Source of the DNA: Acidithrix ferrooxidans
GTDB taxonomy: Bacteria; Actinomycetota; Acidimicrobiia; Acidimicrobiales; Acidimicrobiaceae
Reading direction: 5' to 3'
Assembly (NCBI RefSeq): GCF_000949295.1
Contig: NZ_JXYS01000018.1
Location: forward strand, 62,001 to 126,000
DNA: 64,000 nucleotides
Both the position numbers and the translations under genes were made by a program. Every line of letters starts with the position of its first letter. Position 1 is the first letter of the stretch. The notes beneath the pieces are model-generated. The model was not told the DNA's origin. It ran no database searches and saw only the letters and a list, made by a program, of their open reading frames with translations. Positions 1 to 64,000 of the stretch are shown here, one piece after another.

Positions 1-332
1 CCGACGCCGGACACGGCACCAAGTCTCAGCACCATCTCCTGGCTCACGTACAAGACGGGAACGAGGAGGAGGAGGGTCCAGAGGAGGTGCGTTCCGTAGT
101 TCTGTCCAGCCTGCGTGTAGGTGCCAAACGCACCGGCATCGTTGTCGCCAACCATAACTATGAGTCCTGGTCCAACGATAGCAAGGAGTGTCTTGAGCTT
201 CGCCGACAGGTTACGGCGAGGGGCAACGTCGCCAAGGGCGATCGTGCCGAGCGCACCCTGGATGTCGCCGAGGTGAGCGTCATCGAGAACGGCGGTGCCC
301 TCGAGAGCTTCGGTAGTGGCGATCTTTATCAT
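1..332 (-). CDS. NRAMP-family divalent metal transporter, N-terminal part (cut by window edge)
   Basis: About 110 residues are visible on the minus strand before the window ends. A hydrophilic N-terminus of about 45 residues is followed by a first membrane helix with GPGLIVMVGDNDAGAFGTY and a second helix ending in VLYVSQEMVLRLG. This matches the TM1-TM2 region of NRAMP-family proton-coupled Mn/Fe transporters. Canonical NRAMPs carry DPGN in TM1 for metal binding; here the position reads DNDAG, so substrate range may differ (some NRAMP-related proteins move Mg or other ions). The ATG at 332 overlaps the stop of a 43-codon upstream ORF (ATGA), suggesting coupled translation. The family call is firm; the metal is not. 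Confidence 0.85.
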   Translation of the reverse strand, partial: MIKIATTEALEGTAVLDDAHLGDIQGALGTIALGDVAPRRNLSAKLKTLLAIVGPGLIVMVGDNDAGAFGTYTQAGQNYGTHLLWTLLLLVPVLYVSQEMVLRLGAVSGV

Positions 333-460
333 CGACGGCAACCCTCCAACACGTGTCGAGGCGAGCAGTCGAACAGGTGAGCTTGGAACTGGTTCCTATA
401 GCTATCTCCGTGAAGCGTGTTCAACGCTTCAGCAGCAACGAAAAAAATGATCTCGGTCAT
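329..460 (-). CDS. possible 43-residue upstream ORF coupled to the NRAMP gene
   Basis: This ORF begins MTEIIFFVAAEA and its TGA overlaps the transporter ATG by ATGA. An AGGA stretch lies about nine bases upstream of its ATG. The sequence matches no family I recognise. It may be a coupling or leader peptide rather than a functional protein, and chance cannot be excluded. Confidence 0.3.
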   Translation of the reverse strand: MTEIIFFVAAEALNTLHGDSYRNQFQAHLFDCSPRHVLEGCRR

Positions 461-780
461 GGTGGTATCCTGGAATCTGAGAATGCACGCGCCAAATGAC
501 GCTTCTGGGGCTGGGAACGAGTGCAGTCTTGGGCGTGCACGAGCAAACTGTTGGCAGGCGTTCTCCAAGCTCAGTAACCGATATGGATCTTGGCGTCCAG
601 GTTGGTCGATCAATGCAGAATCCGACGAGACCACCGGTGGACGTAGGCAACAACTGTGTAGTTAGCCGATGTGTATCAATACCTGAGCAGAAGCTGGAGA
701 ACGCCAGGTACTAGGAGGTTCGAGTTTCATTGGTGCACCTCCTTCTCGCTCTTGACACTTAGGTAGTGAATCTATTATAC
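333..780 (-). promoter_or_regulatory. promoter and long leader of the NRAMP transporter
   Basis: A TATAAT box lies at 774-779 on the minus strand; no good -35 is visible at the usual distance. If it is the -10, the transcript would carry a leader of roughly 430 bases containing the two small ORFs listed separately. On the opposite strand TTGACA (752-757) and TATTAT (773-778) form a second, overlapping promoter-like pair that would read into the 3' end of the GntR gene. I compared the leader with M-box and yybP-ykoY motifs and could not match either. Confidence 0.35.
662..730 (-). CDS. possible 22-codon leader peptide upstream of the NRAMP gene
   Basis: A very strong ribosome binding site (AAGGAGG, 738-744 on the complement) sits seven bases before an ATG at 730. 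The ORF has 22 codons and stops with TAA at 662-664. Bases AGGAGGT of the ribosome binding site are complementary to ACCTCCT in codons 4-7, so the start codon would sit in the loop of a hairpin. No known leader-peptide family is recognised. Confidence 0.35.
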   Translation of the reverse strand: MKLEPPSTWRSPASAQVLIHIG

Positions 781-801
781 CTGATTATTCCACAACGCTA
801 C

Positions 802-1542
802 CTAAAGAGTTGGCGACTCTCCACCGGGCCAATTTGCAACGAGGGCATAGCGATCTCCACGAATTAGACTTCTCCGCCATTCGATAGCCTCGTTTCCAGA
901 TATGGCAAGTCGGTTGATCGAAAAGGCCCCCACATCTTTTGATATGCCAAGGCGCATTCTCTCATAACTCGATGGAACGATTGGTTGAATCTTCTCCCAA
1001 CCACCGGTTATCTTGATACCACAAAAGCGATCAAGTGCCTCGTAGAGGCCCCCTTTGGAGAGATCGGCCTCTAGAAGATTTGCCGCTCGATCCCAGGGCA
1101 ACCAGGACCGATCCCACCCAATTGGATCGTCACCAGCAAAGCGAATTCTCTCGATATAAATGGCATCCACAACTGAACTTCCTAGAAATTCTCCCGCCTC
1201 AAAAGGTGGAGTTTCACGCTTGCGGGCCACGACTTCGCTACGCTCTGCAAAACCTTGCGAGCTCACCGTCGTGGCCATGCTATAGAGAGAGTGGAGTGGC
1301 TGCTCCAAAACCGTGCGAGAAACCAATCTGGTCCCTCGTCCCCTTTGACGAACCACCAAGCCCTCGGACTCGAGTCGTCGGATCGCCTCACGTACGGTCT
1401 GGCGACTTACTCCATAGAGACGAGCTAGCTCTTCTTCGGTAGGAAAGCGTCCATCAAATTCACCCGTGCCAGCTCGATCTCGCAAATCCTCACAGATTTG
1501 CGCCCAAAGCGGAAGTGGGCTTGAGCGATCTATCGCGCTCAA
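802..1542 (-). CDS. GntR-family transcriptional regulator (HutC/UTRA type)
   Basis: This is a DNA-binding ligand-responsive repressor of about 246 residues. The N-terminal winged helix is clear (PLWAQICEDLRD; FPTEEELARLYGVSRQTVREAIRRLESEGLV; RQRGRGTRLV), followed by a UTRA-type effector domain of about 165 residues. It is the last gene of a three-gene operon behind a TSUP exporter and a DUF1634 protein. TTG codons occur at 1548 and 1542; the AGGAG ribosome binding site is seven bases before 1542, which I prefer. An 18-bp palindrome overlapping the operon start is its likely operator, implying autoregulation. The effector is unknown; with a TSUP partner a sulfur-containing anion is a guess. 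Confidence 0.88.
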   Translation of the reverse strand: MSAIDRSSPLPLWAQICEDLRDRAGTGEFDGRFPTEEELARLYGVSRQTVREAIRRLESEGLVVRQRGRGTRLVSRTVLEQPLHSLYSMATTVSSQGFAERSEVVARKRETPPFEAGEFLGSSVVDAIYIERIRFAGDDPIGWDRSWLPWDRAANLLEADLSKGGLYEALDRFCGIKITGGWEKIQPIVPSSYERMRLGISKDVGAFSINRLAISGNEAIEWRRSLIRGDRYALVANWPGGESPTL

Positions 1543-1544
1543 GC

Positions 1545-1985
1545 TCAAGCTCCTGCCAAAAAAAACGAAAGAATGAGCACAGCAAAGACGTAGATGGTAA
1601 CGATAGTCATAGCTGGGTCCTTCTCGATTGAAAAAGAGACTATGGCGACCGCGACTCGTAAAACTGGAGTAATAATCAACACCATCGTACCGAGTACAAT
1701 TATTCCCCTACCCTGTCCTTTGGCGAGCGAATTCCACAAGCCGCTAAATGAATGCGGAAATTGTGATGACGGCGATGTCAAAGAGTGAAAAGAGAGCGAA
1801 CCCGACAGCTTTGCATATGCGGGGTGATGAGCAAACATCACCACCAAACCAACGATGAAGATTGCCACACTTAGAGCGACTCCGATTCGAAGCACGAGCG
1901 AAATGGTGATTTCGGTCATTCGAATCTTTTCGTTCATTACCTTGGCTTGTTCTTCTGTCTCAGGAGGACGCCTGGTAAGCCTCAA
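1545..1985 (-). CDS. DUF1634 membrane protein
   Basis: This 146-residue protein has three hydrophobic segments (about residues 28-52, 92-113 and 123-145) and matches the DUF1634 family, which is regularly found next to TSUP/TauE exporters. Its TTG start directly follows the exporter's TAG stop, with GGGGGTG as ribosome binding site, and its TGA overlaps the potential TTG start of the GntR gene. The tight packing indicates one transcript. It is probably an accessory subunit of the exporter; a biochemical role is not established. Confidence 0.8.
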   Translation of the reverse strand: MRLTRRPPETEEQAKVMNEKIRMTEITISLVLRIGVALSVAIFIVGLVVMFAHHPAYAKLSGSLSFHSLTSPSSQFPHSFSGLWNSLAKGQGRGIIVLGTMVLIITPVLRVAVAIVSFSIEKDPAMTIVTIYVFAVLILSFFLAGA

Positions 1986-2822
1986 CTAAAACACCCCCTT
2001 CTGCAACATCTCAAGCGAAATGACGATCAACACAACTACAAAGATCAAACGAATTACGTGACTCTTTAGCTTTCCCAAAACCTTCGAACCGACCGTAGCT
2101 CCAATTAGAACTCCGATGGCAACGGGGGCAGAGATGATGGGGTCAATCTGACCTCGAGCAAAATAAACCCCCGCACTAGCTGCAGCAGTTACACCGATCA
2201 TAAAATTACTAGTGGCTGTCGAAACTTTCATTGGAAGATGCATAGCCAAATCCATTGCCGGCACTTTTAGAGCACCCGATCCAATGCCCAGCAGAGCACT
2301 CACCAAGCCGGCTACATACATCATGAACAAGCCAAGTTTGGTGCCGGTAACTTTATATGAAATCTCCTTTTGTTCCGCTTCATCAAAGTACTCACCATGA
2401 AGCTCTAGAACGTTAGCGATTCGATCGCTCGAGACGCTAAGAGGTGCCGCAGCACGACGACGCTGGAAGGTAGCGACCGCTGAATAGGCAAGAACCACCC
2501 CGAAAAGCAGAAACAAGAACCGAGTAGGCAACAGCGTCGTGAGGTAAGCACCCGTTACTGCACCAGTAGTCGTCGCAACCTCCAAAAACATACCGGCCCG
2601 TAAGTTCGTCATCTTCTCCCGGACATAGGCTGCTGCTGCACCACTTGAGGTGGCAATAACCGATACAATACTCGCACCAATGGCAAGTCTTATATCAACG
2701 TGAAATAGTAAAGTCAACACCGGAACGATGACCACACCGCCGCCAAGACCCACGAGCGAGCCGAGCATCCCAGCGGCAACTGAGATCAACCCCAGAGAAA
2801 TGACAAAGTCAAGAGGAGTCAT
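1986..2822 (-). CDS. TSUP-family (TauE/SafE-like) anion exporter
   Basis: A 278-residue integral membrane protein with about eight hydrophobic segments in two halves. The glycine-rich GMLGSLVGLGGGVVIVPVL near the N-terminus and GLVSALLGIGSGALKVPAM in the middle are the paired signature of the TSUP family, which exports sulfite, sulfoacetate or related organic anions. It heads an operon with DUF1634 and GntR genes. The ATG at 2822 follows immediately after a palindrome with no Shine-Dalgarno sequence, so the message may be leaderless or nearly so. The substrate cannot be told from sequence. Confidence 0.88.
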   Translation of the reverse strand: MTPLDFVISLGLISVAAGMLGSLVGLGGGVVIVPVLTLLFHVDIRLAIGASIVSVIATSSGAAAAYVREKMTNLRAGMFLEVATTTGAVTGAYLTTLLPTRFLFLLFGVVLAYSAVATFQRRRAAAPLSVSSDRIANVLELHGEYFDEAEQKEISYKVTGTKLGLFMMYVAGLVSALLGIGSGALKVPAMDLAMHLPMKVSTATSNFMIGVTAAASAGVYFARGQIDPIISAPVAIGVLIGATVGSKVLGKLKSHVIRLIFVVVLIVISLEMLQKGVF

Positions 2823-2839
2823 ATGTACAATTGTACATA
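2822..2839. promoter_or_regulatory. 18-bp perfect palindrome, probable GntR operator
   Basis: TATGTACAATTGTACATA is a perfect palindrome touching the first base of the TSUP start codon. On the minus strand it contains TACAAT, usable as a -10 box that would place transcription start near the ATG. GntR/HutC regulators bind dyads of the type nGTnTAnACn, close to the GTACAATTGTAC core here. Binding would block the promoter directly. Confidence 0.6.
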
Positions 2840-3343
2840 CAAACGAACACCGATGTGTAAAAAAGACAAATATTTAAAGAGCAACCTCTCGGACCAAATC
2901 CTGCTTCATTGCATTGTCCCTAGTATGTTGGCATATGACCAGCCAGACGCCAAAGAGATTGTCTGAGGGATTAGTGTCTTTTGAATCGTATAACCAAGAG
3001 CGATGATCCGTCTTAGCGATCTGCCCATAGAGATACAAGGGACTTCTTCAGACATAAATGTCAAAAAGCTAATAAAACCAGGCCATCACAAGAGTGATAC
3101 CACAGCTGAAGACAAAACCTTGGTTTTCGCCAATGCCCAATGGCAGCTTTATGCCAAAACAGGCTCTACCACTGGCGCCGTAGTTACTGGCCCTGTGAAT
3201 TGTCAGATTCTAGCCAAAGGCCGCCTGTATCCTTTGGCCTGAATCAACCGATAATGGCATAAATAGCTTTGGTGAAAAATTCATAATTAGACCAAAAAAG
3301 CAGTCTGCAATAACAGGACTGCGATTAGGTAATATCCGTGAAT
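2840..3343. other. intergenic, no supported gene
   Basis: An ORF of 79 codons exists at 3003-3242 on the plus strand, but it matches no family and has no convincing ribosome binding site. An 8-bp hairpin (GCCAAAGG, 3213-3220; CCTTTGGC, 3231-3238) lies downstream of the MoeB-like gene and could help end its transcript, but no T-tract follows. Confidence 0.5.
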
Positions 3344-4528
3344 CTAGTGCAGACTCAAAACCGTAGTGGCCGATGGATGGGGCATGCAAAGTTCGTCGTA
3401 TTCCGAAATCACGATCTCGGTGGGATCTATGGAGCAAGCGGGGCAATTGGGGTCTCGTCGAATCCTGAAGTTCCTAAAACTCTCTTCAAGCGCATCATAT
3501 GACAATATTCTTCCTGCCAATGTCTCTCCTATGTTCAATAAGATCTTGATTGTCTCCATGGCTTGAATCGAGCCGATAATCCCCGGCAAAACGCCTAACA
3601 CGCCTGCTTCTGCACAACTTGGCGCCAACTCTGGCGGAGGTGGTTCCGGAACGAAGCATCGATAACAAGGGCCTACGTAGGGTTGAAAGACTGTCGCTTG
3701 ACCCTCAAATCTAAAAATCGAACCATGCACGACTGGGATCTTTTTGATCAACGACGCGTCATTTACCAAATATCGAGTTGGGAAGTTATCGGTGCCATCC
3801 ACGATGACGTCATAACCATCAATAACAGAAAGGATATTTTCAGAATTCAAACGTAGATCATAGGTAACCACCGTCACATCGGGGTTCAAGGAAGAAAGGG
3901 TCTTCTTGGCCGAATCGACCTTCCTCTCTCCAATTCGATCCATATTGTGGAGAATTTGCCTTTGTAGGTTAGAAGCATCGACGACATCCATATCTAAAAT
4001 CCCCAAAGTACCAACGCCTGCCGCAGCTAGATACAGGGCGGCTGGCGAACCGAGTCCACCGGCGCCCAGCAGAAGCACCTTTGATTCAAGCAACTTCATT
4101 TGCCCTTTAGTTCCGACCTCTGGAAGTAGAAGATGTCGCTGATAACGATTCCGCTGTTGCTCATTTAGAACCTTTGGAACTTGCCAATTGCGTCCCTCAT
4201 CCTTCCAGCGATTAAATCCACCCGCCATCGATACGACATTTTCATAGCCGATCAAAGTCAACGAATGGACAGCTAGCGCAGATCGAACACCGCCCGCACA
4301 ATAGACAACCATAGGCTGAGACTTGTCAGAGACTCGACCTTCGATTTGCAACTCTAGATTTCCACGTGGAATAAACAAAGAATCCGCGATTGCACCCTGT
4401 TCGACTTCATCCGCTTCGCGCACATCAACCCCAAGCCACCCTAACTCAAACAGTTCCTGGGCCTCTTGGGTAGAAACCTCCCTAATCTGACCCTTTATAC
4501 TTCCAAGCAAATCTCTAAATCCGGCCAC
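3344..4528 (-). CDS. rhodanese-ThiF/MoeB fusion (sulfur-carrier adenylyltransferase/sulfurtransferase)
   Basis: This 394-residue protein probably adenylates the C-terminal Gly-Gly of a ubiquitin-like sulfur carrier (MoaD, ThiS or CysO type) and delivers sulfur to it. Residues about 15-115 form a rhodanese domain with active-site cysteine in VVYCAGGVRS. Residues about 120-394 are a ThiF/MoeB E1-like domain: RYQRHLLLPEVG, nucleotide loop GAGGLGSPAALYLAAAGVG, DMDVVDASNLQRQ, DGTDNFPTRYLVND, and zinc cysteines CYRC and CPAC. Actinobacterial MoeZ proteins normally carry the rhodanese domain at the C-terminus; here it comes first. It is monocistronic, so the partner carrier is not indicated. Confidence 0.88.
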   Translation of the reverse strand: MAGFRDLLGSIKGQIREVSTQEAQELFELGWLGVDVREADEVEQGAIADSLFIPRGNLELQIEGRVSDKSQPMVVYCAGGVRSALAVHSLTLIGYENVVSMAGGFNRWKDEGRNWQVPKVLNEQQRNRYQRHLLLPEVGTKGQMKLLESKVLLLGAGGLGSPAALYLAAAGVGTLGILDMDVVDASNLQRQILHNMDRIGERKVDSAKKTLSSLNPDVTVVTYDLRLNSENILSVIDGYDVIVDGTDNFPTRYLVNDASLIKKIPVVHGSIFRFEGQATVFQPYVGPCYRCFVPEPPPPELAPSCAEAGVLGVLPGIIGSIQAMETIKILLNIGETLAGRILSYDALEESFRNFRIRRDPNCPACSIDPTEIVISEYDELCMPHPSATTVLSLH

Positions 4529-4719
4529 TGTCGTCTCCTTGGCTGAGCTTCCTAAAATACCTTACGAGATAAAACTCTACTATTTAAGTCGACATTCCCA
4601 AACGAAGGCTACTCTAAAACGGTGACAAAGGATTTTGAAGCGTTGACAAAGGACGTCTTGGTGACAGATCATAAGGACCAATAGCCTGGAGATTTGTCCG
4701 ATTTATCATAAGGAGACCA

Positions 4720-5328
4720 GTGGAATTTTCCGAAGTTTTGAAGAAAAGACGCACGCATCGCCACTTCCTGGAAGACCCTGTTGAAAAAGAAGTCCTAGAG
4801 GCAATATTACACGCGGCGACACGGGCGCCATCAGCCGGATTCACCCAAGCAAGTCGGTTCCTAGTCCTAACCAACCCAGAGGCACGGGAAAAATTCTGGT
4901 CCATCGTCGCTACACCCCAGTGGCGCGAAAAATCCAAAAGCCACGCAGGGCTTGACAATGCTCCCGTATTGATAATTCCCTTCTCGAATCAGTCCGCCTA
5001 CATCGATCGCTATCAAAGGGACGACAAACGATATGCGCAAAAAAAGATAGAGAGCGATTTTCCATCACCATATTGGACTATCGATACAGCATTCGCGGCA
5101 ATGTTGGTCCAGCTAGCCATCGTAGATGCAGGTCTCGCATATCTCTTCTTCGGCCTCCCCGTGGATCGTTCGCTACTTCTTGAAGCGTTCAACATACCGT
5201 CAATCTATGAACCTATTGGAGTCATTGCCCTTGGGCATCCAGCCAACAATGATCCATCGGCTTCATCAAAGGTCCAAGTGCGGCTTCATCAAGATGACCT
5301 TATCTGGATGAATGATTTCAAGCGTTAA
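4720..5328 (+). CDS. nitroreductase-family FMN oxidoreductase
   Basis: A 202-residue flavoprotein of the nitroreductase fold. The N-terminal MEFSEVLKKRRTHRHFLEDPV with AATRAPSAGFTQ is the family's FMN phosphate/isoalloxazine contact region, and the C-terminal IGVIALGHPA is the usual strand after the dimer core. The start is a GTG at 4720 placed five bases after AAGGAG. It would reduce a substrate with NAD(P)H, but the family is too broad to name it. It stands alone between divergent and AT-rich DNA. Confidence 0.8.
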   Translation: MEFSEVLKKRRTHRHFLEDPVEKEVLEAILHAATRAPSAGFTQASRFLVLTNPEAREKFWSIVATPQWREKSKSHAGLDNAPVLIIPFSNQSAYIDRYQRDDKRYAQKKIESDFPSPYWTIDTAFAAMLVQLAIVDAGLAYLFFGLPVDRSLLLEAFNIPSIYEPIGVIALGHPANNDPSASSKVQVRLHQDDLIWMNDFKR

Positions 5329-5953
5329 CGAGGCTCTTTATAATTTTATATGAATTTTCAATTATCTCAACCTGGTGATTTGGACTTATGATTGCCGTTA
5401 CGTCGGAAACGCCCAAAGGCAAACAGTGGTCCATTTGCGAAATTCCACAAACATTCAAGACCCTGACCTGGCTATCTATCCATATAACTAGCTGCATCTT
5501 CATATCAAATAGGGAACCTATCGTTGTAGATCTAGATAACATTTATTTAACCTAATCAAAAAATATTCAAGTAAATCCGAATCCTTAGGATTGGCCATAA
5601 CGTTAACTAAGTCGTCATCCATTAGGTAAAAAACTGAGCATCCAAAATAATAGTATCGGAGGCTTCCGACCCTCGCGCATCTTCAAAAATGACCACGCAG
5701 CATAATTTGATTTTTTTAGTTCAAAACATTAGACAAGATGAAAAAAACGATGCCTTACAAGTAAATCAGGCTAAATACTGTAAATCAAAATTGATATTCA
5801 CCGATAAAAAAGTAACTCAATTGGATTTCAGAGTCATATCCGGAAAATAGATTTCCAAAATTTCAAGATATTTCAAGATATTTCGATTTTATTTATGTAA
5901 TATAGGTCAATCGCAATTATTGCCTCCAATCCCTATATTCGAAAGGTTCTCCT
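5329..5953. other. AT-rich intergenic region with a 10-bp tandem duplication
   Basis: No gene is supported in about 620 bases, which are clearly richer in A and T than the neighbours. A minus-strand ORF of 74 codons (5318-5542) overlaps the nitroreductase end and matches nothing I know. TTTCAAGATA is repeated exactly at 5861-5870 and 5871-5880, followed by TTTCGATTTT. The AT-rich end probably carries the promoter of the gene starting at 5954. Confidence 0.5.
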
Positions 5954-6649
5954 GTGACTGTCGACCGCTCTAATAGAAATCCCATCCCTAATGACTCAAG
6001 TGACCACACCAACAATCAATCGGAAATCGAATCTACAGCGATTTCAAATAATGGAATTGAAGAAGAAGACGGCAGAATCATGGTAGGCACCTGGGTAGAT
6101 CCATTAGTGGAATCACTTGGCTTTGACCCTAGGACAAACTACGTCGAATATTTCTGGCTCCCAATTTTAGGGCCCAGCTGCATCTTTCTTCTGCGACGTA
6201 TGGCGTATGCTTTCGACCTGAGTGGTGACTTCCGAGAGATGTCACTACACACAATTTCTTACGAAATTGGACTTGGATCACCAAAGGGATTTAGCAGTAG
6301 TATCACCCGAACGGTGAATCGATGCATCCAGTTCGACATGGCAAAGCTACTTCCTAATGGTCAGCTTGCCTTCAGGAGGTCACTGCCGCCGTTGAGTCAG
6401 CGTCAACTAAATAGACTGCCGATCAGACTTCAAGAAGTCCACGAAGCTCTAATTCTAGGATACGGCACGCCTGTAACACAAGAGGCTAAGGATCAGAGCG
6501 TAGCGATTGCCGTCTCGCTTCTTGAGTCTCATGAGTCAGAGGAGAGGGCCATCGAGGATCTAGCCAGGTGGAAGATCGAACCTACGGTAGCAAAGCGGGC
6601 TCTAGAAGCTTTGTTTCCACGAGACGATCTAGAAAATAATAAGCAATGA
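5954..6649 (+). CDS. conserved hypothetical protein (possible winged-helix actinobacterial protein)
   Basis: A 231-residue protein starting with GTG at 5954 after GAAAGG. The first 45 residues are polar and probably disordered. The middle has WVDPLVESLGFDPRTNYVEYFWLPILGPSCIFLLRRMAYAFDL followed by a segment resembling a helix-turn-helix (SLHTISYEIGLGSPKGFSSSITRTVNRCIQFDMAKL). I recall similar uncharacterised proteins in actinobacteria but cannot name a family. The mix of aromatic surface and helical repeats suggests a DNA- or protein-binding role; this is inference. Confidence 0.65.
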   Translation: MTVDRSNRNPIPNDSSDHTNNQSEIESTAISNNGIEEEDGRIMVGTWVDPLVESLGFDPRTNYVEYFWLPILGPSCIFLLRRMAYAFDLSGDFREMSLHTISYEIGLGSPKGFSSSITRTVNRCIQFDMAKLLPNGQLAFRRSLPPLSQRQLNRLPIRLQEVHEALILGYGTPVTQEAKDQSVAIAVSLLESHESEERAIEDLARWKIEPTVAKRALEALFPRDDLENNKQ

Positions 6650-6727
6650 AGTGTGCATTTTTCCGTGCTTTGGATCAGACCAAGCAGATACTTAGTTCTG
6701 TCAATCTCGACTGATCGATAAAGTCGA

Positions 6728-6777
6728 TTTGGCACTTTCAGGCCAGATAATAAATCATCAAAGCTGAAAGTGCCAAA
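6728..6777. terminator. 14-bp perfect hairpin between convergent genes
   Basis: TTTGGCACTTTCAG (6728-6741) pairs with CTGAAAGTGCCAAA (6764-6777) across a 22-base loop. It lies between the convergent ends of the hypothetical gene (6649) and pepA (6890). There is no T-tract, so it is only a probable bidirectional terminator. Confidence 0.45.
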
Positions 6778-6858
6778 GTTGACTAGCGCATTTGAAGCCG
6801 ATGCGAGCGCTCAAGAAACTAGTCGTCGCCTCAATCTTTCGATGTCGTTCAAAGATCA

Positions 6859-6882
6859 ACCTAGGTCACATCACCTAGGTCA
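6859..6882. repeat. 10-bp direct repeat that is also a hairpin, next to the pepA end
   Basis: ACCTAGGTCA occurs at 6859-6868 and 6873-6882. Because ACCTAGGT is its own reverse complement, the two copies can also pair as an 8-bp stem with a six-base loop. It sits just beyond the pepA stop and may act in its termination. Confidence 0.45.
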
Positions 6883-6889
6883 TAACCAA

Positions 6890-8365
6890 CTACAGTGATC
6901 CCAGCAGCAGATAACACAGGAGCCTGGCACCGAATCCAGTTCCGCCACGGGAGATGTAACCTCGGTCAGAGTCCGATCGCGATGGACCCGCAATGTCAAG
7001 ATGAGCCCATTTCTGACCTTCTACAAACTCACTTAGAAGCATTGCCCCAGCAGTTGCTCCTGCTTGACCAGCCTCGCCAATATTGCGCATGTCAGCGATC
7101 TCCGAACGGATGTGCTTTTTGTAACGTTGCGGAATAGGAAGTTCCCAAAGTGCCTCGCCGGACACTTCTCCCGCATCTATCAAGCGTGAGATTAGCTCGT
7201 CACTATTTCCAAGAACACCAGCGATCTCGGTCCCAAGGGCAACTACACACGCCCCAGTCAAAGTTGCCAAATCAACGATATAGTCTGGGGACTCCTCCGA
7301 GGCCAAAGTTAGTCCGTCAGATAGCACTAATCGGCCCTCAGCGTCGGTGTTGAGAACTTCAATAGTCTTACCGCTTCTAGTGGTAAGAACGTCACCTGGC
7401 TTAGTTGCGCTACCACTTGGCATATTCTCCGTCAACATCGCAAAGCCGATCACCTTCTTGGTGACATTTAGTCGGCCAAGGACCGACATAGCCGAAATTA
7501 CCGCAGCCGCACCGCCCATATCGGTCTTCATCGTCTTCATTCCATCGAAGCTTTTAATGTTCAGACCACCAGAGTCAAAGGTTATGCCCTTGCCGACCAA
7601 TGCAATGCTTTGGGTCGCATTTGCTGGGGCATAGGTCAACTTGACCACCCGAGGTTCTTGAGAAGATCCGGCCGCTACTCCCAAAAGCGCTCCCAGTCGC
7701 TCGCTTTGAATTCTTTCACCATCCCAAACCTCAATCGAGATAGAAGGATCGCGGGCAAATAGTTCTTCGGCCACCTTCGCGAACACTGTGGGTGTTAGAA
7801 ACCCGGCTGGCTCATTTACTAGAGTGCGCGCCAGTTTGGTTGCATCCGAGATTGCTTCACCTTGAGCTATCGCTCTATCACAATCTGAGCTCTCTACATC
7901 TTCGCCAATCAAAAAGGTTACGTTGCTTAGAAGCGATGCTTTTTTGAGTTCCTTTGGATCGCTCTTATATTTGTCAAAGCGATAGCTAGACATGGCTATT
8001 CCCTCAACCAAATAACCTAAAGCATCAACTCCATACCGGGCAATAAAGTCTATGGTCGAAACTACAACCTCGCTAAAGCCATAACTAGCGCGCCCAATCA
8101 AAGCTCCAACTTCACGAATCTCATCAGCCTTTAAATCCTTGTTGGCGAGACCAATTAGCCCCATGGGCCCATTGTTCAGCCTTGGCAGGATCAGAACCTC
8201 ATTTGCCCCAGCGCTAAAGCCCAGAGCATCAACTCCGTAGTCGGCCAAAGTGGCTCCTGCTAGAGCCTCTAGTGGACTGCTAATAGAGTCCGGAGAGACA
8301 AAGATGAAATTTGGCAAATCGCCATTTTCGTTAAACGAACTAACTCTATAGGTAACTTGTCCCAA
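6890..8365 (-). CDS. pepA: leucyl aminopeptidase (M17)
   Basis: A cytosolic zinc/manganese aminopeptidase of 491 residues, removing N-terminal amino acids from peptides. The M17 catalytic domain is complete: VGKGITFDSGGLNIK, MKTDMGGAAAV and the signature NTDAEGRLVLSDGL that supplies metal ligands, then DLATLTGACVVALG. The N-terminal macro-like domain is present, giving normal length. The start is TTG at 8365 behind AAGGAG about ten bases upstream. It is a single gene, 250 bases downstream of the adenosyltransferase gene on the same strand. Confidence 0.95.
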   Translation of the reverse strand: MGQVTYRVSSFNENGDLPNFIFVSPDSISSPLEALAGATLADYGVDALGFSAGANEVLILPRLNNGPMGLIGLANKDLKADEIREVGALIGRASYGFSEVVVSTIDFIARYGVDALGYLVEGIAMSSYRFDKYKSDPKELKKASLLSNVTFLIGEDVESSDCDRAIAQGEAISDATKLARTLVNEPAGFLTPTVFAKVAEELFARDPSISIEVWDGERIQSERLGALLGVAAGSSQEPRVVKLTYAPANATQSIALVGKGITFDSGGLNIKSFDGMKTMKTDMGGAAAVISAMSVLGRLNVTKKVIGFAMLTENMPSGSATKPGDVLTTRSGKTIEVLNTDAEGRLVLSDGLTLASEESPDYIVDLATLTGACVVALGTEIAGVLGNSDELISRLIDAGEVSGEALWELPIPQRYKKHIRSEIADMRNIGEAGQAGATAGAMLLSEFVEGQKWAHLDIAGPSRSDSDRGYISRGGTGFGARLLCYLLLGSL

Positions 8366-8617
8366 GTGTTTTCAACTCCTTTTCATAAATTCGCCAATAA
8401 CGACTCAACCGTATGCGAATTAAAGCTATGCGAATCTTATTAGCCAAAATTGCGAACTCTTGGCTAGTGAGAACCATTTTGAGAGGTTTTGATTCCCTGG
8501 GAGCCTTGATGTGGCATGGTCAGGCGGAGCCAAAACCTACCTTTTGTAGCTTTGGCCGCTAACCAAGAGTTACAAAAAGATATTCGCGCACCTCTCGCCC
8601 TCAAAGATTGGCGCCTA

Positions 8618-9157
8618 CTAACCCCTTGCCAATAGGTGTTCAGCTTCACACCAACGAGCCAAGATCCAAGCAAGGTCGGATAATCTATTGAGATAGACCC
8701 CAACGACCGAATCAGGGATCTCTGAACAAAACCCCAAACTAAGACGTTCAGAGCGTCGAATCACGGTCCGAGCAAGATCCAAGGCCGCTGAAAGTTGGTT
8801 AGAGCCAGGAACCACAAACTCTTTTGGCATCTCGAACAAATCTGCGATTTCGTCGATCAATTCCTCAATTCGTTCCACCATCTTGGTTGAAACCCTGGAA
8901 CTTCCCTCTTTCAATTTAGATCGCGATGCCTCAAGCGTTGCTACCTCAGCCATCAGCACCCATAGATCTCGTTCGAGACCAATCAAAATCTCATTCAATT
9001 TGCTATTGTTACCACAGAAAGATCTGGCAAGACCGAGTGCTGCTTGTGCCTCATCCACGGCGCCATTTAGCTCTATATGAATCGAATCCTTTGCGACCCT
9101 TGCACCATAGAGTAGGCCTGTAGTTCCGTCATCGCCTTTTCGGGTATATATTTTCAC
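8618..9157 (-). CDS. ATP:cob(I)alamin adenosyltransferase, PduO type
   Basis: This 179-residue enzyme transfers the adenosyl group of ATP to reduced cobalamin, making coenzyme B12. The N-terminal KIYTRKGDDGTTGLLYGARV is the ATP-binding motif of the PduO/MMAB family, and VVPGSNQLSAALDLARTVIRRSER is the second signature with the conserved arginines. It is divergent from metH with 68 bases between starts. MetH uses methylcobalamin, so the pairing suggests shared B12 supply rather than a direct pathway. No cobalamin riboswitch fits in the gap. Confidence 0.93.
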   Translation of the reverse strand: MKIYTRKGDDGTTGLLYGARVAKDSIHIELNGAVDEAQAALGLARSFCGNNSKLNEILIGLERDLWVLMAEVATLEASRSKLKEGSSRVSTKMVERIEELIDEIADLFEMPKEFVVPGSNQLSAALDLARTVIRRSERLSLGFCSEIPDSVVGVYLNRLSDLAWILARWCEAEHLLARG

Positions 9158-9225
9158 GATTTTACGTTGTCTCCTACGATTACCAAATAACTATGTAATC
9201 CAAATATCTTGGCTAGGTTAATAAT

Positions 9226-12200
9226 ATGAGCGATTATCTAGAGGCAATTAAAACCAGAGTATTACTTTTCGATGGCGCAACTGGTACCAACCTTCAATTG
9301 AGGAACCTAAACGCCGACGACTTTGGCGGAGCGAACTTGGAAGGACTGAATGAAAATCTTGTCTTAACCCGTCCTGACGTGGTAAGAGAGCTCCACGCTA
9401 GCTTCTTAGAAGTTGGAAGCGACGTAATTGAGACCAATACCTTTGGGTCATTTCCAATCGTTCTTAGCGAATATGGAGTGCAGGATCGAGCCTTTGAATT
9501 AAATCGCATAGGTGCATTGTTGGCTCGAGAGGTCGCAGACTCCTACTCCAGTAAATCCCATCGTCGCTTCGTGGCAGGATCTATGGGTCCCGGCACCAAA
9601 CTTCCCTCGCTCGGGCAATCGACCTTCGATACTCTTAGGGATGGATATCAACTACAAGCAGAAGGGCTTTTAGTTGGCGGTGTCGATCTTTTTATAATAG
9701 AGACCGTCTATGACCTTCTAGGGGCTAAAGCTGCAATAACTGGGGCTCGGCTCGCCATGGAAAAGCTCGACAAGAAAGTTCCGATTCAACTCCAGGTGAC
9801 AGTCGAACTGACCGGGAGGATGCTGCCAGGAACAGAGATATCTGCCGCGCTAATCGCACTTCGCTCGATGGGGATCGACGTAATTGGAATGAATTGCGCC
9901 ACTGGACCCGAAGAGATGGGTGAGCACCTTCGATATCTCCATCAAAACACCACACTCCCGATCTCCGCGCAACCCAACGCAGGTCTTCCTTCGGTAGTGG
10001 ACGGAAAGATGCACTACGACCTAACGCCAGAAGGACTCGCTAGACATCACCACCGCTTCATCAACGAACTCGGAGTTCGAATCGTAGGTGGATGTTGCGG
10101 GACAACACCCGAACATATCGCAGCAGTAAGAGAGATAATCACCGACCAGGTGCCGAAATTTGTGACCCTAGATGCACCACCAGCACTCGCCTCTCTCTAT
10201 AGTTCCGCACCAATCACACAAGAACTGTCATATTTTTCAGTGGGAGAGCGAACCAACGCCAACGGATCCAAACGTTTTCGCGAGGCCATGCTCCAGGGTG
10301 ATTGGGATACCTGCATCGAGATCGCCAAAGATCAAGTAAAAGAGGGTGCTGATGCAATTGACCTCTGCGTCGATTACACAGGCGCAGATGGCGTTGCAGA
10401 CATGGAGGAACTCGCCAGTCGATTGGCGACGGCTTCAACACTACCGATCGTTTTAGATTCAACTGAGCCCCTTGTGATCGAGACTGGTCTCAAGCACCTT
10501 GGCGGGCGAGCGCTTTTAAACTCGGTGAACTTGGAAGACGGAGATGCTCCCGGAACTCGATTTGATCTATTTTGTCGCCTTGCCAAAAAATATGGAGCAG
10601 CTGTAGTTGCAACCTGTATCGACGAAGAAGGCCAGGCACGAACTAAAGAATGGAAGGTAGCGGCAGCTAAAGCCATCTATGAGATAGCGACTAATCGATA
10701 TGGACTTAGCGCGGCAGATATCTTTTTTGACCCATTGGTGCTTCCAATCTCAACTGGCATGGAAGAATCTCGTAAAGATGGAATCGAGACAATAGAGGGC
10801 ATCCGAAAGATCAAGGAGTCACTACCGGGGGTCTTTACCATAGTTGGCCTCTCAAACATCTCCTTCGGATTGAAGCCGGCCGCAAGAACGGTCCTCAACT
10901 CGGTCTTTCTTGCAGAGTGCACTGCTGCAGGATTGGATGCCGCAATCGTGCATCCATCAAAGATCGTTCCCCTTTCAAAGATTCCACCAGAACAAAAGCA
11001 GGTTTGCCTCGACCTCATCTACGATCGTCGCACCGCCGACTACGATCCCCTCTCGGCCCTTATCGACCTCTTCGAAGGTGTCAATGAAAAGGCGGCGGTG
11101 AAGGAGGATTTAGCGTCTCTTCCCATCTCCGAACGTCTCCAAAGAAGAATCATCGATGGGGACAAAAATAATATCGTCGCCGATCTCCATGACGCGCTAG
11201 AGAGTGGAATTCCAGCACTGGAAATTATCAATGAATATCTCCTATCTGGCATGAAGGTAGTGGGTGAACTCTTTGGAGCGGGCCAAATGCAGCTTCCATT
11301 CGTCCTCTCCTCGGCCGAAGCGATGAAACGTGCTATCTCGTATCTGGAGCCATATCTTGAAAAAGGACAAGCCAATAAAAAGGGAAGGATCGTCTTGGCC
11401 ACAGTCAAGGGTGACGTCCACGACATTGGCAAAAACCTAGTAGATATCATCTTCTCCAATAACGGCTATGAAGTACACAACCTCGGCATCAAAGTTTCAA
11501 TCTCTGAGATGATCGCCAAGGCAATTGAGATAAAAGCAGATGCAATTGGCATGAGTGGTCTTTTGGTCAAATCTACGCTTATCATGCGAGAAAACCTAGA
11601 GGAATTGAATTCCAGAGAGCTCTCATCGATTCCCGTCATACTCGGTGGAGCCGCACTGACAAGGACTTACGTCGAACAAGACCTCAGAAAAATCTACCAA
11701 GGTCGTCTCTTTTACGGCAAAGATGCATTCGAGGGATTGGACGTCATGAACAAGTTGGCAGAAATAAGAGAGGGTTCAATACAAGATGACGATTTTGGAC
11801 GCAAACTCTCCGAGCGAAAACTGGGGCCAAAGCGCTCAGAGACGATGTCATCTCTCCCAGAAGTTGCAGCCATACGGTCCTCTGAAGTTGCGATAGACAA
11901 CAAGATCTACAAGCCTCCATTTCTTGGAACCCGAATAGTCTCTGGAATTTCAATCGACGAAATCGCAGGTTTTATAAATGAAACTGCACTCTTTCGCAAT
12001 CAATGGGGATTTAGGCCCGAAAATGGTGAAAGCGACGGAGAATTCAAAGAGAGAATTCGATCAATCTTTCGATTGGAGCTCGAAGAGGCCAAAGCGAGCA
12101 ACTGCCTAATCCCCAAAGTGGCCTATGGCTACTTTGTGGCTGCTTCAGCGGGAAACCAACTCCTGATATATGAAGACGAAAGCCGATCTAAGGTGATTGA

Positions 12201-12690
12201 AACCTTTGATTTCCCCCGTCAAAAGGTTGAACCCCACCTTTGCATAGCTGACTTTTTTAGACCTTATGATTCGCCCGAGGTCGACTACATCGCAATGCAC
12301 GCGGTAACCATGGGATCTGAGGTCTCGGCCCGTACAGCAAAACTCTTTGAAGGCGGTGACTTCAATGCATATCTTCGCCTTCATGGTCTTGGCGTTGAGA
12401 TGGCAGAGGCACTTGCGGAACTTTGGCACCTACGCATCAGGGTCGAAATGGGCTTTGGAGATGAGGACGACAATTCAGTCCTCGGGCTATTTCGCCAACG
12501 TTACCGAGGTGGTCGATACTCCTTTGGCTATCCAGCTTGTCCCAAGCTAGAAGACAATGAAAAGCTCGTATCGCTCTTAGGCGCGACACGGATCGGCATT
12601 GAAGTCTCAGAGGGCTTTCAACTTCACCCCGAACAGACAACTACTGCGATAATCTGCCACCACCCCCGAGCTAAATACTTTGTCGCCTAG
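9226..12690 (+). CDS. metH: cobalamin-dependent methionine synthase
   Basis: Full-length MetH (1154 residues) that methylates homocysteine with methyltetrahydrofolate through bound cobalamin. Domains in order: homocysteine-binding barrel (about 1-310) with zinc cysteines in NCATG and GGCCGT; pterin-binding barrel (about 330-600, SVGERTNANGSKRF); cobalamin cap and Rossmann domain with DVHDIGKN near residue 730; AdoMet-binding reactivation domain (about 880-1154). All four modules are intact, so the enzyme should be able to reactivate itself. The ribosome binding site is weak (AGGT) ahead of the ATG at 9226. Confidence 0.97.
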   Translation: MSDYLEAIKTRVLLFDGATGTNLQLRNLNADDFGGANLEGLNENLVLTRPDVVRELHASFLEVGSDVIETNTFGSFPIVLSEYGVQDRAFELNRIGALLAREVADSYSSKSHRRFVAGSMGPGTKLPSLGQSTFDTLRDGYQLQAEGLLVGGVDLFIIETVYDLLGAKAAITGARLAMEKLDKKVPIQLQVTVELTGRMLPGTEISAALIALRSMGIDVIGMNCATGPEEMGEHLRYLHQNTTLPISAQPNAGLPSVVDGKMHYDLTPEGLARHHHRFINELGVRIVGGCCGTTPEHIAAVREIITDQVPKFVTLDAPPALASLYSSAPITQELSYFSVGERTNANGSKRFREAMLQGDWDTCIEIAKDQVKEGADAIDLCVDYTGADGVADMEELASRLATASTLPIVLDSTEPLVIETGLKHLGGRALLNSVNLEDGDAPGTRFDLFCRLAKKYGAAVVATCIDEEGQARTKEWKVAAAKAIYEIATNRYGLSAADIFFDPLVLPISTGMEESRKDGIETIEGIRKIKESLPGVFTIVGLSNISFGLKPAARTVLNSVFLAECTAAGLDAAIVHPSKIVPLSKIPPEQKQVCLDLIYDRRTADYDPLSALIDLFEGVNEKAAVKEDLASLPISERLQRRIIDGDKNNIVADLHDALESGIPALEIINEYLLSGMKVVGELFGAGQMQLPFVLSSAEAMKRAISYLEPYLEKGQANKKGRIVLATVKGDVHDIGKNLVDIIFSNNGYEVHNLGIKVSISEMIAKAIEIKADAIGMSGLLVKSTLIMRENLEELNSRELSSIPVILGGAALTRTYVEQDLRKIYQGRLFYGKDAFEGLDVMNKLAEIREGSIQDDDFGRKLSERKLGPKRSETMSSLPEVAAIRSSEVAIDNKIYKPPFLGTRIVSGISIDEIAGFINETALFRNQWGFRPENGESDGEFKERIRSIFRLELEEAKASNCLIPKVAYGYFVAASAGNQLLIYEDESRSKVIETFDFPRQKVEPHLCIADFFRPYDSPEVDYIAMHAVTMGSEVSARTAKLFEGGDFNAYLRLHGLGVEMAEALAELWHLRIRVEMGFGDEDDNSVLGLFRQRYRGGRYSFGYPACPKLEDNEKLVSLLGATRIGIEVSEGFQLHPEQTTTAIICHHPRAKYFVA

Positions 12691-12735
12691 AAACTCCCCA
12701 CGGAGCCACTCATTACCAAAATAGCTGCTATCGAC

Positions 12736-12781
12736 ATCTTCTTTTACATCTCCGCATCCTATGGGAGACGTAAAAGAAGAT
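12736..12781. terminator. hairpin downstream of metH
   Basis: ATCTTCTTTTAC (12736-12747) pairs with GTAAAAGAAGAT (12770-12781); inside, TCTCC and GGAGA extend the stem around a one-base bulge. It follows the metH stop by 45 bases. No U-tract follows on the plus strand, so the function is inferred from position. Confidence 0.5.
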
Positions 12782-12901
12782 AAACCCATGAGTAACAGGC
12801 GCAGGCACAATTATCAGAGATGGCGCGTTTTGGTGATTTGAAGGTGACGAAAAAAATCTCGATATACCGTTCTTTTGGCATCACCGCACCTATAGGTCAA
12901 T

Positions 12902-12919
12902 CTGTAGTATATACTACAG
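12902..12919. promoter_or_regulatory. 18-bp perfect palindrome upstream of a methyltransferase gene
   Basis: CTGTAGTATATACTACAG is a perfect palindrome about 50 bases before the methyltransferase start. It contains TATACT, which could serve as a -10 box. The TGTAGTA/TACTACA half-sites resemble operators of winged-helix repressors of the BlaI/MecI type, but no such gene is in the window. Confidence 0.5.
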
Positions 12920-12970
12920 TTAAAGGCGTAAATAGCATATGACCTCTACAACTTGGAAAGCAGGTTAATC

Positions 12971-13555
12971 GTGAGTAATGCACAAATGTGGAACGAGCGC
13001 TATGCAGGGATCGATCGACTTTGGATTCCAGAACCAGATCCCAAGCTCGCTGATGTTATATCAAACTTTTCCCCTGGCAAGGCGTTAGACCTAGGATGCG
13101 GCGAAGGCCGCAATGCAATGTACTTAGCTAAAACCAACTGGGAGGTGACAGCGGTAGATTTTTCCAGCGTTGCCCTTGAAAGATTAGCCAGAGCGGCAAA
13201 TGAAGCGGGAGTGAAAGTAGATACGATCTGTAGCGACATCTTTGACTTTCTAGATCAAGATGACAGCTATGACCTAATCGTTATTGCTAACATTCACCCT
13301 TCAAGAACCTTGCGATTAGAGCTGTATAAAAAGGCCATTAAGAGAATAAGTTTGGGCGGACACCTATTTCTAATTGGACACCATATCGAATCGCTCGGAA
13401 TAGTCGGGCCATCAGATCCAGATCTACTGATGGACGACTCCGAAGTCACAGAGGCCTTTGTGGATCAGAAGATCGTGCGACTTGAAAAGATCACGGATAT
13501 CGCAGACCACGGTCATTCGGCACCCTCTCTATTAGCGGTGATCGAAAAACTTTGA
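12971..13555 (+). CDS. class I SAM-dependent methyltransferase (TehB-like)
   Basis: A 194-residue single-domain Rossmann methyltransferase. The SAM-binding motif I is KALDLGCGEGRNAMYLA, followed by VTAVDFSSVALERL, the acidic residue that holds the ribose. The overall form, including MWNERYAG at the N-terminus, resembles TehB/thiopurine methyltransferase-like proteins. A TTG at 12953 is in frame, but the GTG at 12971 has a GGAAAGCAGG stretch upstream and gives a more usual N-terminus. The substrate is unknown. An 18-bp palindrome upstream suggests dedicated regulation. Confidence 0.85.
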   Translation: MSNAQMWNERYAGIDRLWIPEPDPKLADVISNFSPGKALDLGCGEGRNAMYLAKTNWEVTAVDFSSVALERLARAANEAGVKVDTICSDIFDFLDQDDSYDLIVIANIHPSRTLRLELYKKAIKRISLGGHLFLIGHHIESLGIVGPSDPDLLMDDSEVTEAFVDQKIVRLEKITDIADHGHSAPSLLAVIEKL

Positions 13556-13666
13556 TCCCCTCGTAGGCGGCAACATCCGCTGAAGGGTTTCACCGTGAAC
13601 TCACCTTCTTTTCTTTACAAACAGGACCTATGTGCTCACGGACCAGGCATTCAAAGATAGGCAATA

Positions 13667-13704
13667 CCGCTGAAAACCAACCATATAGATTTAGTTTTCA
13701 GCGG
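13667..13704. terminator. 11-bp perfect hairpin downstream of the methyltransferase
   Basis: CCGCTGAAAAC (13667-13677) pairs with GTTTTCAGCGG (13694-13704) across a 16-base loop. It may end the methyltransferase transcript, although no T-tract follows. Confidence 0.4.
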
Positions 13705-13737
13705 CCACGGTAATTCACAAGACAAAACGACCTTTGA

Positions 13738-14084
13738 AGGCTATTACAAGAAATAGACAATCAAAATGGTCGCCTTCTTGCTTATGGCGTTGGCTTCCTG
13801 CCGCCAAACCAGGATGACATTGCCCATCTGGTATTGGTCGGGGAGTGGACTTTTGGCTTCAAAGCCTGAAAAGAATATCTTTCGATCAATCTTTGGTAAT
13901 CGACATAAAAGCCACTATGTACGTTCAGCTGGTAGGAGATGCAAGAAAAGCCATTGACATGACGAACCATCGATTTGCAAAATCACCTATGAAACAACTT
14001 TTAGATCTCCCGGTGAAAACCGCCTTAATCTGGCACTTTACATCTAGAGCTAATTGGTTCGATCGCAAATCCACTACTCAATAA
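13738..14084 (+). pseudogene. possible decayed gene in a gene-poor stretch
   Basis: From 13738 to 13869 one frame reads a protein-like segment (GRLLAYGVGFLPPNQDD, then IAHLVLVGEWTFGFKA) ending in a stop. From 13845 to 14084 another frame continues with a similarly protein-like stretch (MYVQLVGDARKAIDMTN, then RFAKSPMKQLLDLP). Together they look like one gene broken by a frameshift, but I recognise no family. The rest of 13556-14298 shows no gene. Confidence 0.2.
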
Positions 14085-14298
14085 GAAATCATTCCGTTAG
14101 AGTGATGTCTCTCCATCCTCACCGAAGATAGACCCGACTAATTATTTGGCTGAAACGATGATCCCGTCAGAACCACGCTTAAATTAAGATCATCACAATC
14201 TCTAAAATGACAGTTAGAAGTACTCTAAAATAACCGTTACCAAGACTTCGACTAACCATTTGAACCGGGATAAATCCCGATAAGACATGTGACGCCAA

Positions 14299-15243
14299 TC
14301 AGCCTTTGGCGGCCTGCAAAAGGTGATAAAGCAGGTACAGCTGTGCGATCGCTAATGGTTCGCTACGCTTCTCATCTGTAATTCGTCCCAGCGAACTTGG
14401 AAGAGGCTGGTCGATCCCTAGCCTCGACCAGATCGCCTCTTTTATTTCGCTCGCTACTTCTTTGGATGCATGACCATGTATGTGAAGCACGTCAACTGGC
14501 TTATTGTCATCGTCGCGCATCAGCTTTAGATGTATAGCCTCTCTCGTATCGGATGAGAGTAGGTCAGAGATAGCTGGGTGGTCAATCGTTGGCCTAAGAA
14601 GGATTGACACCGACAACGGAATCTCCTCGCCTTCGCCAGGTGAAGCCTTGGCGAAGCTCATGACGATATCTGCATTGGCTCGTTGCGGGCGGATATATGC
14701 GCCAGACTCCGGCTCACGCTTATCAAGATCTGCTAGAACCTGCTCTTTTGTATAACCACGTTGAGATACGTCGCGTTGTACCTTCCACTCACGTCGAACG
14801 CTCTCTGGGGGGTCCAAGAAGACCGTTACATCAAAGCAAGCCCTCGACAACTTAGACCAAAGGGGAAATAGGCCCTCTACAACGACAAAGTCCTTAGGTT
14901 CAAACAAAACTGGACGATCCAGAGTCCCGTGATGGTGGCTATAGAGTGGCTTTAGGATTGGTTGACCCGTTGCGAGCAGTTGCAGATGCTGCTCCATGAT
15001 CTCCAAATAGTTGCAATTAGGGTGCAGCGGAGTAAAGGGAAGATTCTTCCGTTCATTTCGGTCGTAACGATGATAGTCATCGGTACAAAATGAAGATATG
15101 TTAGCCGGGCCGAGCGCCTCGACAAGGCCCCGAGTCAGGGTTGTCTTGCCGACCGCCGAATCTCCAGCGATTGCCAACATGGGTACGTGTCGGCGTAAAC
15201 GATTTCGGTTAGCCCGTTCAATCATCGCAAGTCGATGCGGCAT
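14299..15243 (-). CDS. prk: phosphoribulokinase
   Basis: This 314-residue kinase makes ribulose-1,5-bisphosphate from ribulose-5-phosphate and ATP, the committed step before RuBisCO. The P-loop is AIAGDSAVGKTTLTRG (about residues 24-39), then FCTDDYHRYDR with the catalytic aspartate, PLYSHHHGTL and the Walker B-like VVVEGLFPLW. SCF-type bacterial PRKs share this layout. It is the last gene of the minus-strand Calvin set, after the transketolase-bisphosphatase fusion, and separated from it by a hairpin, so it may have its own promoter. Confidence 0.95.
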   Translation of the reverse strand: MPHRLAMIERANRNRLRRHVPMLAIAGDSAVGKTTLTRGLVEALGPANISSFCTDDYHRYDRNERKNLPFTPLHPNCNYLEIMEQHLQLLATGQPILKPLYSHHHGTLDRPVLFEPKDFVVVEGLFPLWSKLSRACFDVTVFLDPPESVRREWKVQRDVSQRGYTKEQVLADLDKREPESGAYIRPQRANADIVMSFAKASPGEGEEIPLSVSILLRPTIDHPAISDLLSSDTREAIHLKLMRDDDNKPVDVLHIHGHASKEVASEIKEAIWSRLGIDQPLPSSLGRITDEKRSEPLAIAQLYLLYHLLQAAKG

Positions 15244-15292
15244 TGGTGCCCTTTCGTTATTGTACTAGTTCATTTTGGATACAAAAATCTAA

Positions 15293-15331
15293 AGGGCCCT
15301 AAAAAAGATTCTAAAATCTTCCTAGGGCCCT
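15293..15331 (-). terminator. hairpin after the transketolase-bisphosphatase gene
   Basis: On the minus strand AGGGCCCTA pairs with TAGGGCCCT (arms 15323-15331 and 15293-15301), and the interior AAGATT/AATCTT pair extends it. A short T-rich stretch follows. It lies about 40 bases after the fusion gene's stop and before prk, so it is either a terminator or an attenuator between them. Confidence 0.6.
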
Positions 15332-15371
15332 GAAATATAGAGTCCTAACTTCAAATCTGGGAATTTACAAC

Positions 15372-18305
15372 CTAGGCAAATTGCGATACGACGGAATAGC
15401 TCCCATTTCGAATCAAAGCGCTAGATATGTAGAGGGATCCGTCTCGATAGGTGACGGGTTCCAATACGCCAGCTCCAGTTACAGAGGTTATGGCCACAAC
15501 TGGCTCTGCTAAAATCAAGGCATCTTGATCAAAGACATTGTCGATAATTGAAGCGTCAAAAGAAATTATCTGAGCTCGCTCAGCGTCACTCTGGGGGGTC
15601 AATTGACCTTGGAATTCACCGCCTAGGGCCTTGGTCATAGCTGCCATAATGATGCCCTCTGGTGCTCCACCAATCCCAAAGAGTGCATCGATATGACCGA
15701 CAAGAACCTCGAACGCTCCCATCACATCGCCATCTGGGATTTCACGAACCCTGGCTCCAATTTTACGAATACGCGAGATAAGCTCCTTATGGCGAGGCTT
15801 GTCAAGTACAACTATCTCAATCTCACCGATCGACTTATCCAAGACCTTTGCCAGAGCTTCAACGTTAGATTCAATCGAATTCGAAAGAGTAAGAGCACCC
15901 TTGGCTCGAGAGCCAACGACCATCTTGTCCATGTAATATCCAGGTAGATACTTGAAGGTGCCCCTCGGAGCTGCAGCAATTACAGAGACCGCACCTGGCT
16001 GGCCTTTTGCCACGTAATTTGTACCCTCAAGCGGGTCTACCGCAATGTCAAAGGTAGGTCCAGCTCCACTTCCTAAGCGCTCTCCGCGATAGAGCATTGG
16101 AGCCTCGTCCTTTTCTCCTTCACCAATTACGACTTCAAGTGCAATTGGAGCCTTGTTAAGAGCTCTTCGCATAGCCCCCACTGCCAATGAATCAGCAGAG
16201 TTGCGATCGCCCCTGCCAACTTTTGAGAAACTAGCCTTGGCGGCGTCGACGCAGGCTAGAACAATATTGCGCTCTAGGACTAGATTTGCATTTAGGTACT
16301 CTAGGTCGTGGCTATCTTTTTTGGTCGACTCAATTCTTGACAAAGTTTCACGGAACGATTGCGCAACCTTTTCGCCCGAAAAACCAAAGTGGGCTTGGAC
16401 TTCTGAGCCTTTACCGGAGGCGCCGTATGAATGCATAGCGATTATGTCTGCTTCGCTAGCCACAACTGGCTCCCAGCCAAGAGGAATGCCTGCCTCTACG
16501 ACAAGCGTGGGAAGTCCCGAAGTTAGAGCCTCGATTCTCCCTCGATAGACGTCCAAGAATCGCTCGCGCCACATTACCGAGACCACGCGCACCGAGATAC
16601 CGTCATTTTGCTTCAAGATCTCTGCGGCCTCTAGGGCAATTACCACTTCAGATCCGCTCGAGATGATTACCCCTCTGGCATCTTGAGGGTCGGAGATTAT
16701 CTGCATTCCAGAGTCCTTGACCCAAGCTGGATCACCATGTGTAGTAACGGTTGGAAGACCTTGTCGAGAAAGCACTAATACAGATGGCATCGAAGGGTCC
16801 CCAATGGAGGTTGCCCAGGCTGCAGCTGTCTCATTTGCATCCGCTGGACGCATTACACGAAGGTTTGGGATAGCCCTTAGAGCTGCTAGATGTTCAACCG
16901 GCTCATGTGTTGGGCCGTCTTCTCCGACTGCAATGGAATCATGGGTGAATACGAAATTGACGCCCAAGCCCATAATGGCTGCTAGGCGCACAGACGGACG
17001 ACAATAGTCGGAAAAGACCAGAAAAGTTGATCCATAAGCCACAAAGCCACCATGAAGTGCAATCCCGTTTAGGAGTGCAGCCATCCCATGCTCACGAATT
17101 CCAAAGTTAATCTCTCTGCCTAGATAATTAGACGATGAGACAAAGTCCAGACCAAGGTTTGTACCAGTCGACTCGGCCAAGTCAGCAGAGCCGCCAATAA
17201 GGAAAGGTAGAGCTTCGCTCAACTGGATCAAGACCTCTTTGGAGGATATTCTCGTAGCCAATGCCTTATCTGGACTAAATGGTTTGATTGACCCAGCGAT
17301 CTCACCTGGAGAAGGCACTACTGGAGAGATTATTTGACGCACCTCATTAGATAGCTCTTTATAACGTTCTCTCCATGCAGCCGCAAGCTTTTCGCCCTTT
17401 TGCACGCTAGAGCGGGCGTGGTCATAGATCGCTTGCGGCACTTCAAAGGGAGGATAGGTCCACTTGTAAAACTCTTTAGTGCCCGCGATCTCCTTAGCGC
17501 CTAAGGCCGATCCATGTACCGAGCTCTTACCCGCCTTGGTAGGAGCGCCATATCCAATTACCGTCCGCAGTTCAATCAGTGTCGGTCCGCCCGTGTTTTC
17601 GCGAGCCTTATTGAACGCTGATTCGATAAGATCGAGATCCTCATGATCTTCTACCAAAATGGTATTCCAACCATAGCTTTCGAAACGACCTCGAATATTA
17701 TCTGTGCAGGACAGTGTGGCATCGCCTGTAATCGTTATATTGTTGGAGTCAAACAATACAATCAGCTTATTCAAACCTAGATGACCAGCCAAAGAGCCTG
17801 CTTCGTGAGAGATGCCCTCCATGAGGTCGCCGTCTGAAGCAAAGACGTAAGTGTGATGGTCTATTACTCCTTTAGCTCCTGCGGCATCAACTCGGCTCGC
17901 CATCATAGCTTCGGCAAGGGCCATACCAACGGCGCTAGAGATCCCTTGACCCAGCGGACCGGTCGTCATTTCAACGCCAGTTGTGTGATGGTATTCGGGG
18001 TGTCCTGGTGTCTTTGAACCCAATTGACGAAAGCCCTGGAGGTCTTGGACCTCAAGTCCATAGCCAAAAAGGTGCAAGAGCGAGTAGACGAGTGCCGATC
18101 CATGGCCAGCCGAGAGTACGAATCGATCGCGATCGGCCCAGGTTGGATCAGATGGTGCATGCTTTAGCACCCGAGAAAACAAAGTATATGCGGCAGGTGC
18201 AAGTCCCAGAGGAAGGCCCGGATGGCCCGAATTAGCGTGCTCCACCTGATCTATCGAAAGCATCCTTAGCGCGGTTACGCAAAGTTGATCATTGTCGTTT
18301 GTCAT
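15372..18305 (-). CDS. transketolase fused to class II fructose-1,6-/sedoheptulose-1,7-bisphosphatase
   Basis: A 977-residue fusion. Residues about 1-657 are a complete transketolase: SGHPGLPLG, TPGHPEY, the thiamine diphosphate motif ASDGDLMEGI through DSNN (about 156-189), catalytic glutamate in FGIREHG (E405) and the C-terminal domain. Residues about 673-977 are a complete GlpX-type phosphatase: VGRGDRNSAD, VVIGEGEKDEAPMLYRGE, DPLEGTN and GGAPEG, which supply the metal ligands. The EGTN form resembles the dual-function FBPase/SBPase of cyanobacteria rather than the DPIDGT of E. coli GlpX. No stop or start lies between the halves. Both activities serve ribulose-bisphosphate regeneration. 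Neighbours rpe and prk support this. Confidence 0.93.
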   Translation of the reverse strand: MTNDNDQLCVTALRMLSIDQVEHANSGHPGLPLGLAPAAYTLFSRVLKHAPSDPTWADRDRFVLSAGHGSALVYSLLHLFGYGLEVQDLQGFRQLGSKTPGHPEYHHTTGVEMTTGPLGQGISSAVGMALAEAMMASRVDAAGAKGVIDHHTYVFASDGDLMEGISHEAGSLAGHLGLNKLIVLFDSNNITITGDATLSCTDNIRGRFESYGWNTILVEDHEDLDLIESAFNKARENTGGPTLIELRTVIGYGAPTKAGKSSVHGSALGAKEIAGTKEFYKWTYPPFEVPQAIYDHARSSVQKGEKLAAAWRERYKELSNEVRQIISPVVPSPGEIAGSIKPFSPDKALATRISSKEVLIQLSEALPFLIGGSADLAESTGTNLGLDFVSSSNYLGREINFGIREHGMAALLNGIALHGGFVAYGSTFLVFSDYCRPSVRLAAIMGLGVNFVFTHDSIAVGEDGPTHEPVEHLAALRAIPNLRVMRPADANETAAAWATSIGDPSMPSVLVLSRQGLPTVTTHGDPAWVKDSGMQIISDPQDARGVIISSGSEVVIALEAAEILKQNDGISVRVVSVMWRERFLDVYRGRIEALTSGLPTLVVEAGIPLGWEPVVASEADIIAMHSYGASGKGSEVQAHFGFSGEKVAQSFRETLSRIESTKKDSHDLEYLNANLVLERNIVLACVDAAKASFSKVGRGDRNSADSLAVGAMRRALNKAPIALEVVIGEGEKDEAPMLYRGERLGSGAGPTFDIAVDPLEGTNYVAKGQPGAVSVIAAAPRGTFKYLPGYYMDKMVVGSRAKGALTLSNSIESNVEALAKVLDKSIGEIEIVVLDKPRHKELISRIRKIGARVREIPDGDVMGAFEVLVGHIDALFGIGGAPEGIIMAAMTKALGGEFQGQLTPQSDAERAQIISFDASIIDNVFDQDALILAEPVVAITSVTGAGVLEPVTYRDGSLYISSALIRNGSYSVVSQFA

Positions 18306-18370
18306 AAAATCTTTCCGATCGTTTAACGTTCATACCTCTTAGTTAACGGCTTTATGTCGCAAGAGGGTCT

Positions 18371-19066
18371 TTAGGCTTTTCGTTTGGCTTGACCTGCTAA
18401 ATTGCGAATTTCAGTCACTGCGGCCTCAAGGCCGTCGGGATGTTTAAAGAGAGAAGAGCCAGCAACCAATGTTCTTGCGCCCGCACTCACAGCACCCTCA
18501 ACGGTAGAGGAGGAGATTCCCCCATCAACCTCAATTTCAATTTCATGACTAAACGAGTTTGCCAATTCATAGGCTGAGCTAATCTTTGACTCCATCGTCG
18601 AAATGTAGGCCTGGCCACCAAAGCCAGGATTAACCGTCATAATCAGGATTAGATCTAACAAATCCACGACATTCTCTATGGCACAGATAGGGGTTGCCGG
18701 GTTCAGTGCCACGCCGACCTTAGCCCCAGCTTGTCTCACGCGACCCAGAGTCCGATGAAGATGTCGAGTTGACTCAGCATGAATGATAAGCAGCTCACAG
18801 CCTGCCGCTACATATTTTTCGATATATTGATCTGGATCAACAATCATAAGATGAGCCTCAAAACCAAGAGTCGTAACTTTTCGCGCCGACGCTATGGTAT
18901 CTGGACCAAATGTAAGATTTGGTACAAAGACACCATCCATAACGTCCCATTGAATTCGATCCACACCCGCTTTTTCCAACTCCACAACCGCATTACCTAG
19001 TTGTGAAAAGTCAGCAGGTAGCACCGAAGGGATTACCAAAATATTCTGCTTTACACCCATCGTCAA
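18371..19066 (-). CDS. rpe: ribulose-phosphate 3-epimerase
   Basis: This 231-residue TIM-barrel enzyme interconverts xylulose-5-phosphate and ribulose-5-phosphate. Signatures are IPSVLPADFSQLG, IQWDVMDGVFVPNLTFGP, the histidine in FEAHLMIVDP, MTVNPGFGGQ and IEVDGGISS. Metal-binding histidines and aspartates are all present. It precedes the transketolase-bisphosphatase gene by 65 bases on the same strand, so the two are probably co-transcribed. Confidence 0.95.
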   Translation of the reverse strand: MTMGVKQNILVIPSVLPADFSQLGNAVVELEKAGVDRIQWDVMDGVFVPNLTFGPDTIASARKVTTLGFEAHLMIVDPDQYIEKYVAAGCELLIIHAESTRHLHRTLGRVRQAGAKVGVALNPATPICAIENVVDLLDLILIMTVNPGFGGQAYISTMESKISSAYELANSFSHEIEIEVDGGISSSTVEGAVSAGARTLVAGSSLFKHPDGLEAAVTEIRNLAGQAKRKA

Positions 19067-19366
19067 CCCCCTATTTGGAAAAACTGCGTACCTTTAGATC
19101 TTTCCTAAAAACAGTTAATCAACTCACAGCCTAAAGCGGTCCGCTGCATAGTGAATAATCCGAATTGATCATTACAATTTAGAAAAGAATCTAGGCGACC
19201 TAAACACCTATACTCTTCCCACATAAGAGGGATTTACCAAACTGAGATCGACCAATGTCACATTGAGGAGTACCATCAAATAAGGTGTTCATTATTGAAA
19301 AAGTCGCAAGTAACGGCTATCTCGCCCTTAAATTTTTTCTAACTGTAGCTTTCTAGCTATTTTCGC
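19067..19366. promoter_or_regulatory. divergent region between rpe and the two-component genes
   Basis: This 300-base region must contain the promoters of rpe (leftward) and of the response regulator gene (rightward). I see no distinct operator or terminator in it. Confidence 0.4.
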
Positions 19367-20068
19367 ATGGGACCAACAGACGTGGAACAAGATAACGACA
19401 CTAAAGATGCAATGACAGAGATGATCTCGGTCCTTTTAGTCGACGATCAAGACATCATTCTGGATGGAATCAGTTCAATGATGAAGCGATTCGAGAATCA
19501 GATCAAAATTGTGGGCAAGGTTAAGGATGCACAAAGCGCTATCGCCTTTGTCACTACAAACCAATTAGACATCGTAATCACCGACGTACGTCTCAAAAAC
19601 GACAGCGGCATCGATCTCTGCAGGGAAATCTCCAAGTCATTTCCTGATGTTTCGGTCGTCATGCTAACTGTCTACGATGACGAGCAGTATCTATTTCAAG
19701 CCCTACGATCTGGAGCAAAAGGGTTTCTTCTCAAACAGATCACCGCTGCTGAACTGCTAGAGCAACTCCTACGGGTACAAAACGGTGATATCGTCGTCGA
19801 TCCTCAGCTAGCGGGCAGGGTTGCACTATCTGCGGCACGTCTTCACTCGGGTGAATTCTGGCCAGGAGCACACCTAGGGTTAACGCAAAGGGAGTCAGAG
19901 GTCCTTGACCTTGTGACCAAGGGAAACTCAAACAAGGCAATCGCAGCGAAGCTCTTCGTTGGAGAAGAGACAGTCAAGACCCACCTGAGCGCGGTCTATC
20001 GCAAACTCGGCGTCAAAGATAGGACTGCAGCTGTAGCACTTGCAATGCGCGAAGCAATCTTTAGATAA
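19367..20068 (+). CDS. NarL/FixJ-family response regulator
   Basis: A 233-residue two-domain regulator. The receiver domain has the acidic pair in LLVDDQD, the phosphoacceptor aspartate in IVITDVRLKNDSG, the threonine in VVMLTVYDD and the lysine in FLLKQITAAE. The C-terminal LuxR-type helix-turn-helix is LTQRESEVLDLVTKGNSNKAIAAKLFVGEETVKTH (split here for reading as one domain). The start may be the ATG at 19367 or an internal one nearer the receiver domain. It is followed after 69 bases by its likely kinase and sits between rpe and cbbX, on the opposite strand. Confidence 0.92.
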   Translation: MGPTDVEQDNDTKDAMTEMISVLLVDDQDIILDGISSMMKRFENQIKIVGKVKDAQSAIAFVTTNQLDIVITDVRLKNDSGIDLCREISKSFPDVSVVMLTVYDDEQYLFQALRSGAKGFLLKQITAAELLEQLLRVQNGDIVVDPQLAGRVALSAARLHSGEFWPGAHLGLTQRESEVLDLVTKGNSNKAIAAKLFVGEETVKTHLSAVYRKLGVKDRTAAVALAMREAIFR

Positions 20069-20137
20069 CAATAATGCAAAAGCCCCTTTTGAAAGGGATA
20101 AGGGAAATCCCAAAATGATGAGTCTTTGGAGTTCACA

Positions 20138-21289
20138 TTGAAAGATCACTTGCTTCGTCAAATTATTGACGCAATGCCACACGTCACAGATCTAGAAGAG
20201 CTAGCAGATCACGTTGCTGAACTTGTGATAGGGGCTTTCGGTGCAGACGTATGCTTCGTCTATCTCCTAGACGAGGACCAAAGACATATCAGTCTGATTG
20301 GCGCGACACCTCCTTATTCGATCCATAGGGGCAAGATTCGCCTAGCCGTTGGAGATGGTATCTCGGGATGGGTCGCTCAATCCAAGATACCTTTAATTGT
20401 TCCGGACAAATGGGCGGACAGTAGATACCGTTATATGCCTGAACTGGAGGGGGAAAACTTCAATTTCCTGATCTCGGTGCCGATGATGAGACCTGGTGAG
20501 GTAGTAGTTGGCGTCCTAAATGTCCATTGGCGCGAATTGCCAAGCGAGAGCGAATCGATCTTGGTGGACCTGCAATATGTCGCCAACCTATTTGCCGGCA
20601 ACGTCGAAATGGCCGCCCTCGTTGAAAAACTTGCCCGACGCGAGAGTCAACTTGAAAAATTCGCAGCCGACACTATCGATGCAGCGGAGTTAGAGCGAAA
20701 GCGAATCGCAAGAGATATTCATGATGGCCTTGGACAACTCCTACACTCGGCACTCTACCATCTAGATGCTGCAATGTATCCAGAATCGATGAACGCCTCA
20801 CGTATAGAGATAACTGCGGCCAAAGATCTCGTCGTCTCGGCCATCTCAGAGGTAAAAGAGACAATATCGCGACTTCGACCAGGAATCCTAGATGACCTTG
20901 GTCTTATGGCGGGCTTAGCAAGTCTTTGCAATTCGATAAAAAACCCCGAAGTTGACGTCGAACTTCCCGAGGTATTCGATGCGATCCTCTCTAGCGCAGC
21001 CGAGATCACCATCTACCGAATTACCCAAGAAGCGCTGGCAAACATCATCAAACACTCCGGAGCAACTTGGGCATCGCTGAAGATTTGGCTCGACTACGAA
21101 CTTCGGATTCTGCATGCGATTATCTCCGACGATGGAGCGGGGTTCGATGTCGACGATGTCAATAACGGCCACGGAATTCAAGGTATGAGGGAAAGAGTTG
21201 AGCTGATCGGAGCAAGCCTCGAGGTATTTTCACGCGCAAACCATGGTACAAAGATCCACCTCAAAGTACCATTCTCCCTAAATCAATAG
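20138..21289 (+). CDS. GAF-domain sensor histidine kinase (NarX/DesK type)
   Basis: A cytoplasmic kinase of about 383 residues with no membrane segment. Residues about 15-165 form a GAF sensor domain; the HisKA_3 dimerisation domain has the phosphoacceptor histidine in RIARDIHDGLGQ; the ATPase domain shows ITQEALANIIKHSG, DDGAGFD and GHGIQGMRERVELIG. A TTG at 20126 is in frame, but the TTG at 20138 has GGAG six bases upstream. It pairs with the upstream NarL-type regulator. A soluble GAF domain suggests sensing of an internal signal such as a gas, redox state or small molecule; the ligand is unknown. Confidence 0.9.
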   Translation: MKDHLLRQIIDAMPHVTDLEELADHVAELVIGAFGADVCFVYLLDEDQRHISLIGATPPYSIHRGKIRLAVGDGISGWVAQSKIPLIVPDKWADSRYRYMPELEGENFNFLISVPMMRPGEVVVGVLNVHWRELPSESESILVDLQYVANLFAGNVEMAALVEKLARRESQLEKFAADTIDAAELERKRIARDIHDGLGQLLHSALYHLDAAMYPESMNASRIEITAAKDLVVSAISEVKETISRLRPGILDDLGLMAGLASLCNSIKNPEVDVELPEVFDAILSSAAEITIYRITQEALANIIKHSGATWASLKIWLDYELRILHAIISDDGAGFDVDDVNNGHGIQGMRERVELIGASLEVFSRANHGTKIHLKVPFSLNQ

Positions 21290-21384
21290 AATCAGGTTTG
21301 GGTAAATTAGATTCCAAGCTCTCATCGCAGAAGCTATATCTCTAGCCAACCCTAAAACCTCCAAACACCAAGGGGTTTCGCGAA

Positions 21385-22326
21385 TCAATCTTTAGGTCCA
21401 GGCTCCAAAAATATTCTACTGGCCAAGAAGTCAACATCTTCGATAGTCATTAGGTCTAACCGGGTAAGGCGATCTCCTCGACGTTCAAACAACCTATTCG
21501 CCTGTCGAAGTCGGGCTCTATCCAGAGCGTTCCGGATCGATCGTGCATTTGCAAAGAATGGCTGCTCCATCCGCCGTTGTACATATTGTTCAAAGACGGC
21601 TTCGGCTTTCCCGCTCATTACGTAGTTCTGCTCAGCTAACATCAACTTAGCGATTGTCACAAGCTCCGTCTTGGTGTAATCAGGGAAGTCGATATGGTGT
21701 GCAATCCGAGATGACATCCCAGGATTACTAGTGAAAAACTTGTCCATGCGATCTTTATAACCAGCCAAGATCACGACAAGATCGTCCCTTTGGTTCTCCA
21801 TAACCTGTAGAAGAATCTCGATCGCTTCGCCACCATAGTCGCGCTCGTTCTCCGGCTTGTAGAGATAGTAGGCCTCATCGATAAAGAGCACTCCCCCCAT
21901 CGCCTTCTTGAGAATCTCCTTGGTCTTAGGCGCCGTATGGCCGATATATTGACCCACTAAGTCGTCGCGAGTAACCGAGACCAAATGACCTTGTCGTACA
22001 TATCCAAGACGATGCAGTATCTCTGCCATGCGCAAAGCCACAGTCGTCTTACCGGTGCCAGGATTTCCCGTAAAGCTCATATGCATCGAGGGTGCGCCAG
22101 AGGAAAGATCCAACTGACGACGCACTCGATCGACCAGCAAAAGTGAAGCTACCTCGCCAATTCGCGTCTTAACCGGTTTCAAACCAACGAGTTCTTTATC
22201 GAGCTTCTCCAAGATACTTGCGATATTCGACTCTTTGTATACCACATCCAAATCAACGAAATCATCTGCCGTGCCCAGAGAGAGGTTGTCTTCGTCGTCA
22301 CTTACATTAGCGCCAAGGTCATCCAT
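21385..22326 (-). CDS. cbbX: red-type RuBisCO activase, AAA+ protein CbbX
   Basis: This 313-residue hexameric AAA+ protein removes inhibitory sugar phosphates from red-type RuBisCO by pulling on the large-subunit C-terminus. Walker A is [13 protein letters not shown], the pore loop is [14 protein letters not shown], Walker B is [12 protein letters not shown], and sensor/arginine-finger residues lie in [17 protein letters not shown]. It is the third gene after cbbL and cbbS on the same strand, behind a 243-base gap, and proves the RuBisCO is of the red lineage. Confidence 0.96.
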
Positions 22327-22569
22327 CTAAATTCTTTCTTCTCACTAAGCCACCAATAAGAGGTCCTCACCGCAAACACTCAAGCAAAGAGGCAAACAAG
22401 CTGACCATCTAAGTTCATAAATACTCATTCGACTGAGCCAATCACCTTGAATCTATTAGATGTGACAGAGAAAAATAGTGGAGTTTTTGAGAAAACAGCT
22501 CATAAAAGCCACCTCAGCCACTCCACCGTCAGTCATAAATAGTATTTTCAATAAAGGCGAGGGGTATCT
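22327..22569. other. gap between cbbS and cbbX
   Basis: A weak inverted repeat (GTGGAGT at 22479-22485, ACTCCAC at 22520-22526) is the only structure seen. It could lower readthrough from cbbS into cbbX, as expected when little activase is needed, but the stem is short and the loop long. Confidence 0.35.
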
Positions 22570-23007
22570 CTATGGATACCTTTCACCCTCTGGTTGATCC
22601 GTGGCATAAGGGGTGATCGAGTATCTAATCGATCGACCATCGACCTCTTGTCGCTGCAGTCTGAACCCTGGCTCGTTGGGTGGGCGATTCACCATAAATG
22701 ACATAGTTGGGCTCTCCGTGCCTCGATCTGAACCAAATGCCATAACACGGATGTAATAGTTAGGAAAGGTCGCCCGGCACTGATTGATCTCCCCCATAAT
22801 GCCAGCTGGGTCCTTTAGGTCAAACATTGGCATACCATACATCTCCCAGTAGGTATTACGGGGATGGGGGTCGTCGGTATACTCCACGCTAAGCGCCCAA
22901 CCGTGGTCAATAGCCCACTTTATCTGTAGCATTATCTGCTCGTCGCTAAGTTCTGGAAGAAACGAGAATTGACCCTGAGTCACTCGATTTGCTGGATTGG
23001 TCATCAT
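22570..23007 (-). CDS. cbbS: RuBisCO small subunit, red type
   Basis: A 145-residue small subunit. GQFSFLPELSDEQIMLQIKWAIDHGWALSVEYTDD (one continuous helix-strand region) and YWEMYGMPMFDLKDP are family hallmarks, and the C-terminal extension after FMVNRPPNEPGF is typical of red-type (form IC/ID) subunits, where it forms a hairpin lining the central channel. It lies 21 bases after cbbL in the same operon. Confidence 0.96.
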   Translation of the reverse strand: MMTNPANRVTQGQFSFLPELSDEQIMLQIKWAIDHGWALSVEYTDDPHPRNTYWEMYGMPMFDLKDPAGIMGEINQCRATFPNYYIRVMAFGSDRGTESPTMSFMVNRPPNEPGFRLQRQEVDGRSIRYSITPYATDQPEGERYP

Positions 23008-23028
23008 AATCTAATCGTCTCCCTAGAT

Positions 23029-24748
<1,720 letters not shown>

Positions 24749-25660
24749 ATGACCTTCAATCAACTTCGAACCCTTGTAGCAGTCGTTCAAAACGGGTCGA
24801 TTACCGGCGCCGCAGACGAACTCTACCTCTCTCAATCTGCAGTCTCTTCTTCTATTTATGCCTTGCGCGACGAACTTGGAATTGAACTTTTCTCTAAATC
24901 TGGACGAAACATCGAACCTACACCCGCATGTTTAGTTCTATACAAGCAAGCCAAGGTGATCTTAGGCATGGCGGAGAAGGCAAAGATTGAGGCTATCGCC
25001 ACGTCAGACACTAAGAAAAGGATACTTAGAATGGCCTCAGTCACCACTGCAGGCGAGGCGTTGCTACCTCGGTGGATACGGTCATATATAGATTCACAAA
25101 GCGACGTTGAAATTCGCAGTCATGTTGAAAACCGTTCCCGAGTATTCGAATTGCTCGAATCTCACTCGGTAGACCTCGTTATTGCGGGACGTCCACCGCT
25201 TGGAATGGCCTTCAAAACCCTAGCCGTTCGCCCGCATAAGCTGATGCTTGTGGCATCTGCAAATTCCGAGATTGCCAAAATCTATGAAGCTGGAGGTGAC
25301 GTCACCTCCCTCTTAGCTCGATCTACCTGGCTCATGAGAGAGGAAAAGTCGGGCACACGCAAAAGTCTCGAAGAGTTGCTTGACCTCCTGGCAATATCGC
25401 CTCGTATGCTGACGATCGGATCCAACGTGGCACTGCGAGAAGCTGTAGCCCTTGATATAGGTGTGACTTTATTGTCCTCAGATACGGTCAGTACTCAACT
25501 TGAAATGGGTATTTTGAAGGAAATTAACGTCCCTCCATTGCCAATTGTAAAACAATGGCATATTACCTCCCGGGACGAAGATGGAGTTCAAGCAGAGATT
25601 GCGGCCAACTTTGCCAACCACCTCATCGAGCACAAATTCGTCTCCGCCTTGCCCTCTTAG
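24749..25660 (+). CDS. cbbR: LysR-family regulator, probable CbbR
   Basis: A 303-residue LysR protein. The N-terminal winged helix is FNQLRTLVAVVQNGSITGAADELYLSQSAVSSSIYALRDELG (one domain), followed by a periplasmic-binding-like effector domain with DLVIAGRPPLGMAF, typical of CbbR. Its divergent position next to cbbL makes control of the RuBisCO operon very likely; effectors of known CbbR proteins include ribulose bisphosphate, NADPH and phosphoenolpyruvate. Confidence 0.88.
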   Translation: MTFNQLRTLVAVVQNGSITGAADELYLSQSAVSSSIYALRDELGIELFSKSGRNIEPTPACLVLYKQAKVILGMAEKAKIEAIATSDTKKRILRMASVTTAGEALLPRWIRSYIDSQSDVEIRSHVENRSRVFELLESHSVDLVIAGRPPLGMAFKTLAVRPHKLMLVASANSEIAKIYEAGGDVTSLLARSTWLMREEKSGTRKSLEELLDLLAISPRMLTIGSNVALREAVALDIGVTLLSSDTVSTQLEMGILKEINVPPLPIVKQWHITSRDEDGVQAEIAANFANHLIEHKFVSALPS

Positions 25661-26226
25661 GTGAAAATATGCTATCTGCTCAACCGACCTTATGGCTGGC
25701 GAATTGGGTCATAGATCTCAATTTCTCAAATGAAACCTTAGTGGAACAGGCAAGTTCAAAAACTCAACGATCAAGTCCAAGTCAAGCTAGCTCTCGACAA
25801 TTTAAACCTTGGCACACTTAAACCTTGGCATTGAATGGCTACCTCTAAACCCCAACTCAGATCGCCAGCCTTGTCCAAAAGCTTACGACAAATTTGGGTT
25901 CACCTTCAACGAGGGTAGAAAGTTTAGCTACTTCGTCTTGTGAGATTGGTTGTCTTGCGGGCCGTGCAATATGCAATCTCTTGTTCAAAAGCCAAAATCC
26001 AATTTAACATCGTGGCCCCATCCAAAGTAAAAACCAAAACGTAAAGACGAAGGAAGGAGTAAAAGCCACGAAGTAAAAGCAACAGAGAGCTTAAAACTGT
26101 TAGTCCCAAGCTCCCTTGAACTTTGCCATGGGTTTAGCGACAAAAGCGAACCCCACCAAAAGATGTAACGATCATTGCTTTGAAATTTAGTAGCTCCAAG
26201 TCAACCTCTAAAAAGCCCACAAATGA
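25661..26226. other. gene-free stretch with a 13-bp direct repeat
   Basis: No gene is supported in about 570 bases. TTAAACCTTGGCA occurs at 25802-25814 and again at 25818-25830, three bases apart. The stretch separates the convergent cbbR and M24 peptidase genes; no strong terminator was found. Confidence 0.5.
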
Positions 26227-27375
26227 CTAAGAGAGGATGCTCAATTCACGCGATGCTCGGTTCAAAGAGACACCCATATGCTCACCCACGACGCATATGT
26301 CCTCGATTCGCGCCCCGAACTTCCCAGGAATATAGATACCCGGTTCAATGGAAAAAGCAGCATAAGCCCCTAATAAAGTCGAGTTCGTAGAGGCAATATA
26401 GGGGTCTTCATGTTCCTCTATGCCAATGCCGTGGCCAGTCCGATGGACAAAGAACTCGCCATATCCGCTTGCCTCTATGACATTTCGTGCAATCGCATCT
26501 AGTTCTGCTCCTGAAAGCGCGCTAGACATCTCATCTCGCGCCTTGGTCTGAGCTCGACTCAAAACGCCATAGAGTTCAACAAATTCTCCCCCGAGGTCTC
26601 CAACTCCTATAGTTCGAGTGATATCGGAGCAGTAGCCGGGTTCTTCGCCCAATCGAAAGACTCCACCAAAATCACATACGACCGCATCACCAATAGAAAT
26701 TATCCTATCGCCTGCCTCATGATGGGGACTTGCCGAATTAGGGCCAGAACCAACGATCGCAAAGTTGACCTTGGCCAGTCCTTCCGCTACAAGTCGGCTA
26801 GAGAGTTCATCGGAGACCTCTGCCTCAGAACGACCCAAAACTGCAATTTCTCCAGCCAACAACTGATCAGCGACTCGATCTGTTATATGTGCAGCCCGAG
26901 CAAGCATAAGAAGCTCAAGGCTGTCCTTTTGACCTCTCAAACCCTTCAGAAGACCAGAGGCAGAAATAAAGCGTGAATTTGGACAGGTATTTTGAAGCTC
27001 CAACAGTGCTGAGGCCCACATCCGATCGGAGACCCCTACAAGGTCCGCCTTTGAAAGAAGGGATCCAATCATCTCGTATGGATTTGAGCCCTCTTTCCAT
27101 GGCCGTAATTCAAAAAGTTCCGCGTAGTGGCGAACTCGTGGCGCCTCCAACTCTGGAACGAACAAAACTGGAGCAACACCACGTCTAACCACAAGTGCAG
27201 TTAACCTCTCTAGGGGCATTGCTTCATATCCACTGAGCCATGGCAAATCAGCTCCAAGTGAAAGAATCAATGCGTCAACACCAGCCTCCTCAAGGGCAGA
27301 TTGGGTTGATTCAAGACGGTTCAACCTTGAGGCATGAAAGCCATCATCACCGACGGCCCTCAGAGCATCCTTCAC
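26227..27375 (-). CDS. M24-family metallopeptidase (Xaa-Pro aminopeptidase type)
   Basis: A cytosolic dipeptidase/aminopeptidase of the pita-bread fold, about 382 residues. Metal ligands are visible in VVCDFGGVFR, YCSDITRTIGVG, HRTGHGIGIEEHEDP, SIEPGIYIPG and ARIEDICVVG, the full M24 set. A TTG at 27423 is in frame, but the GTG at 27375 has GAGG five bases upstream and better fits the family's N-terminus. It probably cleaves X-Pro peptides; the exact specificity (PepP or PepQ) is not decided by sequence. Confidence 0.9.
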   Translation of the reverse strand: MKDALRAVGDDGFHASRLNRLESTQSALEEAGVDALILSLGADLPWLSGYEAMPLERLTALVVRRGVAPVLFVPELEAPRVRHYAELFELRPWKEGSNPYEMIGSLLSKADLVGVSDRMWASALLELQNTCPNSRFISASGLLKGLRGQKDSLELLMLARAAHITDRVADQLLAGEIAVLGRSEAEVSDELSSRLVAEGLAKVNFAIVGSGPNSASPHHEAGDRIISIGDAVVCDFGGVFRLGEEPGYCSDITRTIGVGDLGGEFVELYGVLSRAQTKARDEMSSALSGAELDAIARNVIEASGYGEFFVHRTGHGIGIEEHEDPYIASTNSTLLGAYAAFSIEPGIYIPGKFGARIEDICVVGEHMGVSLNRASRELSILS

Positions 27376-27556
27376 AAATACCTCGTCAGATAATTTGTCA
27401 ATCAAAAAATGAGACTGAACCAATCAAAACACACCCTATCAATTCATATCGACTTACAGATTGCCCCAACATCACCGCCAGTCACATTGGCGAGACGGCG
27501 GTACCACCAAAAGATTCTACCAAAGAGATCTATGACATCGAGGATGCAAATCGTCT

Positions 27557-29848
27557 CTAGCGTCGCATAAAGCCGAAAAGGCGCAAAGAATTGCCAACGA
27601 CAAAGACTGACGAGAAAGCCATTGCACTTCCAGCTATGACCGGGTTTATCAATCCGGCCATAGCGATTGGAATCGCCGCGACGTTATAAGCAAAAGCCCA
27701 AAATAAATTAGTGTGTATGGTTCTAAGAGTTGCTCGCGCAACCAAGATTGCCGAATAGGCCCCACTGACACCGCCTAAAAATACTGTGATGTCTCCGGAC
27801 TCTTGTGCTATCGCAGATCCGCTTCCCATCGCCACTCCCAGATCGGCTTGCGCAAGGGCAGCTGCGTCATTAATGCCATCGCCTATCATTGCGACCCTTG
27901 CCCCCTGGGACTGTAACTCTCGAATGTAGTCTGCCTTTTCACTCGGTGTTGCACCAGCTACTACCCGTTCAATCCCTAATTGTGACGCGGTAATACGAGC
28001 ACTTTCTTGATTGTCACCGCTCAAAAGAACAACATCTAAATTTGACTGGCGCATCTTTTTAAGGGTCTCAAAGGCGTCATCCCTTATCTCATCGCCTATG
28101 GCCATAAATGCCACGACGATACCATCAAGGCCAATATAGCTACGGCTCAACCCAGTTGTAATGGAGACGTTAGAGATATAGGCGTCAACCTTGCTTTGAA
28201 AGGAAGTGGAGATTTCGAAGCCTGAACTTAGACAGAAATCCAACTTTCCGATTGCGACAGAATGGCCGGCGACTTGGGCCATGACCCCAGACCCCACATA
28301 TGACTTGAAGAGATCCGCCTTTTGTACCTCCAGCTCCCTTTCCTCGGAGAGAGAGACGATAAAACGTCCAATGGGATGGGTGGTTGCCGCTTCAGCACTA
28401 GCGGCCATCGAAAGTACAAAGTCATAATCAAAACCAACTTCTAGGAGTATCTCCTGAAGTGTCATCGTTCCAGTTGTGAGAGTTCCGGTCTTATCAACAA
28501 CGACCGTATCAATCTTTCCTGCAGCCTCTAGAGCCTCTGGACCACGGATAAGAATACCCATCTGCGCGGCACGCGACGTTCCAACCAGAATAGCCATAGG
28601 GGTAGCAAGTCCAAGGGCACAGGGACATGCGATTACCAAAACCGCGATCGCACTTGAAAATGAGAGTGCGATTGAATCACCGATAATAACTCGAAACAAG
28701 AAGGTAGCTATTGCGATTGCAATAACGCTCGGCACAAAGATTCCCGATACCTTATCGGCGATGGCTTGAACCTTGGCCTTTTTTGCTTGGGCCTCTTCAA
28801 CCATCGACACAATACCTGCGAGCGCCGTATCCGAGCCCACCTTGGTAGCCCTAACGACTAAAAAGCCATCAACGTTCAGCGACCCACCGACGACCTCCAT
28901 CCCTGACTTGAATCGCTTGGGCTCATATTCCCCGGTCAGCAAAGCCAAATCCAAGAGGGCTTCACCCGATTCGATCTCACCGTCTGTTGGAACCTTCTCC
29001 CCTGAACGTACGGAAAACCGATCGCCAGGACGAAGGTCTACAACATCGATTTCAACCTCAATGTCGTTGTTCAATATCTTATGTACGACCTGGCCATTAC
29101 CTAATAAAAGAGAGCGAAGCACACTGGTGGATCGTCTCTTTCCCTTGGCTTCTAAGTAGCGACCAAAGAGAATTACCGTGATAACGACCGAGGCGGTTTC
29201 TAAGTAGATGTCTGGATGATGCGAATTTATCGAGGCCGTCAACGAAAACATCATCCGAAAAGACGGGCCTCCCGCATCGGTAAAGATCAGCGCGTACAAA
29301 GACCAAAGATAGGCAGCTAATGAACCAAGTGAGACGAGGGTGTCCATGGACGAGGTCAAGTGTCTCGCATTGGCGATGGCGGCTTTATGGAATGGAAGTC
29401 CGCCATAGATAAATACTGGAGTTGCTAGCGCAAGTGCTACCCACTGCCAGTATTGAAATTCCAACGATGGAACCATAGACAAAGCTAAGACAGGAAGCGA
29501 CAAAATAGCCGAGATGATCAGGCGATTCCTAAGTGGATTCAGGTGATCTAGATATCTCGACTCATCATCAATTTCACCACTACTCCTATCATTCCCCTCA
29601 ATCAACGACGCTCCATAGCCAATGCCAGATATTGCATCTAGAAGATCCTGCGTCGTCAAAAGGGAAGAGTCAAAAGAAACTGAGGCCTTCTCTGTGGCGA
29701 AGTTCACATTTGCGCTCGCACCATCTAAGCGATTCAAGCGCTTCTCAATTCGAGCCGCGCAAGAAGAGCAGGTCATCCCAGTTAAGCATAGCTCCACACT
29801 CTCGCCCATAGACTTATCATCTATTGTTGAATTTTCGCCAACCGCCAC
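27557..29848 (-). CDS. copA: copper-exporting P1B-type ATPase
   Basis: A 763-residue membrane pump exporting Cu(I). One N-terminal metal-binding domain carries GMTCSSCAARIEKRL (C27, C30). The ion-path motif is CPCALGLATP (near residue 408), the phosphorylation site DKTGTLTTG (near 451), and the hinge GDGINDAAAL. The final helix has MAFSSVFVVGNSLRL with the Met/Ser pair of Cu(I) pumps. The GTG at 29848 is the start. It follows copZ by 60 bases and is divergent from csoR. Confidence 0.95.
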   Translation of the reverse strand: MAVGENSTIDDKSMGESVELCLTGMTCSSCAARIEKRLNRLDGASANVNFATEKASVSFDSSLLTTQDLLDAISGIGYGASLIEGNDRSSGEIDDESRYLDHLNPLRNRLIISAILSLPVLALSMVPSLEFQYWQWVALALATPVFIYGGLPFHKAAIANARHLTSSMDTLVSLGSLAAYLWSLYALIFTDAGGPSFRMMFSLTASINSHHPDIYLETASVVITVILFGRYLEAKGKRRSTSVLRSLLLGNGQVVHKILNNDIEVEIDVVDLRPGDRFSVRSGEKVPTDGEIESGEALLDLALLTGEYEPKRFKSGMEVVGGSLNVDGFLVVRATKVGSDTALAGIVSMVEEAQAKKAKVQAIADKVSGIFVPSVIAIAIATFLFRVIIGDSIALSFSSAIAVLVIACPCALGLATPMAILVGTSRAAQMGILIRGPEALEAAGKIDTVVVDKTGTLTTGTMTLQEILLEVGFDYDFVLSMAASAEAATTHPIGRFIVSLSEERELEVQKADLFKSYVGSGVMAQVAGHSVAIGKLDFCLSSGFEISTSFQSKVDAYISNVSITTGLSRSYIGLDGIVVAFMAIGDEIRDDAFETLKKMRQSNLDVVLLSGDNQESARITASQLGIERVVAGATPSEKADYIRELQSQGARVAMIGDGINDAAALAQADLGVAMGSGSAIAQESGDITVFLGGVSGAYSAILVARATLRTIHTNLFWAFAYNVAAIPIAMAGLINPVIAGSAMAFSSVFVVGNSLRLFGFMRR

Positions 29849-29908
29849 AGTTGTCTGCCTTTCGATAGTGAAGTCCTATCGAGACTTCGTCTCTTGAGGG
29901 TTAGAAGA

Positions 29909-30115
29909 TCAAACCAGCTGAGCTTCGTAGCCCGCTTCATCTACTGCATTAAAGATCTCAGCGTCATCGAGCTTCTCGCCCGAAACTACAACCAATTTCG
30001 TCTCAAGATCGACGTCAACCTGCGAAACGCCCGCAACCTTATCGATTTCACCTTTGACCGCTGCCACACAATGGCCACAAGTCATTCCCTCAACCTTGTA
30101 AGATTTCGTCTCCAT
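29909..30115 (-). CDS. copZ: CopZ-like copper chaperone
   Basis: A 68-residue heavy-metal-associated domain protein. KVEGMTCGHCVAAVKGEI holds the CxxC copper site (GMTCGHC), and EAGYEAQLV is the usual C-terminus. It delivers Cu(I) to the CopA pump and is the first gene of the copper operon, next to the operator shared with csoR. Confidence 0.94.
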   Translation of the reverse strand: METKSYKVEGMTCGHCVAAVKGEIDKVAGVSQVDVDLETKLVVVSGEKLDDAEIFNAVDEAGYEAQLV

Positions 30116-30131
30116 TTTTCCTCCTAAGATA

Positions 30132-30156
30132 TATACCCTACCCCCCCTAGTGTATA
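30132..30156. promoter_or_regulatory. probable CsoR operator between copZ and csoR
   Basis: TATACCCTA (30132-30140) and TAGTGTATA (30148-30156) form a 9-bp inverted repeat with one mismatch around seven Cs. CsoR proteins bind such GC-cored pseudo-palindromes (TACCC..GGGTA type). The site lies between the divergent starts, so it can control both genes. Confidence 0.65.
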
Positions 30157-30201
30157 CTTAGATTAAGTATTTATCAAACTGCTAAGCTACAAAGGATCGG
30201 A

Positions 30202-30528
30202 ATGGACTCAGAAGATTTAGAAAACTCTCCCAATGAGCTAGTCGGAGTCTCGAGGGGCTACACCTCATCCAAGGGCGATCTACTTGAGCGGATCGCAAAG
30301 ATAGAGGGACAGATCAGGGGCGTAGCTAAAATGGTCGAAGCGGATCGATACTGCGTTGACGTACTTACCCAAATATCGGCAATTCAAGGGGCTCTCAAAA
30401 AAGTCGAACTCGGGTTACTAGAAGGGCATCTGAGACACTGCTTGATTGGCCACGGTGGAGGACCGACCGACCCTAACGAACAGACCGCTGAGGTAATGGG
30501 CGTCGTAAAAAGGATAGTTTCCCACTGA
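30202..30528 (+). CDS. csoR: CsoR-family copper-sensing repressor
   Basis: A 108-residue all-helical metal-sensitive repressor (DUF156). The core KGDLLERIAKIEGQIRGVAKMVEADRYCVDVLTQISAIQ (one helix pair) carries the first copper cysteine, and HLRHCLIGH supplies the His and second Cys of the C-H-C copper site. Cu(I) binding releases it from DNA. The start ATG has AAGGA upstream. Divergence from copZ-copA confirms the role. Confidence 0.94.
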   Translation: MDSEDLENSPNELVGVSRGYTSSKGDLLERIAKIEGQIRGVAKMVEADRYCVDVLTQISAIQGALKKVELGLLEGHLRHCLIGHGGGPTDPNEQTAEVMGVVKRIVSH

Positions 30529-31021
30529 TTCATCAAATAGCCACATCAAATAGCCATTGGTAAACCACCTTGAAACAGCTTCGCCAACTCGGCCCTAAAA
30601 GATCTAGAGCGAAATGACTTCAGCGCCTTAGCAATGAAACTGACCAAATAGGCGTCAGGTCGCTGTTTTGAATTTTCGATCTTGATCCACGGAAGATTCC
30701 AAGCCCCCCGTGTTTCGTCGGGACTAAGTCTCCTACATAAGATGATCTCCACGGACACAAATCTCCAAATTTTGAGACGGAACAGAAATGAAGTTCAAGA
30801 TCGACCAAATTGTTTCACCAATGCAATCACATCGCTCAAAGTCCCAAGGATTCAAAGAGTCAAGATCACAAATTCAAATCCTATGCAATTCCGAGTGAGA
30901 TCGTCCATCTTTGAGATCTACCCATGTGACATATCCGCAAAATCTAGCCAAAAAGAGAGTGTTGACCCCGTCTTACATAGACGAGAGTCAGCAAAAAACA
31001 GATGTAGGTCCCATCATCCAG
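30529..31021. other. gene-free stretch with a 13-bp tandem duplication
   Basis: CATCAAATAGCCA is repeated head to tail at 30531-30543 and 30544-30556, directly after the csoR stop. No gene or other structure is supported in the remaining 460 bases. Confidence 0.55.
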
Positions 31022-32665
31022 CTAGACCTTGATACCAAGTCCCGCCTCCTTGGCGTGATAAGACGACCTAGTATTTGGCGAAGATTCGACGTGTCGGATC
31101 CCCAATGCTTCCCCATATGATTTCAACTCGGCGAATTCTTTGGGCGTATACCACTTCGAAACTGGAAGGTGCTTTCTGGTCGGTCTCAAATATTGCCCAA
31201 TAGTTACAATCGAGACTCCAACGCTAGCCAAATCCCTAAGGGTCGCCTTGAGCTCATCCATCGTCTCGCCCATCCCTACGATAATCCCTGATTTAGTAAC
31301 CAAACCAGCCTTTACGGCACCTGAGAGAACCGACAAACTGCGCGCGTAGCTCGCTTGGGGTCGCACAGCCCGCTGGAGACGAAGAACGGTCTCAATATTG
31401 TGATTCAATACATCGGGAGCTGCCTTATAGATGGCACTTAGAGCGTCTTCGTCGCCCTTGCAGTCAGAGATCAAAACCTCGACCCCGATATCTCGACCAA
31501 GTCGTCGAATCTGGTTTATCGTCTCAACAAAACCAATTGCTCCCCCGTCACTAAGATCATCCCTAGCCACGGCAGTAACGACGGCAAAATCAAGGCCCAT
31601 CTTTTCAACGGCCAAAGCAACCCTTCGGGGTTCGTCAAGATCGAGCGGTAGCGGCCGATCGGTCTTGACGAGGCAAAATCCACATGCTCGAGTACAGTCT
31701 TCGCCATTGATCATGAACGTCGCGGTCCCTTGACTCCAACATTCATAAATATTGGGACAACCGGCCTCCTCGCAGACAGTTACCAGATTTAGGCCCCTCA
31801 TGGTTTCCTTGAGTTCCTGATACTCCGAACCCATCTTGGTCCGAAGTTTAATCCATTCAGGTTTGGTCTTTGAAATCGAAATTCCCTCTGCGGTCCCAAC
31901 GCCAGCGCTCGCCAGTCTTCTATCTAGAGAGCGAGACTCCGCCATGGCATCAACCTTGGGTGCCACCTTAATGATTGAATCCACCAAGTTTGGATCTTGC
32001 ATTGAATAGCCATCAGACGAAGAAGCTCCGTAGAAAGATGCCTCAGAAAAACCAAAGATTTTAGGCGCCAAAGATGCCACCACGCCAACAACGTCTTCCA
32101 CTTGACAGACACTACCCTCGGCTTGCATCGAGGTAACCCCGTATTCGCTGATACCACACGGAACAATGTTAGAAAACATCTCCAAATCTGTAGTTACGTT
32201 CAACGCGAAGCCATGCATCGAACGTCCCCTAGAGATTCGAACCCCGATAGCCGCAATCTTTCTGAGACTACCATCCTTAGAGATCGTCCATACACCCGGA
32301 AAGCCAGGGTTTCGCTGTCCTACAATTGAAAATTTATCTAGAGTTGCGATTATCAAATCTTCAATCTTCGCGACAAAATTAGGGGTTGAATTTTGCTCCG
32401 TAGCTACATCTAAAATTGTATAGCCAACGAGCTGACCCGGGCCATGGTAGGTGACGTCTCCGCCCCTGTCAACCCTAACCATTTCAGCCCCAACTTGTTT
32501 GGGGTCTACAAGAATATTGGAGATATCAGCCCTAACGCCCAGGGTATAGACGTGATTATGCTCCAACAGTAGTAGATGCTGAGCTTTCCCAGAGTCAAAT
32601 AAGCCGTGTTGAAGGGTATAAGCATCCCGATAAGCCACCTTCGACAACCAACGAACCTCTAACAT
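31022..32665 (-). CDS. octanoyltransferase-lipoyl synthase fusion (LipB-LipA)
   Basis: A 547-residue bifunctional protein. Residues 1-215 are LipB, moving octanoate from acyl carrier protein to the E2 lysine: RGGDVTYHGPGQLVGY (67-82), catalytic lysine in RKIAAIGV (K136) and cysteine in NIVPCGIS (C170). Residues about 265-547 are LipA, a radical SAM enzyme inserting two sulfurs: auxiliary cluster cysteines C298, C303, C309 in CEEAGCPNIYEC, radical SAM cysteines C324, C328, C331 in CTRACGFC, and RSSYHA (533-538). A linker of about 50 residues joins them. All catalytic residues are present. The adjacent E2 and E3 genes give its substrate. Confidence 0.95.
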   Translation of the reverse strand: MLEVRWLSKVAYRDAYTLQHGLFDSGKAQHLLLLEHNHVYTLGVRADISNILVDPKQVGAEMVRVDRGGDVTYHGPGQLVGYTILDVATEQNSTPNFVAKIEDLIIATLDKFSIVGQRNPGFPGVWTISKDGSLRKIAAIGVRISRGRSMHGFALNVTTDLEMFSNIVPCGISEYGVTSMQAEGSVCQVEDVVGVVASLAPKIFGFSEASFYGASSSDGYSMQDPNLVDSIIKVAPKVDAMAESRSLDRRLASAGVGTAEGISISKTKPEWIKLRTKMGSEYQELKETMRGLNLVTVCEEAGCPNIYECWSQGTATFMINGEDCTRACGFCLVKTDRPLPLDLDEPRRVALAVEKMGLDFAVVTAVARDDLSDGGAIGFVETINQIRRLGRDIGVEVLISDCKGDEDALSAIYKAAPDVLNHNIETVLRLQRAVRPQASYARSLSVLSGAVKAGLVTKSGIIVGMGETMDELKATLRDLASVGVSIVTIGQYLRPTRKHLPVSKWYTPKEFAELKSYGEALGIRHVESSPNTRSSYHAKEAGLGIKV

Positions 32666-32711
32666 CTACAACTCCATCTTCAAAATTAGATTTACTTTTA
32701 AAATTTAGCAA

Positions 32712-32750
32712 GGGTGTGGATCACTGACCTAAGGTCAGTGATCCACACCC
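32712..32750. terminator. long perfect hairpin between E2 and lipBA genes
   Basis: Arms at 32712-32730 and 32732-32750 are exact reverse complements (core GATCACTGACC), giving a 17-bp stem with a five-base loop. It follows the E2 stop by 57 bases on the minus strand and is followed by a T-rich stretch, so it probably ends the E3-E2 transcript and insulates lipBA. Confidence 0.75.
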
Positions 32751-32807
32751 CCGAATCAACAGACTGAAACTTGCCCTTCTATACCCAATAGGGAGCGTTC
32801 TAAAAAA

Positions 32808-33866
32808 TTAGAACTCTTGAGCCCAATTCCAAGTCTCAATGATCTCTTTCATTCGCGCTAGATATGCAGCCGCGTAGGCTCCATCAATTACCCTATGGTC
32901 AAAGGTAAGCGCAAGAATGCCAACCGAGTGAATCGCTATGCTCTCAGATCCATCTGGAAGGGTAATCACTACGGGTTTACGCTTGACACCATCGGTTGAG
33001 AGAATTGCTACTTGTGGCTGATTGATGATCGGAGCCGTCATAAAGGTACCATAGGGACCAGGGTTGGTGATTGTAAAAGTACCACCAGCCAAATCATCAG
33101 CACTCAATCTCTTAGTTCGAGCTCGAGTCGCCAAATCTTTGATATCTCTAGCTAGCCCTGTAAGTCTCTTTTGATCAGCTCCATGAATAACTGGCGCTAT
33201 CAGACCCTCAAGATCAAGATCTACCGCTATTGAAAGATTCCGATCATGATGGACGATCAGTTCATCATCGCCCACAGATGCATTCAACCGAGGAAAGGTG
33301 CGCAATGCCTCCACTGTCGCCCTTGCGACAAAAGGAAGATAGGTTAGAGAGAATCCCTCTTCTCGCTTGAAGGCCTCCTTGAGCGATGCACGAACTCGAT
33401 CTACCGCTTCGAAGTCAACCTCGATAGCAACTAACGTGTGAGCAGATGTGGCCTTAGATCGAACCATATGCTCTGCTGTGCGTCGTCGAATATTATTAAA
33501 CGGAATAATCTCATCTCGAGCTCCAGCGGTAGCAGGCGGGAAAACGTCAGCATGAATTGGCTGGCGATTTACGATCTGAGGTACCTGAGAAATAGTCTCC
33601 GGAAGACGCGGCGCTGGAGCTGGTGCAGCTACCCAAGCCGGTGCAGCCGGTGCAGCCGGTGCAGCCGGTGCAGCCGGTGCAGCCGGTGCAGCCGGAGCTG
33701 ATTGCGACCGAGCGACTTGATCCAAATAGTCCAGAACGTCAGATCTAGTAATTCGACCTCCTGCACCAGATCCCTTGATAAGCGAAACGTCCAATGAATT
33801 TTCATCAATCAAGCGTCGCACAACTGGAGAGAGAACCAATCCCTCGACATTTCCTAGCACGGCCAC
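32808..33866 (-). CDS. 2-oxoacid dehydrogenase E2 acyltransferase, binding and catalytic part (downstream of a frameshift)
   Basis: This ORF of 352 residues is the C-terminal two thirds of an E2 protein. It has a peripheral subunit-binding domain (LSPVVRRLIDENSLDVSLIKGSGAGGRITRSDVLDYL, about residues 11-49), an Ala-Pro linker with AAP repeats, and a catalytic domain ending in LTFDHRVIDGAYAAAYLARMKE, where the DHRxxDG motif holds the catalytic histidine. It lacks the lipoyl domain, which lies in the overlapping upstream frame. Restoring one base in the upstream linker joins them. The acyl group (succinyl, acetyl or branched) is not decided. Confidence 0.85.
   Translation of the reverse strand: MAVLGNVEGLVLSPVVRRLIDENSLDVSLIKGSGAGGRITRSDVLDYLDQVARSQSAPAAPAAPAAPAAPAAPAAPAWVAAPAPAPRLPETISQVPQIVNRQPIHADVFPPATAGARDEIIPFNNIRRRTAEHMVRSKATSAHTLVAIEVDFEAVDRVRASLKEAFKREEGFSLTYLPFVARATVEALRTFPRLNASVGDDELIVHHDRNLSIAVDLDLEGLIAPVIHGADQKRLTGLARDIKDLATRARTKRLSADDLAGGTFTITNPGPYGTFMTAPIINQPQVAILSTDGVKRKPVVITLPDGSESIAIHSVGILALTFDHRVIDGAYAAAYLARMKEIIETWNWAQEF
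33637..33699. repeat. 9-bp tandem repeat encoding an Ala-Ala-Pro linker
   Basis: GCCGGTGCA is repeated six times exactly (33637-33690) and followed by a degenerate copy, GCCGGAGCT (33691-33699). On the coding (minus) strand it encodes alternating Ala and Pro of the second E2 linker. Being a multiple of three it can change in length without breaking the frame. Confidence 0.85.
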
Positions 33867-34201
33867 AGGAGCTGGGGCTGGGGCTGGGCTGGGGCTGGAG
33901 CCGGAGCTGGAGCAGGAGCCGGAGCCGGAGCTGGAGCAGGAGCCGGAGCTGGAGCAGGAGCCTCGCTGGATTCTCCAACGATTGCCAAAATAGTTCCTAC
34001 CGCTACGGTGTCTCCCTCTTCAGCCAAGATCGAAGTTAGATAACCGCTGGCCGTAGATGGTACTTCCGAATCGACTTTATCTGTCGAAACCTCAAAGAGC
34101 ACCTCGTCGATGGCAATTTTATCACCAACTTTTTTTAGCCACTTTGTAATTGTGCCTTCTGTAACTGTTTCGCCAAGCTGTGGCATTAAGATCTCAGCCA
34201 A
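33854..34201 (-). CDS. 2-oxoacid dehydrogenase E2, lipoyl domain part (frameshifted)
   Basis: A 115-residue ORF holding the E2 lipoyl domain: MAEILMPQLGETVTEGTITKW at the start, the lipoylated lysine in VSTDKVDSEVPS, and an Ala-Pro linker. The linker turns into QPQPQLLWPC and stops. In the next frame the sequence continues APAPVAVLGNVEGL into the E2 core ORF. The cause is one five-base unit (33886-33890) among six-base units on the plus strand. It is either a true frameshift mutation, slippage-controlled, or a sequencing error. It overlaps the E3 stop by eight bases. Confidence 0.8.
   Translation of the reverse strand: MAEILMPQLGETVTEGTITKWLKKVGDKIAIDEVLFEVSTDKVDSEVPSTASGYLTSILAEEGDTVAVGTILAIVGESSEAPAPAPAPAPAPAPAPAPAPAPAPAQPQPQLLWPC
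33868..33963. repeat. 6-bp tandem repeats in the first E2 linker, site of the frameshift
   Basis: Units GGAGCT, GGGGCT and GGAGCC repeat about 16 times on the plus strand, encoding Pro-Ala pairs on the minus strand. One unit at 33886-33890 has only five bases (GGGCT), and this single missing base separates the lipoyl and catalytic ORFs. Confidence 0.85.
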
Positions 34202-35594
34202 CGTGTAGACCCCTTCCTGTTAAAGCTATTACCGTTTCGCCGAATGTCTCGGACAATGTTGGGTGCGGTTGAATAAAGTGTGCAATTTCTTCAGCTGTTG
34301 CTTCCCAGTTGACAGCCAAATAACCCATCCCCAGTTGCTCTGTTACCCATGGGCCAGCCATGTGAACCCCAAGGATACGTCCTGCGCTTCCATCGGCGCG
34401 CTTTTCCGCAACAACTTTCACAACGCCCTCGGTTTCACCTATAATCCGAGCACGTGAGTTGCCTCCGAATGGGTCCTTCTTGACGATGACATCGTAACCG
34501 GCATTTCTAGCCGCTTCCTCTGTCAATCCCGCGAAGGCTACTTCTGGGTGTGTATAGATACACCATGGTACATTGACGTAGTCTACAGGTATCGTGCGCT
34601 CTCCAAGAATGGTCTTGATTGCTACTATGGCCTCAGCAAAGCCCACGTGAGCAAGTTGTGCAGTAGCCACTAAGTCGCCAATTGCAAAAACACCTTCCTC
34701 AGAGGTCCTCATATATTCATCCGTTTGGACAAATCCTCTTTGATCAAGATTTACAGATGAGTTGCCTCCAAGAAGCTTCTCGCTAAATGGACGTCGACCC
34801 ACTGAGACGATAACCTTGTCGACATGGACGCTACTTCCGTCTCCGAAGAAGAGGTTGGTCCCCTTCTCCCCGGGAGCATGTCCAGTGACGGCCACTCCGG
34901 TGTGCATTGCGATCCCACGCTTCCTGAAGGATCTAACAACGACATCTGCAACATCTTTATCACATCCCGCAAGCAGAGTGGGCATGGCCTCCAAAATAGT
35001 TACCTTAACGCCGAGATCTGACATCATTGACGCAAATTCGCAACCGATGGCTCCGCCACCTATAATCGCCACGCTCTCGGGCAGCTCAGACATTGCCAGA
35101 ACTTCGTCCGAGGTAATAATGACTTCTCCGTCTATTTCAAAGCCAGGTATCGTACGAGGAACGGAACCCGCCGCCAAGATAATAGAATCCCCAGTGACAA
35201 TCTCGCCACCGTCGATCTCTACCTTACCGTCACCAATGTAAGCACCAAAGCCCTCGATGATTTCGATTTTCCGACCTTTCATAAGGCCGGAAAGACCTTT
35301 CCAGAGCTGATCTACGACTCTCTGTTTGCGATTCTGTGTTATTGAGAAGTCGATCGAAGGCGGTGTCGTAAGAACCCCGAACTCCTTAGCTGACTCTACG
35401 GCGCGAAAAACGGCGGCACTCTCTAGGAACTCTTTGGCTGGTATGCAACCTCGATGAAGGCATGTCCCACCAACTTTTTCCTTTTCGACTACGCATACGC
35501 TCAAACCGGCGCTCGCACCGTATAGCGCTGCTGCGTAGCCTCCTGGGCCACCCCCTATCACGACGACGTCAAAATTTTTAGACGTCGCAATCAC
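34194..35594 (-). CDS. lpdA: dihydrolipoamide dehydrogenase (E3)
   Basis: A 466-residue flavoprotein reoxidising E2 dihydrolipoamide with NAD+. FAD site VVIGGGPGGYAAALYGASAG, redox disulfide GGTCLHRGCIPAKEF, NAD site AIIGGGAIGCEFASMM, and the C-terminal HPTLSET with the catalytic histidine of the partner subunit. The best start is GTG at 35594, which overlaps a near-perfect GGAGGTGA ribosome binding sequence, an odd arrangement; a neighbouring ATT codon is possible. It precedes the E2 gene with an eight-base overlap. E1 is not in the window. Confidence 0.94.
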   Translation of the reverse strand: MIATSKNFDVVVIGGGPGGYAAALYGASAGLSVCVVEKEKVGGTCLHRGCIPAKEFLESAAVFRAVESAKEFGVLTTPPSIDFSITQNRKQRVVDQLWKGLSGLMKGRKIEIIEGFGAYIGDGKVEIDGGEIVTGDSIILAAGSVPRTIPGFEIDGEVIITSDEVLAMSELPESVAIIGGGAIGCEFASMMSDLGVKVTILEAMPTLLAGCDKDVADVVVRSFRKRGIAMHTGVAVTGHAPGEKGTNLFFGDGSSVHVDKVIVSVGRRPFSEKLLGGNSSVNLDQRGFVQTDEYMRTSEEGVFAIGDLVATAQLAHVGFAEAIVAIKTILGERTIPVDYVNVPWCIYTHPEVAFAGLTEEAARNAGYDVIVKKDPFGGNSRARIIGETEGVVKVVAEKRADGSAGRILGVHMAGPWVTEQLGMGYLAVNWEATAEEIAHFIQPHPTLSETFGETVIALTGRGLHVG

Positions 35595-35992
35595 CTCCTA
35601 AGTAAGTGGTCCCAAACCACAAAAATAAGTCAAAAGAGCAAAACTCTTCCGACCTCACAACTCTATGCCCAAAACACCACAATTGGCAAACCGACACAGA
35701 TCCAATCTCATATCAATCTATTGTCAATTTCACATCCAAGAAGGTCGCAGACCAAATAATGACTCGTTAATTGCAATTACCCTTATCGATTCTCATCTGA
35801 GACTTCCGAAGATAAAATCACCCAAAATCTCCTTAGGGCTGGAACGCGCAACAGCAGTGCCACGTTGGTAATTTAAAATTCAAATCCGCGATCCGACAGA
35901 AGATAATATCGTTACCGACGTCCATCTAGGGCCCACCACTGAAGCCATATAGATGAAAAGTATGCCCTAGGTAAAATTAATCGTTTGGGTCC
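35595..35992. other. gene-free region between rnhB and lpdA
   Basis: Nothing beyond short shadow ORFs was found in these 398 bases; they probably carry the promoter of the E3-E2 pair. Confidence 0.5.
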
Positions 35993-36685
35993 TTAGCCTT
36001 CAAGTAGGTGATCTTCCCGAGAGGTACCAAGCGGCGACCAATCACATTGAAGTTTCATAGTTGCCACATAACTCCAGCTAACTCTATGTATCGCCGACAG
36101 TCCATAGACCCTCAATGACCTACGATGTTGTATCGAAGGATAGCCCTTGTTTCTCCAAAAAGACCAAAATGGGTACTGATCGTCGATAACTACCATGTAC
36201 CGGTCTCGATTGACTTTGGCCACAATGCTTGCAGCGCCGATCAAAAGAGATCGGGAATCACCTTTTACAAGAGGAACTACTCGACATCCCGGCGAGACCA
36301 CGAAGTCCACCCTGCCATCCAAAAGAATGAGCTTTGGCCTCTTCCCCAACGACTCCAATGCACGCGATGTTGCAAGGGATAGTGCTCTCGAGATCCCGTA
36401 TAGGTCACATTCATTAGCGCTACACGACCCAACTGATCCGAAAAAGACCTCCAAAATCGCCTCATTAGCTATCTCGCGTTTCGATGGCGACAACACTTTT
36501 GAATCATCAATCAACCCAATTAGCGGGTCACCCTGCAAAAGAGCCCGTAACTCCCCAGCTGAGATGCCGACAACGCCAACGCTCAGCGGCCCAGCCCAAG
36601 AACCACGACCCACTTCGTCGACCCCAATTACAAGATCCGAGTCATTCAATCCATCCAAATATCTACCAGTAGTGAGATCTATCAC
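35993..36685 (-). CDS. rnhB: ribonuclease HII
   Basis: This 230-residue enzyme nicks RNA in DNA hybrids and removes misincorporated ribonucleotides. The signature GVDEVGRGSWAGPLSVG holds the first Asp-Glu catalytic pair, LILLDGRVD the next acidic residue, and AASIVAKVNRDRYM the conserved helix with the final aspartate. The start is GTG at 36685 with AAAGGG upstream. It is 59 bases downstream of the adenylate cyclase gene on the same strand. Confidence 0.94.
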   Translation of the reverse strand: MIDLTTGRYLDGLNDSDLVIGVDEVGRGSWAGPLSVGVVGISAGELRALLQGDPLIGLIDDSKVLSPSKREIANEAILEVFFGSVGSCSANECDLYGISRALSLATSRALESLGKRPKLILLDGRVDFVVSPGCRVVPLVKGDSRSLLIGAASIVAKVNRDRYMVVIDDQYPFWSFWRNKGYPSIQHRRSLRVYGLSAIHRVSWSYVATMKLQCDWSPLGTSREDHLLEG

Positions 36686-36743
36686 ACACGACCCTTTCGA
36701 CCTCCAAATACCGATCAGATGGAGTCTATGAAGTCAACCTGAT

Positions 36744-37907
36744 TCACAAACTCGACAAGGCAACCTTGGAAGTCGGCCCACTATCCCTAATGACGTAAAG
36801 CTCAACAGATCCAATATCCTTGAGATATCGAGGTTGCAGTGCCCGCAAGACAAAATCGCCTTCATCTCGAACATGATCAGCAACCTCTCGGGTTATCAAA
36901 ACCGTACCTGGCGCCGCTATATTTACGATCCGACTAGCGGTATTTACTATAGGGCCATAGTAATCTCCGTCCTGAGAGAGCATCTCTCCGAAGGCTATTC
37001 CAGCACGCACCTCAGAGAGCAGCGAATCTCTGCGATATTCAGCCGCAAGTCTAAGCCCAATTTCACATGCCGCCATTGGGTCCTCTGCGACAAACATAAC
37101 CTCGTCGCCTATCATCTTGACTACTCTACCACCGGCATTTGTTACGCTGTCAAAACTAACCTGCTCAAATCGACCCACCACTTTCGCAAGTTCTTCATTG
37201 CTAAGTTGCTGAGAGATAACCGTAAAACCCACCAAATCTACAAAGCCAATAGCCAGCTCGACGACAGCCACATTCTGTGCTCCGTTATCAAAGGCAAGCA
37301 TCGCCCGACGCGACGCCGCATGCAGGTGGCGCAGCCAGGTATAGACAAGCAATTGAGGCACAGCTGGCACTACATTGGCGCTATAGCGAGTAAAGCGATC
37401 CGCTAAGGATATCGGGTCCACTTCACCAAATTCATCCCCCAGCGCTCCAAAGGCAGAGGATGAGACGATTTCGGCTTCAGCAAAGCGCGCCATCGAAGAT
37501 CCCATTACACGAGCAAGCTGAAGAGCTATTTCACGAGGCAGCTCACCTTCACCTAAAAGAATTTTTAGTGAGTGAGCAGCCTGCAAATCGAGTTCAGTAA
37601 AGACCATCTCGTCGTTTGTAAAATCCCTAAAACCCAGTGCCCGCCATAATCTCCGCAAAACCAAGACCTCGACGCCCGTTGTTTTTGCAATTTGATTCGC
37701 AGAGATTCTGCTAGATGGCGGCCCTAACAACTGATCTACAGCAAGAAAGTGAATCGAGCCGTCTTCTAAGGCATTGAGAATGTCGCTGTCACGGACCCCG
37801 CGTTCCCGCAACATCTCCACGAGTCTTACTGGCAGTTCGTCCAAGCCCAAGGCGCACTCCTCTTCGATAACATTAATGGTATGGCATTGCGGGGTTCGCG
37901 GTGGCAT
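36744..37907 (-). CDS. class III adenylate cyclase with N-terminal regulatory domain
   Basis: A cyclic-nucleotide synthase of about 387 residues. The N-terminal 190 residues resemble the adenylate cyclase regulatory domain (Ad_Cy_reg) of mycobacterial Rv1264/Rv2212, including a helix-turn-helix-like stretch ISANQIAKTTGVEVLVLRRLW. The cyclase domain has both metal aspartates (IGFVDLVGFT, KMIGDEVMFV), the lysine before the second (VVKMIGDE) and the transition-state Asn-Arg pair (VNTASRIVN), so it should be active. In Rv1264 this type of domain makes the enzyme respond to pH. A TTG start at 37961 is also possible. Confidence 0.9.
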   Translation of the reverse strand: MPPRTPQCHTINVIEEECALGLDELPVRLVEMLRERGVRDSDILNALEDGSIHFLAVDQLLGPPSSRISANQIAKTTGVEVLVLRRLWRALGFRDFTNDEMVFTELDLQAAHSLKILLGEGELPREIALQLARVMGSSMARFAEAEIVSSSAFGALGDEFGEVDPISLADRFTRYSANVVPAVPQLLVYTWLRHLHAASRRAMLAFDNGAQNVAVVELAIGFVDLVGFTVISQQLSNEELAKVVGRFEQVSFDSVTNAGGRVVKMIGDEVMFVAEDPMAACEIGLRLAAEYRRDSLLSEVRAGIAFGEMLSQDGDYYGPIVNTASRIVNIAAPGTVLITREVADHVRDEGDFVLRALQPRYLKDIGSVELYVIRDSGPTSKVALSSL

Positions 37908-37942
37908 TCGAGCAGCATATGCTCGAAGATTGTGAAGAAAAT

Positions 37943-38614
37943 ATGGCCCTAGCAAATCCAAATGAAGAAAATCAACTCAGTGGCCTCGCAGTAATAATCC
38001 CTATTAGATCATTCGCGAACGGCAAAACTCGACTTGGCCCTATTCCTTATCAATCTAAAGCCGAAATAATACGTATAATCGCCAAATACATTCTCGATGC
38101 CGCATCTCCCATTGAAAGGTTCGTGATCTCTAGCGATCTTGGAGTTGAAGCTTGGGCGACTTCTTTGGGTGTTTCGACCCTCAAAGACAATGGAGATCTC
38201 AATACCACTCTTCGAGGGGCAACTAATCTGCTATATAAACAGGGCTATCGTCGATGTGCAATTGTGCTCGGAGATATACCATTACTCCGACACCAAGACG
38301 TTCTAGACGTTCTTGGCCATGGAGACTTTGCGATCATTACGGATCGCAATCATGAGGGAACCAATGTAATGGCCTTTGACCTACCGCTATCGATTCAGCT
38401 CTCATACGGTCGATCTTCACTGGCTTCCCACAGGGCACTTATTGAAGAAAGTGGCGCAAAATGCGAAGTTTTACAACGCATTTACCCCTGTTATGACATA
38501 GACACCCAAGACGATATCGTCTCCCTTGGAAAACTTATACGCGACGATCCAAAACTACCATCTGATTTGCACGAGCGCATTCAAACGATACTGTCAGTTC
38601 TTGGCCATAAATGA
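37943..38614 (+). CDS. cofC: CofC/FbiD-type guanylyltransferase of coenzyme F420 biosynthesis
   Basis: About 223 residues. The enzyme couples GTP to phosphoenolpyruvate or 2-phospholactate to make the activated side-chain precursor of F420. LAVIIPIRSFANGKTRLGPI is the family's nucleotide-binding N-terminus, and VLGDIPLLRHQDVLDVLGHGDFAIITDRNHEGTNVMAF (one region) covers the metal site and the substrate loop. A GTG at 37901 is in frame, but the ATG at 37943 lies just before the conserved core, leaving 35 bases to the divergent cyclase gene. No other F420 gene is nearby. Confidence 0.88.
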   Translation: MALANPNEENQLSGLAVIIPIRSFANGKTRLGPIPYQSKAEIIRIIAKYILDAASPIERFVISSDLGVEAWATSLGVSTLKDNGDLNTTLRGATNLLYKQGYRRCAIVLGDIPLLRHQDVLDVLGHGDFAIITDRNHEGTNVMAFDLPLSIQLSYGRSSLASHRALIEESGAKCEVLQRIYPCYDIDTQDDIVSLGKLIRDDPKLPSDLHERIQTILSVLGHK

Positions 38615-38655
38615 TGATTAAGTTCTAATTCTAAAACTCAGAAAGCGAGAAAACC

Positions 38656-39411
38656 TTGACGTCAACGTATCTTCGAAATAGGCCTGAGATCGAAACTGTG
38701 ATAAAAAGACCAGCTATAACTATGGCCATTGGCGCACACCCTGACGACATCGAGTTCGGCGCGGGTGCCACCTTGGCCAAGTGGTCAGCTCAAGGTGCCC
38801 AAATCATCTTTGTAATCATGACTGATGGAGCAAAAGGAACCTGGGACCCAGAGATAAACCAGCACTTGCTTGCGGTCCGTCGTCAAAAAGAACAGCACCG
38901 CGCAATCGATAAACTCACATCAAATGGAATAGTAGAGTTTCTCGATGCCATCGACGGCGAACTAACGCCCACCGCACGGCGGATCGCACAGGTGACGAGC
39001 CTAATTCGCAAATATAAACCAGAGACCATAATCTCCCACGATCCATGGAAGCGCTATCGTCTTCACCCTGACCATAGAAACACCGGCTTTATCGTTACCG
39101 ATGCGGTAGTGGCAGCTCGTGATCCCCACTTTCTAAAGGAGTTAGGAAGCCATCATCGGCCTTCGCATCTACTGCTCTTTGAGGCAGACGAACCCAATTA
39201 TATCGAGCCACTCACTCCCGAGTATGTTCAAGCAAAGATAGATGCCTTAATGTGTCACGAATCCCAACACGAAACATCGATGGAAATAGCTGGCGAATCC
39301 ACAGATGAAGTTACTCGATTTGAGAAACTTGTCTTTGCAATGGCCGAAAAAGTGGGAGACAAAGCAGGGGTTTCACTAGGCGAAGAATTCCATATTATCA
39401 ACGATATCTAA
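38656..39411 (+). CDS. PIG-L/LmbE-family deacetylase
   Basis: A zinc-dependent N-acetyl-sugar deacetylase-like protein of 251 residues. The zinc motif AIGAHPDDIEFGAGATLAKW (AHPDD), the second site in HPDHRNTGFIVTDAV and the closing CHESQH are all present. Relatives act in mycothiol metabolism (MshB, Mca) or on other GlcNAc compounds; the sequence does not settle which. The start is TTG at 38656. It lies 41 bases after cofC, in the same direction, and may be co-transcribed. Confidence 0.85.
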   Translation: MTSTYLRNRPEIETVIKRPAITMAIGAHPDDIEFGAGATLAKWSAQGAQIIFVIMTDGAKGTWDPEINQHLLAVRRQKEQHRAIDKLTSNGIVEFLDAIDGELTPTARRIAQVTSLIRKYKPETIISHDPWKRYRLHPDHRNTGFIVTDAVVAARDPHFLKELGSHHRPSHLLLFEADEPNYIEPLTPEYVQAKIDALMCHESQHETSMEIAGESTDEVTRFEKLVFAMAEKVGDKAGVSLGEEFHIINDI

Positions 39412-40047
39412 AGGTCAAGCTGTAGTCCGAATCCATGACTATCAACGACTGCTCTAAGGAAACAGCACATCCAAAAGTTCAATAGCATAAAGTGCGCCGC
39501 AACTTCGCTCTTGATCTTTTGGTATTTGCCCCTGCAATATCTGACGTTTAAAAGTTTTACGGTTCAATCAAAACCTAGCCTCTATGGCCATGACATAGTT
39601 TCGATAGGCTTGATTATTAGCTAATTAGCGCTTTGAAATAACGAGGATTTCATGTTCGAAGAGGGCATTGGCACATTGCGCCTTTCAAGATTACGATATT
39701 CCGTTAGGCAACCTCACCTAATTCGAGATTAAAAGTTGGTAGAGTCATTCCGTGCCTATGATGCAGATGCAAAAACGCGACTTAGAAGATAACAGCTACC
39801 GCGGAGGTGTACCGCAACCAAAAAGAACTCCGCCCATTCTACAAAGCAGCTTTACAAGACTCTATCAAGACTTGATCGCTATCGCGATACCACTGTGACA
39901 GAATTCTAAATGAAAATCAAAATTGATTGGAATGAGCCAAATCAGCCCATTCCAATCAATTCATAGTTATCGAATCTCTAAAATCAATTGCCTAGTTGCT
40001 TGTGGCCATACCACTTACAAAACTATACCTTATGATCTCATTCGGTA
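39412..40047. other. gene-free region with a convergent terminator hairpin
   Basis: No gene is supported. At the right end ATTGATTGGAATG (39922-39934) pairs with CATTCCAATCAAT (39948-39960) as a 13-bp perfect stem with a 13-base loop. It lies between the convergent PIG-L and acyl-CoA ligase genes, about 90 bases after the ligase stop. Confidence 0.6.
39922..39960. terminator. 13-bp perfect hairpin downstream of the acyl-CoA ligase gene
   Basis: A perfect stem closing a 13-base loop, with AT-rich arms giving A- and T-rich flanks on both strands. Probable bidirectional terminator for convergent genes. Confidence 0.6.
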
Positions 40048-41586
40048 TTAATTCACAAGACGAGACTTGCCTTCCCAATAAGGGGCTCGAAGCTTGAACT
40101 TTTGAAGCTTACCAGTGGCAGTCCGAGCAAGTTCGCCTCGAAATTCAACTGTCGTTGGGCATTTGAAGTGTGCCATCTTGGTTCGACAAAACTCAATTAT
40201 TTCGTTCTCGGTAACTTGAGAATCCGGCCTCAAGACGACGAGAGCCTTGATGGTCTCCCCCCACTTCTCATCCGGAACGCCAATGACCGCAACCTCTAGA
40301 ACCTCGGGATGCTGAAAGACTGCATCCTCAACCTCGATTGACGACACGTTTTCCCCACCTGTTATAATCACGTCCTTCTTGCGATCAGAGATCGTTAGAT
40401 AGCCATCCTCTATATAGCCGCCGTCTCCGGTGTGGAACCAACCACCTTCCAGGGCATCTCCGGTGGCCTGGGGATTTTCCCAATATCCTTCAAAGACCTG
40501 ATTACCCTTTACAAGAACCTCGCCGTTCTGATCGATATGGAGACTGGTGCCAATGACAGGCGCACCTGCTCTAGAGAGCAACTTTGCCCGCTCACTGATT
40601 GGCTTATCATTCCATTCAAAACGGTGACTATTGAAAGTGAGAACCGGCGATGTCTCTGTCAAGCCATAGATTTGCATAAACTTCCATCCAAGCTCGACCT
40701 CGATTCGTTCAATCGTCCTAGATGGAGGTGGCGCACCAGCAGTAACAATACGGACAAGTCCACGTCCAGGAATGTCAACCCCATTTGCGCGCCTCTTCTC
40801 GGCAGCCGTCAAAACTGCAGCCCACACAGCAGGTGCTCCGCACATTAGAGTGACGCCGTATTCTTCAATGCGAGAAAGAATATCCTCGCCGTCAACCTTT
40901 CGAAGGACTATATGTTTTCCACCCATACCGGTGATCGCATAAGGCATCCCCCAACCATTCACATGGAAAAGAGGCAACGTGTGAAGGTATACATCGTTGT
41001 CATCAACCATGGCATGCCAACCAAAGATTGCCGAGTTCATCCACATATTCCTATGGGTTACTTGAACTCCCTTCGGTCGGGCAGTTGTACCTGAGGTGTA
41101 GTTTATCGAGCATGTAAATGACTCGTCTGCTTTCCATGGGGTCGGACCCACAGCGTCATCTGGGAGCTCTCTAAAGAGTTGCTCATCTTGAACTCCGTCC
41201 AAGATGATCTTAGACTTCACCTGAACTCCCGCTAGAAGCTCCTCATACTCGGGGTCAATCAACAAAATAGAAGAACCTGAATGTTCCACTATGTAGGAAA
41301 CCTCTTCAACGGTCAACCTAAAGTTGATAGGTACTAAAATTCTACCGTACCCGCTAACTCCATAAAGTGCTGTGATCATCTTGCCAGCATTGGGAGAAAA
41401 TATAGCTACCCTTTCCCCCTGGGTTATGCCCATATCCTCTAGGACTTTTGCCATATTTCTAGCTCTTTTATAGAGGCTTCCGTAAGTTACGTTTCCCATC
41501 GAACTTGCAACATTGGGCTCGTCCACTATCGCTATGCGATCAGGATAGACCTGAGCGGCACGCTCGAGATAATCTAAGACATTCAT
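40048..41586 (-). CDS. AMP-forming acyl-CoA synthetase
   Basis: An adenylate-forming ligase of about 512 residues activating a carboxylic acid to its CoA thioester. AMP-binding motif INYTSGTTARPKGVQVTHRN, A5 region MQIYGLTETSP, WFHTGDGGYIEDGYLTISDRKKDVI and the C-terminal lysine motif TATGKLQKFKLR are complete. The family resembles medium/long-chain fatty acid ligases. Upstream in-frame codons extend to 41688, but the ATG at 41586 (MNVLDYLERAAQVYPDRIAI) fits the family start. No good ribosome binding site is seen. The substrate is not determined. Confidence 0.88.
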   Translation of the reverse strand: MNVLDYLERAAQVYPDRIAIVDEPNVASSMGNVTYGSLYKRARNMAKVLEDMGITQGERVAIFSPNAGKMITALYGVSGYGRILVPINFRLTVEEVSYIVEHSGSSILLIDPEYEELLAGVQVKSKIILDGVQDEQLFRELPDDAVGPTPWKADESFTCSINYTSGTTARPKGVQVTHRNMWMNSAIFGWHAMVDDNDVYLHTLPLFHVNGWGMPYAITGMGGKHIVLRKVDGEDILSRIEEYGVTLMCGAPAVWAAVLTAAEKRRANGVDIPGRGLVRIVTAGAPPPSRTIERIEVELGWKFMQIYGLTETSPVLTFNSHRFEWNDKPISERAKLLSRAGAPVIGTSLHIDQNGEVLVKGNQVFEGYWENPQATGDALEGGWFHTGDGGYIEDGYLTISDRKKDVIITGGENVSSIEVEDAVFQHPEVLEVAVIGVPDEKWGETIKALVVLRPDSQVTENEIIEFCRTKMAHFKCPTTVEFRGELARTATGKLQKFKLRAPYWEGKSRLVN

Positions 41587-41787
41587 TTGAATAAGCAACT
41601 TTTGGTCCCCCTCAACCGAGCGACCCATCCGGGGTCGCACAAATTTACACGCTAGAGGCTCGATCATCACACAAGTTAATCTGAGCATCGAGCAACTAAA
41701 ATATATCGAACTTTATCCTTTTTATCAAGGCCGCGGCGACGCTACACATTACAGGAAAGCATTTTCATATTTTCGACGGCATAAGAG

Positions 41788-44703
41788 CTAAATCCCTAGT
41801 GTTGAATTCGACCTTCGTCCAATGGAGCTAAGACGCTGATTTCGCACCTTAAATCTTGAACTATTATGCATGTAATCATCGGCTAAATCCTCCTCCATTT
41901 TTTCTTCATTATATCTAATTTGCATCGTCAATAAGCGACGTGAATTTTTTAGCATTCTCTGTGTGCTATGCGAATATTGGTGAGTTTGTTTTCCCTCATC
42001 GTTGAGCGAATGTTCAACCAAGCTAAGGATCTTATCAAGACGAACGCCGGTACGACTCTGGTCATCAAGCATCTTATTGCCATCAAAATCGTCGTCAATA
42101 AGTGGTATAGCTGCTTTAGATAAGATCACATCGTGAAGACGATGATTCATTTCGATGAGCATTTCATCTCTAATAATAAACCCATTGCTGCCATCCGTAT
42201 CACCAGACAGAGCGATCCTGGCATGGTTAATTTCGAATAGGTCTCCGATGCTCAACTCCTTATGATTCGGCTTTGACGACCAGGCCACAAGATTTTGACT
42301 ATCATTTGGCAACAAATTGACAGTTGTAATTCCTTCATTAAAGCCTTTCGCACGCGGAAGATAGCCGCTTTTAGAAAAGACTCCAACGCCACTAAGTATC
42401 CTTCTTGACATCAGCTCACTATCTCGACTAGGGATCGACTTGGAGATGGGATCGGTGAGATAATAGCGCTGGCCATCGCCGGTGGCTTCTCGCAATTCAT
42501 AATTAGAATCAGAATGCTCCAGCCCCGCTTGACTATCGATAGTCTGACTAAGATCACTGTTCCTGGAGTACATCCGTTGTAAGTCTGAGTGCGTAAAGTA
42601 CCCCAATGTGGCATATCCCGGAGGCATAGCACATTCTTTTGTTTTAGCTTCTTGGCTATAAGAATGAACCGAGCAGACCTCTTGGTAGGACAGAAGAGGC
42701 TCATTCGCAGAGTGATTTTTGATCTGACGCACCAGCGATGCGCTCTCCAAGTGGTCGTGGTCTCCCATCTCTTGAATCTTTTGCCAGGTCAACTTGGATA
42801 AGGTATCCAAGTTGTATCTATTTCCTACTTCAATGACCTTTGGTAACGGCGCAGATCTACCTCTCTCCGAGGCAACGATAGTGTTGTCGTAGACATAGCC
42901 AGCAACCCTTGTCGAAGTCTCTTCGACGAGGGCGCCAAGACTAGGATAATAGACGACCGATGAACCACCTATTTCAAAGTTGAGAGCGACCGCTTTCGAA
43001 TTTAGCATTCGATGGTGCGACTTTGATAGCTCCAAAGTGTTGTCATCCATCGAATTGGCATCCATCTGGCTCAAAAAACGTCGCCAATTCGATCCCCTAC
43101 CTATGCTAAGTCCCGAGAGCTCACTCGAGCGACGCTGGTCCACTTGCAGGATCGTTAGTTGTGATCCCTTATCGATCGCATCGAAGATCGCCTCCAAGTG
43201 TCCCGGCTCAATTCTTGTCGAGAGCAATAAAGTCCCCCTCTTTATCACCTCAAGATCATCAACCCCGATCCTTCTTATACAGGAGACGACTTGCTCACCG
43301 AGGATCTTTGGACCTACTCCAAAGTCATCCTCAAATGAATAAATTGTCATCGACGACGCTTTGGCTTCTCGTAACGCGTTATCTAGGGTTATCACACCGG
43401 CTGCATCACCTTGAAGTGGAATAAAAGACCATTTCCGCACTTCATTAGAAGGATCTAAGCCAGATGAAATGGCACCATTTAGCGCCTTTGCGTCATATAT
43501 ACGAGCGCTCACCGGTAGGCCACCATGATTTTGGCCAACTTCCAAAATGGAATCTCCGATCTCCATCTTCTTATCTAAGGTAAAAGAAGAAAAGGTATCT
43601 CGAGAGCGTGCAATAAAGGTTTGATCTGAATACCTTGGGATATGGAAGTCGAAGATATAGCTAAGCTCAGAAGCTTTTTGGATCTCCAATTCGCCCTTTC
43701 TGTAGAAGAACTTTCCCATCAACGACGTCATGTCCAAACCGTCCCGGGTAATTCGACCGTCTATCCGGGAGATGACATCGTCAATATCACTTTGGAAATA
43801 ACCCCTCGGTGGAGAAATCTTTGGCATCTCCATGGAGAAAAAGTTCTTTTGTCGAATTATGCCGAGCTGAGCCGTGGCAGCATTCTTCCAGTTATCCACC
43901 ATCAGATCGAACGAGATCTCGGGGGGCTTCTCGTTCTTTGTGGCAAATGCCGCAACCTTTCGAGCCGATCTCGAACGAAATCCACGCTGCGTCGAATAAG
44001 TATCTATTTGATTTGAGCGTCCCGAAAAGATCCCCGACGTAGCCAATAGCTTGGAATCGACAACCAATCTATCAAAATCCACTCGTTGCAAATCAAGGCT
44101 AGGATCTCGGCTCAGAGCACTCTCAAAGGTACTCAAATAAAGCACCTCCAGAGAGTCGGATGCATATTGAATGCCATCTGCCATCAAAGCTCTAGGGGTA
44201 CCACTTGAATCTAGAGCGGAGTTTGCAATCAAAAGGTGCGAATGCAGGTGTGGATCGCACGACCTTGAGATCAAATGCACAAAGTCAATGCCACACCCCT
44301 TGACCTGTTCGTAGGATTGTACTCCTTGAACGGTCCGCTTTATATAGAGATAGTTAGCGGTGATCTCCTGGAAGACAGTGGCAACCGCGCTCCTATGCGC
44401 ACTTATGAGTGCACCCTGCGTGGTAAGATCCGAGATCCCCAGCGCCACAGAAGTCCACTTTGGGGCCGGAACTATCACCTCGAAGGCCTTATATTTTCTT
44501 CGATCTAGCTTCGGATCATGCCATCCGATTGAAAAATTGCCTTCACTTTCAAAAATTGAGTTGGGCACTTTCGATAGACCGTGACCCACCATAGCCGTAG
44601 GTTCCAAACAAATAGATCCAGCGCCTGTTGTAGAGAGGGCACGGCTTTCCCTCTCAAAATATCCAAAGTCACAAGCAGCCCGACCCGAAACGATAATTGG
44701 CAT
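41788..44703 (-). CDS. MobF/TrwC-type relaxase homologue with a degenerate helicase region
   Basis: A 971-residue protein. Residues 1-290 match the TrwC/TraI relaxase domain, which cuts one strand at an origin of transfer: catalytic tyrosine in FGYFERES (Y15), VIVPAPKWTSVAL, and metal histidines H143, H154 and H156 in FVHLISRSCDPHLHSH. Residues about 425-545 align by layout with the SF1 helicase half, but the Walker A place reads GDAAGVIT instead of GxAGTGKT, and DEA and GDxxQL are lost. The rest (550-971) is unrecognised. No coupling protein, secretion genes or oriT are nearby. The ATG at 44703 is preferred over TTG at 44751 because GGGGTGG precedes it. Confidence 0.75.
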   Translation of the reverse strand: MPIIVSGRAACDFGYFERESRALSTTGAGSICLEPTAMVGHGLSKVPNSIFESEGNFSIGWHDPKLDRRKYKAFEVIVPAPKWTSVALGISDLTTQGALISAHRSAVATVFQEITANYLYIKRTVQGVQSYEQVKGCGIDFVHLISRSCDPHLHSHLLIANSALDSSGTPRALMADGIQYASDSLEVLYLSTFESALSRDPSLDLQRVDFDRLVVDSKLLATSGIFSGRSNQIDTYSTQRGFRSRSARKVAAFATKNEKPPEISFDLMVDNWKNAATAQLGIIRQKNFFSMEMPKISPPRGYFQSDIDDVISRIDGRITRDGLDMTSLMGKFFYRKGELEIQKASELSYIFDFHIPRYSDQTFIARSRDTFSSFTLDKKMEIGDSILEVGQNHGGLPVSARIYDAKALNGAISSGLDPSNEVRKWSFIPLQGDAAGVITLDNALREAKASSMTIYSFEDDFGVGPKILGEQVVSCIRRIGVDDLEVIKRGTLLLSTRIEPGHLEAIFDAIDKGSQLTILQVDQRRSSELSGLSIGRGSNWRRFLSQMDANSMDDNTLELSKSHHRMLNSKAVALNFEIGGSSVVYYPSLGALVEETSTRVAGYVYDNTIVASERGRSAPLPKVIEVGNRYNLDTLSKLTWQKIQEMGDHDHLESASLVRQIKNHSANEPLLSYQEVCSVHSYSQEAKTKECAMPPGYATLGYFTHSDLQRMYSRNSDLSQTIDSQAGLEHSDSNYELREATGDGQRYYLTDPISKSIPSRDSELMSRRILSGVGVFSKSGYLPRAKGFNEGITTVNLLPNDSQNLVAWSSKPNHKELSIGDLFEINHARIALSGDTDGSNGFIIRDEMLIEMNHRLHDVILSKAAIPLIDDDFDGNKMLDDQSRTGVRLDKILSLVEHSLNDEGKQTHQYSHSTQRMLKNSRRLLTMQIRYNEEKMEEDLADDYMHNSSRFKVRNQRLSSIGRRSNSTLGI

Positions 44704-45181
44704 CAAAACCACCCCGCACGAATAACGATCGTTACCTTGGGCAATTGCCAATTATCTAACAAATAAGGACTTCAATAGGCCATAGGGCGTATGAATATCT
44801 AGTGGTTTTTCCAGGAGCGTTTTAGTCTCAATGGCCGTTAAATCAAAGCCGCCATCTCGATAATACAACACAAGCCGACTCGAAAATCCAAAGGAGCCAA
44901 AGTCTTAACATCTATACAAATAAACCAAATGGGATCTTCAATAGAGCCAACGCACAATCTGACAACGTCGCACACGAAAAGCTAAACCACAAGCGTACCC
45001 TAAGCCAAGCCCGAGATATGTAATTTAAAATAGAGATTATCCACAAAAGCCCACTCAGAGCCGATTCGCTTACAACTCCTACCAGAAGACAAAAGGCCCC
45101 AACCGCGAGATGCCCTAGCGGTTGGTTAGCCTCCGGCTCATTTGAATTGAGGTGCCTACCACGAACACAGATCGATCTAAG
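44704..45181. other. gene-free region upstream of the relaxase homologue
   Basis: No gene is supported. I looked for an origin-of-transfer-like inverted repeat near the relaxase start and saw none. The only clear structure is the terminator at 45099-45125. Confidence 0.5.
45099..45125 (-). terminator. terminator after the DUF6295 gene
   Basis: On the minus strand CCAACCGC pairs with GCGGTTGG across an 11-base loop and is followed by GGCCTTTTG. It lies about 55 bases after the DUF6295 stop. Confidence 0.65.
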
Positions 45182-45445
45182 TTACTGTTGTAGCGCGAGC
45201 GGGGCTTCCTCAAGTACTGCCAAGATTGTATTGGCTAAATTTCGAGCACTATTTGCATCCAGCTCGAGGGCGACTCGATAGGATGCATCCATCTTAGAAT
45301 TCGTAACATCAATATTCAACGTATGCGGCGTCATGGCATGTACCGGGTGGTCAAACGAGACCGTCGCTCGATCGACGTCGATCCACCCCTTTGTACTCTT
45401 AGCGCTACCCTTTGCAGGTATAGTCTCAACTATATAGGTACACAT
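45182..45445 (-). CDS. DUF6295-type small protein
   Basis: An 87-residue soluble protein starting MCTYIVETIPAKGSAKSTKGW, with FDHPVHAMTPHTLNIDV and a C-terminal helix. I recognise this as the DUF6295 family, usually encoded next to dienelactone hydrolases in actinobacteria. An AGGAGG ribosome binding site lies in the 11-base gap after the hydrolase gene, so the two are co-transcribed. No function is established; a role in the same reaction is inferred from linkage. Confidence 0.75.
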   Translation of the reverse strand: MCTYIVETIPAKGSAKSTKGWIDVDRATVSFDHPVHAMTPHTLNIDVTNSKMDASYRVALELDANSARNLANTILAVLEEAPLALQQ

Positions 45446-45456
45446 CTGCGAACCTC

Positions 45457-46197
45457 CTAAAGCATTCGATTGAAGAACTCTTCAACCAAAACCCATCCTT
45501 TATTTGCCGCTTCTATACGATAGCTGGGACGGTCGGCAGCGAAAAATCCATGACCGGCATTTTCAAAGGTGTGAAACTCATGGACCTTATCAAGAGATGT
45601 CAAGATTCTCTCAAGTTCCTTTACTTCATCGGGAGAGGGGAAGGTGTCTTCGATCCCAAATAAACCCAACAACGCACCGCTAAGATTTGCAGCTTGGTCC
45701 GCCACGGGAAGAACGCGAATTGGAAACTCTGGAGCAGGCGAATTTACAACGAATGCGCCATAACAATCTACAACTGCATCAAAGTCAAGGTTGCAAGCCG
45801 CGAGAAATGCTTGACGACCACCCGAGCAATAACCTATTACACCCATGGTGCCACTGGAATTATCGAGCGATCGCAAATACTCGCTTGCCCCTGCGACGTC
45901 GCCAATCAAGCGATCGTCGGGAACTCCGCCGTTGGCACGACTGGCTGCTGCTGCGTCATCACTTTGCGCCTTCGGAGCATCTCTGTAGTGTAGATTTGGG
46001 CAAAGGGCGTTAAAACCCATATCAGCTATTCGCCGCGCTATCGCCTTCGTCTCTCGATCATAACCAGGCATGTGATGAATCACAACTACTGAACCTGTCG
46101 AAGTTTCACCTACGGATTTAGCCAAATATCCTTCAATAATGTCACCATTGAATCCGGGGAAATTGACGGTTTCACAATAAATGCTTCTATCTCTCAA
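45457..46197 (-). CDS. dienelactone hydrolase-family alpha/beta hydrolase
   Basis: A 246-residue hydrolase. The catalytic triad is visible: nucleophile cysteine in GVIGYCSGGRQAF, aspartate in LFGIEDTFPS and histidine in ENAGHGFFAADRPSY. The cysteine nucleophile places it with dienelactone hydrolases rather than serine esterases. The substrate is unknown. It is the first gene of a pair with DUF6295. Confidence 0.88.
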   Translation of the reverse strand: MRDRSIYCETVNFPGFNGDIIEGYLAKSVGETSTGSVVVIHHMPGYDRETKAIARRIADMGFNALCPNLHYRDAPKAQSDDAAAASRANGGVPDDRLIGDVAGASEYLRSLDNSSGTMGVIGYCSGGRQAFLAACNLDFDAVVDCYGAFVVNSPAPEFPIRVLPVADQAANLSGALLGLFGIEDTFPSPDEVKELERILTSLDKVHEFHTFENAGHGFFAADRPSYRIEAANKGWVLVEEFFNRML

Positions 46198-46458
46198 CTC
46201 AAACTCCTAAAAAATCTCCATCGGGTTAACTTCAAGGCCGATCCAAAACTGATGATCCATACCACCAACCTCAAGATCTCCACAAATGCGAAATTACTCA
46301 AATGCTTCACTTTGGACCTCGTAGCCGAGGCGTCTCGGAACCTTAGAGGTATCCTAATATCAATACAATCAGTTCATTTACCATGAATTGACCGTGGTTT
46401 CAAAAAAATACCCATGCACGGGATGAATCGCTGGTATAAAAGACCAAGCCACACGCTA

Positions 46459-48414
46459 TCAACCAAAGCGACCGCGCAGTTTGAACAGAGCGTCTCGTAA
46501 ACCAGCGACAACCTCATTGGGAAAGATAACCTTTACGTCACCCACGGAAGAAGCTACGAAATTCCTCAACCAGATCTTCGAGACTATGTTAACTTCGGCA
46601 ACTAGATAACTTGGATTACGCGTACTTTGAATTGTTCGATGAGGAATCCTTGCGATCCTCCATGAACTATTGGAATCTATGACTAAAAGAACGCTATCGA
46701 CGTCTTGATCCGACCCGAAATTAAAGTCTGTTGCATTCAACTCCTCGTCGGTTGGAAAAACGGAAATCGCCTCGTCAAGAACGACCACCTCCGCCACACG
46801 ATCCAATCGGAAAGTCTTCAAAGCCTCAGAGCTGTGACACCATCCAAGTAAATACCAATGGCCATCACGCACAAAGAGGCGCAATGGATCGACATGTCGC
46901 TCTGAAAAAGCTTGATTGGTCAAAGAAAAGTATCCAAATCTAAGCGACTTCTTATCGCCTTGAGCCCTACGGATCTCTGTGAGATTTCTGGTACCCTCTA
47001 CGTCTAAGACCAAGGAGTCGCTGAGATCGCTATCGAGCCCAAAGACATCAAATATCTTGCCTATTGCACTGGTAAGTTCCTTTTGACCAACAAAATCCCC
47101 ATGGGCTAAGGCCAACTTGGCGCTCAAAGCTGCAACAAAAAGGTCGGTAGCACCCAACCTTAGACCGCTAGCAAAGTCTTCAGAGATGCGGGCAGTGATC
47201 TCATCGCCATCAACGATAATCTCTATCAGTTGATCTGGCGTAAAAGGTGGCAGACCACAACAGGCCACTGTCTCTAGAAGTCCACCAACTGCCGACTCGG
47301 GAATTCCAAACAATAAGGAGATCTCTTGAGTTGTAGTATTTGGGTTTCGATACAACCAGGGCAAAAGCGACATTATCCTTTTGAACTTTGAAGTTCCAGA
47401 TTCACGTCCAGCCTTCTTGGTGGACGGTGACAATTCGGCGGCGATGAGACTTTGATATTCCTCTATGTATTCAGTCTCTTCTTCTAAAACTACTGTTTGA
47501 AACTCCAGCGAACGGCTTAGCAGATCGAAGGCTCTCCCTCTAGCACGTGGTGGAGCTACCAACTCAACCTGATCACCAAATTCGATCAAAATCGAGACAA
47601 ATGCACCAAATCCAGAGATCGCAGCCGAGGCGTGCACCGTTTTATTGTCGATTGTATTTACAACCAATTGAGGCAACCTGTCGATTACAATGCTCAAAAT
47701 CTCTTGAGGAAACTCCAGCTCGACGATCTCTTCATCTTCCCATCGAACCGACGTCGGACTTTCGGGAAGCACAGTAGAGACATCTACGCGATCTCCGGGG
47801 TCGAATTCCTCGGAGGTAATCTCTATATCAGGATCAAAGTTCTCAATTCGAAAACTCTTAACGAGCAATTGGCCTTCTTCTCTGGCGATCAAGTACCAAG
47901 TGCCCCAACGAAACAAGACTCCAAATGGAAGAAGACGCCGCTCGATGTTGTGATATCTCGCCCTCACCACTCGATAACGTTGGATTGCCTCAAAAAACTG
48001 TGAAACGAGAGGAACTCTAGGGACATAGGCCAACTCAATCCGCTCACCCTCCCAAACGCAGCCCAGTTTTCTCGCTGAATCGAGCCCACTCTCGTTGCCA
48101 AACTGCACCGAGGCCATGGCACCGGCCAACGCGAAAGCCTCATCTAAATTAAGCATCGGTGCAATTCGAGCCTCTTCCTTTTTAGTTACCAAGTAGGCAT
48201 CGCCACTAGTTTGTGGATGAGCGACCGTAGTGATTGGAAGTCCTAGCGCTTTTAAGTCTCGCTTAGCGCGTTCAAAAGCCTGCCGTCGTGCTTCGGGTGA
48301 GTCGGGAAAGCCACCTATGTGATCGGTGATCTCAGCCAGAGAGAGCGGCCGACTTGCATTGGATAACAAAAGATATAGATTTAAAAGTCTGCTCAAAGGG
48401 TCTGAAGTGCTCAT
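46459..48414 (-). CDS. pafBC: PafB-PafC fused WYL-domain regulator
   Basis: About 651 residues containing two copies of a winged helix plus WYL domain. The first half has SRLLNLYLLLSNASRPLSLAEITDHI (winged helix) and FGVLFRWGTWYLIAREEGQLLVKSFRIENF (WYL); the second half has a degenerate winged helix and RLFVRDGHWYLLGWCHSSEALKTFRLDRVAEV (WYL). PafB and PafC are adjacent genes in Mycobacterium and Streptomyces and are fused in some actinobacteria such as Arthrobacter. They activate the LexA-independent DNA damage response. ATG at 48414 is preferred over TTG at 48420. Confidence 0.9.
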   Translation of the reverse strand: MSTSDPLSRLLNLYLLLSNASRPLSLAEITDHIGGFPDSPEARRQAFERAKRDLKALGLPITTVAHPQTSGDAYLVTKKEEARIAPMLNLDEAFALAGAMASVQFGNESGLDSARKLGCVWEGERIELAYVPRVPLVSQFFEAIQRYRVVRARYHNIERRLLPFGVLFRWGTWYLIAREEGQLLVKSFRIENFDPDIEITSEEFDPGDRVDVSTVLPESPTSVRWEDEEIVELEFPQEILSIVIDRLPQLVVNTIDNKTVHASAAISGFGAFVSILIEFGDQVELVAPPRARGRAFDLLSRSLEFQTVVLEEETEYIEEYQSLIAAELSPSTKKAGRESGTSKFKRIMSLLPWLYRNPNTTTQEISLLFGIPESAVGGLLETVACCGLPPFTPDQLIEIIVDGDEITARISEDFASGLRLGATDLFVAALSAKLALAHGDFVGQKELTSAIGKIFDVFGLDSDLSDSLVLDVEGTRNLTEIRRAQGDKKSLRFGYFSLTNQAFSERHVDPLRLFVRDGHWYLLGWCHSSEALKTFRLDRVAEVVVLDEAISVFPTDEELNATDFNFGSDQDVDSVLLVIDSNSSWRIARIPHRTIQSTRNPSYLVAEVNIVSKIWLRNFVASSVGDVKVIFPNEVVAGLRDALFKLRGRFG

Positions 48415-48420
48415 TATCAA

Positions 48421-49076
48421 TTGATGCTACCAAACAATTCAAAGCTTGGTACGATACTTTTACACCATTTGAGAAGGGATTGGTAGCTCTTAGGACAACT
48501 CCTTTTGGCCCAGGTCCAGGATGAGTTGCAATCAAGTAATTAACATATTTTCCAAATGGGTACAGATGCCACAATTACCCTTTAAATAAATCCCCATAAA
48601 CCGCTCTTTTTATGAAACCTAAAAGCCTCATTTTACGACGTCTAAACTTGCTGTACTATCGACAGGCAAAAAAATGCCAACTCACTTGACCCCTTGGGAG
48701 ATCAAAAGCACACCTACCGATTGCAGGATCTCCGAACTCTCAGAGTCTAAACTTCCAACTTCTCATGAAATTCGCTAACCATCAATTCATAACTTAGCAA
48801 TTTAGGAAAAGCCAACAGGGCGCCATGTCTAACATTCGAATTTTCGGGATTATAATCTTCTAGCTCACGCCCTGGAGAATTCCACCGGAGTTAACCATGT
48901 CATTTCGATAGGCGTTGACAAAACCTTAATTTGTCCCCTGGATTTAAAGACCAAATCAACTACGGGTTACTAGCGGACCATATGATGTATCATCTTATTC
49001 CAAGGTAATTATTTAATGTTCATAGATGGGAACAAGCCCTGCTTCTATCGTACTTAGCGAGTGAACTTGGATCGAG
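48421..49076. other. gene-free divergent region
   Basis: About 650 bases lie between the divergent pafBC and ctaG-like genes. I see no gene, RNA or repeat that I can support; it must contain both promoters. Confidence 0.5.
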
Positions 49077-49982
49077 ATGATAAAGCACAACCCTTTGACA
49101 TTCACATTCCATCTCTTTGTATTTGCCCTAACACTGTTTTTAGCTATCTTCTATCCAGTGTCGCTTACAGTAGCTACTTGGAAGCGACAAAAGCGCGCCT
49201 CCACTAATAAAATCCCACGAGGTTCCAACCTCACCCTTATTGCACTAACGCATACATCGCGTCGAAAGGTACTTAGTTTCTATTCGGGCATCGCACTTGG
49301 CTTTATAGCCCTGAGCTGGCCAATTGGAGATTTAGCGCGTCACTACTCCCTCTTTGTCTACCTTGTCTCAAATTCAATTCTTCTGCTGGCCGCCCTACCT
49401 TTAGTCTTATTGGGTCTGCCAAAGTGGTTTTATGCCGAAATTACGCGATCTCGCCAACTTGATCGCCTTGCTTCAATTGCCACCAACCCCATAATCTCGA
49501 CCATCGCATTTTCCAGCGTTGTAATTGCCTCAATGGTCCCATCGGTAGTCTCCTGGGAGACCTCTTCGGCTTTATATTGGAATCTCTTCCACATGGCTGA
49601 ATGTGTTGGTGCGGCGATGATGTGGTTTACGGCTCTCAATCTTCTTCCTGGCCTGAGAGGTCTTGGGTCGATCGCAAGAGTTGCCTTCTTGTTCGTTCAA
49701 TCACTGCTACCTACCTTCCCCGCCATTGTCTTGATCTTCGCAAGGCATTCGATGTACAATCCATATTCGCATGAAGCCAAAAAGATAGGAATTAGCCCAC
49801 TTGCCGACCAGCAGTTAGCAGGGGGAACAGTAAAAATAATTTCGATCATAGTTTTCTGGTCAATAGCTGCAATAATTCTGGCAAGAGCTGCAAAAGATGA
49901 GGAGTCTGGATCCTCCGGCCCCAGTTTCACTTGGGACGACGTAGAACGAGAATTTCAGCGCACTGCACCTATAGATCAATAG
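49077..49982 (+). CDS. CtaG-like cytochrome c oxidase assembly membrane protein
   Basis: A 301-residue membrane protein with about seven hydrophobic helices and a hydrophilic C-terminus. The histidine-bearing helix LYWNLFHMAECVGAAMMWFTALNLLPGL and FARHSMYNPYS resemble the Caa3_CtaG family, which helps build the copper centre of caa3-type oxidases. There is no oxidase gene beside it. The neighbourhood of the copper genes is not close enough to imply a link. Confidence 0.75.
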   Translation: MIKHNPLTFTFHLFVFALTLFLAIFYPVSLTVATWKRQKRASTNKIPRGSNLTLIALTHTSRRKVLSFYSGIALGFIALSWPIGDLARHYSLFVYLVSNSILLLAALPLVLLGLPKWFYAEITRSRQLDRLASIATNPIISTIAFSSVVIASMVPSVVSWETSSALYWNLFHMAECVGAAMMWFTALNLLPGLRGLGSIARVAFLFVQSLLPTFPAIVLIFARHSMYNPYSHEAKKIGISPLADQQLAGGTVKIISIIVFWSIAAIILARAAKDEESGSSGPSFTWDDVEREFQRTAPIDQ

Positions 49983-50135
49983 AAGGTCACTACCAAAACC
50001 TCTCGCAGCCCCACCGCTGTGACCACGGAATCTACAGGAAAGGCGAGATTTCCTATTATGCTAACCTAGGTTAATTGACCCAAAAGGTCTACCGACTCCC
50101 CCATTCTCTCCTAATATAGCTTCCCGGAGTTCTTT

Positions 50136-51962
50136 GTGCCTATAAGAAACGATTTACGTAACATTGCCATAATTGCCCACGTCGACCACGGCAAAACAAC
50201 ACTTGTCGATGCAATGTTGCGACAAAGCGGCGCATTTAGCGAGCGCGCTGAGCTGACCGACCGCGTCATGGACTCGATGGATTTAGAGCGCGAAAAGGGA
50301 ATTACCATTCTCGCAAAGCAAACAGCCATCACCTTTCGTGAGACCAAGATAAACATCGTCGACACGCCAGGTCACGCCGATTTTGGCGGCGAAGTTGAAA
50401 GAGCACTCGCAATGGTCGACGGCGCCTTACTCTTAGTCGATGCCGCCGAAGGGCCCCTTCCTCAGACTCGATTTGTGCTTAGAAAAGCACTCGCAAAGCA
50501 TCTGCCGATGATATTGGTCCTCAACAAAGTAGACCGACCAGATGCACGCGTGAAGGAAGTTCTAGACGAGGTCTATGAGCTCTTTTTAGACCTAGATGCC
50601 ACCGAAGAACAGATCGACTTTCCAATTTTATATGCCTCCGGTAAAAACGGATGGGCAACTCCAGAGCCAGACACTCTAGGGGAAAACCTCATACCCCTCT
50701 TTGAGACTATCGTTGCACGCGTTGCTCCTCCAACGTATGACTCAGACGAAGTCCTCCAAGCTCTAGTTACCAACATTGACGCAAGTCCATATCTAGGTCG
50801 CCTTGCAATTTGTCGAATCATAAACGGTAGAATGTCAAGGGGCGAAAATGTGATCTGGTGTCGCCGCGATGGCACCAATCAAAGGGTAAAGATCTCAGAG
50901 CTCTTCATCACGAACGCGCTAGAACGTAGCTCCGCTGAAACAGCCGGACCTGGTGAAATTGTAGCAATCGCTGGAATTCCAGATATTACGATAGGCGAGA
51001 CTCTAGCCAATCTTGAAAACCCAGTCGCATTACCTCTCCTTCTAGTGGATGAACCATCTATATCCATGACAATAGGTGTTAATACGGCGCCACTTGCTGG
51101 ACGCGAAGGCACCAAGGTAACTGCTCGTCTCATAAAGAACCGACTAGATCAGGAATTAATCGGAAACGTCTCGCTTCGAGTTCTCAACACTGAACGACCC
51201 GACACTTGGGAGGTCCAAGGTCGTGGCGAATTGGCTCTCGCCATCTTGATCGAGATAATGCGCCGCGAAGGTTTCGAGCTGACAGTTGGAAAGCCACAAG
51301 TAATCACAAAGATCGTCGATGGAAAAGTTCACGAGCCGGTCGAACAGCTTGAAATTGATTCACCTGAAGATTTCCTTGGGCCTCTGACACAGATCCTCGC
51401 AACCCGCAAGGCAACTTTGGCAGAGATGATAAACCACGGAACCGGTTGGATAAGGATGATCTATTCAGTACCATCTCGTGGATTGATTGGCATTCGAACG
51501 GAGATTCTAACCCAGACCAAGGGCACGGCACAGATCCACCATGCATTCGATCGCTACGAACCATGGTTTGGCGAAATCAGAAGCCGCCTAAGCGGCTCAA
51601 TGATCGCCGATAGAACTGGAGTCGCCACTTCCTATGCGCTGTTGAATCTACAAGAGCGCGGATCGCTCTTTGTCTCTCCGACCGAGGACGTCTACGAAGG
51701 TATGATCGTCGGCGAAAACTCACGCCAAGACGACATGGACGTCAACCCCACCAAGGAAAAGAAGTTGACAAACGTTCGATCCTCCACTGCGGAAGAACTA
51801 GTTCGCCTAACTCCTGCACGGCCAGTGACCCTAGAAGCCGCACTTGAATTCATAATTGAAGACGAATGCATTGAGGTGACTCCTAAGTCGGTTCGATTGC
51901 GAAAGGTTGCTCTTTCAATGCAAGAACGATCTAGATTACGTTCCAACAAGAGCAGAAACTAA
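50136..51962 (+). CDS. typA: ribosome-associated translational GTPase TypA/BipA
   Basis: A 608-residue EF-G-like GTPase. G1 is AHVDHGKTTLVDA, G2 REKGITI, G3 DTPGHADFGGEVER, G4 NKVDRPDAR. The domain order (G, II, III, V-like, and the TypA-specific C-terminal domain with GLIGIRTEILTQTKG) matches BipA, which supports 50S assembly and stress growth. The start is GTG at 50136 after CCCGGAG. A strong terminator follows. Confidence 0.96.
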   Translation: MPIRNDLRNIAIIAHVDHGKTTLVDAMLRQSGAFSERAELTDRVMDSMDLEREKGITILAKQTAITFRETKINIVDTPGHADFGGEVERALAMVDGALLLVDAAEGPLPQTRFVLRKALAKHLPMILVLNKVDRPDARVKEVLDEVYELFLDLDATEEQIDFPILYASGKNGWATPEPDTLGENLIPLFETIVARVAPPTYDSDEVLQALVTNIDASPYLGRLAICRIINGRMSRGENVIWCRRDGTNQRVKISELFITNALERSSAETAGPGEIVAIAGIPDITIGETLANLENPVALPLLLVDEPSISMTIGVNTAPLAGREGTKVTARLIKNRLDQELIGNVSLRVLNTERPDTWEVQGRGELALAILIEIMRREGFELTVGKPQVITKIVDGKVHEPVEQLEIDSPEDFLGPLTQILATRKATLAEMINHGTGWIRMIYSVPSRGLIGIRTEILTQTKGTAQIHHAFDRYEPWFGEIRSRLSGSMIADRTGVATSYALLNLQERGSLFVSPTEDVYEGMIVGENSRQDDMDVNPTKEKKLTNVRSSTAEELVRLTPARPVTLEAALEFIIEDECIEVTPKSVRLRKVALSMQERSRLRSNKSRN

Positions 51963-51979
51963 CTATAGCATCAGAACTT

Positions 51980-52013
51980 GTTTTTTGACGGCTTCTCGAA
52001 GAAGTCAAAAAAC
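51980..52013 (+). terminator. first hairpin after typA
   Basis: GTTTTTTGAC (51980-51989) pairs with GTCAAAAAAC (52004-52013), with an inner CTTC/GAAG pair. It lies 18 bases after the typA stop and precedes the stronger hairpin at 52028. Confidence 0.5.
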
Positions 52014-52027
52014 GATTAATTGATTTC

Positions 52028-52078
52028 TAAATAGAAAAAGGCCACGAAATCTAAGATTTCGTGGCCTTTTTCTATTTA
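52028..52078. terminator. 24-bp perfect bidirectional terminator
   Basis: Arms 52028-52051 and 52055-52078 are exact reverse complements around a three-base TAA loop, with core GGCCACGAAATC. A-tract and T-tract lie on both sides, so it works for typA (plus) and for the acyl-CoA dehydrogenase gene (minus), which converge here. Confidence 0.9.
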
Positions 52079-52180
52079 ATTTATATCAGTTGCTACTCGC
52101 TGCTCCGTTCAAGCGTATCGATTGGAGCAGTTAAATTTCGGACTAACGTCTCTAAATAGGTGCCAGATCTATGGAATAAG

Positions 52181-53401
52181 TTAGTTTTTAGGCACTTCGC
52201 TCCAGGGGATATCCTTGTCAACCCGAGGGTCACCCGGAAGGCCCAGAACCCTCTCGGCCAAGATATTGCGCATAATCTCAGAAGTACCACCTTCGATTGA
52301 ATTGGCGCGCGAACGCAGAAATATCTTTGGAAGATCCCTTTCGCTTCTCATATTTACACCAGAAAAGTCTGGACGAATCATCTCGTAACTCGAATATTCA
52401 AGGCCACCTGCACCCAAAAGATTCATGGTAAACGAATAGATCCTTTGATTAAGCTCCGCATAAGCCAACTTAGCCACCGAACCCTCTGGCCCTGGATTTC
52501 CCGCTCTTCGAAGTTGAGCAGCTCTTATATTGGTGAGCCGATTGACCTCAGCCTCCACCCAAAGCCTTATCAATTCATCTCGATGGCCGCTGGTTTTATT
52601 GCTTGAATCACCCCACACCTTCAGGGCCTCAGATATTGCACCTGATCCCCTTGGCATAACGTTTCCGCCAATTGAAACTCGCTCATTCATCAAGGTTGTG
52701 ATAGCGACATTCCAACCTCTACCCACATCGCCTAGGCGCTGAGAATCCGGGATTCGAACGTTATTAAAGTAGACCTCGTTGAACTCCGCCTCTCCAGTCA
52801 TCTGGCGAAGTGGTCGGACTTCAACCCCGTCAGACTCCATATCTACCACAAAATAGGTCATTCCTGCATGCTTTGGAACGCTTGGATCCGTGCGGGCCAC
52901 AATCATGCCCCAACGAGCGACGTGAGCCAAAGTCGTCCAAACTTTTTGGCCTGAGATAATCCACTCGTCACCATCTCGCTCAGCTTTTGTCGAGAGTGAT
53001 GCTACGTCGCTTCCGGCGTTAGGCTCCGAAAAGAGTTGACACCAAATATGCTCACACGTAAACATGGGGCGGAGAAGCTTTGACGCCAACTCCACCGATG
53101 CGTGAGTTGCTAGTGTCGGAGCTCCCATTCCGATTCCGATGGGATTCCGAGCGAAATTATTAGGGATGCCACGAGCTCTTAGGGTAGATGCGACCACCTC
53201 TCCTAAGGCTGGAGATACCCCGAGACCCCCTAGGCCTATTGGGAAATGAACCCAAGCCAACCCAAGGTCGTATTGAGCGCCCCAAAAATCACGAGCAGAA
53301 GTTTTTTCTGGAGGAAATTCTGTCAAAAGCAGATCAAGCTTTTCCTTAACCAAATTCACTTGATCCTGATCTACTTCGGTGGATCGATCCATTACTGACA
53401 T
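52181..53401 (-). CDS. acyl-CoA dehydrogenase
   Basis: A 406-residue FAD enzyme oxidising an acyl-CoA at the alpha-beta position. Signatures are CQLFSEPNAGSDVASLSTKA (flavin and substrate), GQKVWTTLAHVA, and the C-terminal RANSIEGGTSEIMRNILAERVLGLP. It resembles the actinobacterial FadE group used on branched or steroid side-chain acyl-CoAs, but the exact substrate is open. It is separate from the next dehydrogenase, which is on the other strand. Confidence 0.88.
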   Translation of the reverse strand: MSVMDRSTEVDQDQVNLVKEKLDLLLTEFPPEKTSARDFWGAQYDLGLAWVHFPIGLGGLGVSPALGEVVASTLRARGIPNNFARNPIGIGMGAPTLATHASVELASKLLRPMFTCEHIWCQLFSEPNAGSDVASLSTKAERDGDEWIISGQKVWTTLAHVARWGMIVARTDPSVPKHAGMTYFVVDMESDGVEVRPLRQMTGEAEFNEVYFNNVRIPDSQRLGDVGRGWNVAITTLMNERVSIGGNVMPRGSGAISEALKVWGDSSNKTSGHRDELIRLWVEAEVNRLTNIRAAQLRRAGNPGPEGSVAKLAYAELNQRIYSFTMNLLGAGGLEYSSYEMIRPDFSGVNMRSERDLPKIFLRSRANSIEGGTSEIMRNILAERVLGLPGDPRVDKDIPWSEVPKN

Positions 53402-53650
53402 TCATGCTCCCGTTATCAAAGGCTCCGATTTTACGGTAGTGCTTTAAAGCTTCCGATCTGGATCTAGCAAAGATGCAATCGCATCTATCGCCACCTAATC
53501 GGCTCGCAGCACCTACCTCTTATCTAGAGATGTTACTACGAATCGATAAAAGATGTTTTGAATCAAACGATTTGCAACTACCTGGAGCGGTATTGTCGAA
53601 AATTTCTACCAATTTTGTTTCGGATCCGATTAAGTGGCAAGATTCATGTT

Positions 53651-54793
53651 GTGAGTGTATTTCAATTAAACGAAGAACAGCGGCAGTTCGCCTCAATAAT
53701 GAGAGAATTTGCCGAAGCAAAAATTGCACCCCATGCAGTTGAAGTTGACAAAAGCGAGACCTTTCCATGGAACTCTTACAAAGAGTGTCTAACCATGGAA
53801 CTTCCATCATTGGGCGTTCCATCAGAGTATGGAGGTAGTGGCGCCGACCACGTAACCCAAGCGATAATGGTGGAGGAGCTTGCGCGAGTATGTGGCTCCA
53901 CATCGCTTACGATGTTGATTTCTAAACTAGGAATGATTCCAGTTATCAACTGGGGATCAAAGTATCTAAAAGAAAAATACCTTCCTAACGTAGCATCGGG
54001 CAAGGCTCAGGCATCATATGCACTGTCGGAGGCAGATGCGGGGTCCGATGTAGCATCGATGAAGACAACAGCGGTTCGCGATGGTGACTTTTACATCTTA
54101 AATGGTGCAAAATATTGGATAACCAATGCCGGAATCTCAGATACCTATACCGTATTTGCCAAAACCGACTCCACTAAAGGACATCGCGGGATCTCAGCAT
54201 TTGTTGTAGAAGCGAAATGGGGCGTAAAAGTTGCCAAGTTGGAGCACAAACTTGGGATGCGTGGTTCTCCCACCGGTGAGGTCATCTTCGAAGACGTAAG
54301 GGTCCCCGTTGAAAACAGAATAGGTGATGAAGGACAAGGCTTCTACATTGCAATGGGAACGCTAGATCGTTCGCGACCAACTATTGGGGCCCAAGCCGTA
54401 GGAATAGCTCAGGGTGCGCTCGATTATGCCGCCCAATATTTAAAATCAAGAAATCAATTCGGCCATCCAATCGCAGAATTTCAGGGCCTTCAATTCATGG
54501 TCGCAGATATGGCAACTAAGATCGAAGCTGCGCGAGGCTTGGTCTATCGAGCCTGTTCGTTGATCGATTCTGACCCAGAAAACGAGCTCTCAAAGATAGG
54601 TGCTATGGCCAAGATGTTTGCATCAGACACTTCTATGTCCGTAGTTGTCGATGCACTTCAGCTACTGGGAGGCTACGGATATACGACTGACTTTCCAATG
54701 GAACGATTCTTGCGCGACGCAAAGATAACGCAAATCTACGAGGGAACGAACCAAATCCAAAGAGTGGTAGTTGCTAAAAAGATTCTGGGATAA
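53651..54793 (+). CDS. acyl-CoA dehydrogenase (short/branched-chain type)
   Basis: About 380 residues. ASYALSEADAGSDVASMKTTA is the flavin motif, KYWITNAGISDTYTVFAKT the next, and MERFLRDAKITQIYEGTNQIQRVVVAKKILG the C-terminus with the catalytic glutamate region. Upstream in-frame codons reach 53558, but that extension is unlike the family; GTG at 53651 gives a standard N-terminus (VFQLNEEQRQFASIMREF). It is followed after 60 bases by a 3-hydroxyacyl-CoA dehydrogenase gene, a natural beta-oxidation pair. Confidence 0.9.
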   Translation: MSVFQLNEEQRQFASIMREFAEAKIAPHAVEVDKSETFPWNSYKECLTMELPSLGVPSEYGGSGADHVTQAIMVEELARVCGSTSLTMLISKLGMIPVINWGSKYLKEKYLPNVASGKAQASYALSEADAGSDVASMKTTAVRDGDFYILNGAKYWITNAGISDTYTVFAKTDSTKGHRGISAFVVEAKWGVKVAKLEHKLGMRGSPTGEVIFEDVRVPVENRIGDEGQGFYIAMGTLDRSRPTIGAQAVGIAQGALDYAAQYLKSRNQFGHPIAEFQGLQFMVADMATKIEAARGLVYRACSLIDSDPENELSKIGAMAKMFASDTSMSVVVDALQLLGGYGYTTDFPMERFLRDAKITQIYEGTNQIQRVVVAKKILG

Positions 54794-54853
54794 ATCGCCC
54801 AAACACCTAGACCACAGATACTTTTAGACACTTCGAAGGGAAATAAAAAAGAT

Positions 54854-55711
54854 ATGGAGAAAATAGGCGTAGTTGGCTGCGGCCTCATGGGCTCAGGCAT
54901 CGCCGAAGTAGCGGCACGTCGAGGGTTAGACGTTATGATAACAGAGGCAGACCAAGCGTCATTGACGCGCGGCAAAAGCCGAATTGAATCCTCATTATCG
55001 CGTGCCGCGAAAAACGGAAAGATCTCAGCAAGTGACGTTGAAGCGACCCTAGCTAAGTTACATTTTGAGACCGATCTTTCAGCGCACTTTGATCGGGACC
55101 TTGTGGTCGAAGCGATAGTTGAGAATGAATCGGCCAAGATTGACATCTTCACGATCTTAGATAAGGTCGTAGAGTCGCCAACGGCTATCTTGGCTTCAAA
55201 CACCTCATCGATACCGATAATGAAACTCGGCGTCGCCACGTCACGACCCCAACAGGTCATTGGAATCCATTTTTTCAACCCAGTGCCGGTACTTCCACTA
55301 GTCGAACTTGTCACTTCACTTTTAACCTCTGATGAAACCGCTATATCGGCTACCAATTTTGCTAAGAATACGCTAGGCAAACGAGTGATTAGGTCAAAGG
55401 ACCGAGCCGGATTCATCGTAAACGCGCTGCTGATTCCTTACATTCTCTCTGCAATTAGGATGATGGAATCTGGATTTGCCACAGCAGAGGATATCGATGC
55501 CGGAATGGTTGAGGGTTGCGCTCATCCAATGGGGCCCCTAGCACTTTGTGACCTAATCGGCCTGGACACCACTATGGCAGTTGCCGATTCACTCTATCAA
55601 GAGTTCAAAGAGCCCCTATACGCTCCGCCACCCCTGTTGTTGCGAATGGTCGAAGCTGGCCTAATGGGTAGAAAGTCTGGTCGAGGCTTTTACGACTACA
55701 AAAAAAAGTAA
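54854..55711 (+). CDS. 3-hydroxyacyl-CoA (3-hydroxybutyryl-CoA) dehydrogenase
   Basis: A 285-residue NAD(P)-dependent enzyme. The dinucleotide site is IGVVGCGLMGSGIAEVAARRG, and IHFFNPVPVLPLVELV holds the catalytic histidine region; AGFIVNALLIPYILSAIRMMESG starts the C-terminal helical domain and CAHPMGPLALCDLIGLD is a conserved signature. It oxidises 3-hydroxyacyl-CoA to the 3-oxo form or the reverse. It is the second gene of a pair with an acyl-CoA dehydrogenase. Confidence 0.93.
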   Translation: MEKIGVVGCGLMGSGIAEVAARRGLDVMITEADQASLTRGKSRIESSLSRAAKNGKISASDVEATLAKLHFETDLSAHFDRDLVVEAIVENESAKIDIFTILDKVVESPTAILASNTSSIPIMKLGVATSRPQQVIGIHFFNPVPVLPLVELVTSLLTSDETAISATNFAKNTLGKRVIRSKDRAGFIVNALLIPYILSAIRMMESGFATAEDIDAGMVEGCAHPMGPLALCDLIGLDTTMAVADSLYQEFKEPLYAPPPLLLRMVEAGLMGRKSGRGFYDYKKK

Positions 55712-55723
55712 ATTCGACAAACC

Positions 55724-55760
55724 TATTAGCTAGCTCAGAGAAAGCCTGAACTAGCTAATA
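55724..55760 (+). terminator. hairpin after the hydroxyacyl-CoA dehydrogenase gene
   Basis: TATTAGCTAG (55724-55733) pairs with CTAGCTAATA (55751-55760) across a 17-base loop, 13 bases after the stop codon. Confidence 0.55.
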
Positions 55761-55807
55761 GCCTGGCAAATCCTTGAGCAGAGCAAAAACACCACTAAAA
55801 GATCGAA

Positions 55808-55844
55808 GTCTCCTTGGTTTACCCAAGAGGTAGACCAAGGAGAC
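55808..55844. terminator. second hairpin between convergent genes
   Basis: GTCTCCTTGGT (55808-55818) pairs with ACCAAGGAGAC (55834-55844), with further pairing inside. It lies between the hydroxyacyl-CoA dehydrogenase and CoxL-like genes, which converge, about 60 bases after the latter's stop. Confidence 0.55.
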
Positions 55845-55902
55845 AAGTCAAAAATCTTAAATTATCAAAACTGCTGGTCAAAGACTATCTAAAACCGCAG
55901 GA

Positions 55903-58260
55903 CTAGATATCTACCTCTTCTGGAGCCGAGCCAGAATCCGACTTTTTAATCTCGCTAAAGATAGAGGGCGGTTCTGACCATAATGGCCCGTTGCTTCCTT
56001 GTGAAATTGCCTGCCAAACTCTTTCGGGAGTCATGGGCATATCGATATGTCGAACTCCAAGGTGTGAGAGGGCATCCACAACCGCATTTTGTACCGCTGG
56101 TGTTGACCCAACCGTTGCAGACTCACCGATGCCTTTAGCACCCAGCGGGTTCAAAGGAGACGGTGTCTCGGTATTCGAGGCAACAAAATTTGGCATCTCC
56201 GCAGCCGATGGAACGAGATATTCTGCAAATGAACTGTTTAGGGGATTGCCATAAGCGTCAAAGTAAACCTTTTCATAAAGGGCCTGTCCTATGCCTTGTG
56301 CAATTCCACCATGTTGTTGCCCCTCAACCACTAGAGGGTTCAAAACACGCCCACAATCGTCCACAGCAAAGTGTGATATCGGCCTAACAAGGCCAGTTTC
56401 CAGATCAACTTCAACCACGCTCACATGCGCCCCAAAGGGAAAAGTTGCTCCGGCTTGATTAAAGTCTCCCCTGTATGCGAGCTCAACACCGGCTTGCTTG
56501 GCAACGTCCATCAAATCTGTCCACGACAAAAAGTGGCTGGGACTTCCCGCAACGCCTATCGTTCCCTCTTGGCTGACGATAATATCATCAACGCTAGCTT
56601 CAAAATGTGACGCCGCTAAATTCTTAGCGACATCTAAGACCTGAAGAGCTGCCGCGTTTACAGCAGAACCGCCTAGCTGCAGTGAACGAGATCCACCTGT
56701 GCCACCGCCTCTGGGAACCTCTTTGGTGTCACTTTGGATAAATTTGATCTTTTCAAGGGGTATCTTCAAGGTATCTGCAACCAACATAGAAAAGGTAGTT
56801 GGATGACCCTGGCCATGGCCCGAGGTTCCAACCCTAATCTCTGCCCCTCCATCGGGAGTGATGTCGACGGCACCGTACTCCGAAGCGCCACCGCCAGCAG
56901 TCACTTCCACATAACAGCTAACCCCAATTCCAAGCACCACAGTCTCGCCAGCTTGCCGACGTCGTAATTGCTCGCGACGCAAATCTTGGTATTTGGAGAC
57001 CTCGGCCACGGCATCAAGAGCTTTAACAAAGTTTCCTGAATCATAGAGTGGTCCCATCACGCTCTGGTACGGAAAAGAGGTAGAAGAGATTAAATTCTTT
57101 CGACGAAATTCAATCGGATCCATCGAGATCTCAGCCGCCGCCATGTCCACAATTCGCTCCAGAAACGCAGTCGCTTCAGGTCTTCCTGCTCCTCGAAGTG
57201 CTCCAATTGGGGGAGTATTCGTGGAGGCTACTGCTGCTTTGTAGCGAATCTTTGGTATCGAGTAGACCCCTTGAGCCATCGAACGGGTCGAACCAGCTAC
57301 TAAGCCGCCGCCGAAGCCGCCATAGGCGCCTGCATCGCCCACCATTCGCGCATCAAGTCCAAGAATTAGTCCATCCCTAGAGATCGCCATCTCGACGTAT
57401 TGAACTTGACCTCTTCCTTGCATCGAGATCAGGTTCTCACCTCGCTCTTCCATCCATCGAAGTGGTATGCCCAACATCAAAGAGGCGCCCACGACAGCTA
57501 CGTGTTCTTGGATGACACCGGCCTTGCCGCCAAAACCGCCGCCGACATTCGGGGTAATTACTCTTAGAGAGCCCTTTGGAATGCTCAAAATCGAAGACAA
57601 CTTTGTCTGTATGACGTGTGGCATCTGTGTTGACACCCAAACCGTGATCCCCTCGTCGCCATCTCCATCTGGATTGACAGCAATGGAGTTCGGCTCCATA
57701 GGAGCAACCGACATCCGTTGATTCTCGAATCTACCCCGTACGACTACTTCGGCACCATTGAGAGGATTATCGCTATTGCCACCTACAACTGAAGCAACAA
57801 GATTTCTGGCAACCTCCGGATCGATCTGACGGGCATTGATACTCAGAGCATCTTCCATGTCGACAACAGCATCCAAGGGCTCATACTCCACTTCGACCAG
57901 TTCAGATGCATCGACCGCAGTTGACCTATCGGCAGCAATAATCATTGCAATCGGATCACCTACAAACTTCACGACTCCACTAGCTAAAACCGGACGCTTT
58001 AGGTGCTCATTGAGGGGAAAGAAAGGTACAAAAGGTTCAATGTCATAGTCTGAAGCAACCAAGACGGCCCTAACACCTGGAAGTTCTTTCGCCCTTGCGA
58101 CATCTAAAGAGGCGATCTTGGCCGCAGCTACAGTTGAGCGAACGAAGTAGCAATAGAGTGCACCGGGGTGCTCTAGGTTGTCGACATATGTGGCCCTGCC
58201 CTTCAGCAGTTCAGGGTCCTCTAGACGAATAACTCGCGTACCTAATATCGATCCGTTCAT
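55903..58260 (-). CDS. CoxL-like molybdenum hydroxylase large subunit (form II type), orphan
   Basis: A 785-residue molybdopterin-binding subunit of the xanthine dehydrogenase/CO dehydrogenase family. PNVGGGFGGKAGVIQEH, the active-site loop GALRGAGRPEA and the catalytic glutamate in GAKGIGESATVG are present. The loop resembles the RGAGR of form II (putative CO dehydrogenase or aldehyde/purine hydroxylases), not the CSFR of true form I CoxL, so CO oxidation should not be assumed. Medium (FAD) and small (2Fe-2S) subunit genes are absent on both sides. GGAG lies seven bases before the ATG. Confidence 0.88.
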   Translation of the reverse strand: MNGSILGTRVIRLEDPELLKGRATYVDNLEHPGALYCYFVRSTVAAAKIASLDVARAKELPGVRAVLVASDYDIEPFVPFFPLNEHLKRPVLASGVVKFVGDPIAMIIAADRSTAVDASELVEVEYEPLDAVVDMEDALSINARQIDPEVARNLVASVVGGNSDNPLNGAEVVVRGRFENQRMSVAPMEPNSIAVNPDGDGDEGITVWVSTQMPHVIQTKLSSILSIPKGSLRVITPNVGGGFGGKAGVIQEHVAVVGASLMLGIPLRWMEERGENLISMQGRGQVQYVEMAISRDGLILGLDARMVGDAGAYGGFGGGLVAGSTRSMAQGVYSIPKIRYKAAVASTNTPPIGALRGAGRPEATAFLERIVDMAAAEISMDPIEFRRKNLISSTSFPYQSVMGPLYDSGNFVKALDAVAEVSKYQDLRREQLRRRQAGETVVLGIGVSCYVEVTAGGGASEYGAVDITPDGGAEIRVGTSGHGQGHPTTFSMLVADTLKIPLEKIKFIQSDTKEVPRGGGTGGSRSLQLGGSAVNAAALQVLDVAKNLAASHFEASVDDIIVSQEGTIGVAGSPSHFLSWTDLMDVAKQAGVELAYRGDFNQAGATFPFGAHVSVVEVDLETGLVRPISHFAVDDCGRVLNPLVVEGQQHGGIAQGIGQALYEKVYFDAYGNPLNSSFAEYLVPSAAEMPNFVASNTETPSPLNPLGAKGIGESATVGSTPAVQNAVVDALSHLGVRHIDMPMTPERVWQAISQGSNGPLWSEPPSIFSEIKKSDSGSAPEEVDI

Positions 58261-58504
58261 TTCTCACTCCACAATCTGTTTTTCTCAACCTTATCTTCTC
58301 ATTATCTCACCTCAGTCAGGCTTGAACCCAAGACATGGTTAAATCGTCAATTGAAAAGACCTCTCATTCGCCTAAGCTTATGGTAGTAAGCACGCGCCAT
58401 CTTTTGTCAGGACCAAGCCTGACTAACTCGACAACAACGCTTGGACACCCATCCAACGTCCAGACAAAGAAATGGCTCGCCACATCGAAAGTTCAGATTG
58501 TTAT
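58261..58504. other. region between the CoxL-like gene and gltX
   Basis: GTCAGGCTTG (58315-58324) and CAAGCCTGAC (58414-58423) are a 10-bp inverted repeat 89 bases apart in the gltX leader. It might fold, but no riboswitch or T-box motif was found. Confidence 0.35.
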
Positions 58505-59887
58505 ATGAAAGTTAGATTCGCCCCATCGCCCACAGGCTACTTCCACGTAGGAGGAGCGCGAACGGCATTTTACAATTGGATGCTCGCCAAAAACTCTTCG
58601 GGAACATTCGTTCTTAGAATTGAAGATACAGACTCAGAACGCAATAAGGAAGAGTGGGTCGATGGCATTTGTGACGCACTTTCGTGGTTAGGAATTACCT
58701 GGGACGAAGGGCCGTATCGCCAAAGTCAAAGACTCCACCTTTATCTAAATGCGGCCAATGAACTATTTGAAAATGGCTTTGCTTATTATTGCCTATGCAG
58801 CCGCGATGAGATCGACGCAAGAAATAAAGAGGCAGGTTCAACCCCTGGCTACGATGGTTTTTGCAGAGATCGCGGACTTGGTACAGATAGCGGTGGTGCG
58901 CTTAGGTTCAAAGTGCCCAAACCTGGAGAAACTAGATTTATTGACCTAGTCCGAGGCGAAGTCGTCTTTGACCACAACCATATCGAAGACTTTATTCTGG
59001 TAAAATCCTCAGGCGCCCCACTCTTTGTGCTAGCAAACGTTGTGGACGACATCGACATGGAAATAACTCATGTGGTTAGAGCTGAAGAGCACCTCCCAAA
59101 TACACCTAAGGCAATCTTGGTCTTTCAAGCTCTAGAGAAACAACCTCCAACCTTTGGACACGTTCCCGTATTGGTCAACGAGAAAAGGCAAAAACTTTCA
59201 AAGAGACGTGATCGAGTCGCCGTTGAGGACTATCGCAGACAGGGAATAATAGCTCCGGCAATGTTAAATTACTTAGCACTCCTGGGCTGGAGTCCAAAAG
59301 AAGATAGAGAATTCATGACCGTCTCAGAGATGGTAGACGCATTTGACATGGCAAATGTCGGTCACTCCCCCTCGTTCTTTGATGAAAAAAAACTTGCCCA
59401 TTTCAATGGGGTCTACATTCGTGCACTCGACAACGTGGAATTCATGGAACTGTCTATTCCATTTATTGAACAAAATCCCTGGTGGACGGGGTCTAAAGAG
59501 GACCTTGAAAAATTTATGGCAGTGGCCGCACTCGCTAAGGAACGAGTCTCGTTGCTCGCTGAAGTAAGTGAATTGATTCGGCCAATCTTCGAAGAAGAAC
59601 TTACCTTCGACGATGGAGCGCTGCAAAAAGAGATTAAAGACAACCCAAATGCACCAAAGATATTTGAGGCTGTGATTAAAGCGCTAAGCGAGGCCGACCC
59701 CTTCGAAGCCGGAACGATCGAACTAGCCGTCAGATCTTGCTCTAGCTTTCTGGATATTCCCCTTAGAAAGCTTCAAGCGCCAATTAGGGTTGCAACTACT
59801 GGGACAAAGGTTGGACTTCCGCTCTTTGAGACCTGGTCAACCCTGGGAAAGTCAGTGGTTCTCGATCGGCTAAACGCACAGATCTAA
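58505..59887 (+). CDS. gltX: glutamyl-tRNA synthetase
   Basis: About 460 residues of a class I synthetase. The HIGH motif is SPTGYFHVGGARTAFYNW, the KMSKS motif is RQKLSKRRDRVAVEDY, and the C-terminal anticodon-binding alpha-helical domain is present. An upstream ATG at 58472 is in frame, but the family begins near MKVRFAPSPTG. With tRNA-Gln and tRNA-Glu close by and no GlnRS seen, it is probably non-discriminating, with Gln-tRNA made by GatCAB; this is inference from actinobacterial biology. Confidence 0.95.
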   Translation: MKVRFAPSPTGYFHVGGARTAFYNWMLAKNSSGTFVLRIEDTDSERNKEEWVDGICDALSWLGITWDEGPYRQSQRLHLYLNAANELFENGFAYYCLCSRDEIDARNKEAGSTPGYDGFCRDRGLGTDSGGALRFKVPKPGETRFIDLVRGEVVFDHNHIEDFILVKSSGAPLFVLANVVDDIDMEITHVVRAEEHLPNTPKAILVFQALEKQPPTFGHVPVLVNEKRQKLSKRRDRVAVEDYRRQGIIAPAMLNYLALLGWSPKEDREFMTVSEMVDAFDMANVGHSPSFFDEKKLAHFNGVYIRALDNVEFMELSIPFIEQNPWWTGSKEDLEKFMAVAALAKERVSLLAEVSELIRPIFEEELTFDDGALQKEIKDNPNAPKIFEAVIKALSEADPFEAGTIELAVRSCSSFLDIPLRKLQAPIRVATTGTKVGLPLFETWSTLGKSVVLDRLNAQI

Positions 59888-59930
59888 AGATGAAGCCATC
59901 CCAGAGTGGCTCACTAAATTAAAGATAAAG

Positions 59931-60560
59931 ATGAAAAGCACTACTGCAAAAAAATCCGTCCTTTACCTACTTTTTTTGATTGTTGGAGTTCCACTCATAA
60001 TCTTCTTGGTTCTATTGGGCAAAATTTACACCTTCGGAAACCATGACTTCATTCAAAAAGCAAAGATTGAAGTAGTTTTAGGTGCCGCAGAATTTAACGG
60101 AACCCCTTCAAACGTTCTAAAAGCACGACTGGACCATGCGGCACTCTTATACAGACAAGGATTCGCGACCACCATAATCACCACCGGTGGCTCTCAGAAC
60201 GGGGACCTCTACACCGAAGCCGGTGTCGGTAGAACCTATCTAATCTCGCTCGGGATACCGCCTGCAAATATTATCGCCGACGCTACCGGAAATGACACCT
60301 ACCAGACAATGGTGGCAGTCAGCAAAACGCTCAAATCTTTCGGCGCCACTAATGCAATATTTGTCTCCGATCCATTCCATGAATATCGGGTCTACCTAAT
60401 CGCTTCTCAGCTTGGGATCTCGGACATATCGTCGCCTACACGAACCTCACCCATACGCGGTCTGTCATCGATAACCTATTACTTGCGTGAGGCCGTCGCA
60501 ATTGAGATGGCAAAATTAGTGGGATTCAAATTCCTTAGCGTTCTCAGACACGGAAGCTAG
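59931..60560 (+). CDS. YdcF/SanA-like DUF218 membrane-anchored protein
   Basis: A 209-residue protein with one N-terminal membrane helix (about residues 9-31). The DUF218 core reads VVLGAAEFNGTPSNVLKARLDHAALLYRQG, TIITTGGSQNGD, EAGVGRTYLISLGIPPANI and DPFHEYRVYLIASQLG, matching the YdcF/ElyC family of envelope proteins, whose function is not settled. It follows gltX by 43 bases and may share its promoter. Confidence 0.85.
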   Translation: MKSTTAKKSVLYLLFLIVGVPLIIFLVLLGKIYTFGNHDFIQKAKIEVVLGAAEFNGTPSNVLKARLDHAALLYRQGFATTIITTGGSQNGDLYTEAGVGRTYLISLGIPPANIIADATGNDTYQTMVAVSKTLKSFGATNAIFVSDPFHEYRVYLIASQLGISDISSPTRTSPIRGLSSITYYLREAVAIEMAKLVGFKFLSVLRHGS

Positions 60561-60590
60561 TGTTTGGCCATTAGATTGTTTAAAAGCCTT

Positions 60591-60662
60591 TCGGGGGTGG
60601 TGTAATCGGCAACACAGCAGGTTCTGGCCCTGCTATTGGGGGTTCGAGTCCTCCCCCCCGAG
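60591..60662 (+). tRNA. tRNA-Gln (CTG)
   Basis: A 72-base cloverleaf: acceptor TCGGGGG with CCCCCGA, D-stem GTGT/ACAC, anticodon stem GCAGG/CCTGC with loop TTCTGGC (anticodon CTG), variable loop TATT, T-arm GGGGG-TTCGAGT-CCTCC. The discriminator is G and CCA is not encoded. Confidence 0.95.
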
Positions 60663-60725
60663 CTTTTGACTTTGGCCAATCTAACTTTGGCCAAATGCCT
60701 AGGTCTTGGACTTGCAAAGACAAAC

Positions 60726-60784
60726 ATTACAAGGTGATATTACAAGGTGATATTACAAGGTGATATTACAAGGTGATATTACAA
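60726..60784. repeat. 13-bp tandem repeat, four and a half copies
   Basis: ATTACAAGGTGAT is repeated exactly four times from 60726 to 60777, with a partial ATTACAA to 60784, 63 bases after tRNA-Gln. No coding or regulatory role is visible. Confidence 0.9.
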
Positions 60785-60911
60785 AAAGTCAGCACGATCA
60801 AAGTCTCTCCAATAATTAGAGTCCTTCCAATAGTAGAGATTATCTAAAATACGTGTCGAAACGTATGCAGATTCCACTCATGCTCCACCCAAGAACGAAC
60901 TGGTGAAATTG

Positions 60912-60953
60912 CCAAAGTGTGGTAACCAAAGTGTGGTAACCAAAGTGTGGTAG
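60912..60953. repeat. 14-bp tandem repeat, about three copies
   Basis: CCAAAGTGTGGTAA occurs at 60912-60925 and 60926-60939, then a third copy starts at 60940 with the last base changed. It lies between the two tRNA genes, unlike the 13-bp array in sequence. Confidence 0.85.
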
Positions 60954-61119
60954 TCCTGGCGAGTAACATTTGGTCGAGTGACATTTAAAGAGATCAGAGA
61001 TTTGACCTTCGCCAAACCACAGAGCCGCCTTTAGTGATGGCACGGGTGAAAATGGCATCAATGAAGCTCGATAGATTGGCGCTCTGAATCATTCAAGATA
61101 ATCCAAATATTGGCAATAG

Positions 61120-61195
61120 TGGCAGCCCCAACGGGGTTCGAACCCGTGTCTTCACCGTGAGAGGGTGATGTCCTAGACCGCTAGACGATGGGGCC
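61120..61195 (-). tRNA. tRNA-Glu (CTC)
   Basis: Read on the minus strand: acceptor GGCCCCA with TGGGGCT, anticodon stem TCACC/GGTGA with loop CTCTCAC (anticodon CTC), T-arm ACGGG-TTCGAAC-CCCGT. The discriminator G is followed by an encoded CCA (61120-61122). The first acceptor pair is a G-U wobble. Confidence 0.94.
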
Positions 61196-61541
61196 TCGCG
61201 TGTAGGAGAACATTCTATACTGCGCCTTTAGGTCGTCCTACCTTGAAATGAAAAAACACAACAATGTGGCTTAGAACTATGGATCGAATTCTAGATCGGT
61301 GAGACTACGGCTCATTTTTAGCTATTGAAAGATAGCTCACCTGACCGCCACCTTAGCTCGTAGCACTCAGATCCCACCAAAGCCTCCCAACAAGGCGAAT
61401 TCGGGCTTCGATAAACTTCACAGATATCAATTACTCTCCAACGACAGACCGCGCTATCTCGCGTCAGCTAGAGTTGTTAATCACCATCTATCGCAATAAT
61501 AGAATCGCCTGAGGATCCCGATTTAGAAAGCAGAGACTCCC
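61196..61541. other. gene-free region upstream of the class IV aminotransferase
   Basis: No gene, RNA or repeat is supported in these 346 bases; they probably contain the promoters of tRNA-Glu and of the gene at 61542. Confidence 0.5.
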
Positions 61542-62375
61542 ATGAGCCACACGTACATCAACGGTCGACTTTTTGAAACGAATGATGCTGCAGTTTCAGC
61601 TCATGACCATGGACTGGTAACCGGCGATGGAGTCTTTGAGACGCTAGCGGTCTACGATGGAACCCCCTTTGCCGTACGACGCCACCTGCAGCGGCTAGCT
61701 CGGTCAGTCGCGGGAATACGACTCGCACCTCCAGATTTAGACGAAATTGAAAGAGCTATCTTTGAGGTAGTGGCCAAGGATGAGATCTCATTTGGAAAGG
61801 TAAGAGTGACCTACACCGCTGGAAATGGGCCACTTGGTTCCGACCGAGATAAAGACGCATCCCCGCTCTTGGTAGTGGCGGCAAGTCCACTCGCTCCACT
61901 ATCACGGACTGCCAGGGTATCGATAGCTCCATGGCCCAGAAACGAACGAGGCGTTCTTTCGGGGCTAAAGACAACATCCTATGCAGAAAATGTAGTAGCG
62001 CTCGATTGGGCGCTTTCACAGGGATCGAACGAAGTCATCTTTGCAAACACAAAGGGCGACCTATGCGAAGGATCAGGTTCTAATATCTTTCTCGTGGTTG
62101 ATGGGCAGTTGATTACCCCTACCCTTGAATCGGGATGCTTGGCTGGCGTTACAAGAGATCTTATAATTGAATATCTTGGCGCAAAAGAGATGGACGTCCC
62201 TATCTCAACCTTGGTCTCAAGTCGCACCTCCGAAGCCTTCCTTGCCTCAACCCTAAGAGATGCTCAATCCATCACCCACGTCGATGAAACACCTCTACAC
62301 AACGCCATTGGGCCAGTATCACTTCGCATCGCAAAAGAGCTCAAAGAGCTGATCATGGATAACCTAAACCCCTAA
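61542..62375 (+). CDS. PLP-dependent class IV aminotransferase / aminodeoxychorismate lyase type
   Basis: A 277-residue fold-type IV PLP enzyme. HDHGLVTGDGVFETLAVYDG near the N-terminus, the Schiff-base lysine in GLKTTSYAENVVALDWA, and GSGSNIFLVVDGQLITPTLESGCLAGVTRD are the family's signature. The lack of a large N-terminal extension fits PabC-type 4-amino-4-deoxychorismate lyase (folate synthesis) or a D-amino acid/branched-chain aminotransferase. Context does not decide. It precedes the XdhC-like gene by 52 bases. Confidence 0.85.
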   Translation: MSHTYINGRLFETNDAAVSAHDHGLVTGDGVFETLAVYDGTPFAVRRHLQRLARSVAGIRLAPPDLDEIERAIFEVVAKDEISFGKVRVTYTAGNGPLGSDRDKDASPLLVVAASPLAPLSRTARVSIAPWPRNERGVLSGLKTTSYAENVVALDWALSQGSNEVIFANTKGDLCEGSGSNIFLVVDGQLITPTLESGCLAGVTRDLIIEYLGAKEMDVPISTLVSSRTSEAFLASTLRDAQSITHVDETPLHNAIGPVSLRIAKELKELIMDNLNP

Positions 62376-62427
62376 AACTTCAAGGCGTATATGCTCATGA
62401 CCGACCCAGCAATTCAGGAGTAAACCA

Positions 62428-63444
62428 TTGGAACAGCATCTAATCGCCCGATCTATTATTGACGAGAATGCCAAGAGCCCGGTTGCTCTGGCGCGAATTA
62501 TATCTATGAGTGGTTTCGGAGGACGGACATCCGGAGAGTTTCTTGCCCTTGGCTCGCGTTTGAAGCTGGGATCTCTAATGTTTGGATCGATGGATCGCGA
62601 AATCGAAGAGGCTGCACGGCACCTCGTTGCGACTTCATCCAAGGGAATTCTCAAGAATATCGATCTCGGTGATCGCGATGCAGTCGCAGCGGGTCTCGCA
62701 TGTGGAGGTAGCGCAAGAGTCGCTCTTCAGCCTATCAATGGGATTTTGCTGGAGTCAATCCTTGCCATATCCAAACGAGATGTCGTTGGCGTGGTTTCAC
62801 AAATCGCAGATGACTCGGTAGTTACCTTGGGAATGGCGCAACTCAATGAAAAGGCTCGATTCGACGACGACTTTCAAAAAACTCCTGCCCATGCTAAGAC
62901 ATCTGAGCGCCTTGTAGAATTAGTTACACACCGTAGGTCTGTCTCTACCACCGAGACTATCGAGGGGTTAGAGCTTCACTTTGAAGTCTTTTCTCCACCC
63001 TCTACCGCTGCCATCATCGGTGACTCTGAGCTAGCCAGGGCCATTGCTGCGCAGCTTTCTCTTTTGAATATCACCTCCCGTATAACGGATACGGTCGAGA
63101 CCGCAATGGATATAATTTCGGGTTTCGGAGCCAACGATGCGCTAATTGTCTTGAGTCATGACCACGCCATTGGAGTTCCCTTGTGTGCAAAGCTGTTGGA
63201 GATCAACGGGGCTTACGTCGGCGCACTTGGGTCTAGGCATACCCAATCGATTCGAAACGAAGCACTCATACAATTAGGTGTTGCTCCCAGCAAAGTGTCG
63301 ATGATCTATGGACCTATCGGACTTGACATTGGCGCTAAGACACCCGCAGAAACTGCAGTTGCCATTGCTAGTGAATTTCTAGCCCATCGAAGTGGCCGTG
63401 CTCCTTCGAGCCTAGTTAACGGAGATGGACCGATAAACGGCTAA
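62428..63444 (+). CDS. XdhC/CoxI-family molybdenum enzyme maturation factor
   Basis: A 338-residue protein. The C-terminal Rossmann-type domain with GAYVGALGSRHTQSIRNEALIQLG and MIYGPIGLDIGAKTPAETAVAIASEFLA is the XdhC signature; the N-terminal part (ISMSGFGGRTSGEFLAL, about residue 30) is the typical XdhC N-domain. XdhC proteins bind and sulfurate the molybdenum cofactor for xanthine-dehydrogenase-like enzymes. The start TTG at 62428 has CAGGAG seven bases upstream. The only such enzyme in the window is the CoxL-like protein 4 kb away. Confidence 0.85.
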   Translation: MEQHLIARSIIDENAKSPVALARIISMSGFGGRTSGEFLALGSRLKLGSLMFGSMDREIEEAARHLVATSSKGILKNIDLGDRDAVAAGLACGGSARVALQPINGILLESILAISKRDVVGVVSQIADDSVVTLGMAQLNEKARFDDDFQKTPAHAKTSERLVELVTHRRSVSTTETIEGLELHFEVFSPPSTAAIIGDSELARAIAAQLSLLNITSRITDTVETAMDIISGFGANDALIVLSHDHAIGVPLCAKLLEINGAYVGALGSRHTQSIRNEALIQLGVAPSKVSMIYGPIGLDIGAKTPAETAVAIASEFLAHRSGRAPSSLVNGDGPING

Positions 63445-63482
63445 GTCAGACCTAGGAACTCTCCTTAAAAATTAGATGAACC

Positions 63483-63521
63483 AACCAAGATGGGCTAATA
63501 ATACCGTCGTCCATCTTGGTT
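63483..63521 (+). terminator. terminator after the XdhC-like gene
   Basis: AACCAAGATGG (63483-63493) pairs with CCATCTTGGTT (63511-63521) across a 17-base loop, followed by a T. It lies 39 bases after the stop. Confidence 0.6.
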
Positions 63522-63772
63522 TCCGACTCCCTTAGACGCCTCTTTAATCCTCCATAATAGGGCCAGACCTTAGGTAACTGCCTTGGGGAGTAAATTCTAA
63601 TTAAAGACAATTTTTGAAATCCCTTTTGTATTTAATTCCAATATCGTAGGCGACCAGCCGCGCCTATCTTCATAATTCTGAAACATCACTTGGTGTAGCC
63701 TTGATTAAGTTGAGACGTAAAGCGTTGCGCATCAGCGCGCACCCTCTTCGTCGACACTAATAACAGGTACAT

Positions 63773-63806
63773 AATCGTCAGAACCTTCCATGGTGACGAT
63801 TCGTCA
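63773..63806 (+). promoter_or_regulatory. mutually exclusive hairpins before the alanine dehydrogenase-type gene
   Basis: TGACG (63794-63798) can pair either upstream, as part of an 8-bp stem AATCGTCA/TGACGATT (63773-63780 and 63794-63801), or downstream with CGTCA (63802-63806) around a three-base loop. The second form touches the AAGGGG ribosome binding site. This is the arrangement of an attenuation switch, but no ligand-binding motif is recognised. Confidence 0.3.
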
Positions 63807-63817
63807 AGGGGATGAAT

Positions 63818-64000
63818 ATGATTCGCACAATCGGAATTCCAGCCGAAACAAAAGACGGCGAACGAAGGATTGCGCTTGAGCCATCTGCGGTCAAGATGGC
63901 AATATCGGCTGGCTTCGAAGTCCGTATCCAGCAAGATGGGGGAGTTGGCGCTGGCTTCACCAATGAAGACTACCAAGCAGTCGGAGCAAAAATTGTTCCT
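63818..64000 (+). CDS. alanine dehydrogenase / NAD(P) transhydrogenase alpha-type protein, 5' end (cut by window)
   Basis: Sixty-one codons are visible. MIRTIGIPAETKDGERRIALEPSAV and the following helix with GGVGAGFTNEDYQAVGAKI match the N-terminal AlaDh_PNT domain shared by alanine dehydrogenase and transhydrogenase alpha subunits. The start at 63818 has AAGGGG six bases upstream; ATG at 63812 is also in frame. The visible part cannot tell the two enzymes apart. Confidence 0.75.
   Translation, partial: MIRTIGIPAETKDGERRIALEPSAVKMAISAGFEVRIQQDGGVGAGFTNEDYQAVGAKIVP

Follow-up and report, generated by a model that had tools for sequence, protein, structure and literature searches.

In the Calvin direction, F6P and S7P serve the transketolase (TKT) steps as ketose donors and are made in the phosphatase steps; the cycle normally needs a sedoheptulose bisphosphatase (SBPase). 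The interconversions of these sugar phosphates are laid out in the available part of PMC3905653, where SBPase activity is also ascribed to GlpX-P, the GlpX paralogue of the C1 pathway in Bacillus methanolicus. For bacterial Calvin cycles, the accessible text of PMC10507043 assigns two irreversible steps to F/SBPase and places transketolase near equilibrium. The genes for FBPase, aldolase and TKT have been described as a conserved operon in a genome survey of the Calvin cycle, and the words "fused" and "fusion" are absent from its main text, as far as that is available (PMC7895386). A thaumarchaeal fusion, according to the accessible part of its description, unites Rpe and an N-terminal portion of Tkt (PMC11237513). 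A fusion of TKT with GlpX had been proposed, from the letters of one stretch of DNA, to be an unreported arrangement, and this still holds in that we found no description of it in the open-licence literature, where absence is weak evidence.

The window, i.e., the whole stretch of 64,000 nucleotides that was analyzed, belongs to a genome of Acidithrix ferrooxidans of 4,019,867 bases in 183 contigs that is 98% complete; for A. ferrooxidans Py-F3, a draft of 4.02 Mb in 183 contigs with 47.8% GC has been published (PMC4417699). The TKT::GlpX gene lies in a Calvin-cycle cluster with the order rbcL, rbcS, cbbX, a response regulator/histidine kinase pair on the opposite strand, rpe, TKT::GlpX and prk. 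Its position between rpe and prk, given in an earlier note on this DNA, was found again, both genes flanking it on the same strand. The cluster and the parts of the fusion are as follows.

14299..15243, minus strand: prk, phosphoribulokinase, downstream of the fusion (NF005655, 365.6 bits, above the cut-off of 236)
15270..15345, minus strand: RNA hairpin in the interval between the fusion and prk, with a T-rich stretch after it (-26.3 kcal/mol, z -3.4; none of 200 shuffles reached so low an energy)
15372..18305, minus strand: TKT::GlpX fusion gene, 977 aa (open reading frame with Pfam and NCBIfam matches)
16341..18305, minus strand: transketolase half, residues 1-655, with ThDP, pyrimidine and C-terminal domains (profile and structure matches)
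16299..16340, minus strand: linker region, about residues 656-669 (profile ends and model helices)
15375..16298, minus strand: class II FBPase (GlpX) half, about residues 670-977 (profile and structure matches)
18371..19066, minus strand: rpe, ribulose-phosphate 3-epimerase, upstream of the fusion (Pfam and NCBIfam)
19367..21289, plus strand: LuxR-type response regulator and GAF histidine kinase, which several related genera also have close to the fusion
21385..22326, minus strand: cbbX, RuBisCO activase (TIGR02880)
22570..23007, minus strand: presumably rbcS, RuBisCO small subunit, named from its place beside rbcL (homologues adjoin rbcL in other loci)
23029..24507, minus strand: rbcL, RuBisCO large subunit (Pfam and NCBIfam)
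24749..25660, plus strand: divergent gene that we take to encode a LysR-type regulator, cbbR-like by its place

Promoter and terminator scans gave sites no more numerous than in shuffles.

The ORF 15372..18305 was confirmed on the minus strand as one uninterrupted frame of 977 codons that starts with ATG; the plus-strand frame over the same positions has many stops. Its first part contains the three transketolase domains in order and at full length (Pfam Transketolase_N at residues 6-321, E 1.5e-129; Transket_pyr at 348-518; TK C-terminal domain at 533-642) and scores above the cut-off of the NCBIfam transketolase model TIGR00232 (746.5 vs. 682.25 bits). Together with the ThDP motif at 158-192 and E405 within NFGIREHG (motif start 400), these matches agree with the full transketolase that had been read from the sequence. 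Transketolase motifs, searched for in the window protein, start at 26, 67, 100, 116, 158, 186, 263, 372, 400 (E405), 455 and 513; they include the ThDP motif and the presumed catalytic glutamate and histidines. The second part matches Pfam FBPase_glpX (PF03320) at residues 680-969 with 327 bits against a cut-off of 27 (E 1.1e-97, profile positions 6-297 of 307), in line with the full GlpX-type phosphatase of the earlier note. The NCBIfam glpX model TIGR00330 gives 257.7 bits, slightly below its cut-off of 259.3. Five of the six fusions scanned (the window's and four of five others) fall below this cut-off, whereas all six pass TIGR00232; annotation would therefore tend to name the transketolase only, and the fusion is easily overlooked, the model for its second half being mostly slightly below the cut-off. 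By score, the phosphatase half is a close relative slightly outside the TIGR00330 equivalog.

The linker had been placed near residues 657-672, which fits the end of the TKT profile at 655, the alignment of GlpX structures from 667-680 onward and the helices of an AlphaFold2 model of the fusion (mean pLDDT 83.5, pTM 0.67, 38-row alignment), where the C-terminal TKT helix extends to 663, a helix from 666 runs into GlpX, and residues 664-668 have pLDDT below 50. The linkers have 10-22 residues and differ from genus to genus. In structure comparisons, the transketolase half matches TKT structures with Z of 37-39 and rmsd of about 3 over 600-640 residues (8cip_A: Z 39.1, rmsd 3.1, 633 aligned, model 4-657). 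Loops modeled with low confidence (95-100, 191-199, 251-264, 377-389 and 457-466) overlap TKT active-site motifs or adjoin them, as would be expected when a dimeric enzyme is modeled as a monomer. The phosphatase half matches the Mycobacterium tuberculosis FBPase 7txb_A (Z 42.6, rmsd 1.5, 296 aligned, model 679-977), the GlpX structure 3d1r (Z 42.3) and the cyanobacterial dual FBPase/SBPases 3roj and 5a5l (Z 41.6 and 42.1, respectively). A viral structure library yielded nothing relevant; its one match below E 0.001 was to a TPP enzyme with TMq 0.23.

The metal-binding and catalytic positions of E. coli GlpX, which we take to be D33, E57, D61, D85, E88, T90, Y119, R166, D188 and E213, correspond to D705, E729, D733, D757, E760, T762, Y791, R838, D860 and E883 of the window protein, and they are intact in 25 of 25 fused rows tabulated, of which two, L203 and L205, are fragments. 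Genera g1 and g2 have R in place of K29 (R701 in the window protein). The metal motif DPLEGTN lies around residues 757-763; its L and N are found in the fused proteins (N replaced by T or A in g2), whereas the housekeeping GlpX of the family reads DPI[ED]GT[TR], and at the level of sequence these two residues set the fused type apart. The earlier note had likened DPLEGTN to cyanobacterial dual FBPase/SBPase. Between FBPase-only and dual enzymes, however, neither sequence nor fold discriminates: the Z-scores of both kinds of structure are tied, and the signature is therefore no proof of SBPase activity.

The search for two-domain proteins in relatives, which had been suggested as a check, revealed the junction within one open frame in 28 of 42 genomes of the family Acidimicrobiaceae. 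Twenty of these fusions, including that of the window, are essentially full length and the remaining ones are shortened by contig ends; the 19 other essentially full-length proteins show 46-65% identity to that of the window. Three genomes (G399, G402, and G403) have neighboring separate ORFs for the two halves, and no fusion was seen in 11 of the 42, namely nine of genus g6, G418, and G419, the last having a TKT piece at a contig edge. With carriers in six genera, the TKT::GlpX fusion characterizes most genera of one family rather than a single genome. One carrier, G014, which matches Acidimicrobium ferrooxidans, is a finished single contig of 2,158,157 bases; this species is described as autotrophic in the available part of PMC3035218. 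Scanning ten genomes with Transketolase_N showed that the fusion is the sole transketolase-strength match in five of them (G014, G358, G414, G415, and G420; 420-439 bits), and thus the TKT half must work there. The next matches in these five have 33.9-41.7 bits and come from frames some 920 aa long that presumably encode pyruvate dehydrogenase E1. A second full TKT is present in G332, G360, and G134; G362 has a TKT without fusion and G395 no match.

RuBisCO was found in 26 of 31 genomes with fused or split genes vs. none of 10 without them (Fisher p 2.7e-6; G419, with its transketolase fragment at a contig end, was left out). Among the five without a RuBisCO match (G397, G410, G411, G412, and G413), three belong to genus g3 (of four), and one is 96% complete. 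The prk gene adjoins the fusion in g1, g2, g3, g4, g5, and g186, and the order rpe-fusion-prk is common to all of these genera except g4, where rpe is not adjacent; in g2, g5, and g186 the rpe and fusion frames, as called mechanically, overlap by a few bases. The rbcL gene is near the fusion in g1, g4, and g5 only. In G014 (g2; 40 kb away), G420 (g186) and G134 (g3; other contigs) RuBisCO lies outside the stretches read around the fusion, which has only rpe and prk beside it. By linkage and by co-occurrence with RuBisCO and PRK, the fusion belongs to the Calvin-cycle cluster. G406 has a second fusion (L171), with no cbb gene within the 17 kb read.

Outside the family, no fusion was found in the samples searched (order, phylum, genome contigs and plasmids). 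For 397 genomes of the order, every match outside the family, among the matches listed, ends by residue 674; the matches listed include 18 family rows, and two candidates were scored per genome, among which a fusion would be expected to rank first. Seven of 296 genomes of the phylum matched (E <= 1e-185), and only G000 and G014 reach GlpX. The order and phylum searches are suited to the TKT-first order only, and a reverse GlpX::TKT would escape them. In the scan of genome contigs, fusions are 2 of the best 80 loci (at least 594 stretches matched), both on contigs of the family; on plasmids, the five records with at least 80% coverage, among the best 15 of 718 matches, have separate genes.

Phylogenetic trees of the two halves were built from domain matches of at least 560 (TKT) or at least 220 (GlpX) residues, identical rows being entered once; 81 of 146 GlpX rows were used. 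In the TKT tree (65 rows), fused and split rows form one clade (100/98), where the split rows are sister to the window's gene (98/95) inside genus g1 (100/100). In the GlpX tree (81 rows), fused and split rows are again together (100/97), apart from 53 stand-alone rows; the split rows, on a long branch (0.69), are sister to all fused g1 rows (100/99). When the 27 TKT rows of fused genomes are forced into a clade that excludes the split ones, the log-likelihood falls by 132 units, and an ancestral split state in the three split genomes is rejected on this half (p-AU 1e-6). On the GlpX half, neither a grouping of 25 fused rows without the split rows (p-AU 0.093) nor a placement of the split rows beside the window's gene, as in the TKT tree (p-AU 0.285), is rejected. 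One fusion, followed by one later fission, would be the simplest reading. At the three split junctions, GlpX starts, as called mechanically, 4, 6 or 9 bases past the TKT stop.

Both halves of the fusion are under purifying selection, judging from dN/dS where a ratio was obtainable: 0.05-0.17 for TKT in five fused pairs and 0.05-0.10 for GlpX in three, pairs with saturated dS yielding no ratio. Among the split genomes (three pairs), dN is 0.27-0.31 for GlpX vs. 0.048-0.065 for TKT, a GlpX/TKT ratio of 4.7-5.6; the ratio is 0.63-1.48 in six pairs of fused genomes that share some members. In the split genomes, the phosphatase thus changes at about five times the rate of TKT, which suggests that the covalent state constrains the phosphatase; alternatively, a phosphatase replaced or otherwise relaxed in the split genomes would give the same acceleration. 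The split GlpX rows keep the tabulated residues, except L164 (E for D186, A for P185). Since the halves are split in three genomes, the covalent link is not indispensable.

We propose, with a probability of about 0.77, that the fusion serves the Calvin (CBB) cycle as a bifunctional enzyme. In its C-terminal half, the class II phosphatase would remove the C1 phosphate of fructose 1,6-bisphosphate irreversibly, and the same half, as a putative SBPase, probably also acts on sedoheptulose 1,7-bisphosphate. With GAP as acceptor, the N-terminal transketolase would then draw on the resulting F6P and S7P for its ketose donors and form E4P + Xu5P and R5P + Xu5P, respectively. One polypeptide would cover two consecutive pairs of steps and feed its neighbors rpe and prk; it may be assembled as a TKT homodimer bearing phosphatase domains. 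The enzymes had been said to act in neighboring steps, and the link is tighter than that: the phosphatase products are the ketose donors of TKT, so the fusion joins consecutive steps, twice. The TKT half is very probably active, the phosphatase half is likely to be active as FBPase with little less assurance, and its SBPase activity is favored with considerably more reserve.

Elsewhere in the genome of the window there is a stand-alone gene each for GlpX and TKT, and hence the fusion is an extra copy there. No match to class I FBPase/SBPase or PFK was found in this 98% complete genome; with no class I match, the GlpX proteins are left for these dephosphorylations. Three transaldolase-family matches are present, and an SBPase-free route would thus be possible. 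CO2 fixation was left untested in the genome paper (PMC4417699), and A. ferrooxidans is reported, in the available text of PMC12999727, to be unable to fix CO2.

Within the bifunctional reading, it is rather unlikely that the phosphatase half is an FBPase only, with S7P coming from transaldolase or a stand-alone GlpX. The transaldolase-family genes, the second GlpX, the K29-to-R change in the window's genus and the tie in the structure comparison would fit such a restriction, which is opposed by the distinct DPLEGTN signature, by the location beside rpe and prk, whose pathway normally requires an SBPase, and by the SBPase activity of the B. methanolicus GlpX-P as a precedent. Another question is whether joining matters. 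That the chain carries two independent enzymes, neutrally or as an equal-dosage convenience, with no kinetic benefit or channelling, has a slightly better than even chance and is compatible with both activities. The fission in three genomes and the linkers that differ between genera point this way. In addition, FBPase, aldolase and TKT genes often lie near RuBisCO/Prk in the survey as far as available (PMC7895386), and from FBPase and TKT genes that are often neighbors the loss of a stop codon could create a fusion; evidence against a proximity effect in a model enzyme cascade is mentioned in the accessible part of PMC6345930. Such independence is harder to reconcile with a fusion kept to about 47% identity across six genera and with the faster phosphatase change after the split, although replacement or relaxation looks alike. 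Substrate channelling, which the earlier note had raised, seems improbable to us. We are likewise doubtful of a channelling or flux-control unit of RuBP regeneration, in which the irreversible phosphatase would pass F6P and S7P to the near-equilibrium TKT and so pull the cycle, while the scaffold of the TKT dimer would fix the oligomeric state of the phosphatase; if it were true, the faster phosphatase drift after natural fission would be a trace of lost coupling.

The bifunctional reading supposes a single chain, and two polypeptides in the cell, arising by internal initiation or linker proteolysis, are highly unlikely. The model has pLDDT below 50 at 664-668 and TTG655 is an in-frame start-like codon, but it is the only ATG, GTG or TTG within codons 640-706, no Shine-Dalgarno-like stretch was found in the 20 bases before it, and the fusion is kept in 28 of 42 genomes. 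An artefact of assembly or sequencing has a negligible chance. Although the genome of the window is a draft in 183 contigs, a missed stop between the halves, the outcome of resequencing that had been named as a possible refutation, is ruled out by the 28 separate genomes with the fusion, one of them a single contig.

Both enzymes are known, and their union, distribution and later separation appear to be new. A natural protein that couples F/SBPase with transketolase offers a ready-made part for carbon-fixation engineering, and fused and apparently re-split homologues within one family provide a natural experiment on enzyme joining vs. flux. Compared with the bacterial transketolase (TIGR00232; PDB 8cip, 2r8o), the fusion has the same three domains and active-site motifs, but differs by a whole class II FBPase at its C terminus. 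With the GlpX class II FBPase (TIGR00330; PDB 7txb, 3d1r) it shares the fold and the presumed metal and substrate residues; unlike stand-alone GlpX, its phosphatase half sits behind TKT, in a separate clade and slightly below the TIGR00330 cut-off. The cyanobacterial dual FBPase/SBPases (3roj, 5a5l) have the same fold and probably the same role, but were solved as single-enzyme chains, whereas the SBPase role of the fusion is predicted. On plasmid pBM19 of Bacillus methanolicus, glpX-fba-tkt likewise brings together dedicated C1-pathway copies of both enzymes; however, these are separate genes with fba between them, serve the RuMP and not the CBB cycle, and are not close in the trees. The nearest TKT fusion that we found reported, the thaumarchaeal Rpe-Tkt in the accessible part of its description, likewise joins a TKT part to a neighboring pathway enzyme; unlike TKT::GlpX, it has an epimerase partner, a split archaeal TKT and a non-CBB context.

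In the three genomes in which the transketolase and GlpX halves are encoded by adjacent genes (loci L163, L164, and L165), the phosphatase half evolves at approximately five times the rate of its transketolase partner. The genome G406 encodes a diverged second TKT::GlpX fusion (contig C8, locus L171), whose neighbors include genes for a ferric-reductase-like protein, ApbE, an aldo/keto reductase, and an MFS transporter; neither prk nor RuBisCO genes were found around it within the 17 kb read.

Five further features were identified in the window:

15270-15345, minus strand: strong hairpin with a T-rich tail, between the fusion gene and prk
19367-21289, plus strand: LuxR-type response regulator and GAF histidine kinase
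31022-32665, minus strand: single 547-aa ORF with LplA-B (lipoyl ligase/octanoyltransferase-type) and LIAS_N (lipoyl synthase, radical SAM) domains
32808-34201, minus strand: E2 acyltransferase over two overlapping frames, broken at an Ala-Pro repeat
41788-44751, minus strand: 987-aa ORF with a TrwC relaxase domain

The regulator/kinase pair, which lies near the fusion in four genera (g1, g3, g4, and g5), is a possible regulator of CO2 fixation, and the hairpin may function as an attenuator or terminator. In the cbb cluster of the relative G332, a class I fructose-bisphosphate aldolase gene (L161, 13029-14117) adjoins a LysR gene; no such aldolase was seen at the corresponding place by the LysR gene in the window. 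The break in the E2 acyltransferase is a frameshift or a sequencing error, and the relaxase ORF hints at a mobile element.

Other apparently joined enzymes are encoded in the genome to which the window belongs. On contig C117 (L207), a single frame of more than 850 aa combines transaldolase with what looks like glucose-6-phosphate isomerase; it shares 4 bases with the end of the frame that encodes the housekeeping transketolase. Judging by its domains, the 547-aa ORF is a predicted LipB-LipA-like fusion.
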